The notes beneath the pieces were generated by a model that was not told where the DNA came from, did not search any database, and saw nothing but the letters and a program-made list of their open reading frames with translations. Shown here piece after piece: positions 1 through 64,000 of a stretch of DNA of 64,000 bases; the first letter of the stretch is position 1; each line of letters begins with the position of its first letter. A program made the translations under genes and the position numbers. Location: the NCBI RefSeq assembly GCF_023897065.1, contig NZ_JAMHIV010000016.1, positions 62,001 to 126,000 of the forward strand, written 5' to 3'. The stretch is from Crossiella sp. SN42 (GTDB taxonomy: Bacteria > Actinomycetota > Actinomycetes > Mycobacteriales > Pseudonocardiaceae).

Positions 1-2
1 AG

Positions 3-2819
3 CACGTGGCCAGGGCCCGGGACGAGGAGCGGGCCAGCGTCGCGGAACTGTCGGCTGCGGCCAAGGCGGCCGAACAGCGCGCGACGGCGGAGACCGAAGC
101 CGCCAAGGATGCCTCCGCACGAGCGGTCGACGCCGCCGAGAAGGCCAAGCAGGCAGCCGAGATCGCCGCTGCCGAGACCGCGGCGGCGAAGGATCAGGCT
201 GGCAAGGCCGCGGCCGCGGCCATTCGCGCGGCCGACGCCGCCGAACGCGCGGCCGATGCCGCGAAGACCGCGATTTCCGCGGCACAGGCAGCGAACAACG
301 CCGCTCGCGTGGCCGCCAACGCCGCGTCCAAGGCAGCCTCCGCGGCCTCGGCCGCGGGCCAAGCCGCGGCCGAGGCCCGCAATGCGGCGACCGCGGCGGC
401 GGGAGATGCCAACCAGGCCTCAGCCGCCCGCAAGGCTTCCGAAGCGGCACTGGCGATGGCCAAGGTGGTCCAGCAGATCGCCGAGGCCGCGAAGGCAGCA
501 GGCCGTGCGGCCGAGGATGCGGGCAAGGCGGCCGGGGCGGCCAAGAGCGCCAGCCAGAACGCGGACAAGGCGGCCAATGCTGCTCAGGCAGCGGGCAGCC
601 ACTCCCACGTCGCCTCCGGCGAGGCCGCTCGTGCCAGACAGGCCGCAGCCAACGCCCGGCGCAAGGCGAATGAGGCCTCGCGCGCCGCGGGTGTCGCCGA
701 GTCCCTTGCCGGGGAGGCAGGCCGCGCGGCGAACGAGGCGCACCTGGCGGCGAGGTCAGCGGCCGAGCACGCTCACGCGGCAGGTCTGGCCGCGGCGGAT
801 GCGGCCGAGCACGCCGGCCAAGCCGCGGACCTGGCCAAGATCGCCACCGAGCACGCCGAAGCGGCCCGGGTCGCCGCCGAGGCGTCGGTCGCCGCCGCCC
901 GGCAGGCCACGACGATCGAGGAGAACGCGCGCAAGGCCGACGCGGAGCGGCTGACCGTGGAGTCCGGCGAGGCCTTGCTGACCGCGGAGGACGCCAAGGC
1001 CGAGTACGCGGCACGGAAGTCCGACGCGGCATGGGATGCCGCCGAAACCGCGCACCGGGACGAAGAGACCAAGCGGCTGCTGGCCGAGGCGACCGCCCCT
1101 GGCGCCCCGGCTTCAGTGGTGTTGACCAACGGGCGCAAGGTCGCCGCGCGAGTGCTCAAGAGCGGCGGGCAGTGGAGCAGGAAGGCCGCCGAGGCCGCAC
1201 TCGTCGGAGCCGAGGCCGATGTCCGGCAGTTCCTGCGGACCCAGCTGCCGTTCGATGCGGAGCAGGATGACCGCTCCCGCGTCGCCTACATCGCCGACCA
1301 CACTGAGATCCCGGCTCAGAAGAAGGCCGCCGAGGCCGCGCTGTCGGGTTCTCACGCCGGGGTGCTGGAGTTCCTGCGCACCCGTGAGTACGAAGGCAAG
1401 GACGCCGACGACCAGGTCAAGATCGCCCAGATCATGAACACCGGCGGTCCGCAGACCAAGGAGAGCGCCAAGGCCGCGCTCAACGGCACCGTCGAGGACC
1501 GCCGGGCCTTCCTCGCCACCGGCCAGCATGTGGCGGCCGAGCAGGACGACGAGATCAAGGTCGTGCAGCTCCTCGACGGCGGCGGCCCAGAGGTGAAAGC
1601 CGCGGCCCGGGTCGCACTCGCCGGCCCTCCGGCCTATCGCAAGGACTTCATCCAGGTTGGGCAGCACAAGGCCCGTCAGCGCGACCAGGAAGCCGCCTCG
1701 CACGTTGCCGAGGTCCGTCGTTACGTCGCCGACGCCGCCCGCTCGGCGGCCAACGCGCAGGAGAAGGCGGCCGAGGCTGCCCGCGCGGCCGCGATCGCGC
1801 GCAACGCCGCCGCTGAGGCGGACGAGCACGCGCGGCGAGCGCGGGAGGCGGCCAACGAAGCGGCTGGCTACGCCGCTCAGGCCCGGCAGTCCGCCGCGCA
1901 GGCACAGGAGTCGGCCAACCAGGCGGCCGCCTCGGCACGCAGCGCCAGGGAGGCGGCCAACAACGCCCAGCGCGACGCCCGGCTGGCCTCCCATTCCGCC
2001 TCCGCCGCGACCGCGTCAGCCGCACGGGCGCAGCAGTCCGCCGCCGAGGCCCGGCAGGAGGCCACCCGGGCACGGGACGCCGCCATCGCCGCGGGCAAGG
2101 ACAGCGACGCGGCTGCGGCGGCCGCCAGCGAGGCCTGGCGCGCGGTGGCCGAGCGGCAGCGCGCCGCCGATGAGGCGAAGCGCAAGGCAGGAACACAGCG
2201 CCCGCCATGGGCGCAGACCGAGGACGACATCAAGAAGCAGTTGGCCGAGCGATACAACTCGGCGAACTTCGACGACATGGTCGGCCCGGAGGGCCTTCCG
2301 CCACACCTGCGGGCGATGGCGCTGGAAGAGTACGGCGAGCGGATGTGCGAGGCACGGCCGGCCGACTGCAACCAGATCCTCGCGGCCATGTCCGCAGCGG
2401 CCGTGTGGCGAGCCGGGCCACGAGGGATGACAAAGCACAAGGCGGAATCCGCTGAGATCGTCCGCAAGGCTGCGGAGCGGGTCATCAGCATTGACGCGAA
2501 CGTCCTCATGGAGAGACACCTCACTCAGGCTGAGCGGGATTACTACAACAGCTTGCCCCACAAGGCGCGGGCGGCATTGTGGCGCCGGTACGCCGGCACC
2601 GCGATCCATCGAGCCGTTTTAATCGAACTGGAGAACGAGTACCGAGGCCGGTTCAGGTACGCAGCGTCCTGGCATCCCGACTTCTACGACACGAAGACCC
2701 GCACCTACGTCGAGCTGACCACAGATGCGCAGCTCACCCGCCATATCCTACGCGGCGGAGCCTACCCGGGGTCGGCCTACATCGCGTACAGTATCCCGTA
2801 CGGATTTGGACTTCGATGA
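3..2819 (+). CDS. ALF-repeat polymorphic toxin, 5' partial
   Basis: The gene is open at the left window edge; the GTG at 6 is probably an internal Val. Residues 1-340 and about 565-730 are extremely Ala-rich heptad-like helix (AAxAA, A-E-A-A-R), likely a long rod. Between them, about 390-560, are four to five ALF repeats with the pattern AL-G...FL...D...V, as in secreted actinobacterial ALF-repeat proteins. The last 70 residues (near 868-937) contain G-T-A-I-H-R, then HPDFYDTKT followed by VELTTDAQ. I read this D...E-x-T arrangement as a PD-(D/E)xK-like nuclease module, the kind that ends polymorphic toxins. The stop overlaps the next start (ATGA), coupling it to a probable immunity gene. A TTA codon lies at 2619. 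Toxin identity is inferred from architecture; the nuclease assignment is tentative. Confidence 0.8.
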   Translation, partial: HVARARDEERASVAELSAAAKAAEQRATAETEAAKDASARAVDAAEKAKQAAEIAAAETAAAKDQAGKAAAAAIRAADAAERAADAAKTAISAAQAANNAARVAANAASKAASAASAAGQAAAEARNAATAAAGDANQASAARKASEAALAMAKVVQQIAEAAKAAGRAAEDAGKAAGAAKSASQNADKAANAAQAAGSHSHVASGEAARARQAAANARRKANEASRAAGVAESLAGEAGRAANEAHLAARSAAEHAHAAGLAAADAAEHAGQAADLAKIATEHAEAARVAAEASVAAARQATTIEENARKADAERLTVESGEALLTAEDAKAEYAARKSDAAWDAAETAHRDEETKRLLAEATAPGAPASVVLTNGRKVAARVLKSGGQWSRKAAEAALVGAEADVRQFLRTQLPFDAEQDDRSRVAYIADHTEIPAQKKAAEAALSGSHAGVLEFLRTREYEGKDADDQVKIAQIMNTGGPQTKESAKAALNGTVEDRRAFLATGQHVAAEQDDEIKVVQLLDGGGPEVKAAARVALAGPPAYRKDFIQVGQHKARQRDQEAASHVAEVRRYVADAARSAANAQEKAAEAARAAAIARNAAAEADEHARRAREAANEAAGYAAQARQSAAQAQESANQAAASARSAREAANNAQRDARLASHSASAATASAARAQQSAAEARQEATRARDAAIAAGKDSDAAAAAASEAWRAVAERQRAADEAKRKAGTQRPPWAQTEDDIKKQLAERYNSANFDDMVGPEGLPPHLRAMALEEYGERMCEARPADCNQILAAMSAAAVWRAGPRGMTKHKAESAEIVRKAAERVISIDANVLMERHLTQAERDYYNSLPHKARAALWRRYAGTAIHRAVLIELENEYRGRFRYAASWHPDFYDTKTRTYVELTTDAQLTRHILRGGAYPGSAYIAYSIPYGFGLR

Positions 2820-4186
2820 CATCAAGCAGGGTCGCACCAATGAGCATAGGCAAGATCGAGGCCGGACGCTTCACCATCACCGAAAAGAGCATCAAGGACA
2901 CCGACTTCTCTCAGAACAAGAGCAAAGAGTGGGGTATCGTAGAGTCCCGGCTCGAACGGTGCAAGTTCGAAAACCTGCGGGTGAGAAACTTCGTTTTCGG
3001 ATCAGGCAAGAAGCCGACTGAATACATCGACTGCAGCTTCGACGGCTCCCACATCCGGGCACTCGTCCCTGGACGCGCCCGGTTCATTCGGTGCTCGTTC
3101 CGAAATGTCCGACTGGAGAAGTGGCTCTGCAACGAGGCGGAGTTCATCGACTGCGTCTTCACCGGCACTCTACGCGAAATCAATTTCAATCGAGAACTCG
3201 ACAAGGGAGCCCGGGGCCAACTGGGCCGCAAGGAGAACGCATACTCCGGCAACAACTTCTCCGGTGCCACCCTGGAATGGGTCGCCTTCATGGGCGGGGT
3301 CGACCTGTCGGCTCAGCAACTGCCTACCGGCGAGGAATATCTGTATCTACCCGACGCGGCGCCCGTCCTAGCCGCAGCCTTCGCTGAAGTCGAAAACTGG
3401 GGTGAGGCTGACCGCAATACGGTCAGGGGCAAGCTGGAAATGGCACGCGAGGACGTGGCGCACGGCCAACATCAACTATTTCTCTGCCCCGAGGTATTCA
3501 TCGCCCGCTCCCCTGAGCAAGAGAAGGCGCTGGGTCAGCTTCGCGAGGTCCTCCTCGCGGCCAAGGCAAAGCTCGAACAACCGGCCGGGGGTTCGTCCGG
3601 GACCGAACGTCCGAATCTGGCAATCGACCGCCGTGCGGTCCACGGGCCTGGCTTCGTGTACTTCCGCGCTCGTGACCAGGGCGATGCGGGACGCTCGCTG
3701 GGCCTGCCCGGTGGGCCGCTCACCGAGGACTCCACGGGGACTCCGGCATTCGACGGCGTGATCGCGCGCGCGGTCGAGCCGTTCCTGGTCCTGGGTGCGC
3801 TGGTGGCAGCCACCCGGGACGTCCGATGGCATCCCGAATTGTCACCGATCGTCAGTGTGTGGCCGCCTGAGGAGACCGAACCTCGTTCGATCGAGGAAGC
3901 CATGACACTGCCCGATGGCTCTCCCTGGAAGGACCCGGGATCCGTCTTGCAGGAACTGGGCACCGCAACCAGGGACAGCCTCGCCGCGGTCCCGGAGGAT
4001 CGACTGGCACAGGTCGCGGCGCAGTGGTCGCGAGCTGAGGCGTTCGCCCACTTCCAGGATGTGAACCCGGAGAGCATGCTGTCGGTCGTTCGCGATTTGG
4101 TGGGTCTCGCCCAGCGGGCACGAGCCGCCGACGAGCAGCTCTACTGCTGGATTGGCACCCCGCCGGCATCAGAGGCCAGCCACTGA
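2816..4186 (+). CDS. Probable immunity protein, pentapeptide-like N-terminus
   Basis: 456 aa from the ATG at 2816, whose ATGA overlaps the toxin stop; an in-frame ATG at 2840 is a second possible start. Residues about 40-140 hold loose pentapeptide-like steps (CKFENLRV, DCSFDGSHI, RCSFRNV, DCVFTGT) typical of a right-handed beta-helix. The C-terminal 280 residues have no motif I recognise and show no signal peptide or membrane segment, so the protein is expected in the cytosol. Immunity to the upstream toxin is inferred from the overlap and position alone. It may be a fusion of two small immunity domains. GC is lower than in the chromosomal core genes. Confidence 0.65.
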   Translation: MTSSRVAPMSIGKIEAGRFTITEKSIKDTDFSQNKSKEWGIVESRLERCKFENLRVRNFVFGSGKKPTEYIDCSFDGSHIRALVPGRARFIRCSFRNVRLEKWLCNEAEFIDCVFTGTLREINFNRELDKGARGQLGRKENAYSGNNFSGATLEWVAFMGGVDLSAQQLPTGEEYLYLPDAAPVLAAAFAEVENWGEADRNTVRGKLEMAREDVAHGQHQLFLCPEVFIARSPEQEKALGQLREVLLAAKAKLEQPAGGSSGTERPNLAIDRRAVHGPGFVYFRARDQGDAGRSLGLPGGPLTEDSTGTPAFDGVIARAVEPFLVLGALVAATRDVRWHPELSPIVSVWPPEETEPRSIEEAMTLPDGSPWKDPGSVLQELGTATRDSLAAVPEDRLAQVAAQWSRAEAFAHFQDVNPESMLSVVRDLVGLAQRARAADEQLYCWIGTPPASEASH

Positions 4187-4265
4187 GAACGGGTGGGGGC
4201 GACCAAGCGAGGTCGCCCCTGCCCGGACCGGAACGCTTTCCGCGCTCAGCACAGGCCGCGACCTT

Positions 4266-4350
4266 GGCGCGCTTGGTCGGACGACGGGCCACCATCTCGC
4301 ACTCCAGCCTCGCGGCAACGGTGCTCAGCGGCGCGGGCCGACCACGTGCC
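4266..4350 (-). pseudogene. Fragment duplicated from the 5331-5771 gene
   Basis: Read on the minus strand this stretch gives APLSTVAARLECEMVARRPTK. The intact gene at 5331-5771 reads APLITVATRLER..EMVARCPTK, so this is a short decayed paralogous piece. It abuts and overlaps the 3' end of the racemase gene, whose last codons (HVVGPRR) are out-of-frame equivalents of HVVEPAP. The racemase 3' end therefore probably sits on a recombination junction. Confidence 0.55.
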
Positions 4351-5062
4351 CCTGGCCGGTTTCGGGGGCGAGGGCCAGGTCCACCGCGGCTTCGGCATGC
4401 GCAACAGCCGTGTCGATGATGGGTACCGGACTGTCCTCGGGTTTGACGAGCAGGCCGAACTCGGTGCACCCGAGGACAACGACCTCCGCGCCGCGCTCGA
4501 CCAGATCCGCGATGGCGGCCTTGAACTTGTTCCGGGTCGCGGCGAGGAAGACGCCCTTGGCGAGTTCCTGGCAGAGCGCGTTGTGCACGTTCTCCTGGTG
4601 TTCGCCCTCGGCGACCAACACCTTGAGGTCATAGCGTTCGCGCAGGCGGTTCACGAAGTAGTCGCCGGTCATCGTGTAGCGGCTGCCGAGCAGTCCCACG
4701 GTGGTGAACCCGCGTTCCCTGACCTGCCGGGCGGCCGGATCGACGATGTGGAGGAACGGGAGGTCGACCGCGCTTTCGATGCGGTCGGCGGCGGCGTGCA
4801 CGGTGTTGCAGGCGATCAGGAAGAAGTCCGCGCCCGCGGCCTTCAGCTTGTTGCCCTGCTCGGCCAGGAGGTCGCCGACCACGTCCCAGCGACCCTCGCG
4901 CTGGTTCCGGTCGACTTCCTCGAAGTCGGTCTGCGCCAGGACAAGACGCGCGCTGTGCAGCCCGTCGTCACCCAGGCGCTGAGAGGTCATTTCGTTGATG
5001 AGCCGGTAATAGGCGATCGAACTGGGCCAGGCGACACCGCCGACTATTCCGATGGTCTTCAT
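4325..5062 (-). CDS. Aspartate/glutamate racemase family protein
   Basis: 245 aa. The Asp/Glu racemase fold is clear: N-terminal MKTIGIVGG, first catalytic Cys in ACNTVH (Cys85) and second in LGCTEFGLL (Cys199). Family members interconvert L- and D-amino acids by a two-base thiol mechanism without PLP. The length is normal for a standalone aspartate racemase. The substrate is not determined. The last 10 or so residues come from a junction with a duplicated fragment and may not be original. No operon partners: the toxin cassette converges from the left and a LysR remnant lies upstream. Confidence 0.88.
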   Translation of the reverse strand: MKTIGIVGGVAWPSSIAYYRLINEMTSQRLGDDGLHSARLVLAQTDFEEVDRNQREGRWDVVGDLLAEQGNKLKAAGADFFLIACNTVHAAADRIESAVDLPFLHIVDPAARQVRERGFTTVGLLGSRYTMTGDYFVNRLRERYDLKVLVAEGEHQENVHNALCQELAKGVFLAATRNKFKAAIADLVERGAEVVVLGCTEFGLLVKPEDSPVPIIDTAVAHAEAAVDLALAPETGQGHVVGPRR

Positions 5063-5164
5063 TTCCCCACGCTAGAACCGCCTTTTCCCTACGTCCACTG
5101 CGCTGCCTCGCCCGTCCACGCAGCTCGGCGTCCCACTCGTGCAGGGCGACGGACGGGGAGTGCG

Positions 5165-5356
5165 ACCTACGCCTTCGAGAGCCAGGTGGCCGGTGCCGTC
5201 GAACTGCCGATCGCGGACCAGGGCGCGTCCCGCACGATCAGCCTGCTGTGGCGGAAAGACCCGTCGGCGGCGGCGACCCTGGACCTCCGGCGCCACATCA
5301 TCGATACGGCGTCTCAGCTCTTCGCGGCGGTCAGCGGCGGCCGGTGGCCAGGATGA
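5165..5356 (+). pseudogene. LysR-type regulator, C-terminal remnant
   Basis: The plus-strand frame reads as the end of a LysR substrate-binding domain: VAGAVELPIADQ, then ISLLWRKDPSAA, then a terminal helix (HIIDTASQLF). No N-terminal HTH is present upstream, where the racemase gene diverges. The frame runs into the 3' end of the convergent HNH-like gene before stopping. I interpret it as a truncated regulator that may once have been divergent from the racemase. Confidence 0.42.
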
Positions 5357-5771
5357 CGAGGAACTGGCCGCCGCCCGGCTCGATGCTGGCGGTCACCGGC
5401 AGTCCTGGCACCAGCCGGGAGAACCGGTCCACCAGCCAGTCCGCCGCCTCCTGGGCGTCCTGCTTGGTCGGGCACCGGGCCACCATCTCGCGGCCGCCCT
5501 TGCGCTCCAGCCTTGTGGCGACAGTGATCAGCGGGGCGGGTTCGACCACGTGCAGGCGGTCCGGCCAGGCGATGACCACCTTGACCGCGCCCTTGCGGGT
5601 GTTGCAGCCGCGGTGCGCGAGCCGCTCGGCGATCTTGGCCTTGCGGTCGGCGGTCCGGCTGTCGACGCTGGGCCCCCTCGAGTCGTTCACCGACATGTCG
5701 GGGTCGACCGGTTCATCGCAGACCCAGCAACGCCAGCCGTCGCGCTCGGCCACATCATCGAGGAGACTCAC
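5331..5771 (-). CDS. HNH-like zinc-binding protein, degenerate
   Basis: 146 aa. The N-terminal half resembles an HNH nuclease zinc core: CWVC near residue 15 and HRGCNTRKGA near residue 53, matching the second CxxC-like half and the final H..CN..K. The central Asp-His expected between them is replaced by a Ser/Asp-rich stretch (NDSRGPSVDSRT), so nuclease activity is doubtful. The C-terminal half (about 75-146) is an unrecognised alpha/beta segment. It has a decayed partial copy at 4266-4350. Function unknown. Confidence 0.6.
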   Translation of the reverse strand: MSLLDDVAERDGWRCWVCDEPVDPDMSVNDSRGPSVDSRTADRKAKIAERLAHRGCNTRKGAVKVVIAWPDRLHVVEPAPLITVATRLERKGGREMVARCPTKQDAQEAADWLVDRFSRLVPGLPVTASIEPGGGQFLVILATGRR

Positions 5772-5840
5772 CCGAGCAAACTAGCCTGCCGCCAACGGCA
5801 TCCACAAAGGACAGAGAAGGTCATCGGTACCTCGGCGGCA

Positions 5841-5958
5841 CATGCCAGAAGCCCCGGGGCACGTTGTGGACCGTGTCACCAGGGCTTCTGGGGCTATCTC
5901 AACCGAGTCGAGCTGAGGGGATTCGAACCCCTGACCCCGCACTGCCAGCGTAGGTGAA
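5841..5958. repeat. Left att-like repeat: tRNA-Ala 3' half plus hairpin
   Basis: This is an imperfect direct copy of 26002-26121. It contains a hairpin with arms 5845-5854 and 5882-5891, then GGGGCTATCTCAACCGAGT. Next comes the T-arm, variable loop and anticodon 3' side of tRNA-Ala(GGC), ending at the anticodon loop (CTGCCAG). The 5' half of a tRNA is absent, so this is not a functional tRNA. Identity stopping at the anticodon loop is typical of attachment sites left by tyrosine-recombinase integration. It marks the left end of the island. Confidence 0.75.
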
Positions 5959-6027
5959 TCAAGCATCTGACCAGCAAGTGCCGTTGCATACCGTTCAACG
6001 GCGTTCGACTCGGTTCCTGCGAAACCA

Positions 6028-6048
6028 CTGCTCCAGGTCTGCTCCAGG
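6028..6048. repeat. Tandem decamer pair, possible integrase arm site
   Basis: Two direct copies of CTGCTCCAGG lie at 6028-6037 and 6039-6048, an 11-bp period. The same pair (CTGCTCCAGA twice, same spacing) is at 25913-25933, just inside the other island end. On an excised circle the pairs would flank the joined att core, as arm-type integrase sites do. That role is inferred. Confidence 0.4.
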
Positions 6049-6089
6049 CTGGCCCGCGCACCACAGTTCTAAGGGCCAGGCCGGCCGTC

Positions 6090-7607
6090 TTACCCGGCCG
6101 GGACGGGCAGCGGCATGCCCGGCACCCGCGCGTCGACGGGGGGCTTGCCGTGCACCAGGAACCGCTCCACCGCGCGGTCCAGGCGGGCATTGCCGTCGGC
6201 GTAGAGCCCGTGGTCGCCTTCGCCGGTGACGGTGATCATCCGCGCGCCGCGGAAATTCTGCCGCGCCTTGATCGCGTTCTCGATGCCGGTGGCCCCGTCG
6301 TGCTCGGAGTGCACGATCAGCACCGGCGGCACGCCCTTGCCGGTCAGCTGCTGGAGCGGGATTTGCCCCTGCGGGCGCTGCCAGAACACGCAGGCCTGGC
6401 CGGTCAGCCAGCTGGCGCCGAGGATGAGGTGGCCGCGGTCGAAGTTCTCCTGGGAGCGGCGGATGATGGACTCGCGGTCGCCGGTCCACGGGGTGTCGTT
6501 GCACAGCGTGGACCACAGGGTGGCGGTGAAGAAGTCGGCCGCCAGCGCCTGGCTCGGTGCGGGCGTGCTCCGGCCCTGGGTGGCCGCCCGGGCCGACACC
6601 AGCAGATCGGCCAGCAGCGGGAAGTTCTTCTTCTTGTACAGGTAGTGCACCACCGCGCCGTCCAGCGCGAGCTGGTTCACCAGCCCACCGCCGATCTCCA
6701 CCGGTTTGCGAGCCAGTTCGGCGCGCAGGTCCTCATAGACGCGCCGGGCCTGTTCGCCGGTCGCGCCGAACCGGTACCTGGACTCGTACTGGGCGATCCA
6801 GGGCAGGAAGTCCTGCCGCCAGCGGCGTTCGAAGCTGGCTGCCTGGCTGTCCCGGAAGGTCTGCCAGTCGCCGGTGAACTCCACCACGGAGTCCACCACG
6901 AACCGCCCGGTGCGCCGGGGGAACTGCTGCGCGTAGTGCGGGCCCAGCCAGGTCCCGCCGGAGATTCCGTAGTAGTTGATCTTCTGTCGGCCAAGCAGCA
7001 CCCGCAGCAGGTCCATGTCGCGGATGGTCTGCGCGGTGTCGATGTACTTGCCGAGCTCGCCGGAATGTCGTTGGCAGGCCTGGGCGAACTCGCGCACCGA
7101 GTCCGCGATTGCCGCCAGGTTCGCCGGCGAGCGGTCCCGCCCGTCCCGGCCCGCGCCGGGCACCACACCACCGCAGCTGATGTTGTCGCTCTTGCCGGTG
7201 CCGCGCGGGTCCATGCCGATGATCTCCTGGTGCGCGCGCAGCTCGGTGCCCGGCTGCCAGCGGCCCGGCCCACCCGGTCCACCCGGGTTGGTGAACAGCG
7301 AGGCGGTGGCCTTGCCGGTGGCGGGCAACCGGCTGATCGCGATGGTCAGCTCCGGCTCGTCGCTCGGCCAGGCCCAGTCCCGAGGGGTGCGGAAGGTGGC
7401 GCACTCCAGGCCGGTGATGTCCAGGTCATCAGGCAGCGGCGCGCTCATGTCATCCATCGTGCAGGGCCGCCAACTCAAGCTCTGCCCGGCGAAGCGGTCC
7501 GGGATTCCGGTGCTGTTCAACGGAATCCCGGCGGCCAGTGCCGGGGTCGTGGTGGCGACTCCGGCCAGCAGCACTGGCAGCACGAGGAGGAGGCGTTTTC
7601 GGCTCAT
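6090..7607 (-). CDS. Secreted S33-family peptidase (tripeptidyl aminopeptidase-like)
   Basis: 505 aa. Signal peptide about residues 1-26 (MSRKR, hydrophobic core, ALAA). The alpha/beta-hydrolase core has TNPGGPGGPG as the oxyanion region, GMDPRG, and nucleophile elbow GISGGTW with Ser216. Asp437 (HSEHDG) and His466 (GEGDHG) complete the triad. The TAP C-terminal domain is present. The SlpD/SlpE/TAP family releases N-terminal tripeptides from secreted proteins outside the cell. The usual elbow is GxSYG; here Gly replaces Tyr. A second, diverged family member lies at 8605-10083 in the same orientation. Monocistronic in appearance. Confidence 0.9.
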   Translation of the reverse strand: MSRKRLLLVLPVLLAGVATTTPALAAGIPLNSTGIPDRFAGQSLSWRPCTMDDMSAPLPDDLDITGLECATFRTPRDWAWPSDEPELTIAISRLPATGKATASLFTNPGGPGGPGRWQPGTELRAHQEIIGMDPRGTGKSDNISCGGVVPGAGRDGRDRSPANLAAIADSVREFAQACQRHSGELGKYIDTAQTIRDMDLLRVLLGRQKINYYGISGGTWLGPHYAQQFPRRTGRFVVDSVVEFTGDWQTFRDSQAASFERRWRQDFLPWIAQYESRYRFGATGEQARRVYEDLRAELARKPVEIGGGLVNQLALDGAVVHYLYKKKNFPLLADLLVSARAATQGRSTPAPSQALAADFFTATLWSTLCNDTPWTGDRESIIRRSQENFDRGHLILGASWLTGQACVFWQRPQGQIPLQQLTGKGVPPVLIVHSEHDGATGIENAIKARQNFRGARMITVTGEGDHGLYADGNARLDRAVERFLVHGKPPVDARVPGMPLPVPAG

Positions 7608-7740
7608 GCCCCCAGTACAGGCTGTGCCGCTGCGGCACAGTCAAGTTCGACGCGGCGCGGGCCACATTCCACCCGGTCGTGGGGTGCGGTGGTGCACTCG
7701 ACTCAGGCTGACCGCGCACGCGATACCTCCACTCACCTGC

Positions 7741-8328
7741 TCAGCACTCCCGCGCGGTGTTCGGCAGGAACCCGAGCTGAGCGAGCCACGCTGTCGTGGT
7801 GGTTAAGGTGAAGCCCCGCGCGGGGAACACGTGGTCGAGGACGGCTCTGTTCAGGGCGGGGTCAGCGTCGGCGACGGCGTCGGTCAGAACCGTGATCCGG
7901 TAGTCGCGGTCTGCGGCGTCGTAGGCGGTGGCCGCGATCATAGCGCTGGTCGCTACGCCGGTGAGTACGATCGAGTCGACATTGCGGGCTCGGAGCACAA
8001 GGTCGAGATCCGTTCCGGCGAAGGCGCTCGTGCGGCGCTTGAGAACGGTGACGTCATCGGGTCCTGGCCCGAGCCTCGGGTCCACCTCGGTGCCGGGAGC
8101 GTCCTCGCGAAAGGTCTCGCCTGCCTCGAAGAACGCGGTCATCAGCGGGTTGGTGTCGGCGAGGTCCGTCCTGTTGCGGCGCAGGGCCGTCCGGACGAAC
8201 ACGGGGAGCACACCGGCCGCCCGGGCCGCGGGTAGCACCGCGGCGATCGGGGCGACGGCGTCCGCGGCGAACGGGAAGTCGCGGGTGACACCGACCTGCA
8301 GGTCACCGACAATCAGTGCGGTCCGCAT
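7741..8328 (-). CDS. Isochorismatase-fold protein lacking the usual Cys
   Basis: 195 aa from the ATG at 8328; the frame is open upstream but that part is unlike the family. Isochorismatase features are present: ALIVGDLQVG with the catalytic Asp, a Lys in VLKRRTSAFAGTDL, and the motif LTGVATSAMIAATA. In the active family the last motif carries Cys at about the position of Ser/Ala here, so nucleophilic catalysis is questionable. Some actinobacterial cysteine-hydrolase-like proteins share the same ATS substitution. The start overlaps the end of an MFS fragment. Substrate unknown. Confidence 0.8.
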   Translation of the reverse strand: MRTALIVGDLQVGVTRDFPFAADAVAPIAAVLPAARAAGVLPVFVRTALRRNRTDLADTNPLMTAFFEAGETFREDAPGTEVDPRLGPGPDDVTVLKRRTSAFAGTDLDLVLRARNVDSIVLTGVATSAMIAATAYDAADRDYRITVLTDAVADADPALNRAVLDHVFPARGFTLTTTTAWLAQLGFLPNTAREC

Positions 8329-8445
8329 GCTTGTGTGCCTTCCATCCGGCGTTCGATGGTGAGAAGTACGGCCAGGCCGAGCATCATGATCAGCGCGATG
8401 AGCAGCAGCGCCCAGGTGTAGCCGCCGGTGCGTGCTGGGAGGTCT
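8313..8445 (-). pseudogene. MFS transporter C-terminal fragment
   Basis: The minus frame ending at the TGA 8313-8315 reads GGYTWALLLIALIMMLGLAV then LLTIERRMEG, one last transmembrane helix with a cytoplasmic tail. The sequence upstream of about 8445 no longer encodes transporter. The stop overlaps the start of the isochorismatase-like gene, consistent with a former operon of transporter and hydrolase of which only the tail remains. Confidence 0.5.
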
Positions 8446-8604
8446 CGCCGGGTGAGCAAAGAGCAGCGCAGACAGCAGCGACCAGGGCGTGCTCAACCAC
8501 GCCAGCGAACATCTGGCTCAGCCCAGCGCACGACTACCTTGCCACCACTCGAAGCACCCGGCGTCAACAGCGACCTGAGCACGGCGAACGAATGTCCACC
8601 CGCG

Positions 8605-10083
8605 TCAAGACGTTCCTTCGGCCGCGCACGCGAGATCCTGCGGCGGACGCTTTCCGGTGACGAGGTACTCGGTCGTGGCGTCGTTGAGGCACTTGTTCTT
8701 CTGGTAGACGTAGGCACCGTGCCCGCCCTGGTCGGCGGTGATCATCCGCGCGCGGTCACCGAGGGCCGCACGCATCTTCTTGGCACCGGACAACGGGGTG
8801 GACGGGTCTCGGAGGTTCTGCACGATGAGCACATTCGACGGCCCGTGGCCGGTGATCTCCACCGGGAGCTCGATCGGCTCGGTCGGCCAGAACGCACACG
8901 GCCAGATGTTGGACGCGGCCGCACCCCACATCGGATGCCGGAACCGGTCGATCTCGACCTGACGTTGGTAGAACTCCACCGACTCCGGCCAGTTCCGGTC
9001 GTTGCAGAGCACCGCCAGCTGGGCGGCGGCGGCGTTGTCCGCAGGCTGGTCCGGCGGCGGCGGCGTGCCCGGCAGCGGTTCCACGGGCTTGCCGGTGTTG
9101 ACGGCACGCCACATCTCGGCTGCCTGGGGCAGGCCCGCGTCGGTGTACATCCGCTCGAACGTGCCCTTGCGGAACTGCTTGCCGTCGAAGCCGTCCGCCA
9201 TCGGTTTCGCGTCCAGCCTGGCGGCCAGTTCGTAGTACTTCAGCTTCACCTGTTCTGGCGTGGTGCCAAGGCCGTACTCCGGATGTGCGGCGATGAACTT
9301 CGCCAGATCCGGAAACCTGTCTTCGACACCCTGGCCGAACCCGCGCGAGGCCGCGGGACTGCTGCCTTCGTTGCTCATCGAGCTGTCGAGCACGATCCGG
9401 TCGCCGCGGTTCGGGAACATCGTGGCGTAGACCGCGCCGAGGTAAGTGCCGTAGGAGACGCCGAGGTAGGAGAGCTTCCGCTCACCCAGTGCCTCGCGGA
9501 CCTTGTCGATGTCACGTGCGGTGTTCGCGGTGGTCATATACGGCAGGATCGACGCCGTCGAAGAGGAGCCGCATTTCTTGGCGGTCTCGACCATCCTCTT
9601 CGCGCGGTTGGCGACATCGGCCGAATCCAGCGCGTATTCCGGGATGTTGGCGGTCTGTGACGTCCCCGGCGGCATGTCGCAGGTCACCGGGGTGCTGTAG
9701 CCGACGCCACGCGGATCCATGCCGACCACGTCGTAGCTGTCCCGCACGCTCTGCGGCAACCCGAGATAGGTCAAGATTATCGAGTAATTCATCGCCGGGG
9801 CGCCCGGTCCGCCGGAATTGAGCAGCAGTACACCGCGGCGCTTCTCCGGTTTGGCACTGGCCATCCGCGATATCGCGATGTTGATTGTCTTGCCACCGCG
9901 GTCGTGGTAATCCAGCGGAACCTTCAGCGTCCCGCACTCCAGCGGCCCCAAAAATGTGCCGCTGGGGCACTTCCCCCAGGCTACGGTGGCCGGCCTGTCC
10001 GGTGCCGCATCCGCAGCCAAGCCCGGCGGGGCGAGAGGCACCACCAGGGCGGCGGCGAGAACGGCAACCACAGATCTACGCAT
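8605..10083 (-). CDS. Secreted tripeptidyl aminopeptidase, S33 family
   Basis: 492 aa. A GAGGAG ribosome site lies about 8 nt before the ATG at 10083. Signal peptide about 1-24. Core motifs: LNSGGPGAPA, GMDPRGVG, nucleophile elbow GVSYGTYLG with Ser210, Asp426 (NLRDPSTP), His455 (DQGGHGAY). Cys residues at both ends may form disulfides. It fits the Streptomyces TAP/SlpD type, extracellular release of N-terminal tripeptides. Its elbow is canonical, unlike the paralog at 6090-7607, so this copy is the more typical enzyme. Both lie inside the att-bounded island. Confidence 0.92.
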   Translation of the reverse strand: MRRSVVAVLAAALVVPLAPPGLAADAAPDRPATVAWGKCPSGTFLGPLECGTLKVPLDYHDRGGKTINIAISRMASAKPEKRRGVLLLNSGGPGAPAMNYSIILTYLGLPQSVRDSYDVVGMDPRGVGYSTPVTCDMPPGTSQTANIPEYALDSADVANRAKRMVETAKKCGSSSTASILPYMTTANTARDIDKVREALGERKLSYLGVSYGTYLGAVYATMFPNRGDRIVLDSSMSNEGSSPAASRGFGQGVEDRFPDLAKFIAAHPEYGLGTTPEQVKLKYYELAARLDAKPMADGFDGKQFRKGTFERMYTDAGLPQAAEMWRAVNTGKPVEPLPGTPPPPDQPADNAAAAQLAVLCNDRNWPESVEFYQRQVEIDRFRHPMWGAAASNIWPCAFWPTEPIELPVEITGHGPSNVLIVQNLRDPSTPLSGAKKMRAALGDRARMITADQGGHGAYVYQKNKCLNDATTEYLVTGKRPPQDLACAAEGTS

Positions 10084-11007
10084 TGAGTGCTCCTCCTCGG
10101 GGTGACGCCATCGCGCGGTCTACAGCGGACGATGGCGCGAGCCGAATGCAGTGAACACCGTGCCCCAACGGCACAGTCAAGTCGAATCACACGCTCGAGT
10201 GCGCGCTGTCGTCCTTCGCTCGGCGATCCAGTTAAGAATGAGCGGAGCACCGTCAATTTCGGCGCAGAACGTCCCCCCGTGAACGATGCGTTGCACCTAC
10301 TCGTACCGCGTCTCGGACAAGAGTGGCAAACGTCCGTGCTGCCTGGCTACACAATCATGTACAAGGAGCAGCGGTGCAGGTGCACCAGGGCGACGTCGAG
10401 CATTTCCTGGCCGGGTTGGCGGCGTTGTTCGCGGTGGCCCGGGTGGGGTGATCGCAGGGCGGGCCTGGGGTGGCCGGGGCCGGATTGCGTGGCGCCGAGC
10501 CTGGAAGTGGCGTCTACGCTCTGGCCCGCGAGCAGGGCCTGCCGAGTGCGCTTGGGACAACGAGTCGCTGGAGCACCACCTGCTCAAGCTGGAGCTGGTC
10601 ACCACGATCCATGCGCTGAGGGCGGTCGGGGTGAGCCGCTGGTGCGGCGCGAACCTGTACATCACCATGGCGGCCGCGGTTGGTGAAGGATCGCTGGGGT
10701 GACCGCCGATCGCCGATCTAAGGGCCAGGAGGCTGGCGGTGCCGACGCTGCCACGGAGGCCGGGTTGACGCGCTGCCGCTCGTCGGACCTGCCGGGGGCT
10801 GCAGCAGCTGGCCAGCCAGGCGGGATTTGGTCGCGGCTGCATTCCGGCAAAGCCAGGCCCAGTAAGGGCCGGCAGAGCGACGGCGAGCACACGACACCGC
10901 ATGACCGGCCTCCAGCAGCCCAAGCGGTCACTGAGGTGTCGCGCATGACCTCTGAGGCATTACCAGCCGCGACCGCCCTCCAGCGGGGGCCACCGCACAA
11001 GGTCGAC
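10084..11007. other. Gene-poor stretch inside island
   Basis: About 920 nt with no convincing gene on either strand. The open frames here have no ribosome site and no family signal. A short plus-strand piece near 10374-10450 (HFLAGLAALFAVAR) and another near 10540-10700 (LEHHLLKLELVTTIHAL) look like eroded coding sequence that I cannot assign. Confidence 0.5.
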
Positions 11008-12321
11008 TTAGGTGGGTGAGGGCTCCTGGCGACTATCGGGGCGAGCCGACAGCCCCCGTAGAACGAGCTCGGATACCAGCTGAACATGCTGTTCTGGCTC
11101 GCGACTGCGGTGGGTGATGGTCTGCATGAGCAGCATGTTTGTCAAAACTGCAGCGATGTCATAAGCCGCCTGCGAGGAACTGAGGGTGCCGCGCTCGAGA
11201 CCTTGTTCAATTGCAGGGACGATGACTTTCGGAAAATTCAACCATTCCTTCACGACCGCCGGGCCGTCTACGTTGCCATAGGTCTCGTGCGACAGCGCCA
11301 TCAGCAATGCGTCAATGAACTCCGATTCGTCACGGGCCAGCTTTGCCAGGCGCTCTAGGTGACGTTCAATCGCCTTCATTTCGTCGAGCCCAAGCGTAAT
11401 GTCGTCAACGGCCGCCTGAGAAAGCTTAAAAAACTGGTTCTGGAGGGCGCCGACGATCAACATAGGCTTGCTAGAAAAGAGATTCTTGACGGTATGTAGC
11501 GGCACGCCGGATCCCGCGGCTACCATCTCAAGCGTGGTGGCGAAGTAACCTCGTCGCCCGAACTCAATCCTCGCGGTGTCGATGATACTTTGGCGTGGAT
11601 CACTCGGGAGATCGATTCCCTGCGCCGACTTGAAGTTGGCCATGATGTCAGCGGCGATGGAGGCGGCGACATCATCAATGTGCTCGTGTTTATGCTGGGT
11701 ATCGATGACGCTGCTCATGAAGGCTACTGCGATTTCACCGAAGAGCCAATCTGGCACGTCATCATTATTGACCTTCCAGCGGAAGGCGAGCCCTTCAACG
11801 ATGGCAACCAGGCTCACGCTCAGCAGACGGACGTCGAACGGTTTGCGGATCGAGGCTCCCCAGCGCTCGAACATCATCTCATAAGCCTTGGCACCCTGGT
11901 CGTCGACGGAGCGGTAGAGCGCCTGCAAGTTTTTCATAGTGGTTGGGTACTTGCGCCCGAGTACCAGTGCAAGAATTTGACGAGCTGTCATGTGGTCTCT
12001 ACAAACCTCGCGAAAGTCCCAGTTTGCGACTTCTCGCATGGCATGGCGCGGATCTCCACCCTTTGCCATCAGGACGCTTTCAATCTGTGCACTCAGGTCG
12101 TACGGCAGCTTGAAATTTGCCGGTATGAGTTCGTCCATCACTGCCTTGATGAACGCTTCTTTAGTGGGATGGTGGCGGTAGAACGTGGCAGTCGACAGCT
12201 GCGCTCGATCCATTGCGTCTTCTGGGCGCAAACCCTTGTTGAGTATCGCGCCGCAATCCTCGACTAATGTTTCGATGGCCACACGCACCAGCCGCTCTCT
12301 CGAACCCTCACCCTTTTCCAT
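11008..12321 (-). CDS. Double TetR regulator (two TetR units fused)
   Basis: 437 aa, about twice a normal TetR. Unit 1 has its DNA-binding domain at about 10-60 (helix-turn-helix AQLSTATFYRHHPTKEAFI) and an all-helical effector domain to about 235. Unit 2 starts a second TetR N-terminus at about 245-295 (IIDTARIEFGRRGY, then SGVPLHTVKNLFSSKP) with its own helical domain to the end. A tandem monomer could act as an intramolecular pseudo-dimer. Base composition is clearly lower in GC than neighbours, suggesting acquisition. It diverges from the nSTAND-WD40 gene across a 332-bp gap and may regulate it or itself. Confidence 0.82.
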   Translation of the reverse strand: MEKGEGSRERLVRVAIETLVEDCGAILNKGLRPEDAMDRAQLSTATFYRHHPTKEAFIKAVMDELIPANFKLPYDLSAQIESVLMAKGGDPRHAMREVANWDFREVCRDHMTARQILALVLGRKYPTTMKNLQALYRSVDDQGAKAYEMMFERWGASIRKPFDVRLLSVSLVAIVEGLAFRWKVNNDDVPDWLFGEIAVAFMSSVIDTQHKHEHIDDVAASIAADIMANFKSAQGIDLPSDPRQSIIDTARIEFGRRGYFATTLEMVAAGSGVPLHTVKNLFSSKPMLIVGALQNQFFKLSQAAVDDITLGLDEMKAIERHLERLAKLARDESEFIDALLMALSHETYGNVDGPAVVKEWLNFPKVIVPAIEQGLERGTLSSSQAAYDIAAVLTNMLLMQTITHRSREPEQHVQLVSELVLRGLSARPDSRQEPSPT

Positions 12322-12653
12322 ATTGTGACCTACCTCCAGTCCGCCGCCGACTCGATCGCTGCGAACGATGCGGCAGGGCGCTGACCTCGTCAGTGAGAGT
12401 GATTACTCAACTCGCTTGAGCACGAGAGAGCAACCTAGAGAGCGATTGATCGCTGGGTGTGACGTTGATTGCTACTCAGTCTGCGTCGGACACTTTGGCC
12501 ATGACGTGTTGCTCTGTCAGCGACCGCGTCGTTTGCCGGACGTTGCCTGGGTGACTTGGGCGCATCACTAAGCCTCTTGCGCAGGCAAGGGTTCTCGACG
12601 GCAGAGTCGATTCTGGCCACCTTGCGGGCCACCAAAACTACAAGGAGCACGCG
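12322..12653. promoter_or_regulatory. Divergent intergenic region, TetR / nSTAND genes
   Basis: 332 bp between divergent starts, lower GC than average. It contains an imperfect inverted repeat around GAGTGATTACTC (12397-12408) near the TetR side that could be an operator. The last 20 bp hold AAGGAGCACGCG, the ribosome site for the GTG at 12654. No gene seen. Confidence 0.4.
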
Positions 12654-15600
12654 GTGGAACTCAGCACGCCCGAGGACTTCGCCCGAACCCTCGATGCACT
12701 ACGCCGAAAATCCGGGAAATCCTACCGTCAGTTGGCGGAAGAATCTGGTTTAGCTTTCACCACGATCTCCGGCTACTGCAAGGGGCGTCACCTGCCACAG
12801 CTCTCGGTCGGGCGCGAATTCTCCGGCCTCCTGACCGCAATGGGCGTCTCGGAGCAGGATGCCTGGTTCGACGCGCTCCCCAGGCTCAGGACACGCGCGA
12901 CTCCGGGCTCAAATCCGTACCGAGGGTTACGTGCGTTCCAGCCAGAAGACGCGGCGGTGTTCTTCGGGCGCGCGGACCTCACCGCGCGGGTGTTGGCCAC
13001 GGTGACCGACGAAGGGCGGCTGGTCGTAGTCGGGCCATCGGGCTCGGGCAAGTCGTCGCTCCTGCGCGCCGGCCTGATCCCGGCGCTCGACCAGGCCGCG
13101 CTGATCACGCCGGGCAATACGCCGCTGCGGGAGCTGGCGGACGTCGCCGACGAAGTGGTGCTTGTAGTGGATCAGTTCGAGGAGCTGTTCACCATGTGCC
13201 CGGACGAACGTGACCGCATCGACTTCCTCGATGCACTGCTTGATCGGTCCGCTCCGCTCGTGCTCGGCCTGCGCGCGGACTTCTACGAACAGGCGCTGCG
13301 GTACCCGCGGCTCGCCCGACTGGTACAGCAAGCGCAGGTGGTCGTGGAGCCAATGACCGAGGTCCAGCTGCGTGACGCCATCGTGGAACCCGCGCGCTGC
13401 GCTGGGTTCGAGTTGCAGGACGGGTTGGTCGAACTGCTTCTACGGGACACAGAGCCGGGAGCGTTGCCACTGTTGTCGCACACGCTGCAGACGATCGTGC
13501 AGTTGTGCCAAGAGGACAACCCCCAGGCCACGTCACTTGGCGTGTCGCACTACCAGGCCGCGGGCGGCGTCCGCGGGGCGATCGCCAAGTCGGCCGCTCT
13601 CGCCTTTGACTCATTGAGCACCACGCAGAAGACCGTGGCACGAAACCTGTTCCTGCGATTGGTGAAAGTCGACGACAGTGCTGTGGACACCCGTCGGCGC
13701 GTCACCTTCGATGAGCTGTTTGACGGCCGTACCGACGAGGAGGTCGACGACCTCACCGAGGTGTTCGACCTATTCGTCACTCATCGACTGCTCACCGCCG
13801 ACAAGCACACAGTGGAGATCAGCCACGAGGCGTTGCTGACCGCGTGGCCGCTGCTACAGAGCTGGCTGGCAAACGACAGGATCGGCCGCCACGTCCACGG
13901 CAGGCTGACCGCTGCGGCCCGTGTCTGGCGAGACAACGGGTACCCGGCCGAGGAGCTCTACCGGGGCGGGACGCTGGAGACCGCGCTGGACTGGGCGGCC
14001 ACACCTGGCCCGCACGAAGCGCTCAACCCGTTGGAACATGAGTTCCTCGCTGCCTCAGTTGACCAGCGCACCGCGGAGGATTGTGCCGACCGGCGACGGG
14101 TTCGGCGCGGTTACCAGGCGATCATCGTCCTGGTCGTGCTGGTACTGGTCGCGGTAGCCGCAGGGCTGTACGCGCGGCAGGTCGCATCCAGTGCCGACCG
14201 TAACGAAAGGCTCGCGCTGTCCCGGCAGACCGCAACGAAAGCAGATCGGCTGCGTGACAAGGACCCTGCACTGGCCGCGCAACTCGCCCTGGCGTCCTAC
14301 CGGGTCGCGCCGACCCCAGAAGCGCGGGCGGCGCTGCTCGACTCGTCTGCGCGCCCGATGCCCACTCGCGCCCGTGCCCGCAGCGGAACCACACAGGTGA
14401 TGGCCACAGCAGGTCATCTGCTGGCCTCGGGCACCGACACCGGGCATGTCGAGATCTCTACCGTCGATGGCGCATCGGTGGCAGTCCTTGCCACGGGCCG
14501 TCCCGTGGCGGCGATCGCGCTCACTTCCGATGGTGCTCATGTCGCGGCAGGCGATCAGACGGGCTCCGTGTTGGTGTGGCGGGTCGGCACCCTCACTCCC
14601 ATCGGCACGTTCGCGGCTGGTCCCGCGCGGCTGTTCTCCCTCGCGTTCAGCCCGGACGGTCGCCAGCTAGCCGCAGCCAGCGGTGACTCAGCCGTGCGTC
14701 TGTGGACGATCGGGCAGGACACGGCTCCAACTGTGCTCACCGGGCCTAGCCAAGCCGTGAAGAGCGTCGTGTTCACCCCGGACGGACGCACAGTCGCGGC
14801 GGGCAGTGACGACGCCACCGTCCACGTGTGGCCCGTGGCCACTCCAGGCCGATCGCTCGTCCTACGCGGTCCCACCAGCAGGGTCTTCACCGTCGCGATC
14901 TCACCTGACGGCCGCACTCTCGCCGCGGGCACAGCCGCCGAGCACCTCGTCTACACCTGGGACCTCACGGCCCCCGGCAGGCCGCCTACACAGTTGGCAG
15001 GACCGGCAAGTTGGATCAACATCGTGGCCTTCAGTCCGGACGGACACACCCTGGCCGCGGGCAGTTCCGACACCCTGCTGTGGCAGTGGGATCTGCGGAC
15101 ACGCCAACCGCTCGGCACGCTCCCGCACCCGGTTCCGCTGACCGGCGTCGCTTACCGCGACAACCGCACACTGCTCGGCCTCACCCCGGATGGCGTCATC
15201 CGGACCTGGCCCTTGCCGGGCCCGGCGCTGGTCGGCAGCACCAACCAGATCTTCTCCGCCTCGTTCGACGCCTCAGGTGGCCGGCTGCTCGTCGGGGCGG
15301 GCGACGGCAGCCTGCGCCTGTGGGACGTCACCGCCCACACCCGGCCCACAGCTACGGTTGCCTTGGCAGAAAAGGAAACCGCAGCAGCCAACCTTGCCGG
15401 CGCGTCGGTGCTCACCCCCGATGGCACAGTGGCGATCGCCGGGTCGAAGGACGGCAGAGTCTCCTTCTGGAACCTCCGTGCCCGGACGTCCGTGCACGTT
15501 TCGGTTGCCAAGACAACGATTCAGGCCCTCGTCCTCAGCCCTGATGGGAAGACGTTGGCAGCGTCGAGCGGTGACGACGGCATGGTGCACCTGCTCGACA

Positions 15601-16262
15601 TCACCAACCCTGACCGCCCCGTCGTCACCATGGCGCTGCCCCGCCTCACCCCGCCCGCTGCGGCGGGCGGGGTGAGGTTCAGCCCAAACGGGCGGCTCCT
15701 CGCCGTCGCAGGCGGCGACGCCAAGGGCTACTTGTGGGATATCACCGACCGGGCACGGCCACGTCTGCTGGAAACGGTCACCGGGTTCACTGGCGCGGTT
15801 TATGCGACCGCGTTCAGCTCCGACGGCAGGCTGCTCGCCTTCGGCGGGGCCGACTACTCGGTCCGGCTGGTCGACCTCTCCCGACCCGAGAATCCGGTCA
15901 CACTGGACGCCCCGCTGATCGGCCCGGTCGGCGAGGTCTACGAACTTGCGTTCCAGCCGGGTAGCAGGGTCCTCGCGGTCGGCAGCATCGACCGAACTGT
16001 CTGGCTGTGGGACCTGGGCAACCCGCGCGAGCCGGACTGGAGAGCTACCCTTACCGCTGCCGAGGGTGGTCTGTTCACTGTCGCGTTCAGCCCCGACGGC
16101 CGCACTCTCGCAGGCGGTGGCCGCGACCGGGCAGTCCGACTGTGGAACACCGACCCCAGCACGGTCTCCGCCCGGATCTGCGCGACGGCGGGCGATCCGA
16201 TCACCCCGGCGGAGTGGGCGCAGTTCATCCCTGACGAGCCCTACGCCCCGCCCTGCCGCTGA
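12654..16262 (+). CDS. HTH-nSTAND-WD40 repeat signalling protein
   Basis: 1202 aa, GTG start preceded by AAGGAG. Domains: XRE-like HTH at about 5-70 (SYRQLAEESGLAFTTISGY); a linker ending NPYRGLRAFQPEDAAVFFGR, typical for nSTAND1; P-loop GPSGSGKS at 127-134; Walker B VVLVVDQFEEL near 170; helical winged region to about 470; one transmembrane helix at about 487-509; then WD40 repeats from about 545 to the end (repeated FSPDGR...AAGS...LWD). Such STAND ATPases are thought to oligomerise on sensing a trigger, with the WD40 propeller as sensor or scaffold and the HTH facing the cytosol. TTA codons at 12750 and 12927 suggest dependence on a rare Leu-tRNA. The function is inferred, possibly conflict or stress signalling. 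Confidence 0.9.
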   Translation: MELSTPEDFARTLDALRRKSGKSYRQLAEESGLAFTTISGYCKGRHLPQLSVGREFSGLLTAMGVSEQDAWFDALPRLRTRATPGSNPYRGLRAFQPEDAAVFFGRADLTARVLATVTDEGRLVVVGPSGSGKSSLLRAGLIPALDQAALITPGNTPLRELADVADEVVLVVDQFEELFTMCPDERDRIDFLDALLDRSAPLVLGLRADFYEQALRYPRLARLVQQAQVVVEPMTEVQLRDAIVEPARCAGFELQDGLVELLLRDTEPGALPLLSHTLQTIVQLCQEDNPQATSLGVSHYQAAGGVRGAIAKSAALAFDSLSTTQKTVARNLFLRLVKVDDSAVDTRRRVTFDELFDGRTDEEVDDLTEVFDLFVTHRLLTADKHTVEISHEALLTAWPLLQSWLANDRIGRHVHGRLTAAARVWRDNGYPAEELYRGGTLETALDWAATPGPHEALNPLEHEFLAASVDQRTAEDCADRRRVRRGYQAIIVLVVLVLVAVAAGLYARQVASSADRNERLALSRQTATKADRLRDKDPALAAQLALASYRVAPTPEARAALLDSSARPMPTRARARSGTTQVMATAGHLLASGTDTGHVEISTVDGASVAVLATGRPVAAIALTSDGAHVAAGDQTGSVLVWRVGTLTPIGTFAAGPARLFSLAFSPDGRQLAAASGDSAVRLWTIGQDTAPTVLTGPSQAVKSVVFTPDGRTVAAGSDDATVHVWPVATPGRSLVLRGPTSRVFTVAISPDGRTLAAGTAAEHLVYTWDLTAPGRPPTQLAGPASWINIVAFSPDGHTLAAGSSDTLLWQWDLRTRQPLGTLPHPVPLTGVAYRDNRTLLGLTPDGVIRTWPLPGPALVGSTNQIFSASFDASGGRLLVGAGDGSLRLWDVTAHTRPTATVALAEKETAAANLAGASVLTPDGTVAIAGSKDGRVSFWNLRARTSVHVSVAKTTIQALVLSPDGKTLAASSGDDGMVHLLDITNPDRPVVTMALPRLTPPAAAGGVRFSPNGRLLAVAGGDAKGYLWDITDRARPRLLETVTGFTGAVYATAFSSDGRLLAFGGADYSVRLVDLSRPENPVTLDAPLIGPVGEVYELAFQPGSRVLAVGSIDRTVWLWDLGNPREPDWRATLTAAEGGLFTVAFSPDGRTLAGGGRDRAVRLWNTDPSTVSARICATAGDPITPAEWAQFIPDEPYAPPCR

Positions 16263-16389
16263 GACGTGTACGGGCTTGTATGGGGCGTATGTGTCAACCT
16301 GTACTGACCTGGTCAGAGCACTGTCGGGCCGCTGTTTCACCTGGCTAAATCCGTCACGGAACATCCCGCGGATCCCAGGAGGAACGGCA

Positions 16390-16653
16390 ATGCTCATCAA
16401 GAACGGGACCAAGGTGACACTCGTGATCGCCGCGGTGACGATGACCGGATCATCCGGCTCGGGAGCCACCGCGCTGGCAGACAAAGTCGACAACGGTAAC
16501 TCGTACAACGATTGCCCGGACGGCTTTACCCTCGCCTCGGCCAACATCGTCAAGGATGGCGCCGTCATCGGCATCGGGGAGATGCGGTGGCCATGGGCGT
16601 GCTCAGGCGAGTGGACCAAGGTCTGCGCCGGTGCACATGAGCTGCTGGGGTAG
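16390..16653 (+). CDS. Small secreted Cys-containing protein
   Basis: 87 aa, ATG preceded by a strong AGGAGGAAC site. A signal peptide with a Thr/Ser-rich c-region ends near ATALA (residue 30). The mature part is about 57 aa with three Cys (DCPDG, WACSG, KVCAG) and several Trp. No family recognised. It lies 128 bp after the WD40 gene and upstream of a small-peptide/ThiF cassette, so it may belong to that cassette, but this is positional only. Confidence 0.65.
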   Translation: MLIKNGTKVTLVIAAVTMTGSSGSGATALADKVDNGNSYNDCPDGFTLASANIVKDGAVIGIGEMRWPWACSGEWTKVCAGAHELLG

Positions 16654-16909
16654 TCGTCCACCAGCGTGTGCAGAACATGGAGAACCTCTCCTGCTCGTCC
16701 CACGGCCAGCAGGACCTGGAACCGGTGGTGCTGGTGCTGGACATCTCACAGCTCGGACGCCATCTCAAGCCCGTGATCGTGCGCCAAACCGCGCCCGACA
16801 TCGGTCAAAACAAGCCCTCGCCACAGGTCCCTGGGTGGTTCATCCAGGGTCCCGGTGCGTCCTCACAAAGGTCGGCACATGCCGATCATCAACAATGGGG
16901 AGGACGCCC

Positions 16910-17026
16910 ATGAACCCACCCTCGGTGCGCGAGTCACTGCCAGGTGAACCCCACCCGCCGTGGTCGTGTCTGACGGTGCGCCACCTTCTCCGTCGCGGAA
17001 TACGGAAAGGGGGTGCGATCACATGA
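16910..17026 (+). CDS. Small ORF coupled to the 23-aa peptide
   Basis: 38 aa from the ATG at 16910 with GGGAGGACG just upstream. It begins MNPPSVRESLPGEP and ends IRKGGAIT. Its TGA (17024-17026) overlaps the ATG at 17023 of the next small ORF as ATGA, the classic coupling arrangement. No domain recognised. It could be a leader for translational coupling or a second peptide; it could also be a chance ORF. Confidence 0.35.
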   Translation: MNPPSVRESLPGEPHPPWSCLTVRHLLRRGIRKGGAIT

Positions 17027-17094
17027 TCATCCAGTTCATCCCGACCGAGCGTGAAATGACCTTCAGCAACGACAACGAGGGCTCCAGCGGCTGA
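17023..17094 (+). CDS. Candidate 23-aa precursor peptide
   Basis: A 23-aa peptide starting MIIQFIPTERE and ending NDNEGSSG, with GAAAGGGGG upstream of the ATG. It sits 17 bp before an E1-like ThiF enzyme that carries a peptide-recognition-type N-terminus. E1-like enzymes adenylate C-terminal carboxylates, often of Gly, and MccB acts on a very short ribosomal peptide, so this peptide ending in Gly is a natural substrate candidate. Coding status rests on ribosome site, overlap with the preceding ORF and position; it is too short for statistics. Confidence 0.45.
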   Translation: MIIQFIPTEREMTFSNDNEGSSG

Positions 17095-17111
17095 CCGGAA
17101 GGAGGAAGGCC

Positions 17112-18218
17112 ATGCAACGTCCGCGAATCAAACCCGAACACCTGCCTTTCCGCCGCGGCGAGGACCTGGTGCAGATCGGCGGCTCCATCTACGGAATCGC
17201 CAACCTCATCCCGGACCCGGACGGGGCCGTGTGGGCGCTGCTGGCCCGCCTCGACGGCACCCGCACCGTGGACCAGGTGGTCACCGACCTGGTCCGCCTC
17301 TACCCCGAGCATCCGGCCGGGACTGTCCACACGGCGATCGAGGCCCTGGCCCGCGCCGGCCACCTCGAAGACGCCGCCGAACCACCCCCTGCGGAGCTCA
17401 GCGATGCCGAACAGGAACGCTACGGCCGCAGCCACGCCCTGTGGCGGTGGATCGATCTGACTCCCCGCTCCAGCAGCTGGAACGCTCAGCTGGCGTTGCA
17501 CCAGGCGCGGGTTGTCGTGGTCGGCCTCGGCGGGGTCGGCAGTGCTGCGGCCCTGGCGCTGACCGTCTCCGGGGTGGGGCAGGTGCACTGCGTGGAACCG
17601 GACGTGGTGGAGCTGTCCAACCTCAACCGCCAGATCCTGTTCACCGAAGATGACCTGGGCCAGCCCAAGGTGGAGGCGGCAGTGCGGCGCCTGCGGGAGC
17701 ACAACTCGGCGATCGAGGTCACCGGGCAGCGGCACGTTATCGACGGCCCGCAGGTGCTGCGCCAGCTGGCTATCGGGTGTCAGGTGCTGTTGATGGCCGC
17801 CGACACCCCGCGTGAGATCCGCTCCTGGACCAACCAGGCGTGCCTGGACACCGGCACCGCCTGGGTGCACGGGGGCTACCACGGTCCCCGAGTCAACATC
17901 GGCCTTTACCAGCCGGGAACTGGTCCGTGTCACGATTGCACCGGTCTCGCTGTGGCCGAGCGGCGAGCCGCGCAACCACAGCGCACGTTGTGGCCGGGGA
18001 CGCCCTCGACCACGGCGGCGCACGCCGCAAGCGCAATCTCCGCCGGGTATGCCGGGCTGATGGCAGCGCACGCGGTGATGAGCCTGATAACCGGGGCGCC
18101 GGCGTTGCAGACCAACTGCGAGTACGGGTTCAGCCTCGTCGCCTTAGACGACTGTTTCACCCTGAGCCTGTCTGCGCCTCGGCCGGACTGCCCGGCCTGC
18201 GGCCGGGCCGCCGCCTAA
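17112..18218 (+). CDS. RRE/PqqD-like plus E1-like (ThiF/MccB) adenylyltransferase
   Basis: 368 aa; ATG preceded by GGAAGGAGGAAGG. Residues about 1-90 resemble the PqqD/RRE winged-helix fold (LDGTRTVDQVVTDL then AIEALARAGHLED), which binds leader peptides. Residues about 130-350 are an E1/ThiF Rossmann domain: VVVVGLGGVGS for ATP, E.D.VELSNLNRQILF, and a structural zinc site from CHDC and the C-terminal CPAC. The combination is that of MccB-type or RiPP-cyclising E1 enzymes, which adenylate a peptide carboxylate. Codon 345 is TTA (18144), suggesting developmental control. The short ORF at 17023 is the best substrate candidate. No transporter or other modifying enzyme is adjacent, so the product is unknown. 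Confidence 0.85.
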   Translation: MQRPRIKPEHLPFRRGEDLVQIGGSIYGIANLIPDPDGAVWALLARLDGTRTVDQVVTDLVRLYPEHPAGTVHTAIEALARAGHLEDAAEPPPAELSDAEQERYGRSHALWRWIDLTPRSSSWNAQLALHQARVVVVGLGGVGSAAALALTVSGVGQVHCVEPDVVELSNLNRQILFTEDDLGQPKVEAAVRRLREHNSAIEVTGQRHVIDGPQVLRQLAIGCQVLLMAADTPREIRSWTNQACLDTGTAWVHGGYHGPRVNIGLYQPGTGPCHDCTGLAVAERRAAQPQRTLWPGTPSTTAAHAASAISAGYAGLMAAHAVMSLITGAPALQTNCEYGFSLVALDDCFTLSLSAPRPDCPACGRAAA

Positions 18219-18220
18219 TT

Positions 18221-18257
18221 GTCGGGTGGGGCGTGCACCAGGCACTCCCCACCCGAC
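18221..18257. terminator. Bidirectional hairpin terminator
   Basis: An 11-bp perfect stem (GTCGGGTGGGG at 18221-18231 with CCCCACCCGAC at 18247-18257) between the convergent ThiF-like and NB-ARC genes. Confidence 0.7.
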
Positions 18258-18264
18258 CGTGCGG

Positions 18265-20397
18265 TCAGTTCTGCTCGGCCAGTTCGGCCGCGCGTCGGTG
18301 CAACTGCTCGGCGCGGGACTCGTCGAGCTCGGTCAGAATCACCGCGGCCTCCCCCAGCGCCCGGACCGCCTCCTCCTGCCGGCCATGCCTGATGAGCGAG
18401 GCGGCCAGGGTTTCCAGGATCATGGCCTGGCTGGATTCGGTCCCAGCCAGTTCGCGGTACTGGGCGAGTCCGCGGTGGCAGAGCTCGATCGCGGTGTCGT
18501 GGTCCCCGCGCCCCTGGTGGGCGACCGCGATGTCGTGCAGGGCGTAAGCGATGCCGTTGGGGGCACCGACCTCGCGGCGCAGCGCCAGCTCGGTCTCGGC
18601 GTGCGCCAGGGCGGTGTCAAAGTCGCCTTCCTCGGCGGCGATCTGGCTCAGGTTGCAGACGACCACCGCCTCGGCCGAGGCCTTGCCCGCGGTCTGGGCC
18701 AGGGGAAGCGCGGCTGTGTAGTACGCGCGAGCCTCGGGCAGGCGTTCCTGGGAGCGGCGAATCAACCCAAGGGCGCACAAGGCTTCACGGCGGGCGGCAG
18801 GATCCCCGAGTTCTTCGGCCACGGCCATAGATGCGGTGAAGTCAGCCTCGGCGGCTGGGAGATCCCCCAGCATGCGGCAGGTGCCGCCGTGGCGCAGCAA
18901 CAAAAACGCCTCAGCGACCCGGTCACCGCAGGCCCGCGCGGAGGCGAGACCAGCTTCCTCTGCTTCAAGGCGGTTCCGCCACAGCGTCCGCGGTCCCAGG
19001 GTGAGAAACCGCGCCGCGCTGGCGATAAGCACCACCACCCCGTGTTGTCCGTGCCCGGCGGCCAGCCGCTGAACAGCCCACAGGGTGGCGTGCTCAGTCC
19101 GCAGCCAGGCCACTGCTTCCTCCCGGCTGGTCACCGGCACCGAGACGGTCATCTCACCAAGCTCGTTACACAGGGACTCAGTGCCGGGAAATAGCTGGCG
19201 ATCGGCCTCCATGGCAGTACGGGCGTACCAGGTCAGCATCGGCATCAGCGCCCCACGCCGCTGCCCTGGTTGCTCCTCACACTCGGCGCGGTGTGCGGCG
19301 TAGGCGTGCAGTAGGTCGTGGAAGCGGTAACGGCGCCGCCCTGCCGGCTCGATCAAGTGGTACGCGGCCAATGCCTCCACCAGCCGTCTCGCCTCCCGCA
19401 ACTCGACCCCGGCAACTGCGGCGGCCGCGTGCACCCCGAACTCCACTCCTGGATGCAGGCCCAGCAGCCGGAACATCCGCGCCTGCGCCGGAGGCAACCG
19501 GGAATAGGACCAGTCGAAGACAGTGCTCACCGAGCTTGCCTGGTCCCCCGGCACGGTCAACGCGCCAAGGCCTTGCCAGCCTTCGCGGATCTCTTCCACC
19601 ACGTCGGCGACCTCCAGGTACTGGTGGGCGGCGATGCGGGTGGCGGCGACCCGCAGTGCCAGCGGCAAGTGCGCGCACACCCGGATCAGCTCGGTCACCG
19701 CTTCGGCTTCGGCTGCGGCCCGCTGCGCGCCGATGACCGTGGCCACCAATTCGTGGGCCTCAGCGGTGGTGAACAGGTTCAAGACGAGCGGGGTGGCGGT
19801 TTCGATCACCGCCAGCCCGATGAGGTTCGCGCGGCTGGTCACCAGCACCAGCGACCCCAGGGATCCTGGGAGCAGGGGGCGGACCTGCTCGGCATTGCCA
19901 GCGTTGTCCAAGACCACGAGCACACGCCGCTCGGCCAGCAGCGAGCGATACACCGCGCACTGCTGATCCAGATCTGCTGGGATCCGCTCCTCGGACACCC
20001 CGAACGCCATCAGGAATCCGGTCAGCACCAGGTGAGGCGCCAGTGGTGCGCTGGGGCCGTAACCGCGAAGGTTGGCGAACAGCGTGCCGTCGGGGAAGTG
20101 ATGTTGCACCCGGTGTGCCCACTGCACCGCCAAGGTGGTCTTGCCGACCCCCGCGGTCCCATCCAGTGTCACGATCACCGTCGCCGGGGTAACGCTCATG
20201 GTGTCCGCTGTCGGCAACAGCGCGTCCAGCATCGCTAAGTGGTGGGCGCGACCGGCGAATCCCCGGACTGTCGGGGGCAATTGCCGCGGTACCAGTGGGG
20301 CCTCTTTCGGCGGGGTCAGCACCACTTGGCCGATGGTGTGCGCCTGCACGACCGGGCCCGTGACGGTTCCGCTGACCGTATTGCCGACCTCGACCAT
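18265..20397 (-). CDS. NB-ARC / TPR STAND protein, AfsR-like without SARP domain
   Basis: 710 aa. It begins MVEVGNTVSGTVTGPVVQA, the short beta-rich GN-x-G-x-V-x-G-P-V-x-Q head found on many actinobacterial STAND proteins. The NB-ARC ATPase follows: Walker A DGTAGVGKTTLA near 80-90, RRVLVVLDNA as Walker B near 160, SLVLVTSR sensor, and HLPLALRV (GxP-like) near 245. From about 430 to the end are TPR-type helical pairs. It lacks the N-terminal OmpR-like SARP domain of AfsR, so DNA binding is not expected. The role is likely signal-dependent oligomerisation. It converges on the ThiF-like gene, so co-regulation with it is not shown. Confidence 0.88.
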   Translation of the reverse strand: MVEVGNTVSGTVTGPVVQAHTIGQVVLTPPKEAPLVPRQLPPTVRGFAGRAHHLAMLDALLPTADTMSVTPATVIVTLDGTAGVGKTTLAVQWAHRVQHHFPDGTLFANLRGYGPSAPLAPHLVLTGFLMAFGVSEERIPADLDQQCAVYRSLLAERRVLVVLDNAGNAEQVRPLLPGSLGSLVLVTSRANLIGLAVIETATPLVLNLFTTAEAHELVATVIGAQRAAAEAEAVTELIRVCAHLPLALRVAATRIAAHQYLEVADVVEEIREGWQGLGALTVPGDQASSVSTVFDWSYSRLPPAQARMFRLLGLHPGVEFGVHAAAAVAGVELREARRLVEALAAYHLIEPAGRRRYRFHDLLHAYAAHRAECEEQPGQRRGALMPMLTWYARTAMEADRQLFPGTESLCNELGEMTVSVPVTSREEAVAWLRTEHATLWAVQRLAAGHGQHGVVVLIASAARFLTLGPRTLWRNRLEAEEAGLASARACGDRVAEAFLLLRHGGTCRMLGDLPAAEADFTASMAVAEELGDPAARREALCALGLIRRSQERLPEARAYYTAALPLAQTAGKASAEAVVVCNLSQIAAEEGDFDTALAHAETELALRREVGAPNGIAYALHDIAVAHQGRGDHDTAIELCHRGLAQYRELAGTESSQAMILETLAASLIRHGRQEEAVRALGEAAVILTELDESRAEQLHRRAAELAEQN

Positions 20398-21634
20398 GTA
20401 CTTGAGTCTCCTAGGCTTCCACCACGCCGGAGCTGGCTGCGGTGGAGAACACCCAGTCGGAGCATCTACCTGGCCCGTCAGAACACCGGGTTGAGCACGG
20501 TCGCCCTGAAAATCGGGAAACTCAGCTGGCCGTAGCGATCACAGAGGTCGAGCTGGTCAATGGCCGGAAATATCGGGCCTGGCGGTGCCCGGCCACAGTG
20601 GATCCATGGTCGCCCCGTGATTACTCGGATGTGGATGGCCAGCAGACCCCAAGATCATCAATTGGAGCGTCTGGTGATCCGGTCAGCCGCCACCCCAGTG
20701 CTGTGCCCGTGGTTGCCGCGCACGCCGTCCGTTGCTCGCCGCTACCCTCGGTCAGTTCTCGCCTGTGGCAGCCCCCTGGGGCTCGGCACTGGCCCCGGCG
20801 ATCGCACGGCGTAGAGGATGCAGCCGTATTGCGACCACCACGACCCACCGCCAGGGTGGCATCCGGTGCAGCTGACCGAACTCGAGCTCGCGCCCTTGTC
20901 GAACACGCCGAACAGGTGTCGCGATATCACACCTCGTGGACGTGCCACAGTCGAAGGAAGTAACCACAGTTGGCGGTTGACTCTCCGCTCGAAGGCTCGG
21001 CGTCAGGAGGCCTCCCGACATGCTGCCCGGCGGCCGTGGTCCAGGGGCGGTCAACTTACCTGTGTGTTCGAGCTATTGTCAGAGCTGGCGGCGTGCCGGC
21101 CGAAGCAGCTGCGGCAAACCCGTGTGCCGTCCGGCAGTTTCGACAGCGTCTTCACCTGGTGTCAGTGAGGAAACTGGGCGACGGTCGAGCGGTTCGGCGA
21201 TCCGGGGACGCCGTCGCTTCGAGGGCCGAGGCCAGCGCGGTGACAGTACGGTCAATTCTACCAACAGACCGCCTGCGCATCCGGACACTCGAGGCACCAG
21301 GCCGGCCGTGATGGTCTTGCTGTTGACCCACCGGAAGTCACCGCAGCCCGCGCAGACGCCGGACCGTCAAAGCGCGGTGAGCATCCTCACCGTTTGCCAT
21401 GCCGACTGCCCTCCCACTTGCATTCCGGCCGCAGCCCCCGAAACGGAAGCGGTGACGATGTAGCGCGCCTACGCAACCACGGGGCCTCGTCCCACACTCG
21501 CCCTATTCCGACTTCACCGAACACAGTCACAACTTGACTCGCCTCAGCCACAGGGCAAGACATACAGGCCACATTGGCAACTACGCATTGCGCATCCACC
21601 CGGACCGCACCCGATCGCCTCGTGGCGGCGTATG
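20398..21634. other. Long gene-poor island stretch
   Basis: About 1.24 kb between the NB-ARC and HEPN-NACHT genes. Short open frames occur in several phases, none with a convincing start, codon pattern or family motif. Probably eroded sequence left by deletions. No insertion sequence ends or transposase remnants were recognised. Confidence 0.5.
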
Positions 21635-24600
21635 TCACCCACGGTATGCCACCTCACACCAGAACCGCTGGATGATCTCATCGTCGTCGCGCTCGATCAG
21701 CCTATCCACCGGGAGCAGAAAGCGCACCCGAAGCAGGGACGAACCCTTCGCGCTGTGCTGGACCAACTCGGCGGCCCCAGAATCACGGAGTGCGCGGATG
21801 AAATCGTACCAGAGGCTGTCGGAGTACTGGCGCGTCCAACCGCTGTTCTCGTTCGCAGACCGGAATTTGTGCTCGTAAACGAAAAGGGAATCAGCCCTGG
21901 TGCGGATCTTGCCAAGGAAGTACCCGACGGCCTCCTCGAACTCGGTGATCTCGGCGGTCTGCTCGACTGCGGGGAGCGGAGCACCCAGCCCGCGCAGCTC
22001 GGCGGCGATGTCACCGGGCTTCTCCAACAGGGTCCCTTGGTGGAGGAGTTGTGAGATGCGCACTTCCTCGAACAGGGACACATCGGTGAGGCGGATGCCC
22101 GTGCCGGTCACCCACAACTCATCGATCTCGCATCCGATGAGCCCGAGCGACCACGAACTCTTTGGCGGCAGCTTGAGGCACTGGAATCGGCAGTTCTCGA
22201 ATAGCACGTCGACGGTAGTAATCTCGGTCAGATCCAGGACCACGAACTCAGCCTCCGCGACTGTCCCGCTCAACGAGCCGGTCCGCCGGGCCAGTTCGGT
22301 CCACAGGGTCCCCAAGTTGACCCGAAATATCTCCTGCTGGGCGGCCGGCAAATCAGTGGGGCCGCCGCAGACCTGGTCGAGCAGCGCGCGGGCTTGGGTG
22401 GTGGCTAGGCGGACGATCCTGCTAGCGGTCGCGATTCGCCACTGCGACTTGATCATTTTCCCTTTGACCGCAGCGAACCGGCGTTCAGACAGTTCCTTCA
22501 CCATGAAATCCGCAAGGAAGATGTCGTAGAACAGCTCATGTTGAAACTCGAAGCGCTTTCCTCCCTCCGAGACGGTGATCCCACACAGGACGGGGAGCCG
22601 TTTCTCCAACCCCCGCCTGCTCTCCAAGTCACCAGTGCTAATCGCCATCGACGCCGCGAACGCCAACTCCTCATCGGACATGGCGCGCTCGCCTCCAGCC
22701 GCCATCATCTCGGCCAGGTTTTGAAATGTACTGCGCAATTCGGCCTCAGAGAGCAGAGCCTTGCCTTGGTCGCCCGGCGCCAAAAGCTTTCCCGCCTCGC
22801 GGGTGAGGTACTGCTCGACGATCAAATCGGCCAGCTGGCTCTCGCCTGCCTCAGTCATAGCAGCAGACTCGACGTAGACCCGGGCGAAGAACGGCAGGCT
22901 CAAGAGCCTCCGGTCGTCTTCGGACAGCTTCTCCACGCTGTCTCTGACAATGCCATGCTTGTCGAAGAAGTCGCCCACCTGCTCCGGGCTCCAGCGCAGC
23001 ATCTCGGCAACGCGGTGCTGGACTGCCAGGTTCTGGTTCTGTAGGTTCCGCCGGAGGCTGGACTGATACTGGTTGAGGTAGTACGACGACCTGGCGGACA
23101 CCAGAATTACCCCCCGCCCGCTCATCGCCTCAATCCACGGTCGCATCGATCCGAGGGCGTCGTCGTAGCCGACTCCGCCGAGGAGTTCATCGAACCCATC
23201 GATGAACAGTGCCATCAACCCGTTGCGGCACAGTGCCCGCACGGCCGTCTCAGTGAGGCTCCGGGTCCTTGCCACGGTCGCGCTCACCACCGTCTGCAGT
23301 TTGCTGGCTGCTTGCCCGGCGGAACGCACGTACAGGAACAGCGGCGAACCAGTCCCGGGCGACCGGGTGGCCTCCTCAGCCTCGACATCCTGGGCGCGCC
23401 GCAACGCGGCCGAGACCAGCGCCCGGGTCTTGCCGATCCCGGCCTCGCCAGTGACGAAGTAGATCCTGGTCTCCGGACCGCGCACCTGCAGGCGGTCGTC
23501 GATGTCGGTCACCAACTGAGCGAACGACGTCGTGGGCGCCTGGCGGTTGCCGTGCATCTCGCCCAGTCGGACCCTGGGCTCAATCTGCACGCCCTGGCCA
23601 CGGTTCCAGCCCAGATGTGCCCGCTCACCTGCGATCAGCTCGTCCTCGCACTCCTGTAGGTACTGCCGGATGCTGCGAGCGACAACCGGCCAGTTCGCGA
23701 GAGTGCGCAGTAACTCGGTGTAGGGAACCCACGCTCCCGTCCCGTCGTCCCGCCACTGGCGCTCCTCGTTGGCACCGATGCGGAAGCAGTCCGAGCGCTG
23801 CTCCGTGCCAACACCGGTCGCCCGCATCCACACCATGTTGATGACACCGTCGTTCTCATCGTGGTGCGGCTGGTGATCAAGATCGCGGAAGCCTTCCAGG
23901 TCGGTGCGCAGATCCTCGATGAAGTCCACGAACTTGCTGTCGGCGGCCCTGGGCAACATCGACCGATGCAAATCCACGATGAGCCTCTCACCGTTTGCCT
24001 GCCTGCGGGTTTCCCGTTGCCCCGGGCAAGCGTAGGTCGGCAACCGGCGGGCGAAACTGGAGAACAGGCACCAGTTGCCGGAGCTGTCCGCGCAGATGAA
24101 CGGCCAAAGATCCAGCCGCGAAGCCAGCCATCGCAACTCGACCCGGTCAAGGCCGCCCTCCGCCGCTGTCACAACCACTTTCGACCGGTCTAGGAAACTT
24201 CGGATCGCCGCCGACGCTGCGGCTGCGGCGTTGGCAACCCAGGTGCGAAGCTCAGTACCCCCAGTCCCGCTGGGCACCGGGTTGCCGTGGTAAATGTGGT
24301 TCCGCAACTGCTCGATGGTGCCGAACTCGTTCGAGGCGATTCCCGGGGCAAGCGCGGCCTTCAACGCCGCGATTAGGCAGACAACCTGCCCGGCGACCCT
24401 GCTGCCCTGCGCCAGATTGCCCATCAGCCGGGCCGCCTTGCCCAGGTAGGCCAGCAAGCCGCCGAAGCCCATCGTCCTGCCGAGTGCGACGTTGTCAGGG
24501 TCGCGTTCACGGAGCACTGCGGCCGCGCACATCGCGCCGAAGCGGAGATGGAAGTCCAGCGCGGCGATTAATTCGTGCAGAGTCAGCTGATCGCGATCAT

Positions 24601-24685
24601 GCTGGGGAAGATAGGCTTCCTCCAGTCGATCATAAAACTCGATGGATTGTCGCAACGGGGTCCCTCTCCGCTGGAGTGTCGGCAA
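21635..24685 (-). CDS. HEPN-NACHT STAND protein, predicted anti-phage RNase sensor
   Basis: 1016 aa. The N-terminal all-helical region (about 30-170) contains RNHIYH, Arg128 to His133, the Rx4H motif of HEPN RNases. A linker to about 380 has no recognised motif. The NACHT ATPase follows: Walker A GEAGIGKT at 413-420 and Walker B ALFIDGFDE at 492-500, with the DGFDE signature typical of NACHT, then a helical arm. The C-terminal region (about 800-870) has beta-helix-like steps (ENCRFQCLKL, LIGCEIDELWV). Bacterial NACHT proteins are known in phage defence, and HEPN domains cleave RNA. Here sensing would be C-terminal and killing N-terminal. A TTA codon lies at 24569-24571. GC is lower than in core genes. 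No partner gene is adjacent. Confidence 0.85.
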   Translation of the reverse strand: MPTLQRRGTPLRQSIEFYDRLEEAYLPQHDRDQLTLHELIAALDFHLRFGAMCAAAVLRERDPDNVALGRTMGFGGLLAYLGKAARLMGNLAQGSRVAGQVVCLIAALKAALAPGIASNEFGTIEQLRNHIYHGNPVPSGTGGTELRTWVANAAAAASAAIRSFLDRSKVVVTAAEGGLDRVELRWLASRLDLWPFICADSSGNWCLFSSFARRLPTYACPGQRETRRQANGERLIVDLHRSMLPRAADSKFVDFIEDLRTDLEGFRDLDHQPHHDENDGVINMVWMRATGVGTEQRSDCFRIGANEERQWRDDGTGAWVPYTELLRTLANWPVVARSIRQYLQECEDELIAGERAHLGWNRGQGVQIEPRVRLGEMHGNRQAPTTSFAQLVTDIDDRLQVRGPETRIYFVTGEAGIGKTRALVSAALRRAQDVEAEEATRSPGTGSPLFLYVRSAGQAASKLQTVVSATVARTRSLTETAVRALCRNGLMALFIDGFDELLGGVGYDDALGSMRPWIEAMSGRGVILVSARSSYYLNQYQSSLRRNLQNQNLAVQHRVAEMLRWSPEQVGDFFDKHGIVRDSVEKLSEDDRRLLSLPFFARVYVESAAMTEAGESQLADLIVEQYLTREAGKLLAPGDQGKALLSEAELRSTFQNLAEMMAAGGERAMSDEELAFAASMAISTGDLESRRGLEKRLPVLCGITVSEGGKRFEFQHELFYDIFLADFMVKELSERRFAAVKGKMIKSQWRIATASRIVRLATTQARALLDQVCGGPTDLPAAQQEIFRVNLGTLWTELARRTGSLSGTVAEAEFVVLDLTEITTVDVLFENCRFQCLKLPPKSSWSLGLIGCEIDELWVTGTGIRLTDVSLFEEVRISQLLHQGTLLEKPGDIAAELRGLGAPLPAVEQTAEITEFEEAVGYFLGKIRTRADSLFVYEHKFRSANENSGWTRQYSDSLWYDFIRALRDSGAAELVQHSAKGSSLLRVRFLLPVDRLIERDDDEIIQRFWCEVAYRG

Positions 24686-26001
24686 GCTTACGACGGGAGT
24701 CGCTCGATCGAGCGGCAGCGTTACCCGATAGCCGGTACCAATCTCCTAACAGATCAACGTTGGACGATCCGTCCGGTAATTCGGGCACCGAGGTCACTCG
24801 GGGTCGAAGTGACCGCTGCGCTGGCTACTGGTCCGCACTCCACAAAAGATCGACTGCGTGAGACGATAAGTAGTACCCAAACATCGCTTTCTGATGAAGC
24901 TCACGAGCCCGAGGCCACACTGAGATGGTTCGGCCTAGACATTTGCCGTTGCAGCAGTCGATCTACGTCGCCAACCTGTTCTCACTCGCAATGGAGCAGC
25001 ACAGCACCGCCAACTTGATCAGCAGACAGATCAAATGCAGTACCTGTTGAGGCCGCTCAACGCGATCATCACCTGGATCACCGTCTTCCTGGCGCGGTCT
25101 CGGCGTGGGAGGCCGATATCTCGCAGCTGACACTATCCGATGTGGACCTGCGATGTTGCGCTTCGCTGGAGCCCATCAGGCGGACACTATCGCTAGAAGT
25201 CTGGTCGGGCCTGGTCACAGCAGCCCAATAGATCATGCTGGAGGTCGAGCCTGTACCTGTGACAATGTCCCTGCCCAGAGGGACATTCCAACTCGATATC
25301 CGCTCAATCCACCGTGGACACCATGTCCGCCGATGGCATCCTCCCAAGACACCAATCCGTGCGCTGCTTCAGCAACAAATTAAACCAGGCGTGGTTGCTC
25401 GGTGGTCGCTCCACTACGGCGGACACGCCATCAACGCCGGCACGTGGCGACAGGTCGATCTTGAACTGAACTGCGAGAACGACACGAAACGGCCGCGAAT
25501 GACATCACCAGACACGCCGCTCCGTTGACTCTTAATCAGCGGGAAACCGCAGGCCACGGAGTTCGCGCCTGCCTTGGTCCACATACTCGGTGCAGCCACA
25601 CAGCTCGGCACCTAGGGCCACGGCGGGCCACCCCGCGCAGGCAGGCTCAGCTCCAGCATCCGGACCGCCTGAACGCTCCGGCCGAGCAGGGAGCACACCG
25701 GTGTGGTGATGCCCCTACCGGGGAATATCACCACGCCTCTTTCCCAGCCCTACCCCAGCCGTCGGCCCCGGCTGTCACCGCCTAAAACAGCCGCTGCCCG
25801 GTTCGAATCGGGACACTGACTAATCCCGCCGCCCATATCAATCCGACGCCACACAGCGAGCCCAGAAGACCAGATGACAGCCCCGGGCGTTGCCATGCCC
25901 GATTGGAGCGGGCTGCTCCAGATCTGCTCCAGAAAATCCCCGAAATTCGGCAGCAAGCTCACGACTGCCAACCGACCAAGATCACCTGATGATCATCCTG
26001 A
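24686..26001. other. Gene-poor right end of island
   Basis: About 1.3 kb upstream of the HEPN-NACHT gene up to the right repeat. No gene I can support; GC is lower and frames are short. This is where an integrase gene would be expected next to the tRNA, but no tyrosine-recombinase motif (R...HxLRH...Y) is visible in any frame. It contains the decamer pair at 25913-25933. Confidence 0.55.
25913..25933. repeat. Tandem decamer pair, right copy
   Basis: CTGCTCCAGA occurs twice, at 25913-25922 and 25924-25933. It matches the pair at 6028-6048 in sequence and 11-bp period. Possible integrase arm-type sites near the right end of the island. Confidence 0.4.
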
Positions 26002-26121
26002 AATGCCGGAAGCCCCGGTCAACAGGTTGTGGACCCTGTCGACCCGGGCTTCCGGGGCTATCTCAACCGAGTGGAGCTGAGGGGATTCGAACCCCTGACC
26101 CCCACACTGCCAGTGTGGTGC
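26002..26121. repeat. Right att-like repeat (overlaps tRNA-Ala)
   Basis: Direct copy of 5841-5958. Arms CCGGAAGCCC (26006-26015) and GGGCTTCCGG (26046-26055) form the tRNA terminator hairpin; compared with the left copy, the changed stem base pair is compensated on both sides. Identity continues through GGGGCTATCTCAACCGAGT and the tRNA 3' half to the anticodon loop. Confidence 0.75.
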
Positions 26122-26144
26122 GCTACCAACTGCGCTACAGCCCC
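26072..26144 (-). tRNA. tRNA-Ala (anticodon GGC)
   Basis: 73 nt. The acceptor stem GGGGCTG pairs with CAGCTCC, discriminator A, CCA not encoded. D-arm AGCGCAGTTGGTAGCGC, anticodon loop CTGGCAG giving GGC, T-arm AGGGGTTCGAATCCCCT. It reads GCC/GCU alanine codons. The complete gene survives at the right end of the island, as expected when an element integrates at the 3' half and restores the tRNA. Confidence 0.95.
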
Positions 26145-26267
26145 GTCTCCGGTGCGCTGACCTGGAGTTTTTGTCTCCCGTTCAGTGCCTGCATACCGTA
26201 CCTCATCTCCCCTCATGAACAAAAATCGGGGGTTGGCCAACGGTGTTTGGGCTGGTAGATCCCTCGT

Positions 26268-27599
26268 ATGCGCACACTGAACCCGGTACTGACCGAACCC
26301 GACGCCGAGGGGGTCTCGCCGGAGCGGCGGGCCGTGCTCCAGGAGGAGCGGTTGCGGGGGTTGGTGGGGCGGATCCTGCGCGGCGGGGGTGTGCTGGCGG
26401 GGCGGTTGCGGGAGTGCGGGGTGCGGAGCGGGCGGGATGTGTCGCTGGCGGAGCTGCACCTGTTGCCCACGTTGAGCAAGCGGGATCTGTGGGATCACTA
26501 CCCGTTCGGGTTGCGGGTGGTGGATGAGCGGGAAGTCGTGTGCGTGCACGGGTCTTCCGGGACCGGTGGGCGGCCGACGCTGATTCCCTACACCGCGCAC
26601 GACGTGGACGTGTGGGCGCGGGTGATGGCGCGGGCGCTGGGCGGGGCGGGGGTCACCGGGCGGAGCCTGATCCACAACGCCTACGGGTACGGGTTGTTCA
26701 CCGGTGGGCTTGGGGTGCACCACGGGGGGATGCGGTTGGGGGCGACGGTGTTGCCGCTTTCCGGTGGGATGACCGAGCGGCAGGTGCGGTTGCTGGTGGA
26801 TCTGCGCGCGGATGTGTTGTGCTGCACGCCTTCCTACGCCATCCACCTCGGCGAGGCGTTGCGGGCGGCCGGGATCTCGCCGCGGCAGCTGGGTTTGCGG
26901 GTCGGGGTGTTCGGGGCGGAGCCGTGGACGGCGGAGATGCGCGCCCAGATCGAGGGGCTGCTGGGGTTGCGGGCGTTGGACATCTACGGGCTGTCGGAGA
27001 TCATCGGGCCGGGGGTGGCCTGTGAGTCGCTGGACTCCGAGGGCATGCTCAACGTGGCCGAGGACCACTTCTACGTCGAGGCCGTGGACGCCGACGGCAG
27101 GCCGGTGCCCGATGGCACGCCGGGCGAGCTGGTGTTCACCACGCTGACCAAGACCGGGATGCCGCTGATCCGCTACCGCAGCGGGGACGTGGCCACGCTG
27201 GCCGGACCGGTGCCGGGGTCGGCGCGCACGTTGCGGCGGATGAGCAAGCTGCTGGGGCGGGTGGACGACATGCTGGTGGTGCGCGGGGTCAACGTGTTCC
27301 CCACCGAGATCGAGGCGGTGCTGCTGGCGGACAACCGGGTCAGCCCGCACTACCTGGTGGTGGAGGACCGGCGGGTGGCCGCGCGGCCGGAGCTGCGGAT
27401 CGCGGTGGAGCCGTTCGCGGAGTCGGTGGACGCCGAGGCACTTGGGCGGGAGCTGACCGCGGCGTTGCGGGAGCGGCTGGGCATCGGGTGCGCGGTGCTG
27501 GTGGTCGAGCCGGGGGTGGTGCCGCGCACGGAGACGGGAAAGGCGCGTCGCCTGGTGCGGTGGAGCACCGGGGACGCGCCTTTCCCGGGGATCGGGTGA
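26268..27599 (+). CDS. paaK: Phenylacetate-CoA ligase-type enzyme
   Basis: 443 aa. An adenylate-forming ligase of the PaaK type: HGSSGTGGRPTL is the ATP loop (about 95-106), NAYGYGLFTGG, YGLSEIIGPGVA near 245, YRSGDVATL near 305, and the C-terminal domain with VRGVNVFPTEIE. PaaK forms phenylacetyl-CoA (or a related aryl-CoA) from acid, ATP and CoA. The length is typical. No other paa genes are nearby, so the substrate may be another aromatic acid that feeds secondary metabolism. It ends 3 bp from the convergent DsbA-like gene. Confidence 0.88.
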   Translation: MRTLNPVLTEPDAEGVSPERRAVLQEERLRGLVGRILRGGGVLAGRLRECGVRSGRDVSLAELHLLPTLSKRDLWDHYPFGLRVVDEREVVCVHGSSGTGGRPTLIPYTAHDVDVWARVMARALGGAGVTGRSLIHNAYGYGLFTGGLGVHHGGMRLGATVLPLSGGMTERQVRLLVDLRADVLCCTPSYAIHLGEALRAAGISPRQLGLRVGVFGAEPWTAEMRAQIEGLLGLRALDIYGLSEIIGPGVACESLDSEGMLNVAEDHFYVEAVDADGRPVPDGTPGELVFTTLTKTGMPLIRYRSGDVATLAGPVPGSARTLRRMSKLLGRVDDMLVVRGVNVFPTEIEAVLLADNRVSPHYLVVEDRRVAARPELRIAVEPFAESVDAEALGRELTAALRERLGIGCAVLVVEPGVVPRTETGKARRLVRWSTGDAPFPGIG

Positions 27600-27602
27600 G
27601 GC

Positions 27603-28403
27603 TCAGCCGGCCTGCTGCTTGATGATGTCCTCGAGCCAGGTGGCGGACTGGCGGTAGTCGACGACCTTGTTGCCGGCCACCACGGCCGGGGTGCCGTTGA
27701 AGCCGCCGGCCTCCTTGAAGCCGGGGTCGTTGTCGACGTTGGCGAAGGCGTCCTGCAGCGCCTTGTTGAAGGTGCCGTTGCGGATGTCGTTGGCGAAGTT
27801 CTCGCCGGTGACGCCGACGTCCTTGCCCAGCTGGATCAGCTGGTCCTTGGTGTAGCCCGCGCCGTTCTCCTTGGGCTGCTTGGCGTAGAGGCTGGCGAAG
27901 AAGTCCGGGAACTTGCCCGGGTCCGCCTCGGCGACGGCCATCGCGGCGTTGGCCGAGTCCAGCGAGTAGCCCTCCGGCTTGGACAGCTTCACCAGCATCG
28001 GCAGCATGTGGTAGCGGACCTTGAGCTCGCCCGCGTTCAGCTTGTCCTGGATCTGCTTGCCGAAGTTCTCCTCGAACCCGCCGCAGCCGGGGCAGAGGAA
28101 GTCCGCGTACAGGTCCATGGTGGCCTTCGCGGAGTCCTTGCCCGCCACGATCACCGCGTTGTCCCGCTTCACCGGGTAGGTCGGGTTGACCTTGACCGCG
28201 GGGATCGCGGTGGAGGTGGTGGCGCTGTCGGTCTGCGCGGTGAAGTAGATGCCCCCGAAGACCGCGGCGGCGATGACCACGACGGCGGCCACACCGACCC
28301 ACATCTTGGTGCGGTCTGCCTTGCCGCGGGCGGCCGCCATCGCCTTGGCCGCCGCGGCGGCATCCTGCTTGCGCTTGCGCGCGTTGCGCTCGGCACCGCC
28401 CAC
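27603..28403 (-). CDS. Membrane-anchored DsbA-like thiol-disulfide oxidoreductase
   Basis: 266 aa from the GTG at 28403, preceded by GGAAAGGA; the open frame extends upstream but without family similarity. A basic N-terminus is followed by a transmembrane anchor at about 34-55. The thioredoxin fold has the active site FLCPGCGGF (Cys104, Cys107), inserted helical domain, and cis-Pro loop GGFNGTPAVV. It belongs to DsbA-family extracytoplasmic proteins of actinobacteria (thioredoxin_4 type), forming or exchanging disulfides outside the membrane. It diverges from the VIT-like gene. Confidence 0.92.
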   Translation of the reverse strand: MGGAERNARKRKQDAAAAAKAMAAARGKADRTKMWVGVAAVVVIAAAVFGGIYFTAQTDSATTSTAIPAVKVNPTYPVKRDNAVIVAGKDSAKATMDLYADFLCPGCGGFEENFGKQIQDKLNAGELKVRYHMLPMLVKLSKPEGYSLDSANAAMAVAEADPGKFPDFFASLYAKQPKENGAGYTKDQLIQLGKDVGVTGENFANDIRNGTFNKALQDAFANVDNDPGFKEAGGFNGTPAVVAGNKVVDYRQSATWLEDIIKQQAG

Positions 28404-28530
28404 GTTTCTGGTCCTTTCCAGCGACGAACCGGCCACCGTCCGGCGGCCTCGGCGGCAGCCTAATCGGCGGCGGATGAGAACGCCGTGAGTCGAATGTCGG
28501 TTTTCGCACGGCCGGGCTACCGTGAATTTC

Positions 28531-29037
28531 ATGACCGCACCGGAAAGCAGTGGCACCGGGGGCGGCGGTGGAGCGGGCGCCGGGGTGATCCTGCTCTCCG
28601 GGATGGCCGGGCTGGTCTCCGGGGCCTTCTCCATGGCGCTGGGCGAGTACGCCTCGGTGGAGACGCAGAACAACCAGGTGCGGGCCGAGGTGGCCGTGGA
28701 GCGGGCCGAGCTGCGCGCGCACCCCAGGGCCGAGCAGCAGGAGCTGGGCGTGGACCCGACCGAGCAGCCCTCGCCGTGGTTGGCCGGGATCTCCTCGTTC
28801 TTCTGCTTCGCCGTCGGCGCGCTGTTCCCGCTGCTGCCCTACCTGCTGGGCTTCGACTCGCTGCCGGCCGGACTGCTGGTCGGCGGGGTCGGCCTGGTCA
28901 TCGCGGGCGCGGTCGTGGCAAGGTTCACCACCCGGCCGTGGTGGCTCAACGGGCTGCGGCAGCTGATGTTCGGCGCGATCGCGGCCGGCGCCACCTACCT
29001 CGTCGGCTCACTCATCGGGGTGAGCGTGGCCGGCTGA
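28531..29037 (+). CDS. Short VIT/CCC1-like membrane protein
   Basis: 168 aa from the ATG at 28531 (a GTG at 28522 adds three residues). Recognisable VIT1-family parts: LLSGMAGLVSGAFSMALGEY, SVETQNNQ, then ELGVDPTEQPSPWLAGISSF and three further membrane helices. Compared with usual family members the first transmembrane helix is replaced by a Gly-rich stretch. The cytosolic metal-binding segment between AELRAHPRAEQQ and ELGVDP is also missing, apparently as an in-frame deletion. Normal VIT proteins export Fe2+/Mn2+. Without these parts transport is uncertain. Confidence 0.8.
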   Translation: MTAPESSGTGGGGGAGAGVILLSGMAGLVSGAFSMALGEYASVETQNNQVRAEVAVERAELRAHPRAEQQELGVDPTEQPSPWLAGISSFFCFAVGALFPLLPYLLGFDSLPAGLLVGGVGLVIAGAVVARFTTRPWWLNGLRQLMFGAIAAGATYLVGSLIGVSVAG

Positions 29038-29249
29038 ACGAAGTTCCCTTGAATTACCGTCGGAACTTTCCCGGATGAACCCCACGGGTATGCCGGGATA
29101 CCGCCGGGTGACCCTGAACTGGCTGTTTTCCGCCCCGACCGCGATTTCACCCAAACTGTTTATCAACAGCGTGTAGCTCCGGACCCGTCCACCGGCCGGA
29201 GCACCCATTCCCTAGACCGGGTGACGGCCTGCACACTCCTGGCACACGT

Positions 29250-29282
29250 GGGGGGCCGGTTGCGAGGGCGCCGGTCCCCCAC
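29250..29282. terminator. Bidirectional hairpin terminator
   Basis: Stem GGGGGCCGG (29251-29259) with CCGGTCCCCC (29271-29280), one bulge, an 11-nt loop, between the convergent VIT-like and MFS genes. Confidence 0.6.
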
Positions 29283-29293
29283 GTTCCCAACGT

Positions 29294-30625
29294 TCAGGCC
29301 TCGGGCTGACGCGGTTTCCCGGCCACCCGCTCGCCCAGTGGCAGCTCCGGCCCCTCGTCCAGGCAGCCGCTCTCCGCGGCCAGCGCCGTGCCCCGATGGG
29401 TCTTGTCAGCAGCCGGTTCCGCCTTGCTGGGCAGGGTCTCCGGCGCGGCCAGCCAGACCAGCGCGGCGAGCAGGCTGAGCAACCCGGTGACCGCGAACGC
29501 GGCCTGGAAGGAGATCGTCTCGGCGATCGCCCCCGCGGCCAGCGGGCCGATGATCGCGCCGATGTCGGCGGTCATCTGGAACCCGGCCAGCACCGGCCCG
29601 CCGCGGCCCCGGTTGCCGATCACGTCGGCCACCGCGGCGCTCTGCGGCGGGTTGAGCAGGCCCGCGCCCAGCCCGGCCACGAAGGAAGAGGCCAGGAACA
29701 TCGGCACCGAGGTGGTGAAGCCCAGCCACACCGTGCCGATCGCGGTGATGACCAGCCCGATCAGCACCAGCGGCTTGCGGCCCTGCCGGTCGGCCAGCCA
29801 GCCGGAGAGCAGCAGCATGGCCGCGTTGCCCACCGCGAACACGGTCATCGCCCAGCCGGCCATGCTCGGCTCGCTGAGCAGCACCGCGGAGACGAACAGC
29901 GGGATCAGCGAGACCCGGACGCCGAAGACCGCCCAGCCGTTGGCGAAGCTGGAGGCCAGCGCGGCCACGTAGGCGCGGTGCCGCAGCGCCTCGCGCACGG
30001 TCAGCACCGGGCCGTCGTCGTCCTTCACCGGCGCGGCCAGGGTGGAGCGGCGCAGGAACAGCCAGGCGACGAAGGCGGCCAGCACCAGCGCGGCGGCGTA
30101 GCCGAGGAACGGGGCCTTCAGCGAGACCGAGACCAGCAGGCCGCCGAAGATCGGGCCGATCACGTTGCCCAGCAGGAAGCCGGTGCCCCACAGCCCGGAG
30201 GCGCGGCCGCGCAGGTTCGGCGGGCTGAGCCGGATCAGCAGGGCCACCGCGGAGACGGTGAACATGGTCGAGCCGGTGCCGCCGAGCGCGCGGAAGAGCA
30301 GCAGCTGCCAGTAGGAGTCGGCGAAGGCGCAGGCGCCGGTGGACAGCGCCACGATCAGGATGCCGATCAGGTAGATCGGGCGTTCGCCGAACCTGGTCAC
30401 CAGCCGGCCGCTGACCGGCGCGAAGGCCAGCCGCATGAAGGCGAAGGCGCTGATCACGATGGAGGCCGCGGTGACGCCGACGTCGAAGCTGGCCGCGTAG
30501 CTGGGCAGCGCGGGGGCCAAGATGCCGAAGCCGACCGCGATCACGAAGCTGGCCACCACCAGCACCCAGACCTCGGCCGGTAACCGCTGTGCGTTCTGGT
30601 CCTGGGACTGCTCGGCCGAACGCAC
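29294..30625 (-). CDS. MFS transporter, 12-helix drug-efflux type
   Basis: 443 aa from the GTG at 30625, preceded by GGAGGCAGC; the frame extends 29 codons further but the ribosome site decides. Twelve hydrophobic segments lie between about 22 and 400. The MFS motif A variant GRLVTRFGERP follows helix 2 and a second copy (GWLADRQGRKP) follows helix 8; motif C-like GNVIGPIFGG lies in helix 5. It resembles DHA1-type multidrug exporters. The C-terminal tail (about 45 aa) is hydrophilic. A palindrome upstream suggests repressor control. Confidence 0.88.
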   Translation of the reverse strand: MRSAEQSQDQNAQRLPAEVWVLVVASFVIAVGFGILAPALPSYAASFDVGVTAASIVISAFAFMRLAFAPVSGRLVTRFGERPIYLIGILIVALSTGACAFADSYWQLLLFRALGGTGSTMFTVSAVALLIRLSPPNLRGRASGLWGTGFLLGNVIGPIFGGLLVSVSLKAPFLGYAAALVLAAFVAWLFLRRSTLAAPVKDDDGPVLTVREALRHRAYVAALASSFANGWAVFGVRVSLIPLFVSAVLLSEPSMAGWAMTVFAVGNAAMLLLSGWLADRQGRKPLVLIGLVITAIGTVWLGFTTSVPMFLASSFVAGLGAGLLNPPQSAAVADVIGNRGRGGPVLAGFQMTADIGAIIGPLAAGAIAETISFQAAFAVTGLLSLLAALVWLAAPETLPSKAEPAADKTHRGTALAAESGCLDEGPELPLGERVAGKPRQPEA

Positions 30626-30642
30626 GCTGCCTCCATGATCTT

Positions 30643-30659
30643 CGTTAGCGACACTAACT
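30643..30659. promoter_or_regulatory. Palindrome upstream of MFS gene
   Basis: GTTAG-CGACA-CTAAC at 30644-30658, just upstream of the MFS start. Its symmetry and position suit a MarR/TetR-type operator. No such regulator gene is adjacent, so the binder is unknown. Confidence 0.35.
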
Positions 30660-30727
30660 AGACGCAACGAGAATAAGGGATCAAGGCAAGGCGATATTCC
30701 GTTGTCACGCAACGGGTTCGGTTGATC

Positions 30728-31858
30728 TCAGCGGGTGACGGAGCGGCCACGCCAGCTCGCGGTGCCGCGCAGCACCTGACCGAGTCCGCTGCCCAGCGTG
30801 CTGCCCAGCGCGACCCAGGACAGCGGCGCGAGCAGCGCGGTGGCCGGGGACTGCCGGGCGAACCGGGCGAAGAGCAGCTGCCCGTAGCTCTGCGCCGCCC
30901 AGCCGAGCAGGCCCGCGGCGACCAGTCCGCGATCGCGGCGCAGCAGGCCGGTGAGCGCGGCGATCGGCGGGGTCAGGCCGAACACGGTGCTCACCACGGC
31001 GCCCGCGGCCAGCAGCGGCACGCTGCTCCCGGTGCCGACCACGAAGCTCTTGCGCAGCGAGCGCCACAGCTGGCCGAACCCGTCGTGGCCCTGGGCGCTC
31101 AGCTCGGCGGTGGCGTCCACGATCAGCACCCGGCCGCCGGTGTCCCGGACCCTGGTGGCCAGGTCCACGTCGTCGGCGGTGGAGGCGGCCAGCGCGGCCC
31201 AGCCGCCGATGCGCCGGTAGGCGGTGCGGCGCAGCAGCAGGCACTGCCCGATGGCCAGCACCCGCTTGTTGTTCCCGTTCGGCGGCACCACCTCGAACAG
31301 CGCCACGGTGGCCGCGGGCATCAGCAGGCAGGCGGCCGCGCCGGGCCGGGCGGCACCCGGGCTGGACACCAGGTCCGCGCCGTGTTCCTCGGCGGCGGCG
31401 AGCAGGCGGCCGAGCAGGCCGGGGCCTGCCACCCCGTCGGCGTCCATGAACAGCAGCCACTCCGCCGAGTCCCCGGCCGCGCGCACCCCGGCGGCCATCG
31501 CGGCCACCTTGCCGGACCAGCCGGGCGGCGGGCCATCGCCGCGCACCAGGGTGACCCGCTCGTCCTGGGCGGCCTGGGCGGCGACCACCTCGGCGGTGCG
31601 GTCGGCGGAGGCGTCGTCCACCACCACGATCCGCAGGTTCTGGTGCTCCTGGGCGCGCAGTCCGGCCACACCGCGGCCGATGGTGGCCTGCTCGTCCCTG
31701 GCCGGGATGATCGCGGCGACCTCGGCCGACTGGTCCAGCGGTTCGGGCGGCAGCGGGACGACCTTGCGGAGCACCCGCGCGTAGTTGGCCGTGCGTCCGA
31801 CGGCCAGGGCGGCGACTGTGATCGCCAGTCCGGTGCCGATCCGCCCCAGTGCGCTCAT
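30728..31858 (-). CDS. GT2-family glycosyltransferase, membrane-associated
   Basis: 376 aa from the ATG at 31858. An N-terminal hydrophobic helix is followed by the GT-A core: AAIIPARDEQATI near 50, VVVDDASADRT, FMDADGV as DxD, GGWAALAASTADDVDLATR, and QGHDGFGQLWRS. C-terminal membrane helices run from about 285. The layout resembles hopanoid/carotenoid-associated GT2 enzymes (HpnB or CrtQ-like), but no terpenoid genes are next to it and the acceptor is unknown. It diverges from hrpB across 33 bp. Confidence 0.85.
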   Translation of the reverse strand: MSALGRIGTGLAITVAALAVGRTANYARVLRKVVPLPPEPLDQSAEVAAIIPARDEQATIGRGVAGLRAQEHQNLRIVVVDDASADRTAEVVAAQAAQDERVTLVRGDGPPPGWSGKVAAMAAGVRAAGDSAEWLLFMDADGVAGPGLLGRLLAAAEEHGADLVSSPGAARPGAAACLLMPAATVALFEVVPPNGNNKRVLAIGQCLLLRRTAYRRIGGWAALAASTADDVDLATRVRDTGGRVLIVDATAELSAQGHDGFGQLWRSLRKSFVVGTGSSVPLLAAGAVVSTVFGLTPPIAALTGLLRRDRGLVAAGLLGWAAQSYGQLLFARFARQSPATALLAPLSWVALGSTLGSGLGQVLRGTASWRGRSVTR

Positions 31859-31891
31859 GGGATCGAGTCTGCCAGGGCAGACTGTGTCCCT

Positions 31892-34285
31892 GTGGAGCTG
31901 CCCGACCTGCCGGTTCGCCCGGCGCTGCCCGAGATCGTCCGCACGCTGACCGCGCACGGCGCGGCGGTGCTGGTCGCGCCGCCCGGCACCGGGAAGACCA
32001 CGCTGGTGCCGCTGGCGCTGGCCGAGGGCGGGGCGCGGGTGGTGGTGGCCGAGCCGAGGCGGCTGGCCGCGCGGGCGGCCGCGGCGCGGATGGCGCAGCT
32101 GCTGGGTGAGCCGGTCGGGGAGACCGTGGGGTACGCGGTGCGCGGGGACCGCAAGCGCTCGGCGCGCACCCGGATCGAGGTGGTGACCTCAGGGTTGCTG
32201 GTGCGGCGGCTGCAGAAAGACCCCGAACTGTCCACTGTGGACATCGTGGTGCTGGACGAGTGCCACGAGCGGCACCTGGACGCGGACCTGCTGCTGGCCC
32301 TGCTGCTGGACGCGCGGGCGGGGCTGCGCGAGGACCTGCGGCTGCTGGCCACCTCGGCCACGGTGGCCGCCGAACGGGTGTCCACGCTGCTCGGCGACGC
32401 GCCGGTGCTGCGGGTGGAGGCGCGCACGTTCCCGACCGAGATTCGTTACCTGCCGCCGGTGCGCGGGCAGCGGACCGAACAGGCCGTGGCGCAGGCGGTG
32501 CGGGTGGCGCTGGCCGAGGGCGACGGGGACGTGCTGGCCTTCCTGCCGGGGGTGGGCGAGATCAACCGGGTGGCCTCGGCGCTGACCGGGCTGGACGCGG
32601 ATGTGCTGCCGCTGCACGGCAGACTGGCCTCGGCGGCGCAGGACGCGGCACTGCGGCCGGGGCCGCGGCGGCGGGTGGTGCTGGCCACCGCGGTGGCCGA
32701 GTCCAGCCTGACCGTGCCGGGGGTGCGCGCGGTGGTGGACGCCGGACTGGCCCGGGTGTCCACTGTGGACCATCGCAGGGGCATGTCGGGACTGGTGACC
32801 ACCAGGGTGTCCGCGGCGGTGGCCGAGCAGCGGGCCGGGCGGGCCGGGCGGGAGGCGCCGGGGCGGGTGTACCGCTGCTGGCCGGAGCACGAGCAGGCCA
32901 CCCTGCCGCGCTATCCCGAACCGGAGATCCGGCTGGCCGACCTGACCAGGCTGGCCCTGGAGCTGGCCTGCTGGGGCACGCCTGACGGATCCGCGCTGTC
33001 CTGGTGGGATCCGCCGCCGGCCGGGGCGCTGGCCGCCGGGCGCACCGTGCTGCACGCCCTCGGCGCGCTGGACACCGAGGGCGCGGTCACCCCGCGCGGG
33101 CGGGAGCTGGCCGAACTGGGCACCCATCCGCGCTTCGCCAGGGCGCTGGTGGACGGCGCGCGGCGGGTCGGGTCCCGGCGGGCGGCCGAGGTGGTCGCGG
33201 TGCTCGACGACGACACGCTGGCCGCCTCGGCCGATCTGGGCATCTCGTTGCGGCGCCTGCGCGAGGAGCGCGGCGGAGCGCAGAGCCGGTGGCGGCGGGA
33301 GGCGGACCGGCTGGCCCGCTCGCTGCCGGACTCCCCTGGCGGCCGGGACGATCCGGCGCTGATCGCCGCGCTGGCCTATCCGGAACGGTTGGCGCGCAAG
33401 CGGTCCGGGCAGACCGGGGTGTACCTGATGGCCGGTGGCACCGCGGTCGAGCTGCGCGGCGCGGCCGACGGGTTGGGCGAGGCGGAGTGGCTGGCGGTGG
33501 CGGTGGCCGACCGGGAGCCGGGCCGCACGCACGGGCGGATCCGGCTGGCCGCGGTGGCGGATGAGGCACTGGCCCGCAGGGCCGGGGCGAACCTGCTGTC
33601 CACTGTGGACGAGATCTGCTGGGCGGACGGCGACGTGGTGGCCAGGCGGGTCGAGCGGCTGGGCGCGATCACCTTGTCGGACAAGCCGTTGCGCGAGCCG
33701 GACCGGGAGTCGGTGCGGGCCGCGCTGATCGACGGGTTGCGCAAGGAGGGGCTTGAGCTGCTGCGCTGGACGCCCGACTCGCGCGGGCTGCGGCAGCGGC
33801 TGGCCTTCCTGCACCGGGTCTTCGGCGAACCGTGGCCGCCGATGGACGCGGAGAACCTGGTGGCGGGCCTGGAAACCTGGCTCGGCCCGGAGCTGGCCAC
33901 CGCGCGGCGGCGGGCCGACCTGGCCAAGGTGGACGCGGGCCAGGCGCTGCGCAGGCTGCTGCCCTGGCCGGTCGCCGGCCGGCTGGACGAGCTGGCCCCG
34001 GAGCGGATCGCGCTGCCCTCGGGCAACCGGGCCCGGCTGGACTACGGCGAGGAGACCCCGGTGCTGCCGGTGAAGGTGCAGCAGGCCTTCGGCTGGACCA
34101 GCACACCGCGGATCGCCGACGGCCGGGTGCCGGTGCTGCTGCACCTGCTCTCCCCCGCGGGCCGCCCGGCCGCGGTCACCAGCGACCTGGAGTCCTTCTG
34201 GCGCAACGGATATCCGCAGGTCCGGGCCGAGCTGCGCGGCCGGTACCCCAAGCACAAGTGGCCGGAGGACCCGGTCAGCCCCTGA
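31892..34285 (+). CDS. hrpB: ATP-dependent helicase HrpB
   Basis: 797 aa from the GTG at 31892. A DEAH-family superfamily 2 helicase: motif I APPGTGKTTL near 32, Ia AEPRRLAARAAA, II VLDECHERH, III ATSATV, motif VI AEQRAGRAGRE, then HA2 region and the HrpB C-terminal domain (FLHRVFGEPWPPMD ... ALRRLLPW). The length is normal. The RNA substrate in bacteria is not defined. Its end overlaps the convergent LAL regulator by 11 nt. Three copies of a 13-bp palindrome (GTCCACTGTGGAC) lie in it at 32230, 32758 and 33598. Confidence 0.95.
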   Translation: MELPDLPVRPALPEIVRTLTAHGAAVLVAPPGTGKTTLVPLALAEGGARVVVAEPRRLAARAAAARMAQLLGEPVGETVGYAVRGDRKRSARTRIEVVTSGLLVRRLQKDPELSTVDIVVLDECHERHLDADLLLALLLDARAGLREDLRLLATSATVAAERVSTLLGDAPVLRVEARTFPTEIRYLPPVRGQRTEQAVAQAVRVALAEGDGDVLAFLPGVGEINRVASALTGLDADVLPLHGRLASAAQDAALRPGPRRRVVLATAVAESSLTVPGVRAVVDAGLARVSTVDHRRGMSGLVTTRVSAAVAEQRAGRAGREAPGRVYRCWPEHEQATLPRYPEPEIRLADLTRLALELACWGTPDGSALSWWDPPPAGALAAGRTVLHALGALDTEGAVTPRGRELAELGTHPRFARALVDGARRVGSRRAAEVVAVLDDDTLAASADLGISLRRLREERGGAQSRWRREADRLARSLPDSPGGRDDPALIAALAYPERLARKRSGQTGVYLMAGGTAVELRGAADGLGEAEWLAVAVADREPGRTHGRIRLAAVADEALARRAGANLLSTVDEICWADGDVVARRVERLGAITLSDKPLREPDRESVRAALIDGLRKEGLELLRWTPDSRGLRQRLAFLHRVFGEPWPPMDAENLVAGLETWLGPELATARRRADLAKVDAGQALRRLLPWPVAGRLDELAPERIALPSGNRARLDYGEETPVLPVKVQQAFGWTSTPRIADGRVPVLLHLLSPAGRPAAVTSDLESFWRNGYPQVRAELRGRYPKHKWPEDPVSP

Positions 34286-36779
34286 GCAGGTGGGCGGCCA
34301 GCGCAGTGCGCGAGGACAGGCCGGTCTTGGCCAGGATGTTGGACACGTGCGTGGTCACCGTGCGCTCGCTCAGCGCCAGCCGCGCCGCGATCACCCGGTT
34401 CGGGCAGCCCTCGCTGACCAGCTGGGCCACCTCCCGTTCCCGCGCGGTCAGCTCACCGGGCGCCACCCGGCCCGCCGCCCTGGACACCCGCCTGCCCAGC
34501 CCGCGCTGCACCCGCACCGCCGTCTCCAGCGCCCGGCTCGCCCCGCACTCGGCGAAGAGGGCACAGGCCCGGTCCAGCTCGGCCAGCGCCTCCGCGCGCT
34601 GCCCGAGCCCGGCCAGCGCCGTGCCCGCCACCAGGTGCGCCCGGCCCAGGCTCGGCCGCAGCGGCGTCCGGGCGAAGCGCTCGGCCGCCGCCCCGGCCAG
34701 CCGGACCGCCGCCGGCCACTCGCCACCGGCCGCCAGCAGCCGCGCCTCGGCCAGCTCCGCGTAGGCCACCGCGACCGGTTCGCGGGCCAGCGCCCGGCAG
34801 CGGCGGACCCAGTCCCCGGCCTCCACCAGCGCGCCCCGGCGCACCGCGCTCTCGGCCAACTGCTCCAGGTGGAACGGGGGCAGCCGGTCGCGCACCGCGT
34901 CCAGGAAGTCCGCGGGCACCGGCAGCTCCAACGCGCGGCGCGCCTCGGCCAGCTGCCAGCGCACCTGCGCCCACCACGGGTGGTCGCCGGCCGGGGCCAG
35001 CTCGACGGCCCGCTCGGCGAACTCCAGCGCCGCCGCCGGATCGCCGCGTTCCCCGGCCAGGTGGCCGCGCAGCATCATGGCGTAGGCCAGCACCGGCGGC
35101 CTGCCCAGGTGCGCGGCGAGTTCGTCCACCTCGTCCAGGTTCGCCACCGCCTCGGTCCAGGCGCCGGTGAGCACCTGGGCGAAGGCCTCGCGCAGATGGC
35201 TGCGCAGCAGCACCAGGCGCTGCCCGGTGGCCCTGGCCACCTCCCGGATCCGCACACTCTGCCGCCGGGCCTCGGTGTAGCGGGTCAGGTGCAGGGTGAT
35301 CCCGGCGCACTGCTCCACCACCGGCAGCCACTCGGCCAGCTCCGCGGTGGTCGCCTCGTCCACCAGCGCGACCACCCGCTCGCCTGCCCGCTGCGCCGCC
35401 TCGGGCGCGCCCTCGGTCCAGTGGTCGTAGGCCAGCAGCGCGTGGCAGGCCGCGTGGATCAGCGAGGCATCGCGGGGCAGCGGGGTGCCGATCACCTGCC
35501 CGGCCAGCCGGACGGCCTCCCGCCGGTCGCCGGTGTTGTGCATGGCGTAGGCCAGCTCGCAGCGCACCGCGGCCAGCTCCACCGGGTCGCCGTCCGGCCA
35601 GCTGGCCAGCGCCCTGCGCAGCAGCGCCCGCGCGGTCAGGTTGCGGCCGAACATCCGCTCCACCGTCGAGTACCGCACCAGGGTCCGGGCCGCGGTGTGG
35701 TCGGCCGCGCCCATCACCTCCTGGAACAGCGCCATGCCCGCCTCGGCCTGACCGGCCGCGATGAGCACGTCGGCCAGTTCCAGCCGCTCGTCCAGCTCCG
35801 GGCACAACCGCTGCGCGGCGGTCAGCCAGCGGGCCGCGGTGGCCGGTTCGCGCAGCCGCACCTCGCGCGCGGCCCGCACCAGCACCTCGGCCGCGGGCCG
35901 GTCGCCAGGCCGGGCGGAGAACTCCAGGTGCCTGGCCCGGTCCGGGGCGGCGGCGCCCTGGGCGAGCAGCGCCCCGGCGATCCGGCAGTGCGCCGCCAGC
36001 CGCCAGCTGTGCGGGGCGGCGCGGTAGACGATCCCCCGCACCACCGGGTGCCGGAACTCCAGCAGCGGCCCGTCCTCGTTGGCCCGCAACAGGTCCGCGG
36101 CCAGCGCGTCATCCAGTCCCTGCCGCACCAGCGCCTCCGCGAGGCCACTGGCCGGGGCCACCAGGTCGGCGGTGATCCGCTCGCCGACCACCGCGGCCGC
36201 GCGCAGCACCAGCGCCCCGGTCTCGCCGAGTCCGTCCACTTCGGACAGTAGTGCGGCCACCGTGCTCGCCGACGGTTCGGCGGCCAATGCCAAGAGGTGA
36301 CCGGGGATCCCGCCACCGGCCGCGTGCAGCTCGGCCAACCGGCGCGGACCGATCGACGGGCCGAGCAGCTCCGTGGTGTCCCGCCGGGACAACGGCCCCA
36401 GCTCGATCCGCGGCCCGTTCGCCTGGTCCAGCACCGCGCGCACGGCCGGGCTCAGCTGCCGGGGCCGGTAGCAGGCCACGATGCTCAGCCAGGCTCGGTC
36501 CGGGCAGCGCACCAGCCTGCCGAGCAGCGCGAGCGTCTCCGCGTCGGCCCGGTGCAGATCGTCCAGCAGCACCACCGGACGCCGGTCCGCGGCCAGCGCC
36601 GCCCGCAACGAGCTGCCGCACCGGACATCCGGCCGCGCCACCCGCGCCCGCTCGACCAGCGCGGTCTTGCCGATCCCCGGCTCCCCGATGACCTGCGCGA
36701 TCCGCAGCGCCCGATCCCGTGGTGCGTCAAGGAATGCCACCAGCTCGGCCAGCTCGCCGCGGCGTCCTACCCAAGGCAT
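34275..36779 (-). CDS. LAL-type LuxR regulator
   Basis: 834 aa from the ATG at 36779, preceded by a GGAGGCGAGGGGG region. N-terminal AAA/STAND ATPase with Walker A GEPGIGKTALVE near 32-40 and Walker B RPVVLLDDLHRAD; a long TPR-like helical middle; C-terminal LuxR HTH (LTAREREVAQLVSEGCPNRVIA then SERTVTTHVSNILAKTG) in the last 65 residues. LAL proteins bind an effector and ATP and activate transcription. It is divergent from a secreted repeat protein (150-bp gap), its most likely target. It is paralogous to 37873-40758, with an almost identical recognition helix. Confidence 0.92.
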   Translation of the reverse strand: MPWVGRRGELAELVAFLDAPRDRALRIAQVIGEPGIGKTALVERARVARPDVRCGSSLRAALAADRRPVVLLDDLHRADAETLALLGRLVRCPDRAWLSIVACYRPRQLSPAVRAVLDQANGPRIELGPLSRRDTTELLGPSIGPRRLAELHAAGGGIPGHLLALAAEPSASTVAALLSEVDGLGETGALVLRAAAVVGERITADLVAPASGLAEALVRQGLDDALAADLLRANEDGPLLEFRHPVVRGIVYRAAPHSWRLAAHCRIAGALLAQGAAAPDRARHLEFSARPGDRPAAEVLVRAAREVRLREPATAARWLTAAQRLCPELDERLELADVLIAAGQAEAGMALFQEVMGAADHTAARTLVRYSTVERMFGRNLTARALLRRALASWPDGDPVELAAVRCELAYAMHNTGDRREAVRLAGQVIGTPLPRDASLIHAACHALLAYDHWTEGAPEAAQRAGERVVALVDEATTAELAEWLPVVEQCAGITLHLTRYTEARRQSVRIREVARATGQRLVLLRSHLREAFAQVLTGAWTEAVANLDEVDELAAHLGRPPVLAYAMMLRGHLAGERGDPAAALEFAERAVELAPAGDHPWWAQVRWQLAEARRALELPVPADFLDAVRDRLPPFHLEQLAESAVRRGALVEAGDWVRRCRALAREPVAVAYAELAEARLLAAGGEWPAAVRLAGAAAERFARTPLRPSLGRAHLVAGTALAGLGQRAEALAELDRACALFAECGASRALETAVRVQRGLGRRVSRAAGRVAPGELTAREREVAQLVSEGCPNRVIAARLALSERTVTTHVSNILAKTGLSSRTALAAHLLRG

Positions 36780-36929
36780 GACTCCCCCTCGCCTCCACCG
36801 TAGCGAGTGGACACACCGAGGCCGCGAGTCCTTTTGGGCAGACCTATGGCCATACGCAGTTCCTACGAGGTGGTGACCGGGTGAACCGGATTGTCTTGCC
36901 CGGCAACGATCCCGAGGAAGGGCGTTCCC

Positions 36930-37865
36930 TTGCGAAAGTCGAACAGAGTCCTGCTGACCGCGCTGGCCGCGGTCAGCCTGCTGGTCACCGGCGCCCAGGT
37001 CACCGCCACCGCCGGGCCGACCGGCGCCAGTGACGCCGGCGAGCCGATCAACACCCACTGGGACCGCTCCGGACGGGTCCAGATCACCGTCTACGCGCGG
37101 ACCAGTCACGGGCAGCAGGTCTACCGCGACCACACCGTCACCCTGCCGGACCCGGACATGGTGGTCGTCGGCGGTGGCGCGCACGCCCCGATCCACGGCT
37201 GGGGCGCGATGCTGACCGCCTCCTACCCGACCGAGGACCGGCGCGGCTGGCGGGCCTCGTCCAAGGACCACCTCAAGGTGCAGCCGCACTCGCTGACCAC
37301 CTACGTGATCGGGATGAAGATCGCGGGCATGTCCGCGGCGCAGCTGCGCGAGCACGTCGCGGTCACCAGCAACCCCAGCGACTCGGCCCACCAAGCGGAA
37401 ACCCAGGTGGGCCCGCCGCGCACCGGCGGCCCGTGGGTGATGCTGGGCGGCGGCTTCAGGGTGGACTGGCACGGCGCGGGCAACCTGGCCACCGCCTCGT
37501 TCCCGGTCTCCGAGGTCGGCTGGAAGGTGCGGTCGAAGGACCACGTCACGGCCGACAAGGCCAGCGTCACCGGGTACGGGATGTACATCAAGCAGCACCT
37601 GCCGGTCGGCACGGTGGGGGGCATCAGGGTGCCCAGGCACGGTGGCCCGGCCGGGCACCCGCAGGCGGGCGCGGACGTCGGCGCCGACTACGCGCTCACC
37701 GGCGGCGGCGCCGAGGTGGACTACGGCAGCGGCTGGGGCAACATGCTGTGGCGGCTCCAGCCTTCCGCCGCCCCCGACCGCTCCTTCCACGCCGGGTCCA
37801 AGGACCACATCCACGACTCGCCCGCCAAGATCACCGCGTGGGCACTGGGCGTCCAGCTGTTCTGA
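36930..37865 (+). CDS. Secreted protein with three SKDH-type repeats
   Basis: 311 aa from a TTG at 36930, preceded by GAGGAAGG. Signal peptide about 1-29 (LRKSNRV, hydrophobic core, ATAGP). The mature chain contains three related units of about 55-60 residues. Each has a GGG turn, an aromatic-rich N or W stretch, a Gly-Trp or equivalent, then a (S/G)SKDH box, and ends in a hydrophobic strand with Y/W-x-x-G. The boxes are RASSKDHLKV, VRSKDHVTA and AGSKDHIHD. No family recognised; extracellular and probably beta-rich. Divergent from a LAL regulator. Confidence 0.82.
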   Translation: MRKSNRVLLTALAAVSLLVTGAQVTATAGPTGASDAGEPINTHWDRSGRVQITVYARTSHGQQVYRDHTVTLPDPDMVVVGGGAHAPIHGWGAMLTASYPTEDRRGWRASSKDHLKVQPHSLTTYVIGMKIAGMSAAQLREHVAVTSNPSDSAHQAETQVGPPRTGGPWVMLGGGFRVDWHGAGNLATASFPVSEVGWKVRSKDHVTADKASVTGYGMYIKQHLPVGTVGGIRVPRHGGPAGHPQAGADVGADYALTGGGAEVDYGSGWGNMLWRLQPSAAPDRSFHAGSKDHIHDSPAKITAWALGVQLF

Positions 37866-37872
37866 CCCCCGC

Positions 37873-40758
37873 TCACTCCGCGTTGGCGGCGCGCAGCACC
37901 TGCGCCGCCAACGCGGTGCGCGAGGGCGCTCCGGTCTTGGCCAGGATGTTGGACACGTGCGTGGTCACCGTGCGCTCGCTGAGCACCAGGCGTTCCGCGA
38001 TGGCCTTGTTGGACAAGCCCTGGCTGACCAGCTCGGCGATCTCGGTCTCCCGCACGGTCAGCTCGCCCGGCGAGACCCTCGGCGCGGACTTGGCCACCCG
38101 GCGGCCCTGTTTGCGTTGCAGCTTCACGGCTTGCTCGACCCAGCGGTGCGCGCCGCAGTCGGTGAACAGCACGATCGCCCGGTCCAGCTCGGCCAGCGCC
38201 TGGGCCCGCTCGCCCAGCTCGGCCAGCGCGGAGCCCAGGGTGAGCTGGGCCTTGCCCACGTTGAGCGGCATGCCGTCCTGGGCGAAGGCGGCCATGGCCG
38301 CGCGGGCGAGCTCGGCGGCCGTGGCGGCGTCCTTGCGGCCCAGCGACAACAGGGCCTCGGACAGCTTGGCGTGGCCGATGGAGCCGCGGACCAGCTCGTG
38401 CGCCAGCATCCGGCAGTGCGCCAGCGCCTGCTCCGCGTAGTCGAACTCGCCCAGGGCCACCGCGTGCCCGATCAGCTGCTCCAGCTGGAAGCTCGGCAGC
38501 TCCCACACCCGCCGCGACGGGTGGTCGTAGCCCAGCTCGGGGAAGTCCGCCACCAGGTCCACCGGCCTGCCCGCGACCCGGCGGGCCTCGGCCAGCTGGA
38601 ACACCGCGGGGCCGATGGAGCGCAGCTCGTGCTTGCGGGCGATCTCCACCACGTCCTCGGCCAGCCGCACCGCCCGGTCCAGGTCACCGCGGTCCACCGC
38701 CACCTCGCTGGTCAGCAGCAGGCTCAGCGCCAGCTCCAGCGGCTGGTCGACCAGGGTGGCCACCTCGATGGCCTCCTCGGCGAACTGCTCGGCCTCGGCC
38801 AGCTCGCCCAGCATGTACAGCGCGGTGGCCGCGCGCAGCTGGCTGCGCAGCACCGCCAGGTGGTGCCCGGTGCCCGCCACCGCGAGCACCCGCTTGGCCA
38901 GGCGCAGCGCGTCCTGGTAGCGGCCGAGGAACAGCCCGGCCCAGTGGCTGTGCTCCACCGCGAGCAGGTGCTCGGCCAGCTCGTCGTCGGTCAGCTGCTC
39001 GAACCCCGCGGTGGCCTCGTCCAGCAGCCCGGCCGCCGCCGGGATGTCCCTGGCCCGGAACCGGTTGTAGGCCAGCAGTCCGCTGGCGCTGGCCCGCAGG
39101 CCGCGCACCTGCGGCACCGGCGGTGTGCGGGTGACCGCGAGGGCGTGCTGCTCGGCCACCTCCTGGTTGCCCAGCGCGTGCTCGACGTAGGCCAGCTCGT
39201 GGTGCAGGGTGGCCGCGGTGACCGGGTCGGACTCGTCGATGGTGGCCAGCTCGGCGCGCAGCACCGGCGCGAGCGCCTGGAAGCGGCCCAGCCAGCGCTC
39301 CACCGTGGACCACAGCACCACTGCCCTGGTGTGCGCGGACGAGCCGCCCGGCGGACGGCCGCGGATGAGGCGGCGCAACACTTCCACGCCCTCCTCGGTG
39401 CGCCCGGCCGCGGTGAGCGTGCAGGCCAGCTCCAGTTGCAGGGCGAGCCGGTCCTCCACAGCCGAGGCCGGCACCAGGCCGAGTGCGGCGGCCAGCCAGC
39501 GGGCCGCGGTGGCCGGGGCCCGGAAGCGGACCCGGTTGGCCGCCTCCACCAGCACCCGCACCGCGGCGGTGTCGCCGGGCCGGGCGGTCAGCTCCAGGTG
39601 GCGGGCCAGGTCCTCGGGCACCGCGCCGCGCCGGGCCAGCACCTCGGCCAGCCTGCGGTGCGCGCCGTCCCGCCAGCTCAGCGGGGCCGCGTCGTAGACC
39701 AGGTGGCGCAGCAGCGGGTGCCGGAACTCCACCGCGCGGGTGCCGGTGCCGCCGCGGAAGACGTCCGCGGCCAGCGCCTCGTCCAGCGCGGCCCGCACCT
39801 GGACCACCGGCAGCACCGCGGTGACCGCGACCAGCTCGGCGTCCACCGGCTCGCCGGCGACCGCGGCGGCCCGCACCACCAGGCGGGTCACCGGGGTCAG
39901 TCTGTCCACTTCGGACAGCAGCGCGGCGCGCACGTGCGCGGGCAGCTCCTCGGTCAGCTCGGCGGGATTGTGCTGCCAGACCGCGGGATCGGCCGAGGCG
40001 GCCAGCGCCTGCAGGTAGAACGGGTTGCCCCGGCTGGCCCGGTGCAGCCCGGCCGCCCTGGCCCGGCCGGTGTCCGGCCCGAGCAGCTCGGCGGTGGCCT
40101 CCTCGCTCAGCGGACCGAGCTCCAGCCGGTGCCCGCGGCCGTCGCTCATCGCGCGGGCCAGCACGGTGTGCCCGGCCACCGACAGCTGCCGGGGCCGGTG
40201 CGCGACCACGAAGGTCAGCCTGCCCCGGCCCGGCCTGCGCACCAGGTGGTCCAGCAGCTCCAGCGAGGCCACGTCGGCCCAGTGCAGGTCGTCCAGCACG
40301 ACCACCAGCCCGGCCCGGCCGACCACCGCCTCCAGCGCGGCCCGCACCGCGCGGTGCAGCACGTGCCGCTCCGCGCCGAGGTGGTCGCCGACGTCCCCGG
40401 CCGCCACGCCGAAGGCGGGGAACACCGCGGCGCAACGGGCCACCGCGACCGCGCTCAGCCGCTCGTACCAGGCGGGGCCGAGCGCGGCGAAGTGGTCGTC
40501 CAGCGCGTCGGCGAAGACCCCGAACGGCCGGTCGGTCTCGAACTCGCTGGCCCGGCCTGCCAGCACTTCCTGGCCCTTGTCCCGGGCGGCCGCGGCCAGC
40601 TCGGCGAGCAGCCTGCTCTTGCCGATGCCGGGCTCGCCCGCGATCTGCACGAACCGGAACCCCGGCGCGGGCGGACCGTCCACAATGGACACCAGCTCGG
40701 CCAGCTCCGCGGCACGGCCGACGAACCGCGTCCCGCCCGGCTGCGAACGGACCTGCAC
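37873..40758 (-). CDS. LAL-type LuxR regulator, second paralog
   Basis: 961 aa from the GTG at 40758, preceded by GGGGGAAG; the frame is open 13 codons further. ATPase domain: GRAAELAEL, Walker A GEPGIGKSRLL near 42-50, Walker B GLVVVLDDLHWAD. TPR-like middle from about 430. C-terminal HTH (LTVRETEIAELVSQGLSNKAIA then SERTVTTHVSNILAKTG). Longer than its neighbour paralog at 34275-36779 in the ATPase region. Divergent from the secreted protein gene at 41002, with a near-palindrome between them. Probably a positive regulator of that gene. Confidence 0.92.
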   Translation of the reverse strand: MQVRSQPGGTRFVGRAAELAELVSIVDGPPAPGFRFVQIAGEPGIGKSRLLAELAAAARDKGQEVLAGRASEFETDRPFGVFADALDDHFAALGPAWYERLSAVAVARCAAVFPAFGVAAGDVGDHLGAERHVLHRAVRAALEAVVGRAGLVVVLDDLHWADVASLELLDHLVRRPGRGRLTFVVAHRPRQLSVAGHTVLARAMSDGRGHRLELGPLSEEATAELLGPDTGRARAAGLHRASRGNPFYLQALAASADPAVWQHNPAELTEELPAHVRAALLSEVDRLTPVTRLVVRAAAVAGEPVDAELVAVTAVLPVVQVRAALDEALAADVFRGGTGTRAVEFRHPLLRHLVYDAAPLSWRDGAHRRLAEVLARRGAVPEDLARHLELTARPGDTAAVRVLVEAANRVRFRAPATAARWLAAALGLVPASAVEDRLALQLELACTLTAAGRTEEGVEVLRRLIRGRPPGGSSAHTRAVVLWSTVERWLGRFQALAPVLRAELATIDESDPVTAATLHHELAYVEHALGNQEVAEQHALAVTRTPPVPQVRGLRASASGLLAYNRFRARDIPAAAGLLDEATAGFEQLTDDELAEHLLAVEHSHWAGLFLGRYQDALRLAKRVLAVAGTGHHLAVLRSQLRAATALYMLGELAEAEQFAEEAIEVATLVDQPLELALSLLLTSEVAVDRGDLDRAVRLAEDVVEIARKHELRSIGPAVFQLAEARRVAGRPVDLVADFPELGYDHPSRRVWELPSFQLEQLIGHAVALGEFDYAEQALAHCRMLAHELVRGSIGHAKLSEALLSLGRKDAATAAELARAAMAAFAQDGMPLNVGKAQLTLGSALAELGERAQALAELDRAIVLFTDCGAHRWVEQAVKLQRKQGRRVAKSAPRVSPGELTVRETEIAELVSQGLSNKAIAERLVLSERTVTTHVSNILAKTGAPSRTALAAQVLRAANAE

Positions 40759-40806
40759 AGCTTCCCCCCGGTGCTCACGACCCGGTGACCCCAACACAGC
40801 ACCGTA

Positions 40807-40824
40807 CTGGTGCGGCCGTACCAG
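40807..40824. promoter_or_regulatory. Near-palindrome between LAL gene and secreted protein gene
   Basis: CTGGTGCGGCCGTACCAG is 18 bp and symmetric at 16 positions. It is placed 50 bp upstream of the LAL start and about 180 bp upstream of the secreted gene. A plausible operator, binder unproven. Confidence 0.35.
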
Positions 40825-41001
40825 TCACCACTGGCTCAGCTTCCTCTATCCCAGAGTGCCCGTTCGGGCGTACCCGGGGGAAACCGATGGGGCCGAACCG
40901 GGGCCCGCGGCGACGGGTACGTACTTCTGCCGAAGCACCCGGCACGCGACCGGGGATTCGCTGTACGGGCAAGCCGCACACCGAGCAAGGGGGAAACACC
41001 C

Positions 41002-41517
41002 ATGCGAGTCCTGCCCAAGCTGACCGCGCTGACCGCCGTCGCCGCCGCACTGGTCGTGGCGCCGGCCGCGATCGCCGGCCCCACACCGACCCCGGCCAAG
41101 TCGATCACCCTGGACGCGGCCTCCTTCAGCGGTCAGCTGCCCGCGCCGGGCGCCACCCTGACCAGGGCCACCGTCTTCTTCCACACCAACGACGAGGACA
41201 AGGACCACGACACCCACATCACGGTGACCGCCTTCGACCGCAACGGCACCACCGCGGCCAGGGTGGCCAACGCCTTCGGCGACTTCGACGACCACAGCGA
41301 CAACGGCCCGTTCGGCATGTACATCCACAACCCGAGCCGCTGGGAGCTGTTGCAGGGCGGCAACCTGCACCTGCGCATCGACCCCAACGGCAACGACACC
41401 TGGCGGTTCAACTTCCGGGTGGACCTGCAGTTCTCCGACGGCAGCCAGCTCTCCTCCTGGGGCGACCGGCTCCAGCTGAGCCAGAGCGACCGCGCCCGCA
41501 ACTTCCCGATCTCCTGA
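41002..41517 (+). CDS. Secreted beta-rich protein, unknown function
   Basis: 171 aa; AAGGGGGAAA precedes the ATG. Signal peptide about 1-25 (MRVLPKLTAL...AIA). The mature part alternates short strands: ATVFFHTNDEDKDHDTHITV, GDFDDHSDNGPFGMYI, LHLRIDPNGNDTWRFNFRVD. Its Asp-rich loops could bind Ca2+. The strand pattern suggests a beta sandwich similar to PLAT/C2-like secreted domains; no family is confidently recognised. It is the divergent partner of the second LAL regulator. Confidence 0.8.
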   Translation: MRVLPKLTALTAVAAALVVAPAAIAGPTPTPAKSITLDAASFSGQLPAPGATLTRATVFFHTNDEDKDHDTHITVTAFDRNGTTAARVANAFGDFDDHSDNGPFGMYIHNPSRWELLQGGNLHLRIDPNGNDTWRFNFRVDLQFSDGSQLSSWGDRLQLSQSDRARNFPIS

Positions 41518-41518
41518 G

Positions 41519-42700
41519 TCAGGCGGGCCGCATGCCGTCGAGCACCTGCTGGCGGTAGGGCCGCATCGCCCGCGCGCTGTTCCAGCCGACCGCGCCGGTC
41601 ACCCGACCGGCGCGGCGGTACAGCGCGACGAACTTGCGCGACTCGAGATCGCCCTCGACCACCTCGACCTCGTCCTGCGCGCCCGGCATGCCGAAGCCCT
41701 GGATCTTCAGGTCGTACTGGTCGGTCCAGAAGTACGGCAGCGGCTGGTAGGGCTCGGCGCTGCCGGTGCCGGCGAGCAGGTTCTTCGCCACCGCGAGGGC
41801 CTGCTCGGTGGCGTTGGTGCGGTGCTCCAGCCGGACCTGCTCGCCCAGGCCCAGGTGCAGCCAGCTGGCCACATCGCCCGCGGCGTACACCCCCGGCGCG
41901 GCCTGGCAGGTGGCGTCGCACTCCACGCCTGCGGTGCCCGCGGCCAGTCCGCTGCCCTGCAACCAGCCCACCGCGGGGGTGGCGCCGATGCCCAGCACCA
42001 CCACGTCGGCGGGCAGCTTGGTGCCGTCGTCGAGCAGCACCGCGGTGACCCGGCCCAGCGAACCGGCCAGGCTGGCCACCCCGACCCCGGTGCGCACCGG
42101 CACCCCGTGGTCGGCGTGCACCTGGGTGATCATGCCGCCGATCCTGGTGCCCAGCACCCGTTCCATCGGCGCGGCCAGCGGTTCCACGATGGTCACCTCG
42201 GCGCCGAGCTTGCGCGCGGTGGCGGCCACCTCGCAGCCGATCAGCCCGGCGCCGACCACGACCACCCTCGGCCCGGCCAGCAGTTCGGCCCGCAGCGCCA
42301 GGGCGTCGTCCAGGGTGCGCAGCACGTGCACCCCGGCCAGCTCCTGCGCGCCGGGCAGCGAGCGGGCGGTGACGCCGGTGGCGATCACCAGCCCGTCGTA
42401 GCCCAGCTTGCCGCCGTCGGCCAGCTCGACCCGCCGCTGCGCGAGGTCCAGGCCGGTGGCGGCGTTGCCCAGCACCAGTTCCACGTCCAGGCCGTCGAGG
42501 TGGTCCTCACCCCGCAGCCGGGCGCGCTCCGGCGCCCAGTCCCCGGCGAGGACCTGCTTGGACAGCGGCGGCCGGTCGTACGGCAGGTGCGGCTCCGCGC
42601 CGACCAGCGTGACCTTGCCCTCGAACCCGCCCCTGCGCAGGGCCTCCACCGTGGTCAACCCAGCGGCCGAGGCACCGACCACGACGACCTGACGCAACAC
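41519..42700 (-). CDS. FAD-dependent ferredoxin reductase
   Basis: 393 aa from a GTG at 42700. Two Rossmann motifs: VVVGASAAGL (FAD, N-terminus) and VVVGAGLIGCE (NADH, near 150). CxxC-free, with the second FAD motif GVYAAGDVA and a C-terminal reductase domain (YFWTDQYDLKIQGFG). This is the rhodocoxin/putidaredoxin-reductase class that passes electrons from NADH to a small ferredoxin. It is the third gene of the P450-ferredoxin-reductase set; the ferredoxin stop is 5 bp upstream, so the genes are transcribed together. Confidence 0.93.
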   Translation of the reverse strand: MLRQVVVVGASAAGLTTVEALRRGGFEGKVTLVGAEPHLPYDRPPLSKQVLAGDWAPERARLRGEDHLDGLDVELVLGNAATGLDLAQRRVELADGGKLGYDGLVIATGVTARSLPGAQELAGVHVLRTLDDALALRAELLAGPRVVVVGAGLIGCEVAATARKLGAEVTIVEPLAAPMERVLGTRIGGMITQVHADHGVPVRTGVGVASLAGSLGRVTAVLLDDGTKLPADVVVLGIGATPAVGWLQGSGLAAGTAGVECDATCQAAPGVYAAGDVASWLHLGLGEQVRLEHRTNATEQALAVAKNLLAGTGSAEPYQPLPYFWTDQYDLKIQGFGMPGAQDEVEVVEGDLESRKFVALYRRAGRVTGAVGWNSARAMRPYRQQVLDGMRPA

Positions 42701-42705
42701 CGTGT

Positions 42706-42900
42706 CTACTCCACTACTGAGATCGCGGCCGCGGGACAGCGGCTGACCGCATCATCCACCAGCGGGCGCTGGGATTCATCGGGAGCCGGGTTCAGCAGCG
42801 TCACGATGCCGTCCTCCTCCCGCTGGTCGAACACCTCCGGCGCGGCCAGCGCGCAGTTCCCCGCGCCGCAGCAGCGGTCCTCATCGATCAGCACCTTCAT
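42706..42900 (-). CDS. 3Fe-4S/4Fe-4S-type small ferredoxin
   Basis: 64 aa from the ATG at 42900, with AGGAGGGTT upstream. Cys pattern DRCCGAGNC near 9-16 and CPAAAI near 55, as in the 3Fe-4S ferredoxins that serve actinobacterial CYP105 enzymes. It lies 14 bp after the P450 stop and 5 bp before the reductase, so it is the direct electron carrier between them. Confidence 0.93.
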   Translation of the reverse strand: MKVLIDEDRCCGAGNCALAAPEVFDQREEDGIVTLLNPAPDESQRPLVDDAVSRCPAAAISVVE

Positions 42901-42914
42901 CGCGGCAACCCTCC

Positions 42915-44117
42915 TCACCAGCGCACGGGCAGCTTGTGCACGCCGTAGATGGCCATGTCGGTGCGGAAGGGCACCTCCGAGATCGGCGTGGCCAGCTCCA
43001 GGGTCGGGAACCGGGAAAACAGCGTGCTGAACACCACTCGCAGCTCCATCCTGGCCAGCTGCTGGCCGAGGCACTGGTGCGGGCCGAAGCCGAAGGACAG
43101 GTGCGCCACCGGCTGCCGGGTGATGTCCAGCCGGTCGGCTTCCGGCAGCAGCGCGGGGTCGAAGTTGGCCGCGACCACGCTCAGCGCGACCAGCTCGCCC
43201 TTCTTGATCAGCTGCCCGCCGATCTCCACGTCCTCCAGCGCGGTCCGCTGCAGGGCCAGGTGGATGATGGTCAGGTAGCGGAGCAGCTCCTCCACCGCCC
43301 GGTCCGCCAGCTCGGGCTGCTCGCGCAGCAGGGCCAGCTGGTCCGGGTTCTCCAGCAGCACCGCGGTGCTCAGCCCGATCATGTTCGCGGTGGTCTCGTG
43401 CCCGGCGACCAGCAGCAGGAAGGCGAAGCTGACCAGCACCTCGTCATCGAGCAGCTCGTCACCGGCGTCGGCGCGGGCGATCAGGTCGGAGAGCAGGTCC
43501 TCACCGGGGTCCAGCCGCTTGGTCTTGACCAGCGCGCCCAGGTAGCGGTCGAACTCGTTCACCGCGGCCTGCCGCCGCTCGAAGCTGATGTCCAGCCGGA
43601 GCAGGTCCGCGGTGACCGACTGGAAGTGCTCGCGGTCGGCGTAGGGCACGCCGAGCAGCTCGCAGATCACCAGCGAGGGCACCGGCAGCGCCAGCGCCTC
43701 CACCAGGTCGACCACGCCGCCCTTGGCCTCCATCGCGTCCAGGTGCTCGTCCACGATCTGCTGGATCCTCGGCCGCAGGTGCTGCATCCGGCGGACGGTG
43801 AACTCCCTGGTGAGCAGCTTGCGGTAGGCCGGGTGCTCCGGCGCGTCCATGCTCAGCAGCATGCCCCGGCGCGGCGGCGGGCTGTCCTGCTTCTGCGGCG
43901 AGAAGACGAACCTGCGGTTCTTGACGGTGAAGCGCGGATCGGTGAGCACCGCCCGGATGTCGGCGTGCCTGGTCACCAGCCAGCCCTGGTCACCGCTGGG
44001 AAAGGACACCCGGGTGATCGGCTGCTCGCCGTCGCGCACCTCGCCGATCTCCTGGGGCGGGTGGAACGGACACTGCCGCTGGGTGGGGTAGGCCGGGGCG
44101 GACATGGTCTCGGTCAT
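42915..44117 (-). CDS. Cytochrome P450, CYP105-like
   Basis: 400 aa from the ATG at 44117 (GAGGAGGGC ribosome site). I-helix LLVAGHETTANM, ExxR (EELLR), heme loop FGFGPHQCLGQQLAR with Cys349. The N-terminus (APAYPTQRQCPFHPP) and overall length match the CYP105 group of Streptomyces-type monooxygenases acting on macrolides, steroids or xenobiotics. Substrate unknown. A complete redox chain follows (ferredoxin, reductase). A two-component system lies immediately upstream on the same strand (53 bp from the kinase stop), suggesting signal-linked expression. Confidence 0.94.
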   Translation of the reverse strand: MTETMSAPAYPTQRQCPFHPPQEIGEVRDGEQPITRVSFPSGDQGWLVTRHADIRAVLTDPRFTVKNRRFVFSPQKQDSPPPRRGMLLSMDAPEHPAYRKLLTREFTVRRMQHLRPRIQQIVDEHLDAMEAKGGVVDLVEALALPVPSLVICELLGVPYADREHFQSVTADLLRLDISFERRQAAVNEFDRYLGALVKTKRLDPGEDLLSDLIARADAGDELLDDEVLVSFAFLLLVAGHETTANMIGLSTAVLLENPDQLALLREQPELADRAVEELLRYLTIIHLALQRTALEDVEIGGQLIKKGELVALSVVAANFDPALLPEADRLDITRQPVAHLSFGFGPHQCLGQQLARMELRVVFSTLFSRFPTLELATPISEVPFRTDMAIYGVHKLPVRW

Positions 44118-44170
44118 CGCGGAGCCCTCCTCGTGGGAACGACTCCAGGTCACCAGTGCCACCTGCCGGT

Positions 44171-45619
44171 TCACCGAATGTCACCTGACAGTTTGCTGAC
44201 GTCGTGCGCGCCGCGCGGAATGACCACGGTGAACGCCGCTCCCTGACCCGGCTGCGAGTCCACCCAGACCGACCCGCCGTGCGCCTCGCTGATCGCCCGC
44301 ACGATGCTCAGCCCCAGCCCCGCGCCGCCCCTGCCGCGCGAGGAGTCGCCCCGGTAGAACCGCTCGAACACCCGCCCCAACTGGTCGGGCGAGAGCCCCG
44401 GCCCCTCGTCCGCGACCACCACGCCGACCCCCTTGTCGCCGACCGCGCGCACCGAGACGTGCACCGGTGACCCGGCCGGGGTGTGCTGCAGGGCGTTGCC
44501 GAGCAGGTTGCGCAGCACCTGGCGCAGCCGGTTGGCGTCCCCGCGTACCACCGCGTCGATGGTGCTGATCACCAGGTTGATCTCGCGTTCCGGGTCCACC
44601 ACCCGCGCGTCGGCCACCGCGTCCGCGGCCAGCGCGGCCAGGTCCACCGGCTCGGCCAGCAGCGGACGGCCCTGGTCCAGGCGGGCCAGCAGCAGCAGCT
44701 CCTCGACCAGGGAGTGCATCCGGGTGGCCTCGTCCTCGATCCGGGTCATGGCCAGCTCCACCACCTGCGGATCGTCCACGCCCTGGAGGTAGAGGTCGGC
44801 CCAGCCGCGGATGGTGGTCAGCGGGGTGCGCAGCTCGTGCGAGGCGTCCGCGACGAAGCTGCGCAGCCGTTCCTCGGAGCGCTGCCTGGCGTCGAAGGCC
44901 AGGTTCACCGCGTGCGCGAGCTGGTCCACCTCGGTGTTGCCGCCGGTCACCCCGATCCGCCTGGTGTGATCGCCGGCGGCGATGGCGGTGGCGTTGGCGG
45001 CCATGTCCCGCAACGGTTTCAGCCCGACCCACAGCACGCACAGGGACAGCAGCGCGATACCGCCGACGGTGACCAGGGTGGCGATGATGCCGTACCCGGC
45101 CAGCCCGGCCAGCGTCTCGTGATCCGGGCGCAGCGAGGTGGCGGCCACGATGGTGTGCGCCGAGCGGCCGTCCGGCGTGCTCAGCGGCTGCGTCAGCCCG
45201 ATGACCAGCGCCCGGTACTCCAGCTCGGGATCCCCCTTGCTGCGCACGGTCTGCGGTTCGCCACCGGGGCTGCGACGCTGCTCGTCGGTGAGCTCCGGCG
45301 GCGCCTCCTCCCGCCCGCCCGGCCGCGCCACCGGCACCTGCTCGATCACCCGGCCGTCGCCGTCGACCAGGGCGAAGTAGCTGCCGCTGGGGCTGAGCGC
45401 GCGCATCGCCTCGATGGCCTCGGCGGTCAGCTCCCGGTGATCGGAGTTGACCTGCTTGACCCGCACCTCCACCACCCGCAGCGACTGGTCCACGCGAACC
45501 TGGAGGTAGTGCTGGAGCCCGAGGTAGGCGGCCGCGTCCACCACCACCACACCGGCGCTGGCCAGCAGGATGGTGCCGGCCAGCAACCGCCCGCGCAGCG
45601 AGGCGAACCGCCAGGCCAC
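44171..45619 (-). CDS. Sensor histidine kinase
   Basis: 482 aa from the GTG at 45619. Two transmembrane helices (about 12-32 and 178-200) flank an extracytoplasmic domain; then HAMP, HisKA with phospho-acceptor FVADASHELRTPLT, and HATPase with NLLGNALQHTP, DEGPGLS, GAGLGLSIV. Classic OmpR-partner kinase of the TrcS/MprB-like type. Its start is 4 bp after the response regulator stop. Confidence 0.94.
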   Translation of the reverse strand: MAWRFASLRGRLLAGTILLASAGVVVVDAAAYLGLQHYLQVRVDQSLRVVEVRVKQVNSDHRELTAEAIEAMRALSPSGSYFALVDGDGRVIEQVPVARPGGREEAPPELTDEQRRSPGGEPQTVRSKGDPELEYRALVIGLTQPLSTPDGRSAHTIVAATSLRPDHETLAGLAGYGIIATLVTVGGIALLSLCVLWVGLKPLRDMAANATAIAAGDHTRRIGVTGGNTEVDQLAHAVNLAFDARQRSEERLRSFVADASHELRTPLTTIRGWADLYLQGVDDPQVVELAMTRIEDEATRMHSLVEELLLLARLDQGRPLLAEPVDLAALAADAVADARVVDPEREINLVISTIDAVVRGDANRLRQVLRNLLGNALQHTPAGSPVHVSVRAVGDKGVGVVVADEGPGLSPDQLGRVFERFYRGDSSRGRGGAGLGLSIVRAISEAHGGSVWVDSQPGQGAAFTVVIPRGAHDVSKLSGDIR

Positions 45620-45623
45620 CGGG

Positions 45624-46337
<714 letters not shown>

Positions 46338-46641
46338 CTCCCCGCCACCGCTTCCCGTCGTCGGCACCTGCCCAGGCTGCCACGACAACCGATCACCCTG
46401 ACGCCCGACAGACCGTAGCCTGACCGTTTCCTGACGACCGGGAACCGCACTTCCCCGCCCCATGAGAAGAACAGCCGCCGCCCGCTCATCCCGGACACCA
46501 CCCGGGGCACCATGACTGTCCTACCAGTCAGCTGAACACGTTCTACTCCGGGCCGGAGAACTTCCTTCTTTTGGCAGAACACGACCCACCACAGAAACTA
46601 TAACCTGTTTCACATTGGCTCCGACCCACTGGAGGGCGGCG
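46338..46641. promoter_or_regulatory. Divergent region between response regulator and KstD
   Basis: 304 bp between divergent starts, somewhat lower in GC near 46500-46610, with no gene. GGAGGGCGGCG just before 46642 is the KstD ribosome site. No clear palindrome seen. Confidence 0.4.
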
Positions 46642-48300
46642 ATGGCGGCAGCGGAGTTCGACGTGGTGGTGGTCGGGGCCGGGGCCGCCGGGATGACCGC
46701 GGCCCTGACCGCGGCCAAGCGCGGCCTGCGGGCGGTGGTGCTGGAGAAGGCGGCGGTCTTCGGCGGCTCGATGGCCCGCTCCGGCGCGGCGATCTGGATC
46801 CCCAACAACGAGGTGCTGCTCGCCGCGGGCGTGCCGGACACCCCGGAGAAGGCGGCCACCTACCTGGCCCGCGTGGTCGGCGACATCCCGGTGGCCCGCC
46901 AGCGCGCCTACCTGGCCAACGGTCCGGCGATGCTGTCCTTCCTGCAGCGCAACAGCCCGCTGAAGTTCACCTGGATGGAGGGCTACTCCGACTACTACCC
47001 GGAGTTCCCCGGCGGCATCGCGGCCGGCCGCTCGATCGAGCCACAGATGATCGACGGCCGGATCCTCGGCGCGGAGCTGGCCAACCTCAACCCGCCTTAC
47101 CTGGCAACGCCACCGGCCACCGTGGTCTACGGCGTGGACTACAAGTGGCTCACCCTCATCGCCCGGCACCCGCGCGGGGTGGCCACCGCCAGCGCGACGG
47201 TCGCCCGCGGCATCGCGGCCGGACTGGCCGGGCAGAAACCGCTCACCATGGGCGGCGCGCTGGCCGGCGGACTGCGCGCGGGACTGATGAGCGCGGGCGT
47301 CCCGGTCTGGCTGAACACCCCGCTGCTCGACCTGCACGTGGAGAACGGACGCGTCACCGGCGTTGTGGCGCAACAAAACGGCGCGCAGGTCCTGGTGAAG
47401 GCGCGGCGCGGGGTGATCGTCGGCTCCGGCGGGTTCGAGCACAACGAGCGGATGCGCAAGGAGTTCCAGGAGGAACCGATCGGCACCTCCTGGTCGGTGG
47501 GCGCCAAGGCCAACACCGGGGCCGGAATCGAGGCGGGCCAACGGATCGGCGCCGCGATGGACCTGCTCGACGACGCCTGGTGGGGCCCGGCGATCCCGTT
47601 GCCGGAGGGCCCATACTTCTGCCTGTCCGAGCGCACCCTGCCCGGCTGCATCCTGGTCAACGGCGCGGGCAAGCGGTTCGTCAACGAGGCCGCGCCCTAC
47701 AGCGACGTGGTGCACGTGATGTACGAGAAGGACGAGCCCGGCGCCTCGCACATCCCGGCCTGGCTGATCAGCGACCAGCAGTACCGCAACCGCTACCTGT
47801 TCAAGGACGTCCCGCCGCTGCTGCCGCTGCCGCAGGCCTGGTTCGACAGCGGCGCGATGGCCAAGGCGGACAGCATCGAGTCGCTGGCCGCCCGGATCGG
47901 CGTGCAGCCGGTGCTGCTGCGCGAGACGGTCAACCGCTTCAACGGTTTCGCCCGCGCCGGCCGCGACCTGGACTTCAAGCGCGGGGACAGCGCCTACGAC
48001 CACTACTACGCCGACCCGACCAACACGCCCAACGCCTGCCTGGCCCCGATCGAGCAAGGCCCGTTCTACGCGATGAAGATCGTGCCGGGCGACCTGGGCA
48101 CCAAGGGCGGTATGCGCACCGACGCCCGCGCCAGGGTGCTGCGCCCGGACGGCTCGGTGATCCCCGGCCTGTGGGCCTCCGGCAACTGCACCGGCGCGGT
48201 CATGGGCCGCAGCTACGCCGGCGCCGGCTCCACCCTCGGCCCGGCGATGACCTTCGGCTACGTGGCCGCCAACGACATCGCCGACACCCCGGCCCGCTAG
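46642..48300 (+). CDS. kstD: 3-ketosteroid delta1-dehydrogenase
   Basis: 552 aa from the ATG at 46642. FAD-binding VVVVGAGAAGMTAAL at the N-terminus and LEKAAVFGGSMARSGAAIWIPNN as in KstD. The family's catalytic features are in place: a Tyr-rich EGYSDYYPEFPG (Tyr 115-119), and GRSYAGAGSTLGP with Tyr525 and Gly529 in the Y-x3-G arrangement that binds the steroid 3-keto group. The reaction is removal of C1/C2 hydrogens from 3-keto-4-ene steroids in ring-A degradation. No other steroid catabolic genes are visible; the P450 set 2.5 kb away could supply hydroxylation, but that is speculation. Confidence 0.92.
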   Translation: MAAAEFDVVVVGAGAAGMTAALTAAKRGLRAVVLEKAAVFGGSMARSGAAIWIPNNEVLLAAGVPDTPEKAATYLARVVGDIPVARQRAYLANGPAMLSFLQRNSPLKFTWMEGYSDYYPEFPGGIAAGRSIEPQMIDGRILGAELANLNPPYLATPPATVVYGVDYKWLTLIARHPRGVATASATVARGIAAGLAGQKPLTMGGALAGGLRAGLMSAGVPVWLNTPLLDLHVENGRVTGVVAQQNGAQVLVKARRGVIVGSGGFEHNERMRKEFQEEPIGTSWSVGAKANTGAGIEAGQRIGAAMDLLDDAWWGPAIPLPEGPYFCLSERTLPGCILVNGAGKRFVNEAAPYSDVVHVMYEKDEPGASHIPAWLISDQQYRNRYLFKDVPPLLPLPQAWFDSGAMAKADSIESLAARIGVQPVLLRETVNRFNGFARAGRDLDFKRGDSAYDHYYADPTNTPNACLAPIEQGPFYAMKIVPGDLGTKGGMRTDARARVLRPDGSVIPGLWASGNCTGAVMGRSYAGAGSTLGPAMTFGYVAANDIADTPAR

Positions 48301-48887
48301 CGCCCCGGCGCCAGACCGGCCAGCAGGGCGGTCACCAGCCGCTCGGCCACCTCCTCCAGCGACTCCGCCCCCGCGCGGAAGTGGCTCAGGAACGCGTGCT
48401 GCACACACGCGCCGGTGAGCAGCTCGGCCGCCGACACCGGATCGGCGGCCGGGCTGACCCGCCCGGCCCGCTGTTCCGCGGCCAGGAACCCGGCCACCGC
48501 CTGGCTGACGTACTGCGGCCCGCTGCCCTGCTCGCGCAGCACGGCCCGGTGCGCGGCGAAGAGCTCCGGCTCGGCGAACAGCGAGGCCGCCATCGGGAAG
48601 GACTCGCCGAAGAACACCAGCATCGCCCTGGCCAGCTCGACCAGTGTGCCGCGCAAGTCGCCCACCCCGACCCACTCGTCCAGCTCCCGCAACCGGAGGA
48701 TCAGCTCGCCGGGCACCCGCTCCCCGAGCACCGCGAGGAACAGCTCGGTCTTGCCGGAGAAGTGCTTGTACAGCGCGGCCTCGGACAGCTCGGCCGCCTT
48801 GGCGATCTCCTTGGTGGTGGCCCGCGCCAGCCCCTTGGTGCGCAACACCTCCGCCGCCGCGTCCAGGATCCGGTCCCGAGTACTCAC
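48297..48887 (-). CDS. TetR-family repressor
   Basis: 196 aa from the GTG at 48887 (GGAGGGCGT upstream). N-terminal HTH (ILDAAAEVLRTKGL, KEIAKAAELSEAALYKHFSGK). C-terminal helical effector domain. The stop overlaps the convergent kstD stop by 3 bp. Two operator-like repeats occupy the 92-bp gap to the divergent NmrA-like gene, so it most likely represses itself and that operon. Confidence 0.92.
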   Translation of the reverse strand: MSTRDRILDAAAEVLRTKGLARATTKEIAKAAELSEAALYKHFSGKTELFLAVLGERVPGELILRLRELDEWVGVGDLRGTLVELARAMLVFFGESFPMAASLFAEPELFAAHRAVLREQGSGPQYVSQAVAGFLAAEQRAGRVSPAADPVSAAELLTGACVQHAFLSHFRAGAESLEEVAERLVTALLAGLAPGR

Positions 48888-48917
48888 ACGCCCTCCGATC
48901 GTCGCCGATAGTTGACA

Positions 48918-48966
48918 GGTTAGTGAACACTCACCCACCATGGTGGTTAGTGAGCACTCACTAACC
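48918..48966. promoter_or_regulatory. Two TetR operator-like repeats
   Basis: Copy 2 (48947-48964) has perfect 8-bp arms TTAGTGAG and CTCACTAA separated by CA, extended by GG/CC outside. Copy 1 (48918-48939) is the imperfect match GGTTAGTGA-ACA-CTCACCC. The two start 27 bp apart between the divergent TetR and NAD(P)-binding genes. Confidence 0.75.
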
Positions 48967-48979
48967 ACTGGAGAGCACC

Positions 48980-49609
48980 ATGAAGATCACCGTTTTCGGC
49001 GCGTCCGGCCGCACCGGCGCGCACGTCGTGCAGCAGGCCTGCACCGCCGGCCACCAGGTCACCGCCGTGGTCAGGGACCCGGCGAAACTCCAGTTCCGCC
49101 ACCGCAACCTGGTCACCGTGCGCGCCGACGTCCTCGACCCCGCCGCCATCGCGCCCCACGTCGCGGGCCAGGACGCGGTCGTCTCCGCCCTCGGCGCGAA
49201 CGACCTCAAACCCACCACGATCTGCACCGACAGCGCCCGCGCCATCCTGCGCGCGATGGCCGCCGAGGGCACCCGCCGCCTGCTCGTGGTCAGCACCGCG
49301 GGCGCCACCGACGAGGGCGACGGCCCGCTGCTGCGCTACCTGATGAAGCCCGTGCTCAGCCGCGTCTTCCGGCACCCGTGGGGCGACATGATCCGGATGG
49401 AGGAGCTGGTCATGGCCAGCGACACCGACTGGACCATCATCCGCCCACCCCGGCTGACCAACGCCCCGCACACCGGCGTCTACCGCACCGCCACCGGCGC
49501 CAACCTGCCCGGCGGCGGCAGCATCCCCCGCGCCGACCTGGCCGACGCCATCCTGCGCGCCCTCAGCAACCCGGCCACCAGCCACACCGCGCTGAGCGTG
49601 GCGACATGA
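48980..49609 (+). CDS. NAD(P)-binding NmrA/SDR-like oxidoreductase
   Basis: 209 aa. Rossmann N-terminus ITVFGASGRTGAHVV, VVRDPAKL, SALGAND, LLVVSTAGATDEGDGP and a C-terminal RPPRLTN segment, all typical of atypical SDR proteins (SDR_a5, NmrA/BVR-B-like). Substrate unknown. The stop overlaps the next start (ATGA), so it is co-expressed with the SGNH hydrolase. The TetR operators lie directly upstream. Confidence 0.9.
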   Translation: MKITVFGASGRTGAHVVQQACTAGHQVTAVVRDPAKLQFRHRNLVTVRADVLDPAAIAPHVAGQDAVVSALGANDLKPTTICTDSARAILRAMAAEGTRRLLVVSTAGATDEGDGPLLRYLMKPVLSRVFRHPWGDMIRMEELVMASDTDWTIIRPPRLTNAPHTGVYRTATGANLPGGGSIPRADLADAILRALSNPATSHTALSVAT

Positions 49610-50397
49610 GGAAACTCCTGTGGCGCACCACGATCGCCCTCACCGCACTCCTCCTGCTCGGCGCGGGCGCGCTCGCCTACGCCGCCTTCCTCCGCGCCCC
49701 CGCCAACTCCCCCGCCGCCTGCCGGGAAAACCCGCGCCGCCCGGCCCAGGCCCTCGTCGCCGCGGGTTCCAGCTCCACCAAGGCCACCCTCAGCGCCGAC
49801 TGGCCCGCCGCGCTCCGCACCCGCCTGGGCCCGGCCACCGAGGTGATCAACGCAGGCGTCAACGGCGACACCACCGCCGACCTCCTGACCCGCCTGGACC
49901 AGGACGTCCTGTCCTGCCAGCCCACCGCCGTCACCCTGCTGATCGGCGGCAACGACGCCAGGAACCAAGTCCCCCTGGAAACCTTCCGCGCCAACCTGAC
50001 CCAGATCCTCACCCGCCTGAAACCCACCCGAACCGCGATCCTCTCCCTGCCCCCACAAGGCGAAGACCTCACCTCCCAGGCAAACCAGTCCCTGACCGCC
50101 TACAACCAAACGATCAAGGACCTGGCCACCGCCCACCACGCCGCCTACCTCCCCCTCAACGAGGAACTGACCGCGATCCTGCGCACCCACCCGCCCAGCT
50201 CCGCCCAGGACTTCACCTTCCTGGATACCCTCGGCGTCGCCCTCCAGCGCTACCTGCTCGGCCGCACCTGGAACGAGATCTCCACCGCCAACGGCCTGCA
50301 CCTGCTGACCGACAACCTGCACCTCAACGACCGCGCGGGCGAGGCGGTCACCACCCTGGTCACGACCTGGCTGTCCACTCCGGATCCCGTCCGGTGA
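49606..50397 (+). CDS. Membrane-anchored or secreted SGNH hydrolase
   Basis: 263 aa. N-terminal signal/anchor helix (8-30). SGNH blocks: AAGSSST (block I, with Ser where GDS is usual), INAGVNGDTTADLL (block II Gly), LLIGGNDAR (block III Asn), DNLHLND (block V Asp and His). An esterase or lipase of the GDSL class, acting outside the membrane. Block I lacks the Asp of GDS(L), though the Ser nucleophile can be placed. Coupled to the upstream SDR gene; its end overlaps a convergent gene by 38 nt. Confidence 0.85.
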   Translation: MRKLLWRTTIALTALLLLGAGALAYAAFLRAPANSPAACRENPRRPAQALVAAGSSSTKATLSADWPAALRTRLGPATEVINAGVNGDTTADLLTRLDQDVLSCQPTAVTLLIGGNDARNQVPLETFRANLTQILTRLKPTRTAILSLPPQGEDLTSQANQSLTAYNQTIKDLATAHHAAYLPLNEELTAILRTHPPSSAQDFTFLDTLGVALQRYLLGRTWNEISTANGLHLLTDNLHLNDRAGEAVTTLVTTWLSTPDPVR

Positions 50398-50944
50398 GCC
50401 CCAGCACCCGCTCCCACACCGAAGCCGGCTCCGGCACCGCCACCGCCGGCCCGTAAACCCCCATGTCCCGCCCCTGCTGCGCACTGACCGCCACCTGCCC
50501 GTGCACAAACTCGACCAGCCCCGCGTCGAGCCGCACGTCCTGCCCACTGGCCCGCGCCAGATCCCACGCGTGCACCGCGAGCTCGGTCACCACCATCCCG
50601 CCCACCACCTCCGCGGGCAGCTGGTTCTCCCCACCCATCCACGTCATGCCCACCCAAGCCTCATCCCGCCGCCAAGCCGCGACAGTCCGGGAAACCTGCT
50701 CCTCCACCGCGCCGGCCCAGTCCGCCCCCACCAGATCAACCGCACCCTCGTCCACCCCGGGCGGCGGCACCGACTCCTTCCACCCGGCCCCCGCCAACGA
50801 AGGCCCCCAGAACAACAGGTGGTTCAGCAACCGCCGCACATCAAACTCCGCACAAGGCGTAGCCGCCCCCAGCGAAGCGACGGTCAGATTCCGCACAACC
50901 CCAACCAACGGCGCCTCAACCAGCGCCACGTACTCAGCAGACAT
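50360..50944 (-). CDS. TIGR03086-type DinB-fold protein
   Basis: 194 aa. Helical DinB/maleylpyruvate-isomerase-N-like fold: TPCAEFDVRRLLNHLL near 28-45 and VVTELAVHAWDLARA near 120-135, with His residues in the metal-site positions. This actinobacterial family is of unknown reaction; some relatives use mycothiol. The 3' end overlaps the convergent SGNH gene. Confidence 0.88.
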   Translation of the reverse strand: MSAEYVALVEAPLVGVVRNLTVASLGAATPCAEFDVRRLLNHLLFWGPSLAGAGWKESVPPPGVDEGAVDLVGADWAGAVEEQVSRTVAAWRRDEAWVGMTWMGGENQLPAEVVGGMVVTELAVHAWDLARASGQDVRLDAGLVEFVHGQVAVSAQQGRDMGVYGPAVAVPEPASVWERVLGLTGRDPEWTARS

Positions 50945-51005
50945 GCCCCCAACCTAGGCAGGCCACCACCCCGCGTATTGAACAAACGCGACATAGGATC
51001 CCCGC

Positions 51006-51743
51006 GTGCCCCGGGACCCCCGCGAACTGGCAGGCGCCTGGCAGCAGTACCAGCGCCACACCTACGCCGCCCCGTCCCCCGACCTGGCGCCCTACGTCGA
51101 GCGCTACTGGTCAGCCGCCTGGTCCTATCCCACCCCGTACGAGCAGAAGATCGTCCCGTACCCCCACGTGCACCTGACCTTCCAGGCCGGCGCGGTCACC
51201 CTCAACGGGGTCCGCACCGGCTACCACCTCAGGCGCCTGGCAGGCACCGACGAGGTCTTCGGCGTCCAGTTCCGCCCCGGCTGCTTCCGCCCGTTCCTCA
51301 ACGCCCCGGTCAGCACCATCACCAACAAGACCCTGGACGCCACACCCCTTTTCGGCCCACCCCCACCCCTGACCACCGAGGCGGTCGAAACCTACCTACG
51401 CCCCCACCTACCACCCCAAGACCCCCGAACCGAAGAAGCCGCGGACGTAGTCCACACCATCGCCACCACCCCCACCCTCACCAGAGTGGAAGACCTTGCC
51501 CAGCACGAAAAAACCACGGTCCGCCAACTCCAGCGCCTGTTCCACGACTACGTGGGCGCCACCCCCAAGTGGGTGATCCGCCGCTACCGCCTGCACGAGG
51601 TGACCCAACGCCTGGCCAACCACGACCCCATCAACTGGTCAGCCCTGGCAGCCGACCTCGGCTACGCCGACCAACCCCACCTGACCCGAGACTTCAAGTC
51701 CATCTTCGGCGAAACCCCCACCGCCTACGCCGCCCGCTACTAG
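51006..51743 (+). CDS. AraC-family regulator
   Basis: 245 aa from the GTG at 51006. N-terminal sensory domain with LAPYVERYWSAAW and FGVQFRPGCFRPFL, as in DUF6597-type AraC proteins; C-terminal double HTH (VEDLAQHEKTTVRQLQRLF, then LAADLGYADQPHLTRDFKS). The stop overlaps that of the convergent DUF523 gene by 3 bp. Effector and targets unknown. Confidence 0.92.
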   Translation: MPRDPRELAGAWQQYQRHTYAAPSPDLAPYVERYWSAAWSYPTPYEQKIVPYPHVHLTFQAGAVTLNGVRTGYHLRRLAGTDEVFGVQFRPGCFRPFLNAPVSTITNKTLDATPLFGPPPPLTTEAVETYLRPHLPPQDPRTEEAADVVHTIATTPTLTRVEDLAQHEKTTVRQLQRLFHDYVGATPKWVIRRYRLHEVTQRLANHDPINWSALAADLGYADQPHLTRDFKSIFGETPTAYAARY

Positions 51744-52174
51744 ACCTCAATCCCGTTACGCCGCAACAAAGCCGCCGCAACCCCCACCCCGTCAACCAAC
51801 GTCCCACTGAACGACCCGTCATACCGCCGACGCGCCCCACAAGACGGACTCCGCTCCTGCAACACCGCCCGCGAGGCCCCCACCGCAGTGGCAATGGCCA
51901 ACATCCGCCGGGCCCCAGCAAGGTACTGCGCGGTCACATCCGCCCCCGTGTCCTCCACCACCCGCGCCCGCCCATCCAGCACGTCATCCCCATCCCCACC
52001 CACAATCTCCGCAGGCCGCCGAGGCGTGGCAAGCCCACCCAACAACTCAGGACAAACAGGCACCGCCACCCCCTCGTCCACCAGCGCAACCACCCCCGGA
52101 TCGGCCTTGTCCCGCCCGTCATACCGACACCGAACCCCAGCCAAACAAGCACTAACCACCAAAGGCTTCCCCAC
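51740..52174 (-). CDS. DUF523 family protein
   Basis: 144 aa. Family signatures: SACLAGVRCRYDG at the N-terminus, PVCPELLGGLATPRRPAEI, and ERSPSCGARRRYDG. The three conserved Cys clusters suggest metal or Fe-S binding (related to the 2-thiouracil desulfidase group), but no activity is proven here. Downstream (minus strand) it overlaps the AraC gene end. Confidence 0.9.
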   Translation of the reverse strand: MGKPLVVSACLAGVRCRYDGRDKADPGVVALVDEGVAVPVCPELLGGLATPRRPAEIVGGDGDDVLDGRARVVEDTGADVTAQYLAGARRMLAIATAVGASRAVLQERSPSCGARRRYDGSFSGTLVDGVGVAAALLRRNGIEV

Positions 52175-52189
52175 ACCCCCACCCTAGGC

Positions 52190-52560
52190 ACCAAAGACCC
52201 AAGGACACAGAACTCAAAGCGCGAGAGCAGCGGGACGCGGGCCAGCAAGACGCAGGACGCGAGACGCCGGGGCAGCGGGGCGGGGGCGCGGGATGCGGGG
52301 GGTGTAGGGCGCGGGATGCCGGGGCAGCGAGGCGCAGGGTCGCGGGACGCGGGGGCACCGAGGCGCAGGGTCGCGGGACGCGGGGGCACCGAGGCGCAGG
52401 GTCGCGGAACGCGAGACGCGAGCCGCGGGACGCGAGGGCAGCGAGACGCAGGGTCGCGGGACGCGGGACGGGAGGGCAGCGAGACGCAGGAGCAGCGAGA
52501 CGCGGGGACGCGAGCCGCGGAGGCAGCGAGCCGCGAGCGTAAGGCGCAGCCGAACCGCAG
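52190..52560. repeat. Degenerate tandem repeats, 31-bp unit
   Basis: Purine-rich repeats built from GCGGGACGCG and GAGGCGCAGGG. Three starts are spaced exactly 31 bp (52329, 52360, 52391); flanking units are diverged (52443, 52481, 52497). The proteins predicted from it are low-complexity and not believable. Confidence 0.7.
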
Positions 52561-52607
52561 AGGCCCCGGGCGAAAAGAAAGAAAACCCAACGCAACTCAC
52601 ACCGGCG

Positions 52608-52660
52608 ATGGGGGTCCGGGGGCAAGCCCCCGGCTGGGGGTCCGGGGGTTCGACCCCCGG
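52608..52660. repeat. Pair of small GC-rich hairpins
   Basis: CCGGGGGCAAGCCCCCGG (52616-52633) and CCGGGGG-TTCGA-CCCCCGG (52642-52660), each preceded by GGGGGT. REP-like palindromes next to the tmRNA terminator. Confidence 0.5.
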
Positions 52661-52667
52661 TGTGATG

Positions 52668-52718
52668 CCGAAGGCCGAGCCATGCCCGCGCTTTCCGCGG
52701 GCATGGCTCGGCCTTCGG
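52668..52718 (-). terminator. tmRNA terminator, perfect 23-bp stem
   Basis: Arms 52668-52690 and 52696-52718 pair perfectly over 23 bp with a 5-nt loop (CTTTC). The stem starts 6 bp beyond the tmRNA 3' end. Confidence 0.85.
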
Positions 52719-52723
52719 TCGAG

Positions 52724-53092
52724 TGGAGGTGCCGGGAATCGAACCCGGGTCCTCTGTCGCTTTGCCAGGACTTCTCCGTGCGCAGTCTGCTGTGTCTCTA
52801 CTCGGCCCTGTTGATCACACAGACATGTTCAACATGACGGGCCCAGTCACTGTGGGTTTCCCCGTTGCTCCCCGTGACCGGGAACGCGGGTAAGTCTCCT
52901 AGCTGATGCCGGGCACCGGGTCGGAGACGCACCCGGGCCGACAGCGTTGCTCTTACCGTCAGGCGGCGAGAGCGAACGCGCGCTGATTGTTGTCGGCGCT
53001 TGATTTTTTTGCAGCGACGCTTGCGGTGGTCATCTGCCTGCACCGGCACGCTTCCCCTGACTCAACGTCCAGAGTCGAAACCGTTCACCCCC
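52724..53092 (-). ncRNA. ssrA: tmRNA
   Basis: 369 nt. The 5' end GGGGGTGAACGGTTTCGAC pairs with 3' CACCTCC plus discriminator A; T-arm GGGTTCGATTCCC. CCA is not encoded. The tag reading frame is 52959-52997 and encodes ADNNQRAFALAA then TGA, the expected actinobacterial ending ALAA. With SmpB (gene at 56072-56548, same strand) it rescues stalled ribosomes and tags proteins for proteolysis. The pairing of both ends and the tag make this certain. Confidence 0.96.
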
Positions 53093-53240
53093 GTGGGTTG
53101 TGGATCTGCTTCCACCAAGGATAACGCTTCGGAGGCCGCCGGTCATTCCGGTTCCCCCCGCGGCGGTGGGGACAGCCCTACCACCAGGTGACAGGGCTCC
53201 TCCATGGTTGACCGGAGCGGCATGCCGCAGGCTTTGCGGT

Positions 53241-54509
53241 ATGACGGAGACCACCGCCCCGCGCCGAGTCGGCGACAGCGTGAAGAGCGCCGCCCGCTCC
53301 GCGCTCTACCTGCTGTCCGGGTTCCCGCTGAGCCTGTTCTGGTTCGTGCTGTTCGTGACCCTGCTGGCGGTCAGCGTGGGCACCGCGATCATCTGGGTGG
53401 GCGTCTTCCTGTTCATCGCCACCCTCTTCCTCGCCCGGGGCGCGGCCAGCCTGGAGCGGATCTGGCTTGGCATCGTGATGGGCCACGCGGTGCCCCAGCC
53501 CTACCGCAGGCTGCCCGAGGGCGGGCCGCTGACCAAGCTCAAGCGCCTGGTGTCCGACCCCGCCACCTGGCGTGACCTGGCCTTCCTGGTGGTGTTGTTC
53601 CCGGTTCGGCTGTTCGGCTTCATCTTCGGGCTGCTGCTGACCGTGCTGCCGCTGCCCTTCCTGAGCGCGCCGTTCTGGTACTGGACGGTGCCCGGCGGCA
53701 TCCAGATGAACCTGGCCTTCAGCTGGAGCATCGACACCCTGTGGGAGTCCCTGCTGGCGGTGCCGATCGGCGTGGTGCTGGCCGTGCCCTGCCTGGCCGG
53801 CCTGCGCGGGCTCGGCTGGGTCTACGGCCAGCTGGCCGCCGCCCTGCTGCGGCCCAGCTCGGTGCAGGCGCTGGCCACCGAGGCGACCGAGCTGCGGGCC
53901 AGCCGGGCCCGCGGGGTGGACGCGGCCGAGGCCGAGCGCAGGCGGATCGAGCGGGACCTGCACGACGGAGCCCAGCAGCGCCTGGTCTCGGTGGCCATGG
54001 AGCTCGGCCGCGCCAAGGCCAAGCTGGACACCGACCCGGAGGCCGCGCGGGTGCTCATCGACGGCGCGCACTCCGAGGCCAAGCAGGCCATCGCCGAGCT
54101 GCGTGACCTGGCCCGCGGCATCTACCCCGCCGTGCTCGGCGACCGTGGCCTGGACGCCGCGCTCTCCGCACTGGCCGGTCGCTGCCCGGTGCCGGTGCAC
54201 GTCTCGGTGGAGCTGCCACAGCGGCCGCCGGCCGTGGTGGAGAGCACCGCGTACTACATCGTGGCGGAGTCGCTGACCAACGTGGCCAAGCACGCGAAGG
54301 CGGTCACGGTCGCGGTGACCGTGCAGCGGCACGGGGACCGGGTGCTGGTGGAGGTCTACGACGACGGCAAGGGCGGCGCCACGCCGCAACCGGGGGGTGG
54401 GCTGGCCGGGCTGGCCGACCGGGCTGCCACCATCGACGGTGTGCTGACCGTGGAGAGTCCCGTGGGCGGGCCGACCAAGATCCGGGCGGAGCTGCCGTGC
54501 GCGTGGTGA
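53241..54509 (+). CDS. NarL-class sensor histidine kinase
   Basis: 422 aa from the ATG at 53241. Several N-terminal membrane helices with a sensor-type layout of two hydrophobic blocks (about 20-60 and 115-200), then HisKA_3 with ERRRIERDLHDGAQQRLV (His about 243) and HATPase with VAKHAKA, YDDGKGG, GGGLAGLADR. No extracellular domain, so it probably senses the membrane state. The stop overlaps the response regulator start by 13 nt, an operon. Confidence 0.93.
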   Translation: MTETTAPRRVGDSVKSAARSALYLLSGFPLSLFWFVLFVTLLAVSVGTAIIWVGVFLFIATLFLARGAASLERIWLGIVMGHAVPQPYRRLPEGGPLTKLKRLVSDPATWRDLAFLVVLFPVRLFGFIFGLLLTVLPLPFLSAPFWYWTVPGGIQMNLAFSWSIDTLWESLLAVPIGVVLAVPCLAGLRGLGWVYGQLAAALLRPSSVQALATEATELRASRARGVDAAEAERRRIERDLHDGAQQRLVSVAMELGRAKAKLDTDPEAARVLIDGAHSEAKQAIAELRDLARGIYPAVLGDRGLDAALSALAGRCPVPVHVSVELPQRPPAVVESTAYYIVAESLTNVAKHAKAVTVAVTVQRHGDRVLVEVYDDGKGGATPQPGGGLAGLADRAATIDGVLTVESPVGGPTKIRAELPCAW

Positions 54510-55138
54510 TCGCCGAGGACTCGGTGCTGCTGCGGGCAGGCATCGAGCGGCTGCTGGCCGATGACGACATCCACACCGTGGCCAGCACCGGGGACGGCGC
54601 GGACCTGCTGGACCTGGTGACCGAGCACAAGCCGGACCTGGCCGTGGTGGACGTGCGGATGCCGCCGACCTTCACCGACGAGGGCCTGCGCGCGGCGCTG
54701 GCGGTCCGGGACCACTACCCCGGCTTCCCGGTGCTGGTGCTCTCCCAGTACGTGGAGGAGCGCTACGCGGTGGAGCTGATCGGCGGCGGCGCGGCCGGGG
54801 TGGGCTACCTGCTCAAGGAGCGGGTGGCCGACGTGGCCGAGTTCGTGGACGCGGTCCGCCGGGTCGCCGCGGGCGGCACCAGCATCGACCCGGACGTGAT
54901 CGCCCAGCTGCTCGGCCGCCGCCGCGACCCGCTGGAACAGCTCACCCCGCGCGAGCGCGAGGTGCTGACGCTGATGGCCGAGGGCCACTCCAACCTGGCC
55001 ATCGCCAAGACGCTGCGGGTCTCCGACGGCGCGGTGGAGAAGCACATCGGCAACATCTTCGCCAAGCTCACCCTCGAACCCACGCCGGACGAGCACCGCA
55101 GGGTCCGCGCCGTGCTGACCTACCTGGGCCACCACTGA
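54497..55138 (+). CDS. NarL-type response regulator
   Basis: 213 aa from the GTG at 54497. Receiver: AEDSVLLR, phospho-acceptor Asp in AVVDVRMPP, Ser in VLSQY, Lys in LLKERV. C-terminal LuxR HTH (LTPREREVLTLMAEGHSNLAI, GAVEKHIGNIFAKL). Paired with the kinase at 53241. It has no adjacent transporter; its target is unknown. Confidence 0.93.
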   Translation: MRVVIAEDSVLLRAGIERLLADDDIHTVASTGDGADLLDLVTEHKPDLAVVDVRMPPTFTDEGLRAALAVRDHYPGFPVLVLSQYVEERYAVELIGGGAAGVGYLLKERVADVAEFVDAVRRVAAGGTSIDPDVIAQLLGRRRDPLEQLTPREREVLTLMAEGHSNLAIAKTLRVSDGAVEKHIGNIFAKLTLEPTPDEHRRVRAVLTYLGHH

Positions 55139-55187
55139 CCAGCTGCGGGCCCCGGCCGGACCGGCGTGGCGGTGATCGCGGCCTGAG

Positions 55188-56075
55188 TCAGCGGCCGAGC
55201 AGCCGGGCCGGGGTGTCGTGCAGCACCGCGCGCAGGAACTCCGGCCCCAGGTCCTGCGCCCAGCCCGCGATCGCCCGCAGCTGCTCGCTGTACTCGTAAG
55301 GAATATTCGGGTAGTCGGTGCCCAGCGCCACCCGGTCGCCGAACTCGGCCAGCCGCGCGGTCCAGTCCGCAGGCAGCGGCGCGTTCCGCTCGGTGAAGGC
55401 CACCCCGACCATGGTGGTGTCCAGGTGCACCCTCGGGTAGCGGCGCAGCAGCTCCAGCGCGGCCAGGTAGTCCGGGGTGCCCGCGTGCGCGAGCACCGCG
55501 GTCAGCCGGGGATGGCGGCGCAGCACCGTCTCGAAGACGTCCAGCCCGGTGTGCCTGCCGGGCAGCGGCCCGTGTCCACAGTGGATGACCACCGGCACCC
55601 CGGACTCGGCGATCAGGCCCCACACCTTGTCCAGCAACGGATCCGCCGGGTCGTAGTCGCCGACCTGCACGTGCGCCTTCAGGCAGCGCACGCCGCGCTC
55701 CAGCGCGCGGGCCAGGTAGGCGTCCGCGCCGGGCTCGGGGTAGAAGGTGGCGGTGGGCACCGCGTCCGGCTCCCGCTCGGCGAACTCCGCGGCCCAGTCG
55801 TTGAGCCACTCGGCCATGGCCGGCTTGTGCGGGTAGAGCAGCGGCGCGAAACCGATCACGCCGAAGCCGCGCAGCACCGCCAGCCTGGTCGGCTCGTCGA
55901 AGCGGTAGCGCACCGGCCAGGCCACGCCGTAGTGCTCGCTGGCGGCGTCGAAGTAGGCCCAGACCTTGGCCAGCACCCGCTCCGGCATGAAGTGCACGTG
56001 GATGTCGATGAGTCCGGGCAGACCGAGCCCGCGCACCCAGTCGCGGATCTGCTCGTCGCTGCCCGGCCCGGTCAC
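55188..56075 (-). CDS. Amidohydrolase-2 family protein
   Basis: 295 aa from the GTG at 56075, which overlaps the smpB stop as GTGA (a second GTG at 56078). TIM-barrel metal hydrolase: [11 protein letters not shown] near 20 (HxH), KAHVQ near 135, VIHCGHG near 165, LAHAG near 200, and [12 protein letters not shown] near 250 with the Asp. Members decarboxylate or hydrolyse cyclic substrates; the substrate here is unknown. It is translationally coupled to smpB, which is unusual for a metabolic gene. Confidence 0.9.
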
Positions 56076-56548
56076 CACTTGCCCTTGCGGATGCGCCCGG
56101 CGACCTTGGCCACCTCGCGCTCGGCGTCCCGCTTGGCCAGGTCGTGCCGCTTGTCGTAGGACTTCTTGCCGCGGGCCAGGGCCAGCTCGATCTTGACCTT
56201 GCCGTCGTTGAAGTACATCGACAGCGGCACCAGGCTCAGCCCGCTCTCCTTGAGCTTGCCGATCAGGCGCTCGATCTCCCTGCGGTGCAGCAGCAGCTTC
56301 CGGTTGCGCCGAGGGGTGTGGTTGGTCCAGGTGCCCTGGAAGTACTCCGGGATGTGCACGTTCCGCAGCCACACCTCGCCGTCGTCCACGGTCGCGAACG
56401 CGTCGACCAGCGAGGCGCGGCCGAGACGGAGGCTCTTGACCTCCGTGCCGACCAGCACCACGCCGGCCTCGTAGGTGTCGACGATCGCGTAGTCGTGCCG
56501 AGCCTTGCGGTTCGACGCGATCACCTTGCGACCGGTTTCTTTGGGCAT
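56072..56548 (-). CDS. smpB: SsrA-binding protein SmpB
   Basis: 158 aa. Typical SmpB: N-terminal [21 protein letters not shown], central GTEVKSLR and [15 protein letters not shown]-terminal basic tail [19 protein letters not shown]. It carries tmRNA into the ribosome and recognises the empty mRNA channel. It follows ftsX by 31 bp, the standard actinobacterial order. Its partner RNA lies about 3 kb downstream. Confidence 0.98.
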
Positions 56549-56579
56549 GAGAAGACCTTACGTGCGGGGACCAACCAGT

Positions 56580-57482
56580 TTACTGCCGCACGTACAGCCG
56601 CAGCGTGACGTAGCCGGTGACCGCGGAGATCACCACGCCGACCAGGAACAGCCACGGCGAGACGAAGAGCACATCGCCCATGCTGATCGCCGGGATCACG
56701 CCGTTGCGCACCGGCTCGGCCAGCACGCTGTCCACGATGGTCGACTTGATGATGGCCAGGCCGCTGACCGCGAGGATGGCGCCGATCACGCCCGCCACCA
56801 CGGCCTCGATGAGGAAGGGCAGCTGGGTGTACCACCGGGTCGCGCCGACCAGGCGCATGATGCCGACCTCCGTGCGTCTGGTGAACGCGGAGACCTGGAT
56901 GGTGTTGGAGATCAGCAGCAACGCGGCCAAGGCCTGCACCAGCGCGATGAAGAAGGTCGCGTTGCGCAGGCCGTTGAACACGTTGAACAGCTGGTCGATC
57001 AGCGCCCGCTGATCGTTGATCTTCGAGACGCCTGGTTTGTTGGCGTACTCCTTGGCCAGCGCCTCGAACCGGGTCGGGTCCTTGAGCTTGACCCGGAAGG
57101 AGGCCGGCAGCGACTCGGGACGGACGATCTCCACCAGGTCGCGGTTGGTCGCGTAGATCTCCTTGAACCGCTGGTAGGCCTTGTCGCGGCTCTCGTAGGT
57201 CACGGTGTCCACGAGCGGGCTCTCGGACAGGCTCTTGCGCAGCGCAGAGCAGATGTCCTGGGCGCAGTCCTTGTCATTGGCGCTGAGATCGCCAGAAAGG
57301 GTCACGCCGACCTGGAGCTTGTCGTAGTACTGGTTCTGCACCTTGTCGATGAGCCGCACGATCAGCAGGCCACCACCGAGCAGGCCGAGGGAGATCGCCG
57401 TCGTCAGGATCATCGCGATCGTCATCGTGATGTTCCGGCGCAGGCCGGTGATGACTTCGCTGAACACAAAACTGGCGCGCAT
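56580..57482 (-). CDS. ftsX: Cell-division ABC permease FtsX
   Basis: 300 aa. A short cytosolic N-terminus, TM1 at about 22-44, a large extracytoplasmic domain to about 170 (with a pair of Cys at about 73 and 78), then three more membrane helices. With FtsE it couples ATP hydrolysis to activation of septal peptidoglycan hydrolases. It lies 50 bp after ftsE and the two form one complex. Confidence 0.97.
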   Translation of the reverse strand: MRASFVFSEVITGLRRNITMTIAMILTTAISLGLLGGGLLIVRLIDKVQNQYYDKLQVGVTLSGDLSANDKDCAQDICSALRKSLSESPLVDTVTYESRDKAYQRFKEIYATNRDLVEIVRPESLPASFRVKLKDPTRFEALAKEYANKPGVSKINDQRALIDQLFNVFNGLRNATFFIALVQALAALLLISNTIQVSAFTRRTEVGIMRLVGATRWYTQLPFLIEAVVAGVIGAILAVSGLAIIKSTIVDSVLAEPVRNGVIPAISMGDVLFVSPWLFLVGVVISAVTGYVTLRLYVRQ

Positions 57483-57532
57483 CGGGCTTCGGCGTTCCTT
57501 GGGTAGTCGGGGAGGAGGAGACGGGACCGGAA

Positions 57533-58222
<690 letters not shown>

Positions 58223-58432
58223 GACGCCGGAGTCTACTCATGCGACGTGTGGGTGCTGTGCGACGCAAGCCCGCAAGCGGGTATTCGGTCGGTTACATGG
58301 GGTGAACGGCACTTCGACCACCCCTTTTCCGCCCGCGCATGGGCCCGATTCGTACCCCGAGTTGACCGGAACACACGGAGTGTCAACAAAAATGACCGTC
58401 CGTATCGGACACGCGCGGGCGGAGATCCGGGG

Positions 58433-59536
58433 TCAGCCGGTGCGGCGCCAGCGGATGCCGGCCTCCAGGAAGCCGTCGATGTCGCCGTCGAGCACCGCCG
58501 AGGGGTTGCCCACCTCGTGGTCCGTGCGCAGGTCCTTGACCATCTGGTACGGGTGCAGCACGTAGGAGCGCATCTGGTTGCCCCAGGAGCCGCCGCCCTC
58601 GCCCTTGAGCGCGTCGATCTTGGCCTTCTCCTCCTGGCGGCGGCGCTCCAGCAGCTTGGCCTGCAACACGCCCATCGCGGTGGCCTTGTTCTGCAGCTGG
58701 CTGCGCTCGTTCTGGCAGGAGACCACGATGCCGGTCGGGATGTGCGTGATGCGCACCGCGGAGTCGGTGGTGTTCACGCCCTGGCCGCCGGGACCGGAGG
58801 AGCGGTAGACGTCGATCCGCAGGTCCTTCTCGTCGATCTCCACGTGGTCGGACTGCTCGACCACGGGCACCACCTCGACCGCGGCGAAGGAGGTCTGGCG
58901 GCGGCCCTGGTTGTCGAACGGCGAGATGCGCACCAGCCGGTGCGTGCCCTGCTCGACCGAGAGCGTGCCGTAGGCAAAAGGCGCCCTGACCCGGAAGGTG
59001 GCCGACTTGATGCCGGCCTCTTCGGCGTGTGACACGTCGTACACGTCGGTGTTGTAGCCGTGCCGCTCGGCCCAGCGCAGGTACATCCGCATCAGCATCT
59101 CGGCGAAGTCGGCGGCGTCCACGCCACCGGCCTCCGCGCGCACCGAGACCAGCGCCTCGCGCGAGTCGTACTCGCCGGAGAGCAGGGTGCGCACCTCCAG
59201 GGAGGCGATCGCCTCGCGGAGCTCGGCCAGCTCCTTGTCGGCGTCGGCGGCCGAGGACGCGTCCTCCTCCTCCTCAGCCAGCTCGTAGAGCACGCTGAGG
59301 TCGTCGAGGCGGGAGCGCAGGTCGGTCACCCGGCGCAGCTCGCCCTTCTTGTGGGAGAGCTGGCTGGTGACCTGCTGGGCGCGTTCCTGGTCGTTCCACA
59401 GGTCCGGCTGGGCGACCTGCTCGTCGAGATCGGCCACCTCGGCACGCAACTTCTCGAGGCCCATCACCGCCTCCACGCTGGCCAGGGTGGCGGAGAGGTC
59501 CTTGATGTCGGCTGCGACGTCGGGGTTCACAGCCAT
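58433..59536 (-). CDS. prfB: Peptide chain release factor 2
   Basis: 367 aa from the ATG at 59536; the open frame upstream of it is unrelated. RF2 features: stop-codon tripeptide SPF at 205-207 and GGQ at 250-252 in [10 protein letters not shown]. It starts with an uninterrupted frame, lacking the internal UGA frameshift found in many bacteria. Reads UGA and UAA. Lies upstream of ftsE (210-bp gap) as in other actinobacteria. Confidence 0.97.
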
Positions 59537-59559
59537 AGAGCGTACTGGGAAGCGGCCGC

Positions 59560-60060
59560 TCAGGTGACGGGGATGGCGTCCAGCAGCTTGATCACGGCCC
59601 GGGTGTGCGCCACGGCGAAGTCCGCGGCGGCCTTGGCGTAGGGGTCGGCGGCGGCCTTGGCCGCGTTGCGGGCCTCGTCCAGCTGGCTGTTGTAGGCCTG
59701 CTTCGCGGTGTCCACCAGCGTCTGGCGCTGCTTGGCCGGCAACGAGCCGGCGTGCATCAGCCGCAGGATCAGCGGGCTGCGCAGGTGGTCGGGGCCGGGC
59801 TCGGTGGCCAGCCAGGCCTTGAAGGCCTTCTTGCCGGCCGCGGTGATGAGGTACTGCTGGCTGGAGCGCGGCCCCTGCTTGCCGAGCTTGAGCAAGCCGT
59901 TGTCGGCCAGCGCCGGCAGTTCCCGGTAGACCTGGCTGCGCGTGACGCTGAAGAACGCACCGAAGCGTTCCGTTGCGGCAGCAACGAGCTGGCCGCCGGT
60001 CTTGGGACCGTCGTGCAGCAGGCCGAGGAGAGCCGCGGCAGTCGCGTTCAGTTCTGACAC
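59560..60060 (-). CDS. PadR-like transcriptional regulator
   Basis: 166 aa from the GTG at 60060. Winged helix: [41 protein letters not shown], then a helical C-terminal dimerisation region with an Ala-rich stretch. Upstream of prfB by 23 bp on the same strand. Target unknown. Confidence 0.88.
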
Positions 60061-60157
60061 ATGTCCAACGGTGCCACGGCTTTCCCCCGCTGTCCACATT
60101 GGTCAGCCGTTCTGTCCATTGTGTATGGTCGCGCTCTGGGCCGAACGGGCCTGGTGA

Positions 60158-61759
60158 TCACCCGAATGGCCCTCTGCGGACTGGAACCGCCGGGCGCAGG
60201 GATCCGCGGTCGTGCACCAGATGCCGGGGGCTGGGCATGGGTCCGGCAGGCACCTCCACCAGCGCGGGCTCGGCCAGGTGGACCGCCCGCGCCACCGCCG
60301 CCGTCAGCGCCTCAGGGTCGGCGGCCCTGCTGGCCTGCACGCCAAAAGCCTTGGCCAGGCTGAGGAAGTCCACGTCTGTCGGGTTCTCGTTGAACACCAC
60401 GGTGACCACACCGATCCGATAACGCTGGGCGGTGGCCAGCTCCTGCGGGTTCCACGCCGCCACCCCGTCGCCGAAGAGGGCCACCACCGGCCGGTCCGGC
60501 TGGGCCAGCTTGGCGCCCAGCGCGGTGGCGAACGCGCCGCCGAGCCCGCCGTCCTGCCCGGCGGAGAGGAAGGTTCGCGGCTCCAGCACCGGGTATGCCG
60601 AGGGGACCACGCAGCCGACCGGGCCGACCTCGTCCACCAGCACGCCCTCGGCCGGGATCGCTTTGCGCAGCGCGGAAACCCAGCCCAGCTGCGGCCCGCA
60701 GGAGGTCAGCTCGCGGGCCGTCCACGCCCAGATGCGGTCCACTGTGGACACCGGCCAGTAGCTGCGCGGCCGGTCCGCCAGCGCTTCGGCCAGCGCGGCC
60801 AGGCCCAGCCGGGCGTCGGCGCACACCGCCACGTCCGGCTCCCTCGGCCCGCCCAGGTCGTGCTCGTCGGCGTTGAGCAGCACCAGCTTGGTGTGCGCGC
60901 CGATCCGGTTCGGCTCGCCCGCGGCGTCCAGGAAGCGGGCCCCGACCGCGAGCACCACATCGGCCGCCCGCAGCAGCTGTCTGCCCGCCAAGTGGGGGAA
61001 GGCCAGCGGGTGGTCGCCGGGAATCGCGCCCGGACCGCCGAGGCTGGTCACCACCGGCGCGCCGAGCGCCTCGGCCAGCGCGAGCAGCTCGGCGTCGGCG
61101 TCGGCGGCCTGCACGCCCCAGCCCGCGTACAGCACGGGTTTGTGTGCCGCGCGCAACAACTTCGCCGCGGCCTCGATCTCGCCCTGATCCGGCCGCACCG
61201 GGAGCACGCCGTCGATGCCGGGGTCCAGCAGCCGGATGTCGGCCTCGGCGGCGAGCACGTCCGGCGGCAGCTCCAGCGCCACCGGCCGGGGCCGCCCCGA
61301 GCGCAGCGCGCGGACCGCGGTGCGCACCATGGCAGGCACCTGCTCCGGCCGCCTGGCCAGCGCGCACCGGGTGGTCAGCGCGGCCAGCACACCGGACTGG
61401 TCCGGCAGCTCGTGCGGCAGGCCGAGCCCGCCGCCGATGAGGTGCGAGGGCACCTGCCCGGCCAGCAGCAGCACCGGCGTGGACCGGCTGTGCGCGGTGG
61501 CCAGGCCGGAGAGCGCGTCCAGCACCCCGGCGCCCGGCCCGACCAGGCACACCCCGATCCGGCCGGAGGCGCGGGCGTAGCCGTCGGCCATCCTGGCCGC
61601 GGCCTGCTCGTGCCGCGCGGCGTAGAAGCGCAGTGCCCCGCCGGTGCGCTCGATCGCCTCGGTGGCCGGCGCCAGCAGGTCGTGCGGCACCCCGGACAGA
61701 TCGCGCACCCCTTCCGCGAGCAGCTGCGCGGCCAGGGCCTGGCCGCCCGTCATGCGCAT
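60158..61759 (-). CDS. Thiamine-diphosphate-dependent enzyme (acetolactate synthase-like)
   Basis: 533 aa from the ATG at 61759 (GAGGGGG upstream). Three ThDP-enzyme domains: N-terminal with catalytic Glu51 in ARHEQAAARMADGYAR; middle domain; C-terminal ThDP/Mg site GDGVAAW...VVFNEN. Acetolactate synthases, benzoylformate decarboxylases and sulfoacetaldehyde acetyltransferases share this fold; the substrate cannot be told from motifs. It stands alone and diverges from an AraC regulator, its likely controller. Confidence 0.88.
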   Translation of the reverse strand: MRMTGGQALAAQLLAEGVRDLSGVPHDLLAPATEAIERTGGALRFYAARHEQAAARMADGYARASGRIGVCLVGPGAGVLDALSGLATAHSRSTPVLLLAGQVPSHLIGGGLGLPHELPDQSGVLAALTTRCALARRPEQVPAMVRTAVRALRSGRPRPVALELPPDVLAAEADIRLLDPGIDGVLPVRPDQGEIEAAAKLLRAAHKPVLYAGWGVQAADADAELLALAEALGAPVVTSLGGPGAIPGDHPLAFPHLAGRQLLRAADVVLAVGARFLDAAGEPNRIGAHTKLVLLNADEHDLGGPREPDVAVCADARLGLAALAEALADRPRSYWPVSTVDRIWAWTARELTSCGPQLGWVSALRKAIPAEGVLVDEVGPVGCVVPSAYPVLEPRTFLSAGQDGGLGGAFATALGAKLAQPDRPVVALFGDGVAAWNPQELATAQRYRIGVVTVVFNENPTDVDFLSLAKAFGVQASRAADPEALTAAVARAVHLAEPALVEVPAGPMPSPRHLVHDRGSLRPAVPVRRGPFG

Positions 61760-61900
61760 ACGCGGCGCCCCCTCGTGCTCGGTTCGCCCCGGCAGTCTTG
61801 ATCGCCGACTGGAGCAACGATTGTTCGTCAGCGCACGCACAGTGGTTGGCAACGCACACGCTGACCCGGTTCACTGGACGGATACCGGGAGGAGGCCGCC

Positions 61901-62869
61901 ATGCCCGTGCTCGTGCACACCAGCACCGTCACCGAGCGCGACCGCCTTGACTACTGGCGGGATGCCGGCGAACGGGCCGCGATGCCGATCGAGATCACCG
62001 ACGCGCGGGCCGAGCACTTCCGGGCGAGCCTGCGCGGCCAGCGCTTCGGCGCGGTGCAGGTCAACGAGATCACCACCAGCCCGCACGTGATCCGGCGGGC
62101 CCGCAGGGGCGGCGAGACCGGGTACGAGCTGTGCAAGACCACCCTGGTGGCTCAGGGCAACTGCGTGCTGAACCAGGACGGCAGGCGCACCGAGCTGGGT
62201 CCTGGCGACATGGTGCTCTACGACAGCTCCCGGCCCTACGAGATGGTGATGCCGGAGGACGTGCGGCTGCTGGTGCTGCAGTACCCGCGCAAGCTGCTGG
62301 CCACCACCGACGAGGAGGACCGGCTGCTGGCCACCCGGCTGCCCACCTCGGCCGGCCTCGGCCAGGTGGTCGCCCAGCTGCTCCGGCACGTGGTGTCCAC
62401 AATGGACGAGACCGACGGCGCGACCGGGGTGCGGCTCACCGACAACCTCATCGACCTGCTCGGCGTGCTGCTCGGCGAGCACAGCGCGCCGAGGTCGATC
62501 GAGCCCGACTCGGCGCGGCGCGCGCTGCTGCTGCGGGTGCTCTCCTTCGTGGAGGCCCGGCTGCACGATCCCGACCTGGACCCGGAGTCCATCGCCGCGG
62601 CGCACCACGTCTCCACCAGGTACCTGCACAAGCTGTTCGAGGACCGGCCCGAGTCGCTGGCCGCCTACGTGCGGGCCCGGCGGCTGGAGCGCTGCCGCAG
62701 CGACCTGCGGGACGTGGCCCAGGCCGGCCGTCCGGTCGCGGTGCTGGCGGCCGCCTGGGGCTTCCGGGACGCCGCGCACTTCAGCAAGGTGTTCAAGAAC
62801 GCCTATGGTCTACCGCCGGGTGAGTACCGGCGCTCCTTCACGCAGCGCAGCCAGCAGCGCGTTCCTTAG
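61901..62869 (+). CDS. AraC-family regulator with AraC_binding_2 domain
   Basis: 322 aa. N-terminal cupin-like sensory domain (DYWRDAGERA ... LGPGDMVLYDSSRPYEM, the AraC_binding_2 signature) and a C-terminal double HTH (SIAAAHHVSTRYLHKLF, then VAVLAAAWGFRDAAHFSKVFK). Divergent from the ThDP enzyme with a 141-bp gap. Confidence 0.93.
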   Translation: MPVLVHTSTVTERDRLDYWRDAGERAAMPIEITDARAEHFRASLRGQRFGAVQVNEITTSPHVIRRARRGGETGYELCKTTLVAQGNCVLNQDGRRTELGPGDMVLYDSSRPYEMVMPEDVRLLVLQYPRKLLATTDEEDRLLATRLPTSAGLGQVVAQLLRHVVSTMDETDGATGVRLTDNLIDLLGVLLGEHSAPRSIEPDSARRALLLRVLSFVEARLHDPDLDPESIAAAHHVSTRYLHKLFEDRPESLAAYVRARRLERCRSDLRDVAQAGRPVAVLAAAWGFRDAAHFSKVFKNAYGLPPGEYRRSFTQRSQQRVP

Positions 62870-63032
62870 CCCCACGCGGGTGGTTCGGCCGACGCGGACC
62901 GGTGTTTCCGGCGCACAGGTCTACCCCGGACGGCGCAACAGCCCGGAAGATCACTCGGCGCGGGGCTCGTCCAACGCCGTACGGGCCCCGTCGTCCGCCG
63001 ACGAGCAGATCCTGTGACGGGGAGGTCCTGCC

Positions 63033-63269
63033 GTGCACCGCAGTTGGTTCCGAACGAAGCTGGCCGAGAAGAAGACCGAGGTGACCACCAAGGTCAAGAG
63101 CAATGTGACCGCGCGGGCGAAGGCGTTGATCCCGCAGCGGCTCACCGAGTCCGCACCACGCGACAACTGCATGGTCTGCGGCAAGAAGCTCAAGCCGCAT
63201 TCCGTGGCCAACGGCGACGGCCGGGTGTGCTCGCCCGCCTGCGCGCACGCGTGGGTCAAGGGGCTCTAA
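63033..63269 (+). CDS. Small Cys-rich zinc-ribbon-like protein
   Basis: 78 aa from the GTG at 63033. A basic N-terminal half is followed by NCMVCGKKL and GRVCSPACAHAW, two Cys pairs (CxxC and CxxxC) that could bind zinc. No named family recognised. A perfect hairpin follows it. Confidence 0.7.
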   Translation: MHRSWFRTKLAEKKTEVTTKVKSNVTARAKALIPQRLTESAPRDNCMVCGKKLKPHSVANGDGRVCSPACAHAWVKGL

Positions 63270-63279
63270 CCGAAACGTG

Positions 63280-63313
63280 GGCGGGCCGGTCCAGCCCCTC
63301 CGCTGGACCGGCC
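63280..63313. terminator. Bidirectional terminator hairpin
   Basis: Perfect 14-bp stem (63280-63293 with 63300-63313), 6-nt loop, between convergent genes; followed by a T-containing stretch on the plus strand. Confidence 0.8.
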
Positions 63314-63345
63314 CGTTCTTCCCCCTCGACCAGCTCGTCCCCGCC

Positions 63346-64000
<655 letters not shown>

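What the first reader, a model, noticed from the sequence alone, without database searches (positions are those of the whole stretch)
16390..18257. Candidate small-peptide modification cassette with RRE-E1 enzyme
A secreted 87-aa protein, a 38-aa ORF and a 23-aa ORF ending in Gly (ATGA-coupled) precede a PqqD/RRE-like plus ThiF/MccB-type enzyme with ATP loop GLGGVGS and two CxxC zinc pairs. E1 enzymes activate C-terminal carboxylates and MccB works on a heptapeptide, so a very short ribosomal substrate is plausible. No transporter, protease or known RiPP partner is adjacent, so if real it would be a minimal or new system.
Basis: partly seen in the sequence, partly recalled or inferred. Interest (0 to 1): 0.75.

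Follow-up and report, generated by a model that had tools for sequence, protein, structure and literature searches.

The report
Tiny-peptide E1 cassette with NLR partner
A soil bacterium and its relatives carry a small gene set in which a ubiquitin-E1-like enzyme probably closes a roughly 20-amino-acid peptide into a ring, next to a gene for an immune-receptor-like sensor protein, which suggests an unstudied peptide signalling or defence system.

Summary
A 19-25-aa ORF (pepA) lies directly before the RRE-E1 gene in 40 of 41 loci of one supported E1 clade. PepA has a beta-like leader, one Ser/Cys/Thr, then 3-8 residues ending in Ser, Gly, Ala, Asn or Thr in 40 of 40. The 38-aa ORF is possibly conserved; the 87-aa 'secreted' ORF is not. 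The enzyme matches MccB and PaaA over its whole length. Reciprocally, 24 of the 27 best NB-ARC-TPR matches (the window's included) lie beside such an E1. Best explanation: the E1 adenylates pepA's C-terminus and closes a lactone or thiolactone on the Ser/Cys/Thr; the neighbouring receptor reads the product. RRE-ThiF RiPP enzymes are known, and modified peptides beside AP-ATPase-TPR genes are described with other enzymes (PMC7159879, passages). I found no paper that joins the two. New variant of a known kind.

The parts
17023..17094 (+). pepA, 23-aa predicted precursor: leader MIIQFIPTEREMTF, candidate nucleophile S15, tail NDNEGSSG
   Evidence: 40 of 41 clade loci have a counterpart directly upstream of E1, 38 by rule plus L008 and L072; motif is position-specific; codon-like substitutions; 40 of 40 end in S/G/A/N/T
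17112..18218 (+). RRE-E1 (ThiF-like adenylyltransferase), 368 aa; ATP loop 138-144, R173, K186, D231, Cys4 site 273/276/360/363
   Evidence: PF00899 2e-41; MccB 5e-23 and PaaA 5e-23 by phmmer, PaaA aligned from residue 4; AlphaFold2 model vs MccB Z 28.6 over residues 2-365; residues invariant in 11 orthologues
16910..17026 (+). pepB, 38-aa possible second conserved peptide, Cys at residue 20; stop overlaps the pepA start (ATGA)
   Evidence: look-alikes found by eye in 16 of 41 loci, the window's included; a regex written from them finds 7 in the expected slot vs 3 elsewhere in 242,104 bases. Against: tblastn of the window's 38 aa finds no relative below E 0.4 in the fetched loci and the codon test is weak. 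Role unknown
18265..20397 (-). NB-ARC-TPR protein, 710 aa (AP-ATPase/NLR-like), predicted receptor of the modified peptide
   Evidence: NB-ARC 3.5e-12, TPR_12 3e-24; NB-ARC-TPR gene downstream in 33 of 41 clade loci; 24 of 27 best matches in 297 genomes, itself included, lie beside an E1
20305..20394 (-). N-terminal amyloid-signalling-like motif of the NB-ARC-TPR protein (GNTVSGTVTGPVVQAHTIGQVVL)
   Evidence: pattern found near the N-terminus in 25 of 33 linked NB-ARC-TPR proteins, and at the C-terminus of a 146-aa ORF beside another motif-bearing gene in L065; unlinked paralogues carry similar motifs (by eye); BASS motifs described in PMC7889193 (passages read), likeness by eye and recall
12654..16262 (+). 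nSTAND1-WD40 protein, 1202 aa; upstream neighbour that may be the regulator of the cassette (inferred)
   Evidence: nSTAND1 1e-103, WD40 1e-63; N-terminus looks like a helix-turn-helix by eye only; nSTAND1-WD40 genes also upstream in L066, L071 and L075, other sensor types elsewhere

Best explanation
A ribosomal peptide cassette coupled to a receptor gene. Shown by comparison: pepA, RRE-E1 and an NB-ARC-TPR (or HTH-DUF5753) gene form one conserved unit. Inferred mechanism: the RRE of the E1 binds the beta-strand-like leader of pepA (typically M/V-I-E-F-I-E); the E1 domain adenylates pepA's C-terminal carboxylate, whose last residue is always small; the one conserved Ser/Cys/Thr, 3-8 residues upstream of the end, attacks it and closes a macrolactone or thiolactone. 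Inferred function: the ring-bearing peptide is the ligand or signal read by the neighbouring NB-ARC-TPR protein, which then oligomerises through its N-terminal amyloid-type motif, and perhaps by the sensor gene upstream (SARP-NB-ARC-TPR, nSTAND1-WD40 or HTH-DUF5753). My estimates for each step taken alone: pepA is the E1 substrate 0.9; C-terminal carboxylate activated 0.75; lactone/thiolactone 0.5; product sensed by the neighbour 0.5. The confidence below is for the core (E1 ring-closing on pepA through its C-terminus, coupled to the neighbour), not for every detail at once.
For: pepA before E1 in 40 of 41 clade loci: 38 by an automatic rule, plus L008 and L072, where it is the in-frame end of a longer ORF. 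Motif in the slot in 31 loci and in 2 other ORFs of the 3-kb surroundings. C-terminal residue S14 G12 A7 N6 T1, 40 of 40, against 327 of 744 for ORFs over 100 aa that I called in these and more distant loci. Position of the conserved residue S18/C21/T1 (three rows corrected by eye) with at least 10 changes on the E1 tree, as expected if hydroxyl and thiol are interchangeable acyl acceptors. L052 carries a second pepA with the same features (MMIEFDEVDWQVTCNGSGTS). Fold and sequence of MccB and PaaA, both including the N-terminal peptide-binding domain. Precedent: GrcB makes a Glu-Cys thiolactone (PMC12250964, passages) and IndF links the C-terminal Ile carboxylate to Trp (PMC12150305, parts 1-2 of 3). 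Receptor coupling: 33 NB-ARC-TPR + 7 HTH-DUF5753 of 41 loci; the HTH-DUF5753 loci are one clade at SH-aLRT 99; reciprocal test 24 of 27; 16 stretches around other NB-ARC-TPR paralogues show no E1 and no shared neighbour by eye. AP-ATPase-TPR genes accompany other modified-peptide systems (PMC7159879, passages; NCBIfam HaaT 9e-87 and FxSxx_TPR 2e-23, both under cut-off).
Against: No biochemical evidence. Apart from the E1 and regulator families, no gene family occurs in more than 5 of the loci, so no peptidase or transporter is shared clade-wide (families in 4-5 loci were mostly not annotated); how a signal would be trimmed or leave the cell is unknown. 7 of 18 distant E1 loci (28-42% identity) do have peptidase-like HExxH neighbours. 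The ring would vary (4-9 residues). L049 has Thr at the conserved position; L074 has neither pepA nor receptor gene; L012's NB-ARC-TPR protein is only 30% identical and lacks the motif. E1s of another family at 48-49% identity (L119, L120) fall outside the clade and show no upstream pepA. Adjacency shows linkage, not ligand binding: related NB-ARC-TPR genes are very common (24-205 first-look candidates per matched genome, only 3 scored each), the 537-bit cut of the reciprocal test was set after seeing the list, most of the next ten matches below it are not beside an E1, and unlinked paralogues carry similar N-terminal motifs. No effector with the same motif was called next to the window's gene. 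The model's pLDDT is 77, with loops below 50.
Confidence: 0.5

Rival explanations
1. The E1 makes a RiPP antibiotic or other secreted product; the SARP, NB-ARC-TPR and HTH-DUF5753 neighbours are ordinary cluster-situated regulators of its production, not receptors of the peptide.
For: SARP and AfsR-like proteins are classic antibiotic regulators (recalled; listing and starts of abstracts seen); the NB-ARC-TPR protein matches AfsR at 4e-105, under cut-off; 16 of 22 scanned upstream neighbours carry BTAD (19 of the 22 belong to the clade).
Against: The 31 scanned downstream NB-ARC-TPR proteins show no BTAD and 25 of 33 start with an amyloid-type motif instead; no gene family other than E1 and regulators is shared clade-wide.
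Confidence: 0.25
2. MccB-like reaction: the C-terminal carboxylate is converted into a nucleotide adduct (phosphoramidate), with no ring.
For: MccB is among the best structural and sequence matches over the full length; 6 of 40 pepA end in Asn, the residue that MccB uses.
Against: 34 of 40 do not end in Asn, and the conserved Ser/Cys/Thr would have no role.
Confidence: 0.1
3. PaaA- or GrcB-like reaction: a Glu/Asp side chain, not the C-terminus, is activated and crosslinked.
For: PaaA is the solved relative aligned from residue 4 by sequence; many pepA have acidic residues near the conserved Ser/Cys.
Against: No acidic position is invariant in the 40 listed peptides (by eye), whereas the last residue is restricted.
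Confidence: 0.1
4. Ubiquitin-like tagging: the E1 activates pepA and the peptide is attached to proteins as a modifier.
For: E1 fold and small C-terminal residue; MoeB, ThiF and eukaryotic E1 matches.
Against: pepA is far too short for a beta-grasp domain; no E2/E3 gene was recognised in the window's neighbourhood; the N-terminal domain matches the peptide-binding domain of MccB/PaaA; the conserved Ser/Cys/Thr is unexplained.
Confidence: 0.05
5. pepA is a chance ORF and the E1 acts on something else.
For: Very short ORF; many copies need GTG or TTG starts; L008 and L072 have no start codon at the usual place; L074 has none.
Against: 40 of 41 loci, position-specific motif, codon-structured changes, restricted last residue.
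Confidence: 0.03

Closest known systems
Microcin C maturase MccB
   Same: N-terminal peptide-binding domain plus E1 domain; acts on a very short ribosomal peptide at its C-terminus; alignable over residues 2-365
   Different: pepA does not end in Asn in 34 of 40; it has a leader-like N-terminus and a conserved Ser/Cys/Thr; no exporter recognised as shared
Pantocin A maturase PaaA
   Same: Aligned by sequence from residue 4, so RRE and E1 parts both match; Z 23.1 over 314 residues
   Different: No Glu-Glu-Asn core (motif recalled) in pepA; no invariant acidic residue
GrcB, EnfB and IndF (ThiF-like RiPP enzymes; PMC12250964 passages, PMC12150305 parts 1-2)
   Same: RRE-ThiF enzymes that close rings on short precursors, IndF through the C-terminal carboxylate
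   Different: GrcB and IndF are described there from streptococci, with radical-SAM or peptidase/transporter partners (EnfB's context not read); here Actinobacteria with an NB-ARC-TPR partner and, by inference, a Ser/Cys/Thr acceptor
Peptide-processing systems with AP-ATPase-TPR (FxSxx-COOH and relatives; PMC7159879, passages read)
   Same: A small modified-peptide gene set consistently next to an AP-ATPase with C-terminal TPRs, in Actinobacteria
   Different: There a zincin peptidase, for FxSxx with radical SAM/SPASM; here an RRE-E1. ThiF is not mentioned in that paper (0 occurrences)
Bacterial amyloid-signalling NLRs (BASS; PMC7889193, passages read)
   Same: NB-ARC-TPR protein with a short N-terminal G-x-V-x-G-x-VVQA-type motif (likeness by eye and recall)
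   Different: No adjacent effector with the same motif called in the window; the neighbour is a peptide-modifying enzyme

Membership tests
RRE-ThiF RiPP maturases | ThiF/E1 domain with ATP loop, N-R-Q loop, Lys and Cys4 site | tested here: met
   PF00899 2e-41; loop glycines, R173, K186, D231 and the four Cys invariant in 11 orthologues
RRE-ThiF RiPP maturases | N-terminal RRE/peptide-clamp domain | tested here: met
   PaaA aligned from residue 4; MccB Z 28.6 over 2-365; predicted strands within 4-34 and helices within 39-81. Pfam PaaA-like_N and PqqD hits are below cut-off
RRE-ThiF RiPP maturases | Conserved precursor gene next to the enzyme | tested here: met
   40 of 41 clade loci
RRE-ThiF RiPP maturases | ATP-dependent modification of the precursor | not testable with these tools
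   needs the enzyme and peptide
Microcin C (MccB) system | Precursor ending in Asn | tested here: not met
   6 of 40 end in Asn; the window's ends in Gly
Pantocin A (PaaA) system | Core Glu-Glu-Asn (recalled) | tested here: not met
   absent from the 40 listed peptides (by eye)
FxSxx-COOH peptide-processing systems | Peptide ending FxSxx | tested here: not met
   only L012 (FSSGT) of 40 peptides fits, by eye
FxSxx-COOH peptide-processing systems | Zincin peptidase and radical SAM/SPASM genes | tested here: inconclusive
   no gene family besides E1 and regulators is shared by more than 5 loci, but not every neighbour was scanned
FxSxx-COOH peptide-processing systems | AP-ATPase with C-terminal TPRs in the neighbourhood | tested here: met
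   33 of 41 loci; NCBIfam FxSxx_TPR 2e-23 and HaaT 9e-87 for the window's protein, both below cut-off
BASS amyloid-signalling NLR pairs | Short N-terminal amyloid-type motif on an NLR | tested here: inconclusive
   own pattern matches 25 of 33 linked proteins; not compared with the published BASS models
BASS amyloid-signalling NLR pairs | Adjacent effector with the same motif at its C-terminus | tested here: inconclusive
   none called next to the window's gene; own genome has 8 motif matches at E<=10, its own included, partners not traced

The most novel reading that the evidence does not exclude
The E1-made ring peptide never leaves the cell: it is an intracellular, genetically encoded second messenger whose reader is the NB-ARC-TPR protein next door. 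The E1 converts a cue (for example infection or ATP state) into a peptide (thio)lactone, the NLR-like protein binds it through its TPRs and seeds an amyloid-type signalosome. The absence of a shared peptidase or transporter in this clade, where some distant E1s have peptidase-like neighbours, would be the trace of a change from secreted RiPP to internal signal.
Probability: 0.2. Interest if true: 0.9.

Novelty: new variant of a known kind. Interest (0 to 1): 0.66.

Why it matters
Ligands of bacterial NLR-like proteins are mostly unknown (my general knowledge). Here the genome offers a candidate ligand, its maker and its receptor in about 3.5 kb, in dozens of natural versions, with the receptor type exchanged once while peptide and enzyme stayed. 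That makes the question 'do modified peptides switch on NB-ARC-TPR proteins?' directly testable. It would also add a (thio)lactone-closing E1 group acting on 19-25-aa precursors that routine gene callers are likely to miss.

Tried and rejected
87-aa secreted protein as part of the cassette: rejected, not conserved.

GSSG end as a signature: rejected, only small last residues are shared.

First table of upstream ORFs read those genome-search loci whose match was on minus (L022, L023, L026, L029, L035, L036, L038, L042, L043) on the wrong strand and seemed to show loci without peptide; corrected by orienting with tblastn. The script anchored three peptides (L048, L063, L068) on the wrong Ser; counts here (S18 C21 T1; 3-8 residues after; 25 F and 7 Y before) are corrected by eye. 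L049's Thr was assigned by its place in an equally long peptide (L045). Starts of pepA were chosen by eye at the conserved V/M/L/I; the ORFs by rule are 19-25 aa, and in L073 and L076 the listed peptide begins inside the ORF.

pepB: I first took it for firmly conserved; tblastn finds no relative of the window's copy and the codon test is weak (113/106/126 of 378; 409/437/501 of 900 and 74/48/77 of 190), so it is called possible.

Other NB-ARC-TPR paralogues might have had other peptide enzymes: 16 stretches showed no common neighbour by eye. In class-level relatives L119, L120 and L123-L133 no upstream pepA was seen by eye; their precursor, if any, lies elsewhere. Plasmid collection: 4 of 72,556 records at E<=1e-25, best 48.6% identity in Streptomyces sp. 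NBC_00464, not examined further. NCBIfam scan of six typed peptides: no family. PADLOC: partial E1-E2, TPR and HEAT-ARM hits only.

Papers: ten searches, of open-licence PMC texts only; those aimed at RRE-ThiF beside NB-ARC/SARP/DUF5753 were 35, 76 and 100, and long lists were seen only in part (for example 25 of 32). None listed describes the pairing. Also looked into, by passages: PMC12261475, PMC12710340, PMC12257519; PMC9062424 held none of the terms asked.

Full report
WHAT IS THERE. The window is from a 9.72-Mb genome. A genome labelled 'same genus' (G108) has a contig of the same length as a Crossiella record that carries the same match, so Crossiella is likely. The ORFs of the finding are present. 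The 368-aa enzyme is a ThiF/E1 protein with an N-terminal RRE-like part.

RELATIVES. Ten named loci (55-65% identity; Saccharothrix, Amycolatopsis, Pseudonocardia, Actinophytocola, Crossiella) and 297 genomes of the same family were searched. Two of the matches (G194, G114) report one in-frame TGA. The 41 form one clade against 11 more distant E1s (SH-aLRT 99; quick tree, 16 of 49 inner branches open). The genome labelled same species, G055, has none (best match 5e-14). In the class, 15 of 394 genomes have a match at 1e-25 or better, two of them at 48-49%; those two (L119, L120) fall outside the clade and show no pepA upstream.

PEPTIDE A. Upstream sequence was read in three frames (33 loci) and by rule (41 loci). 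A short ORF (19-25 aa) lies directly before E1 in 38 of 41 by rule; in L008 and L072 the same sequence is the end of a longer in-frame ORF; L074 has none. Examples: window MIIQFIPTEREMTFSNDNEGSSG; L009 VIEFIEPDREPTFSNPNQQS; L060 LIEIVMVERTDAIRHVYCADNG; L071 VLDIGPVEPGLTFCPRNTQA. The start is usually M/V-I-E-F/I; the conserved Ser/Cys/Thr follows Phe (25) or Tyr (7) in 32 of 40; then come 3-8 residues. The last residue is S14, G12, A7, N6, T1, that is 40 of 40 in a set that covers 327 of 744 ORFs over 100 aa called in these and more distant loci; rows are related, so the nominal 5e-15 is not a probability. Position control: 31 loci in the slot, 2 other ORFs elsewhere. Coding control: 82/51/115 changes at codon positions 1/2/3 of 468. 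Ser/Cys/Thr changes at least 10 times on the tree.

PEPTIDE B. The 38-aa ORF has look-alikes in 16 of 41 loci (window included), found by eye, with Cys at residue 19-21; most end near the pepA start, in L061 and L072 they run into pepA in frame, and L051's frame runs on into E1. A regex gives 7 in the slot and 3 elsewhere. Against it: no tblastn relative of the window's copy and a weak codon test. Possible, role unknown.

ENZYME. phmmer: MccB 5e-23, PaaA 5e-23, the PaaA alignment starting at residue 4. AlphaFold2 from 11 sequences: pLDDT 77, pTM 0.71, ten-residue blocks from 31 to 80 at 86-95. Foldseek best: MccB, E 3e-21. VIA-align: MccB Z 28.6, rmsd 5.0 over 327 residues from 2 to 365; PaaA Z 23.1, rmsd 7.3 over 314; ThiF and MoeB tie (28.7) but only from about residue 95 on. 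So the peptide-holding half is shared with MccB and PaaA.

RECEPTOR GENE. Neighbourhoods, up to 9 kb each side, were fetched and genes called by a GC-frame rule of mine. By BLAST to representatives, 33 of 41 have an NB-ARC-TPR gene directly downstream (30 convergent; L012, L056 and L058 co-directional, L056 with one gene between; L007's is cut by the contig end), 7 an HTH-DUF5753 gene, 1 neither. Of 31 NB-ARC-TPR proteins scanned (L007 and L056 left out), 31 match TPR_12 and 29 NB-ARC; one has a phosphorylase-type domain. L012's is only 30% identical and starts differently. The 7 HTH-DUF5753 loci are one clade (99) inside the 41, most simply one replacement of the sensor. Upstream, sensor-type regulators are frequent but not constant: 22 such neighbours were scanned (19 of the clade, 3 of distant E1s) and 16 carry BTAD; nSTAND1-WD40 in the window, L066, L071, L075; HTH-DUF5753 again in the XRE sub-clade. 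Reciprocal test: of the 27 best matches to the window's NB-ARC-TPR protein (537 bits and more, itself included) in 297 genomes, 24 lie within about 3 kb of an E1 of this clade (coordinates compared by hand; at most 3 matches scored per genome; cut set after seeing the list). The exceptions are G000:C34, G139:C55 and G141:C1. Below the cut most of the next ten are not beside an E1, while some linked ones score lower (G006, G166, G219). Sixteen stretches around unlinked ones hold no E1 hit and no shared neighbour by eye. A pattern G-x-V-x-G-x-VVQA-x-I is near the N-terminus of 25 of 33 linked proteins, like the bacterial amyloid signalling sequences at NLR N-termini (PMC7889193, passages; likeness by eye and recall); unlinked paralogues have similar motifs.

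DISTANT E1s. At 28-42% identity a short peptide is still seen upstream in about 13 of 18 loci by eye, e.g. L093 MTIEVRKVESVKATGFEV, L082 VENTKKKVSVKIRKLEKLETTVVRNDG, again mostly with a Ser/Thr and a small last residue (L093 ends in Val, L080 in Arg). Seven of the 18 have HExxH proteins beside E1: membrane type in L082, L083, L091, L095; M3-like in L084, L086, L087 (types by eye; two further HExxH hits, L093 and L094, look like chance); L088 has an MFS transporter. These look like ordinary RiPP clusters; in the focal clade no gene family besides E1 and regulators is in more than 5 loci.

INTERPRETATION. Best supported: RRE binds the leader, E1 adenylates the C-terminus, Ser/Cys/Thr closes a (thio)lactone, the product is read by the neighbour. 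Homology and linkage are shown; chemistry and sensing are inferred. ThiF-like RiPP enzymes already known make a thiolactone (GrcB), phosphoramidate (MccB), bicycle (PaaA) and indolylamide through the C-terminal carboxylate (IndF) (PMC12250964, abstract and passages; PMC12150305, parts 1 and 2 of 3). Coupling of modified peptides to AP-ATPase-TPR proteins has been described for zincin/radical-SAM systems and proposed as an alarm signal (PMC7159879, passages). The pairing with an RRE-E1 was not found in the searches aimed at it nor in the listings of the other seven.

SETTING. In the matching stretch of same-species genome G055 only window 5329-5868 and 25675 onward align (about 94%), so the cassette lies in at least 20 kb that differ between strains. 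A 119-bp direct repeat (5842-5956 and 26003-26120, 87%) at its ends includes part of a tRNA-Ala gene, 26071-26144.

Noticed in passing
window 5842-5956 and 26003-26120: Direct repeat (87%) that includes part of tRNA-Ala(ggc) 26071-26144; in the matching stretch of same-species genome G055 only 5329-5868 and 25675 onward align. The cassette sits in a strain-variable stretch of at least 20 kb ending at a tRNA gene; no integrase was looked for.
   Followed up: partly
L052, 295 nt before the E1 start (oriented): A second pepA-like ORF, MMIEFDEVDWQVTCNGSGTS, in the same cassette.
   Followed up: yes
L065, oriented 3442-3883 and 4371-7086 relative to the E1 start: Next to that cassette, a 146-aa ORF and a 904-aa ORF share a G-x-V-x-G-N-x-VQA-type motif at C- and N-terminus: looks like an amyloid-signalling effector/NLR pair.
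   Followed up: no
own genome, contig C34, about 271635-273487 (L137): A 67%-identical partial copy of the NB-ARC-TPR gene whose N-terminal motif matches in a separate short open frame, with no E1 hit in the fetched 19 kb: perhaps a decayed copy.
   Followed up: partly
L082:7870-9081 (minus strand): 404-aa protein overlapping a distant E1 gene: membrane protein with HExxH and a PqqD-like N-terminus by eye, no Pfam or NCBIfam family at the thresholds used.
   Followed up: partly
L121, L122, L135, L081, L082 upstream of E1: A second group of short E1-linked peptides with a K-I-R-K-L-E-K-L-E-T-T-like leader, some in other actinobacterial families.
   Followed up: no
L045, L046, L096 upstream of E1: Closely related E1s whose pepA leaders differ (MVIKFIVVTVDR vs MIITFIAVTQDW), useful natural variants for testing leader recognition.
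   Followed up: no
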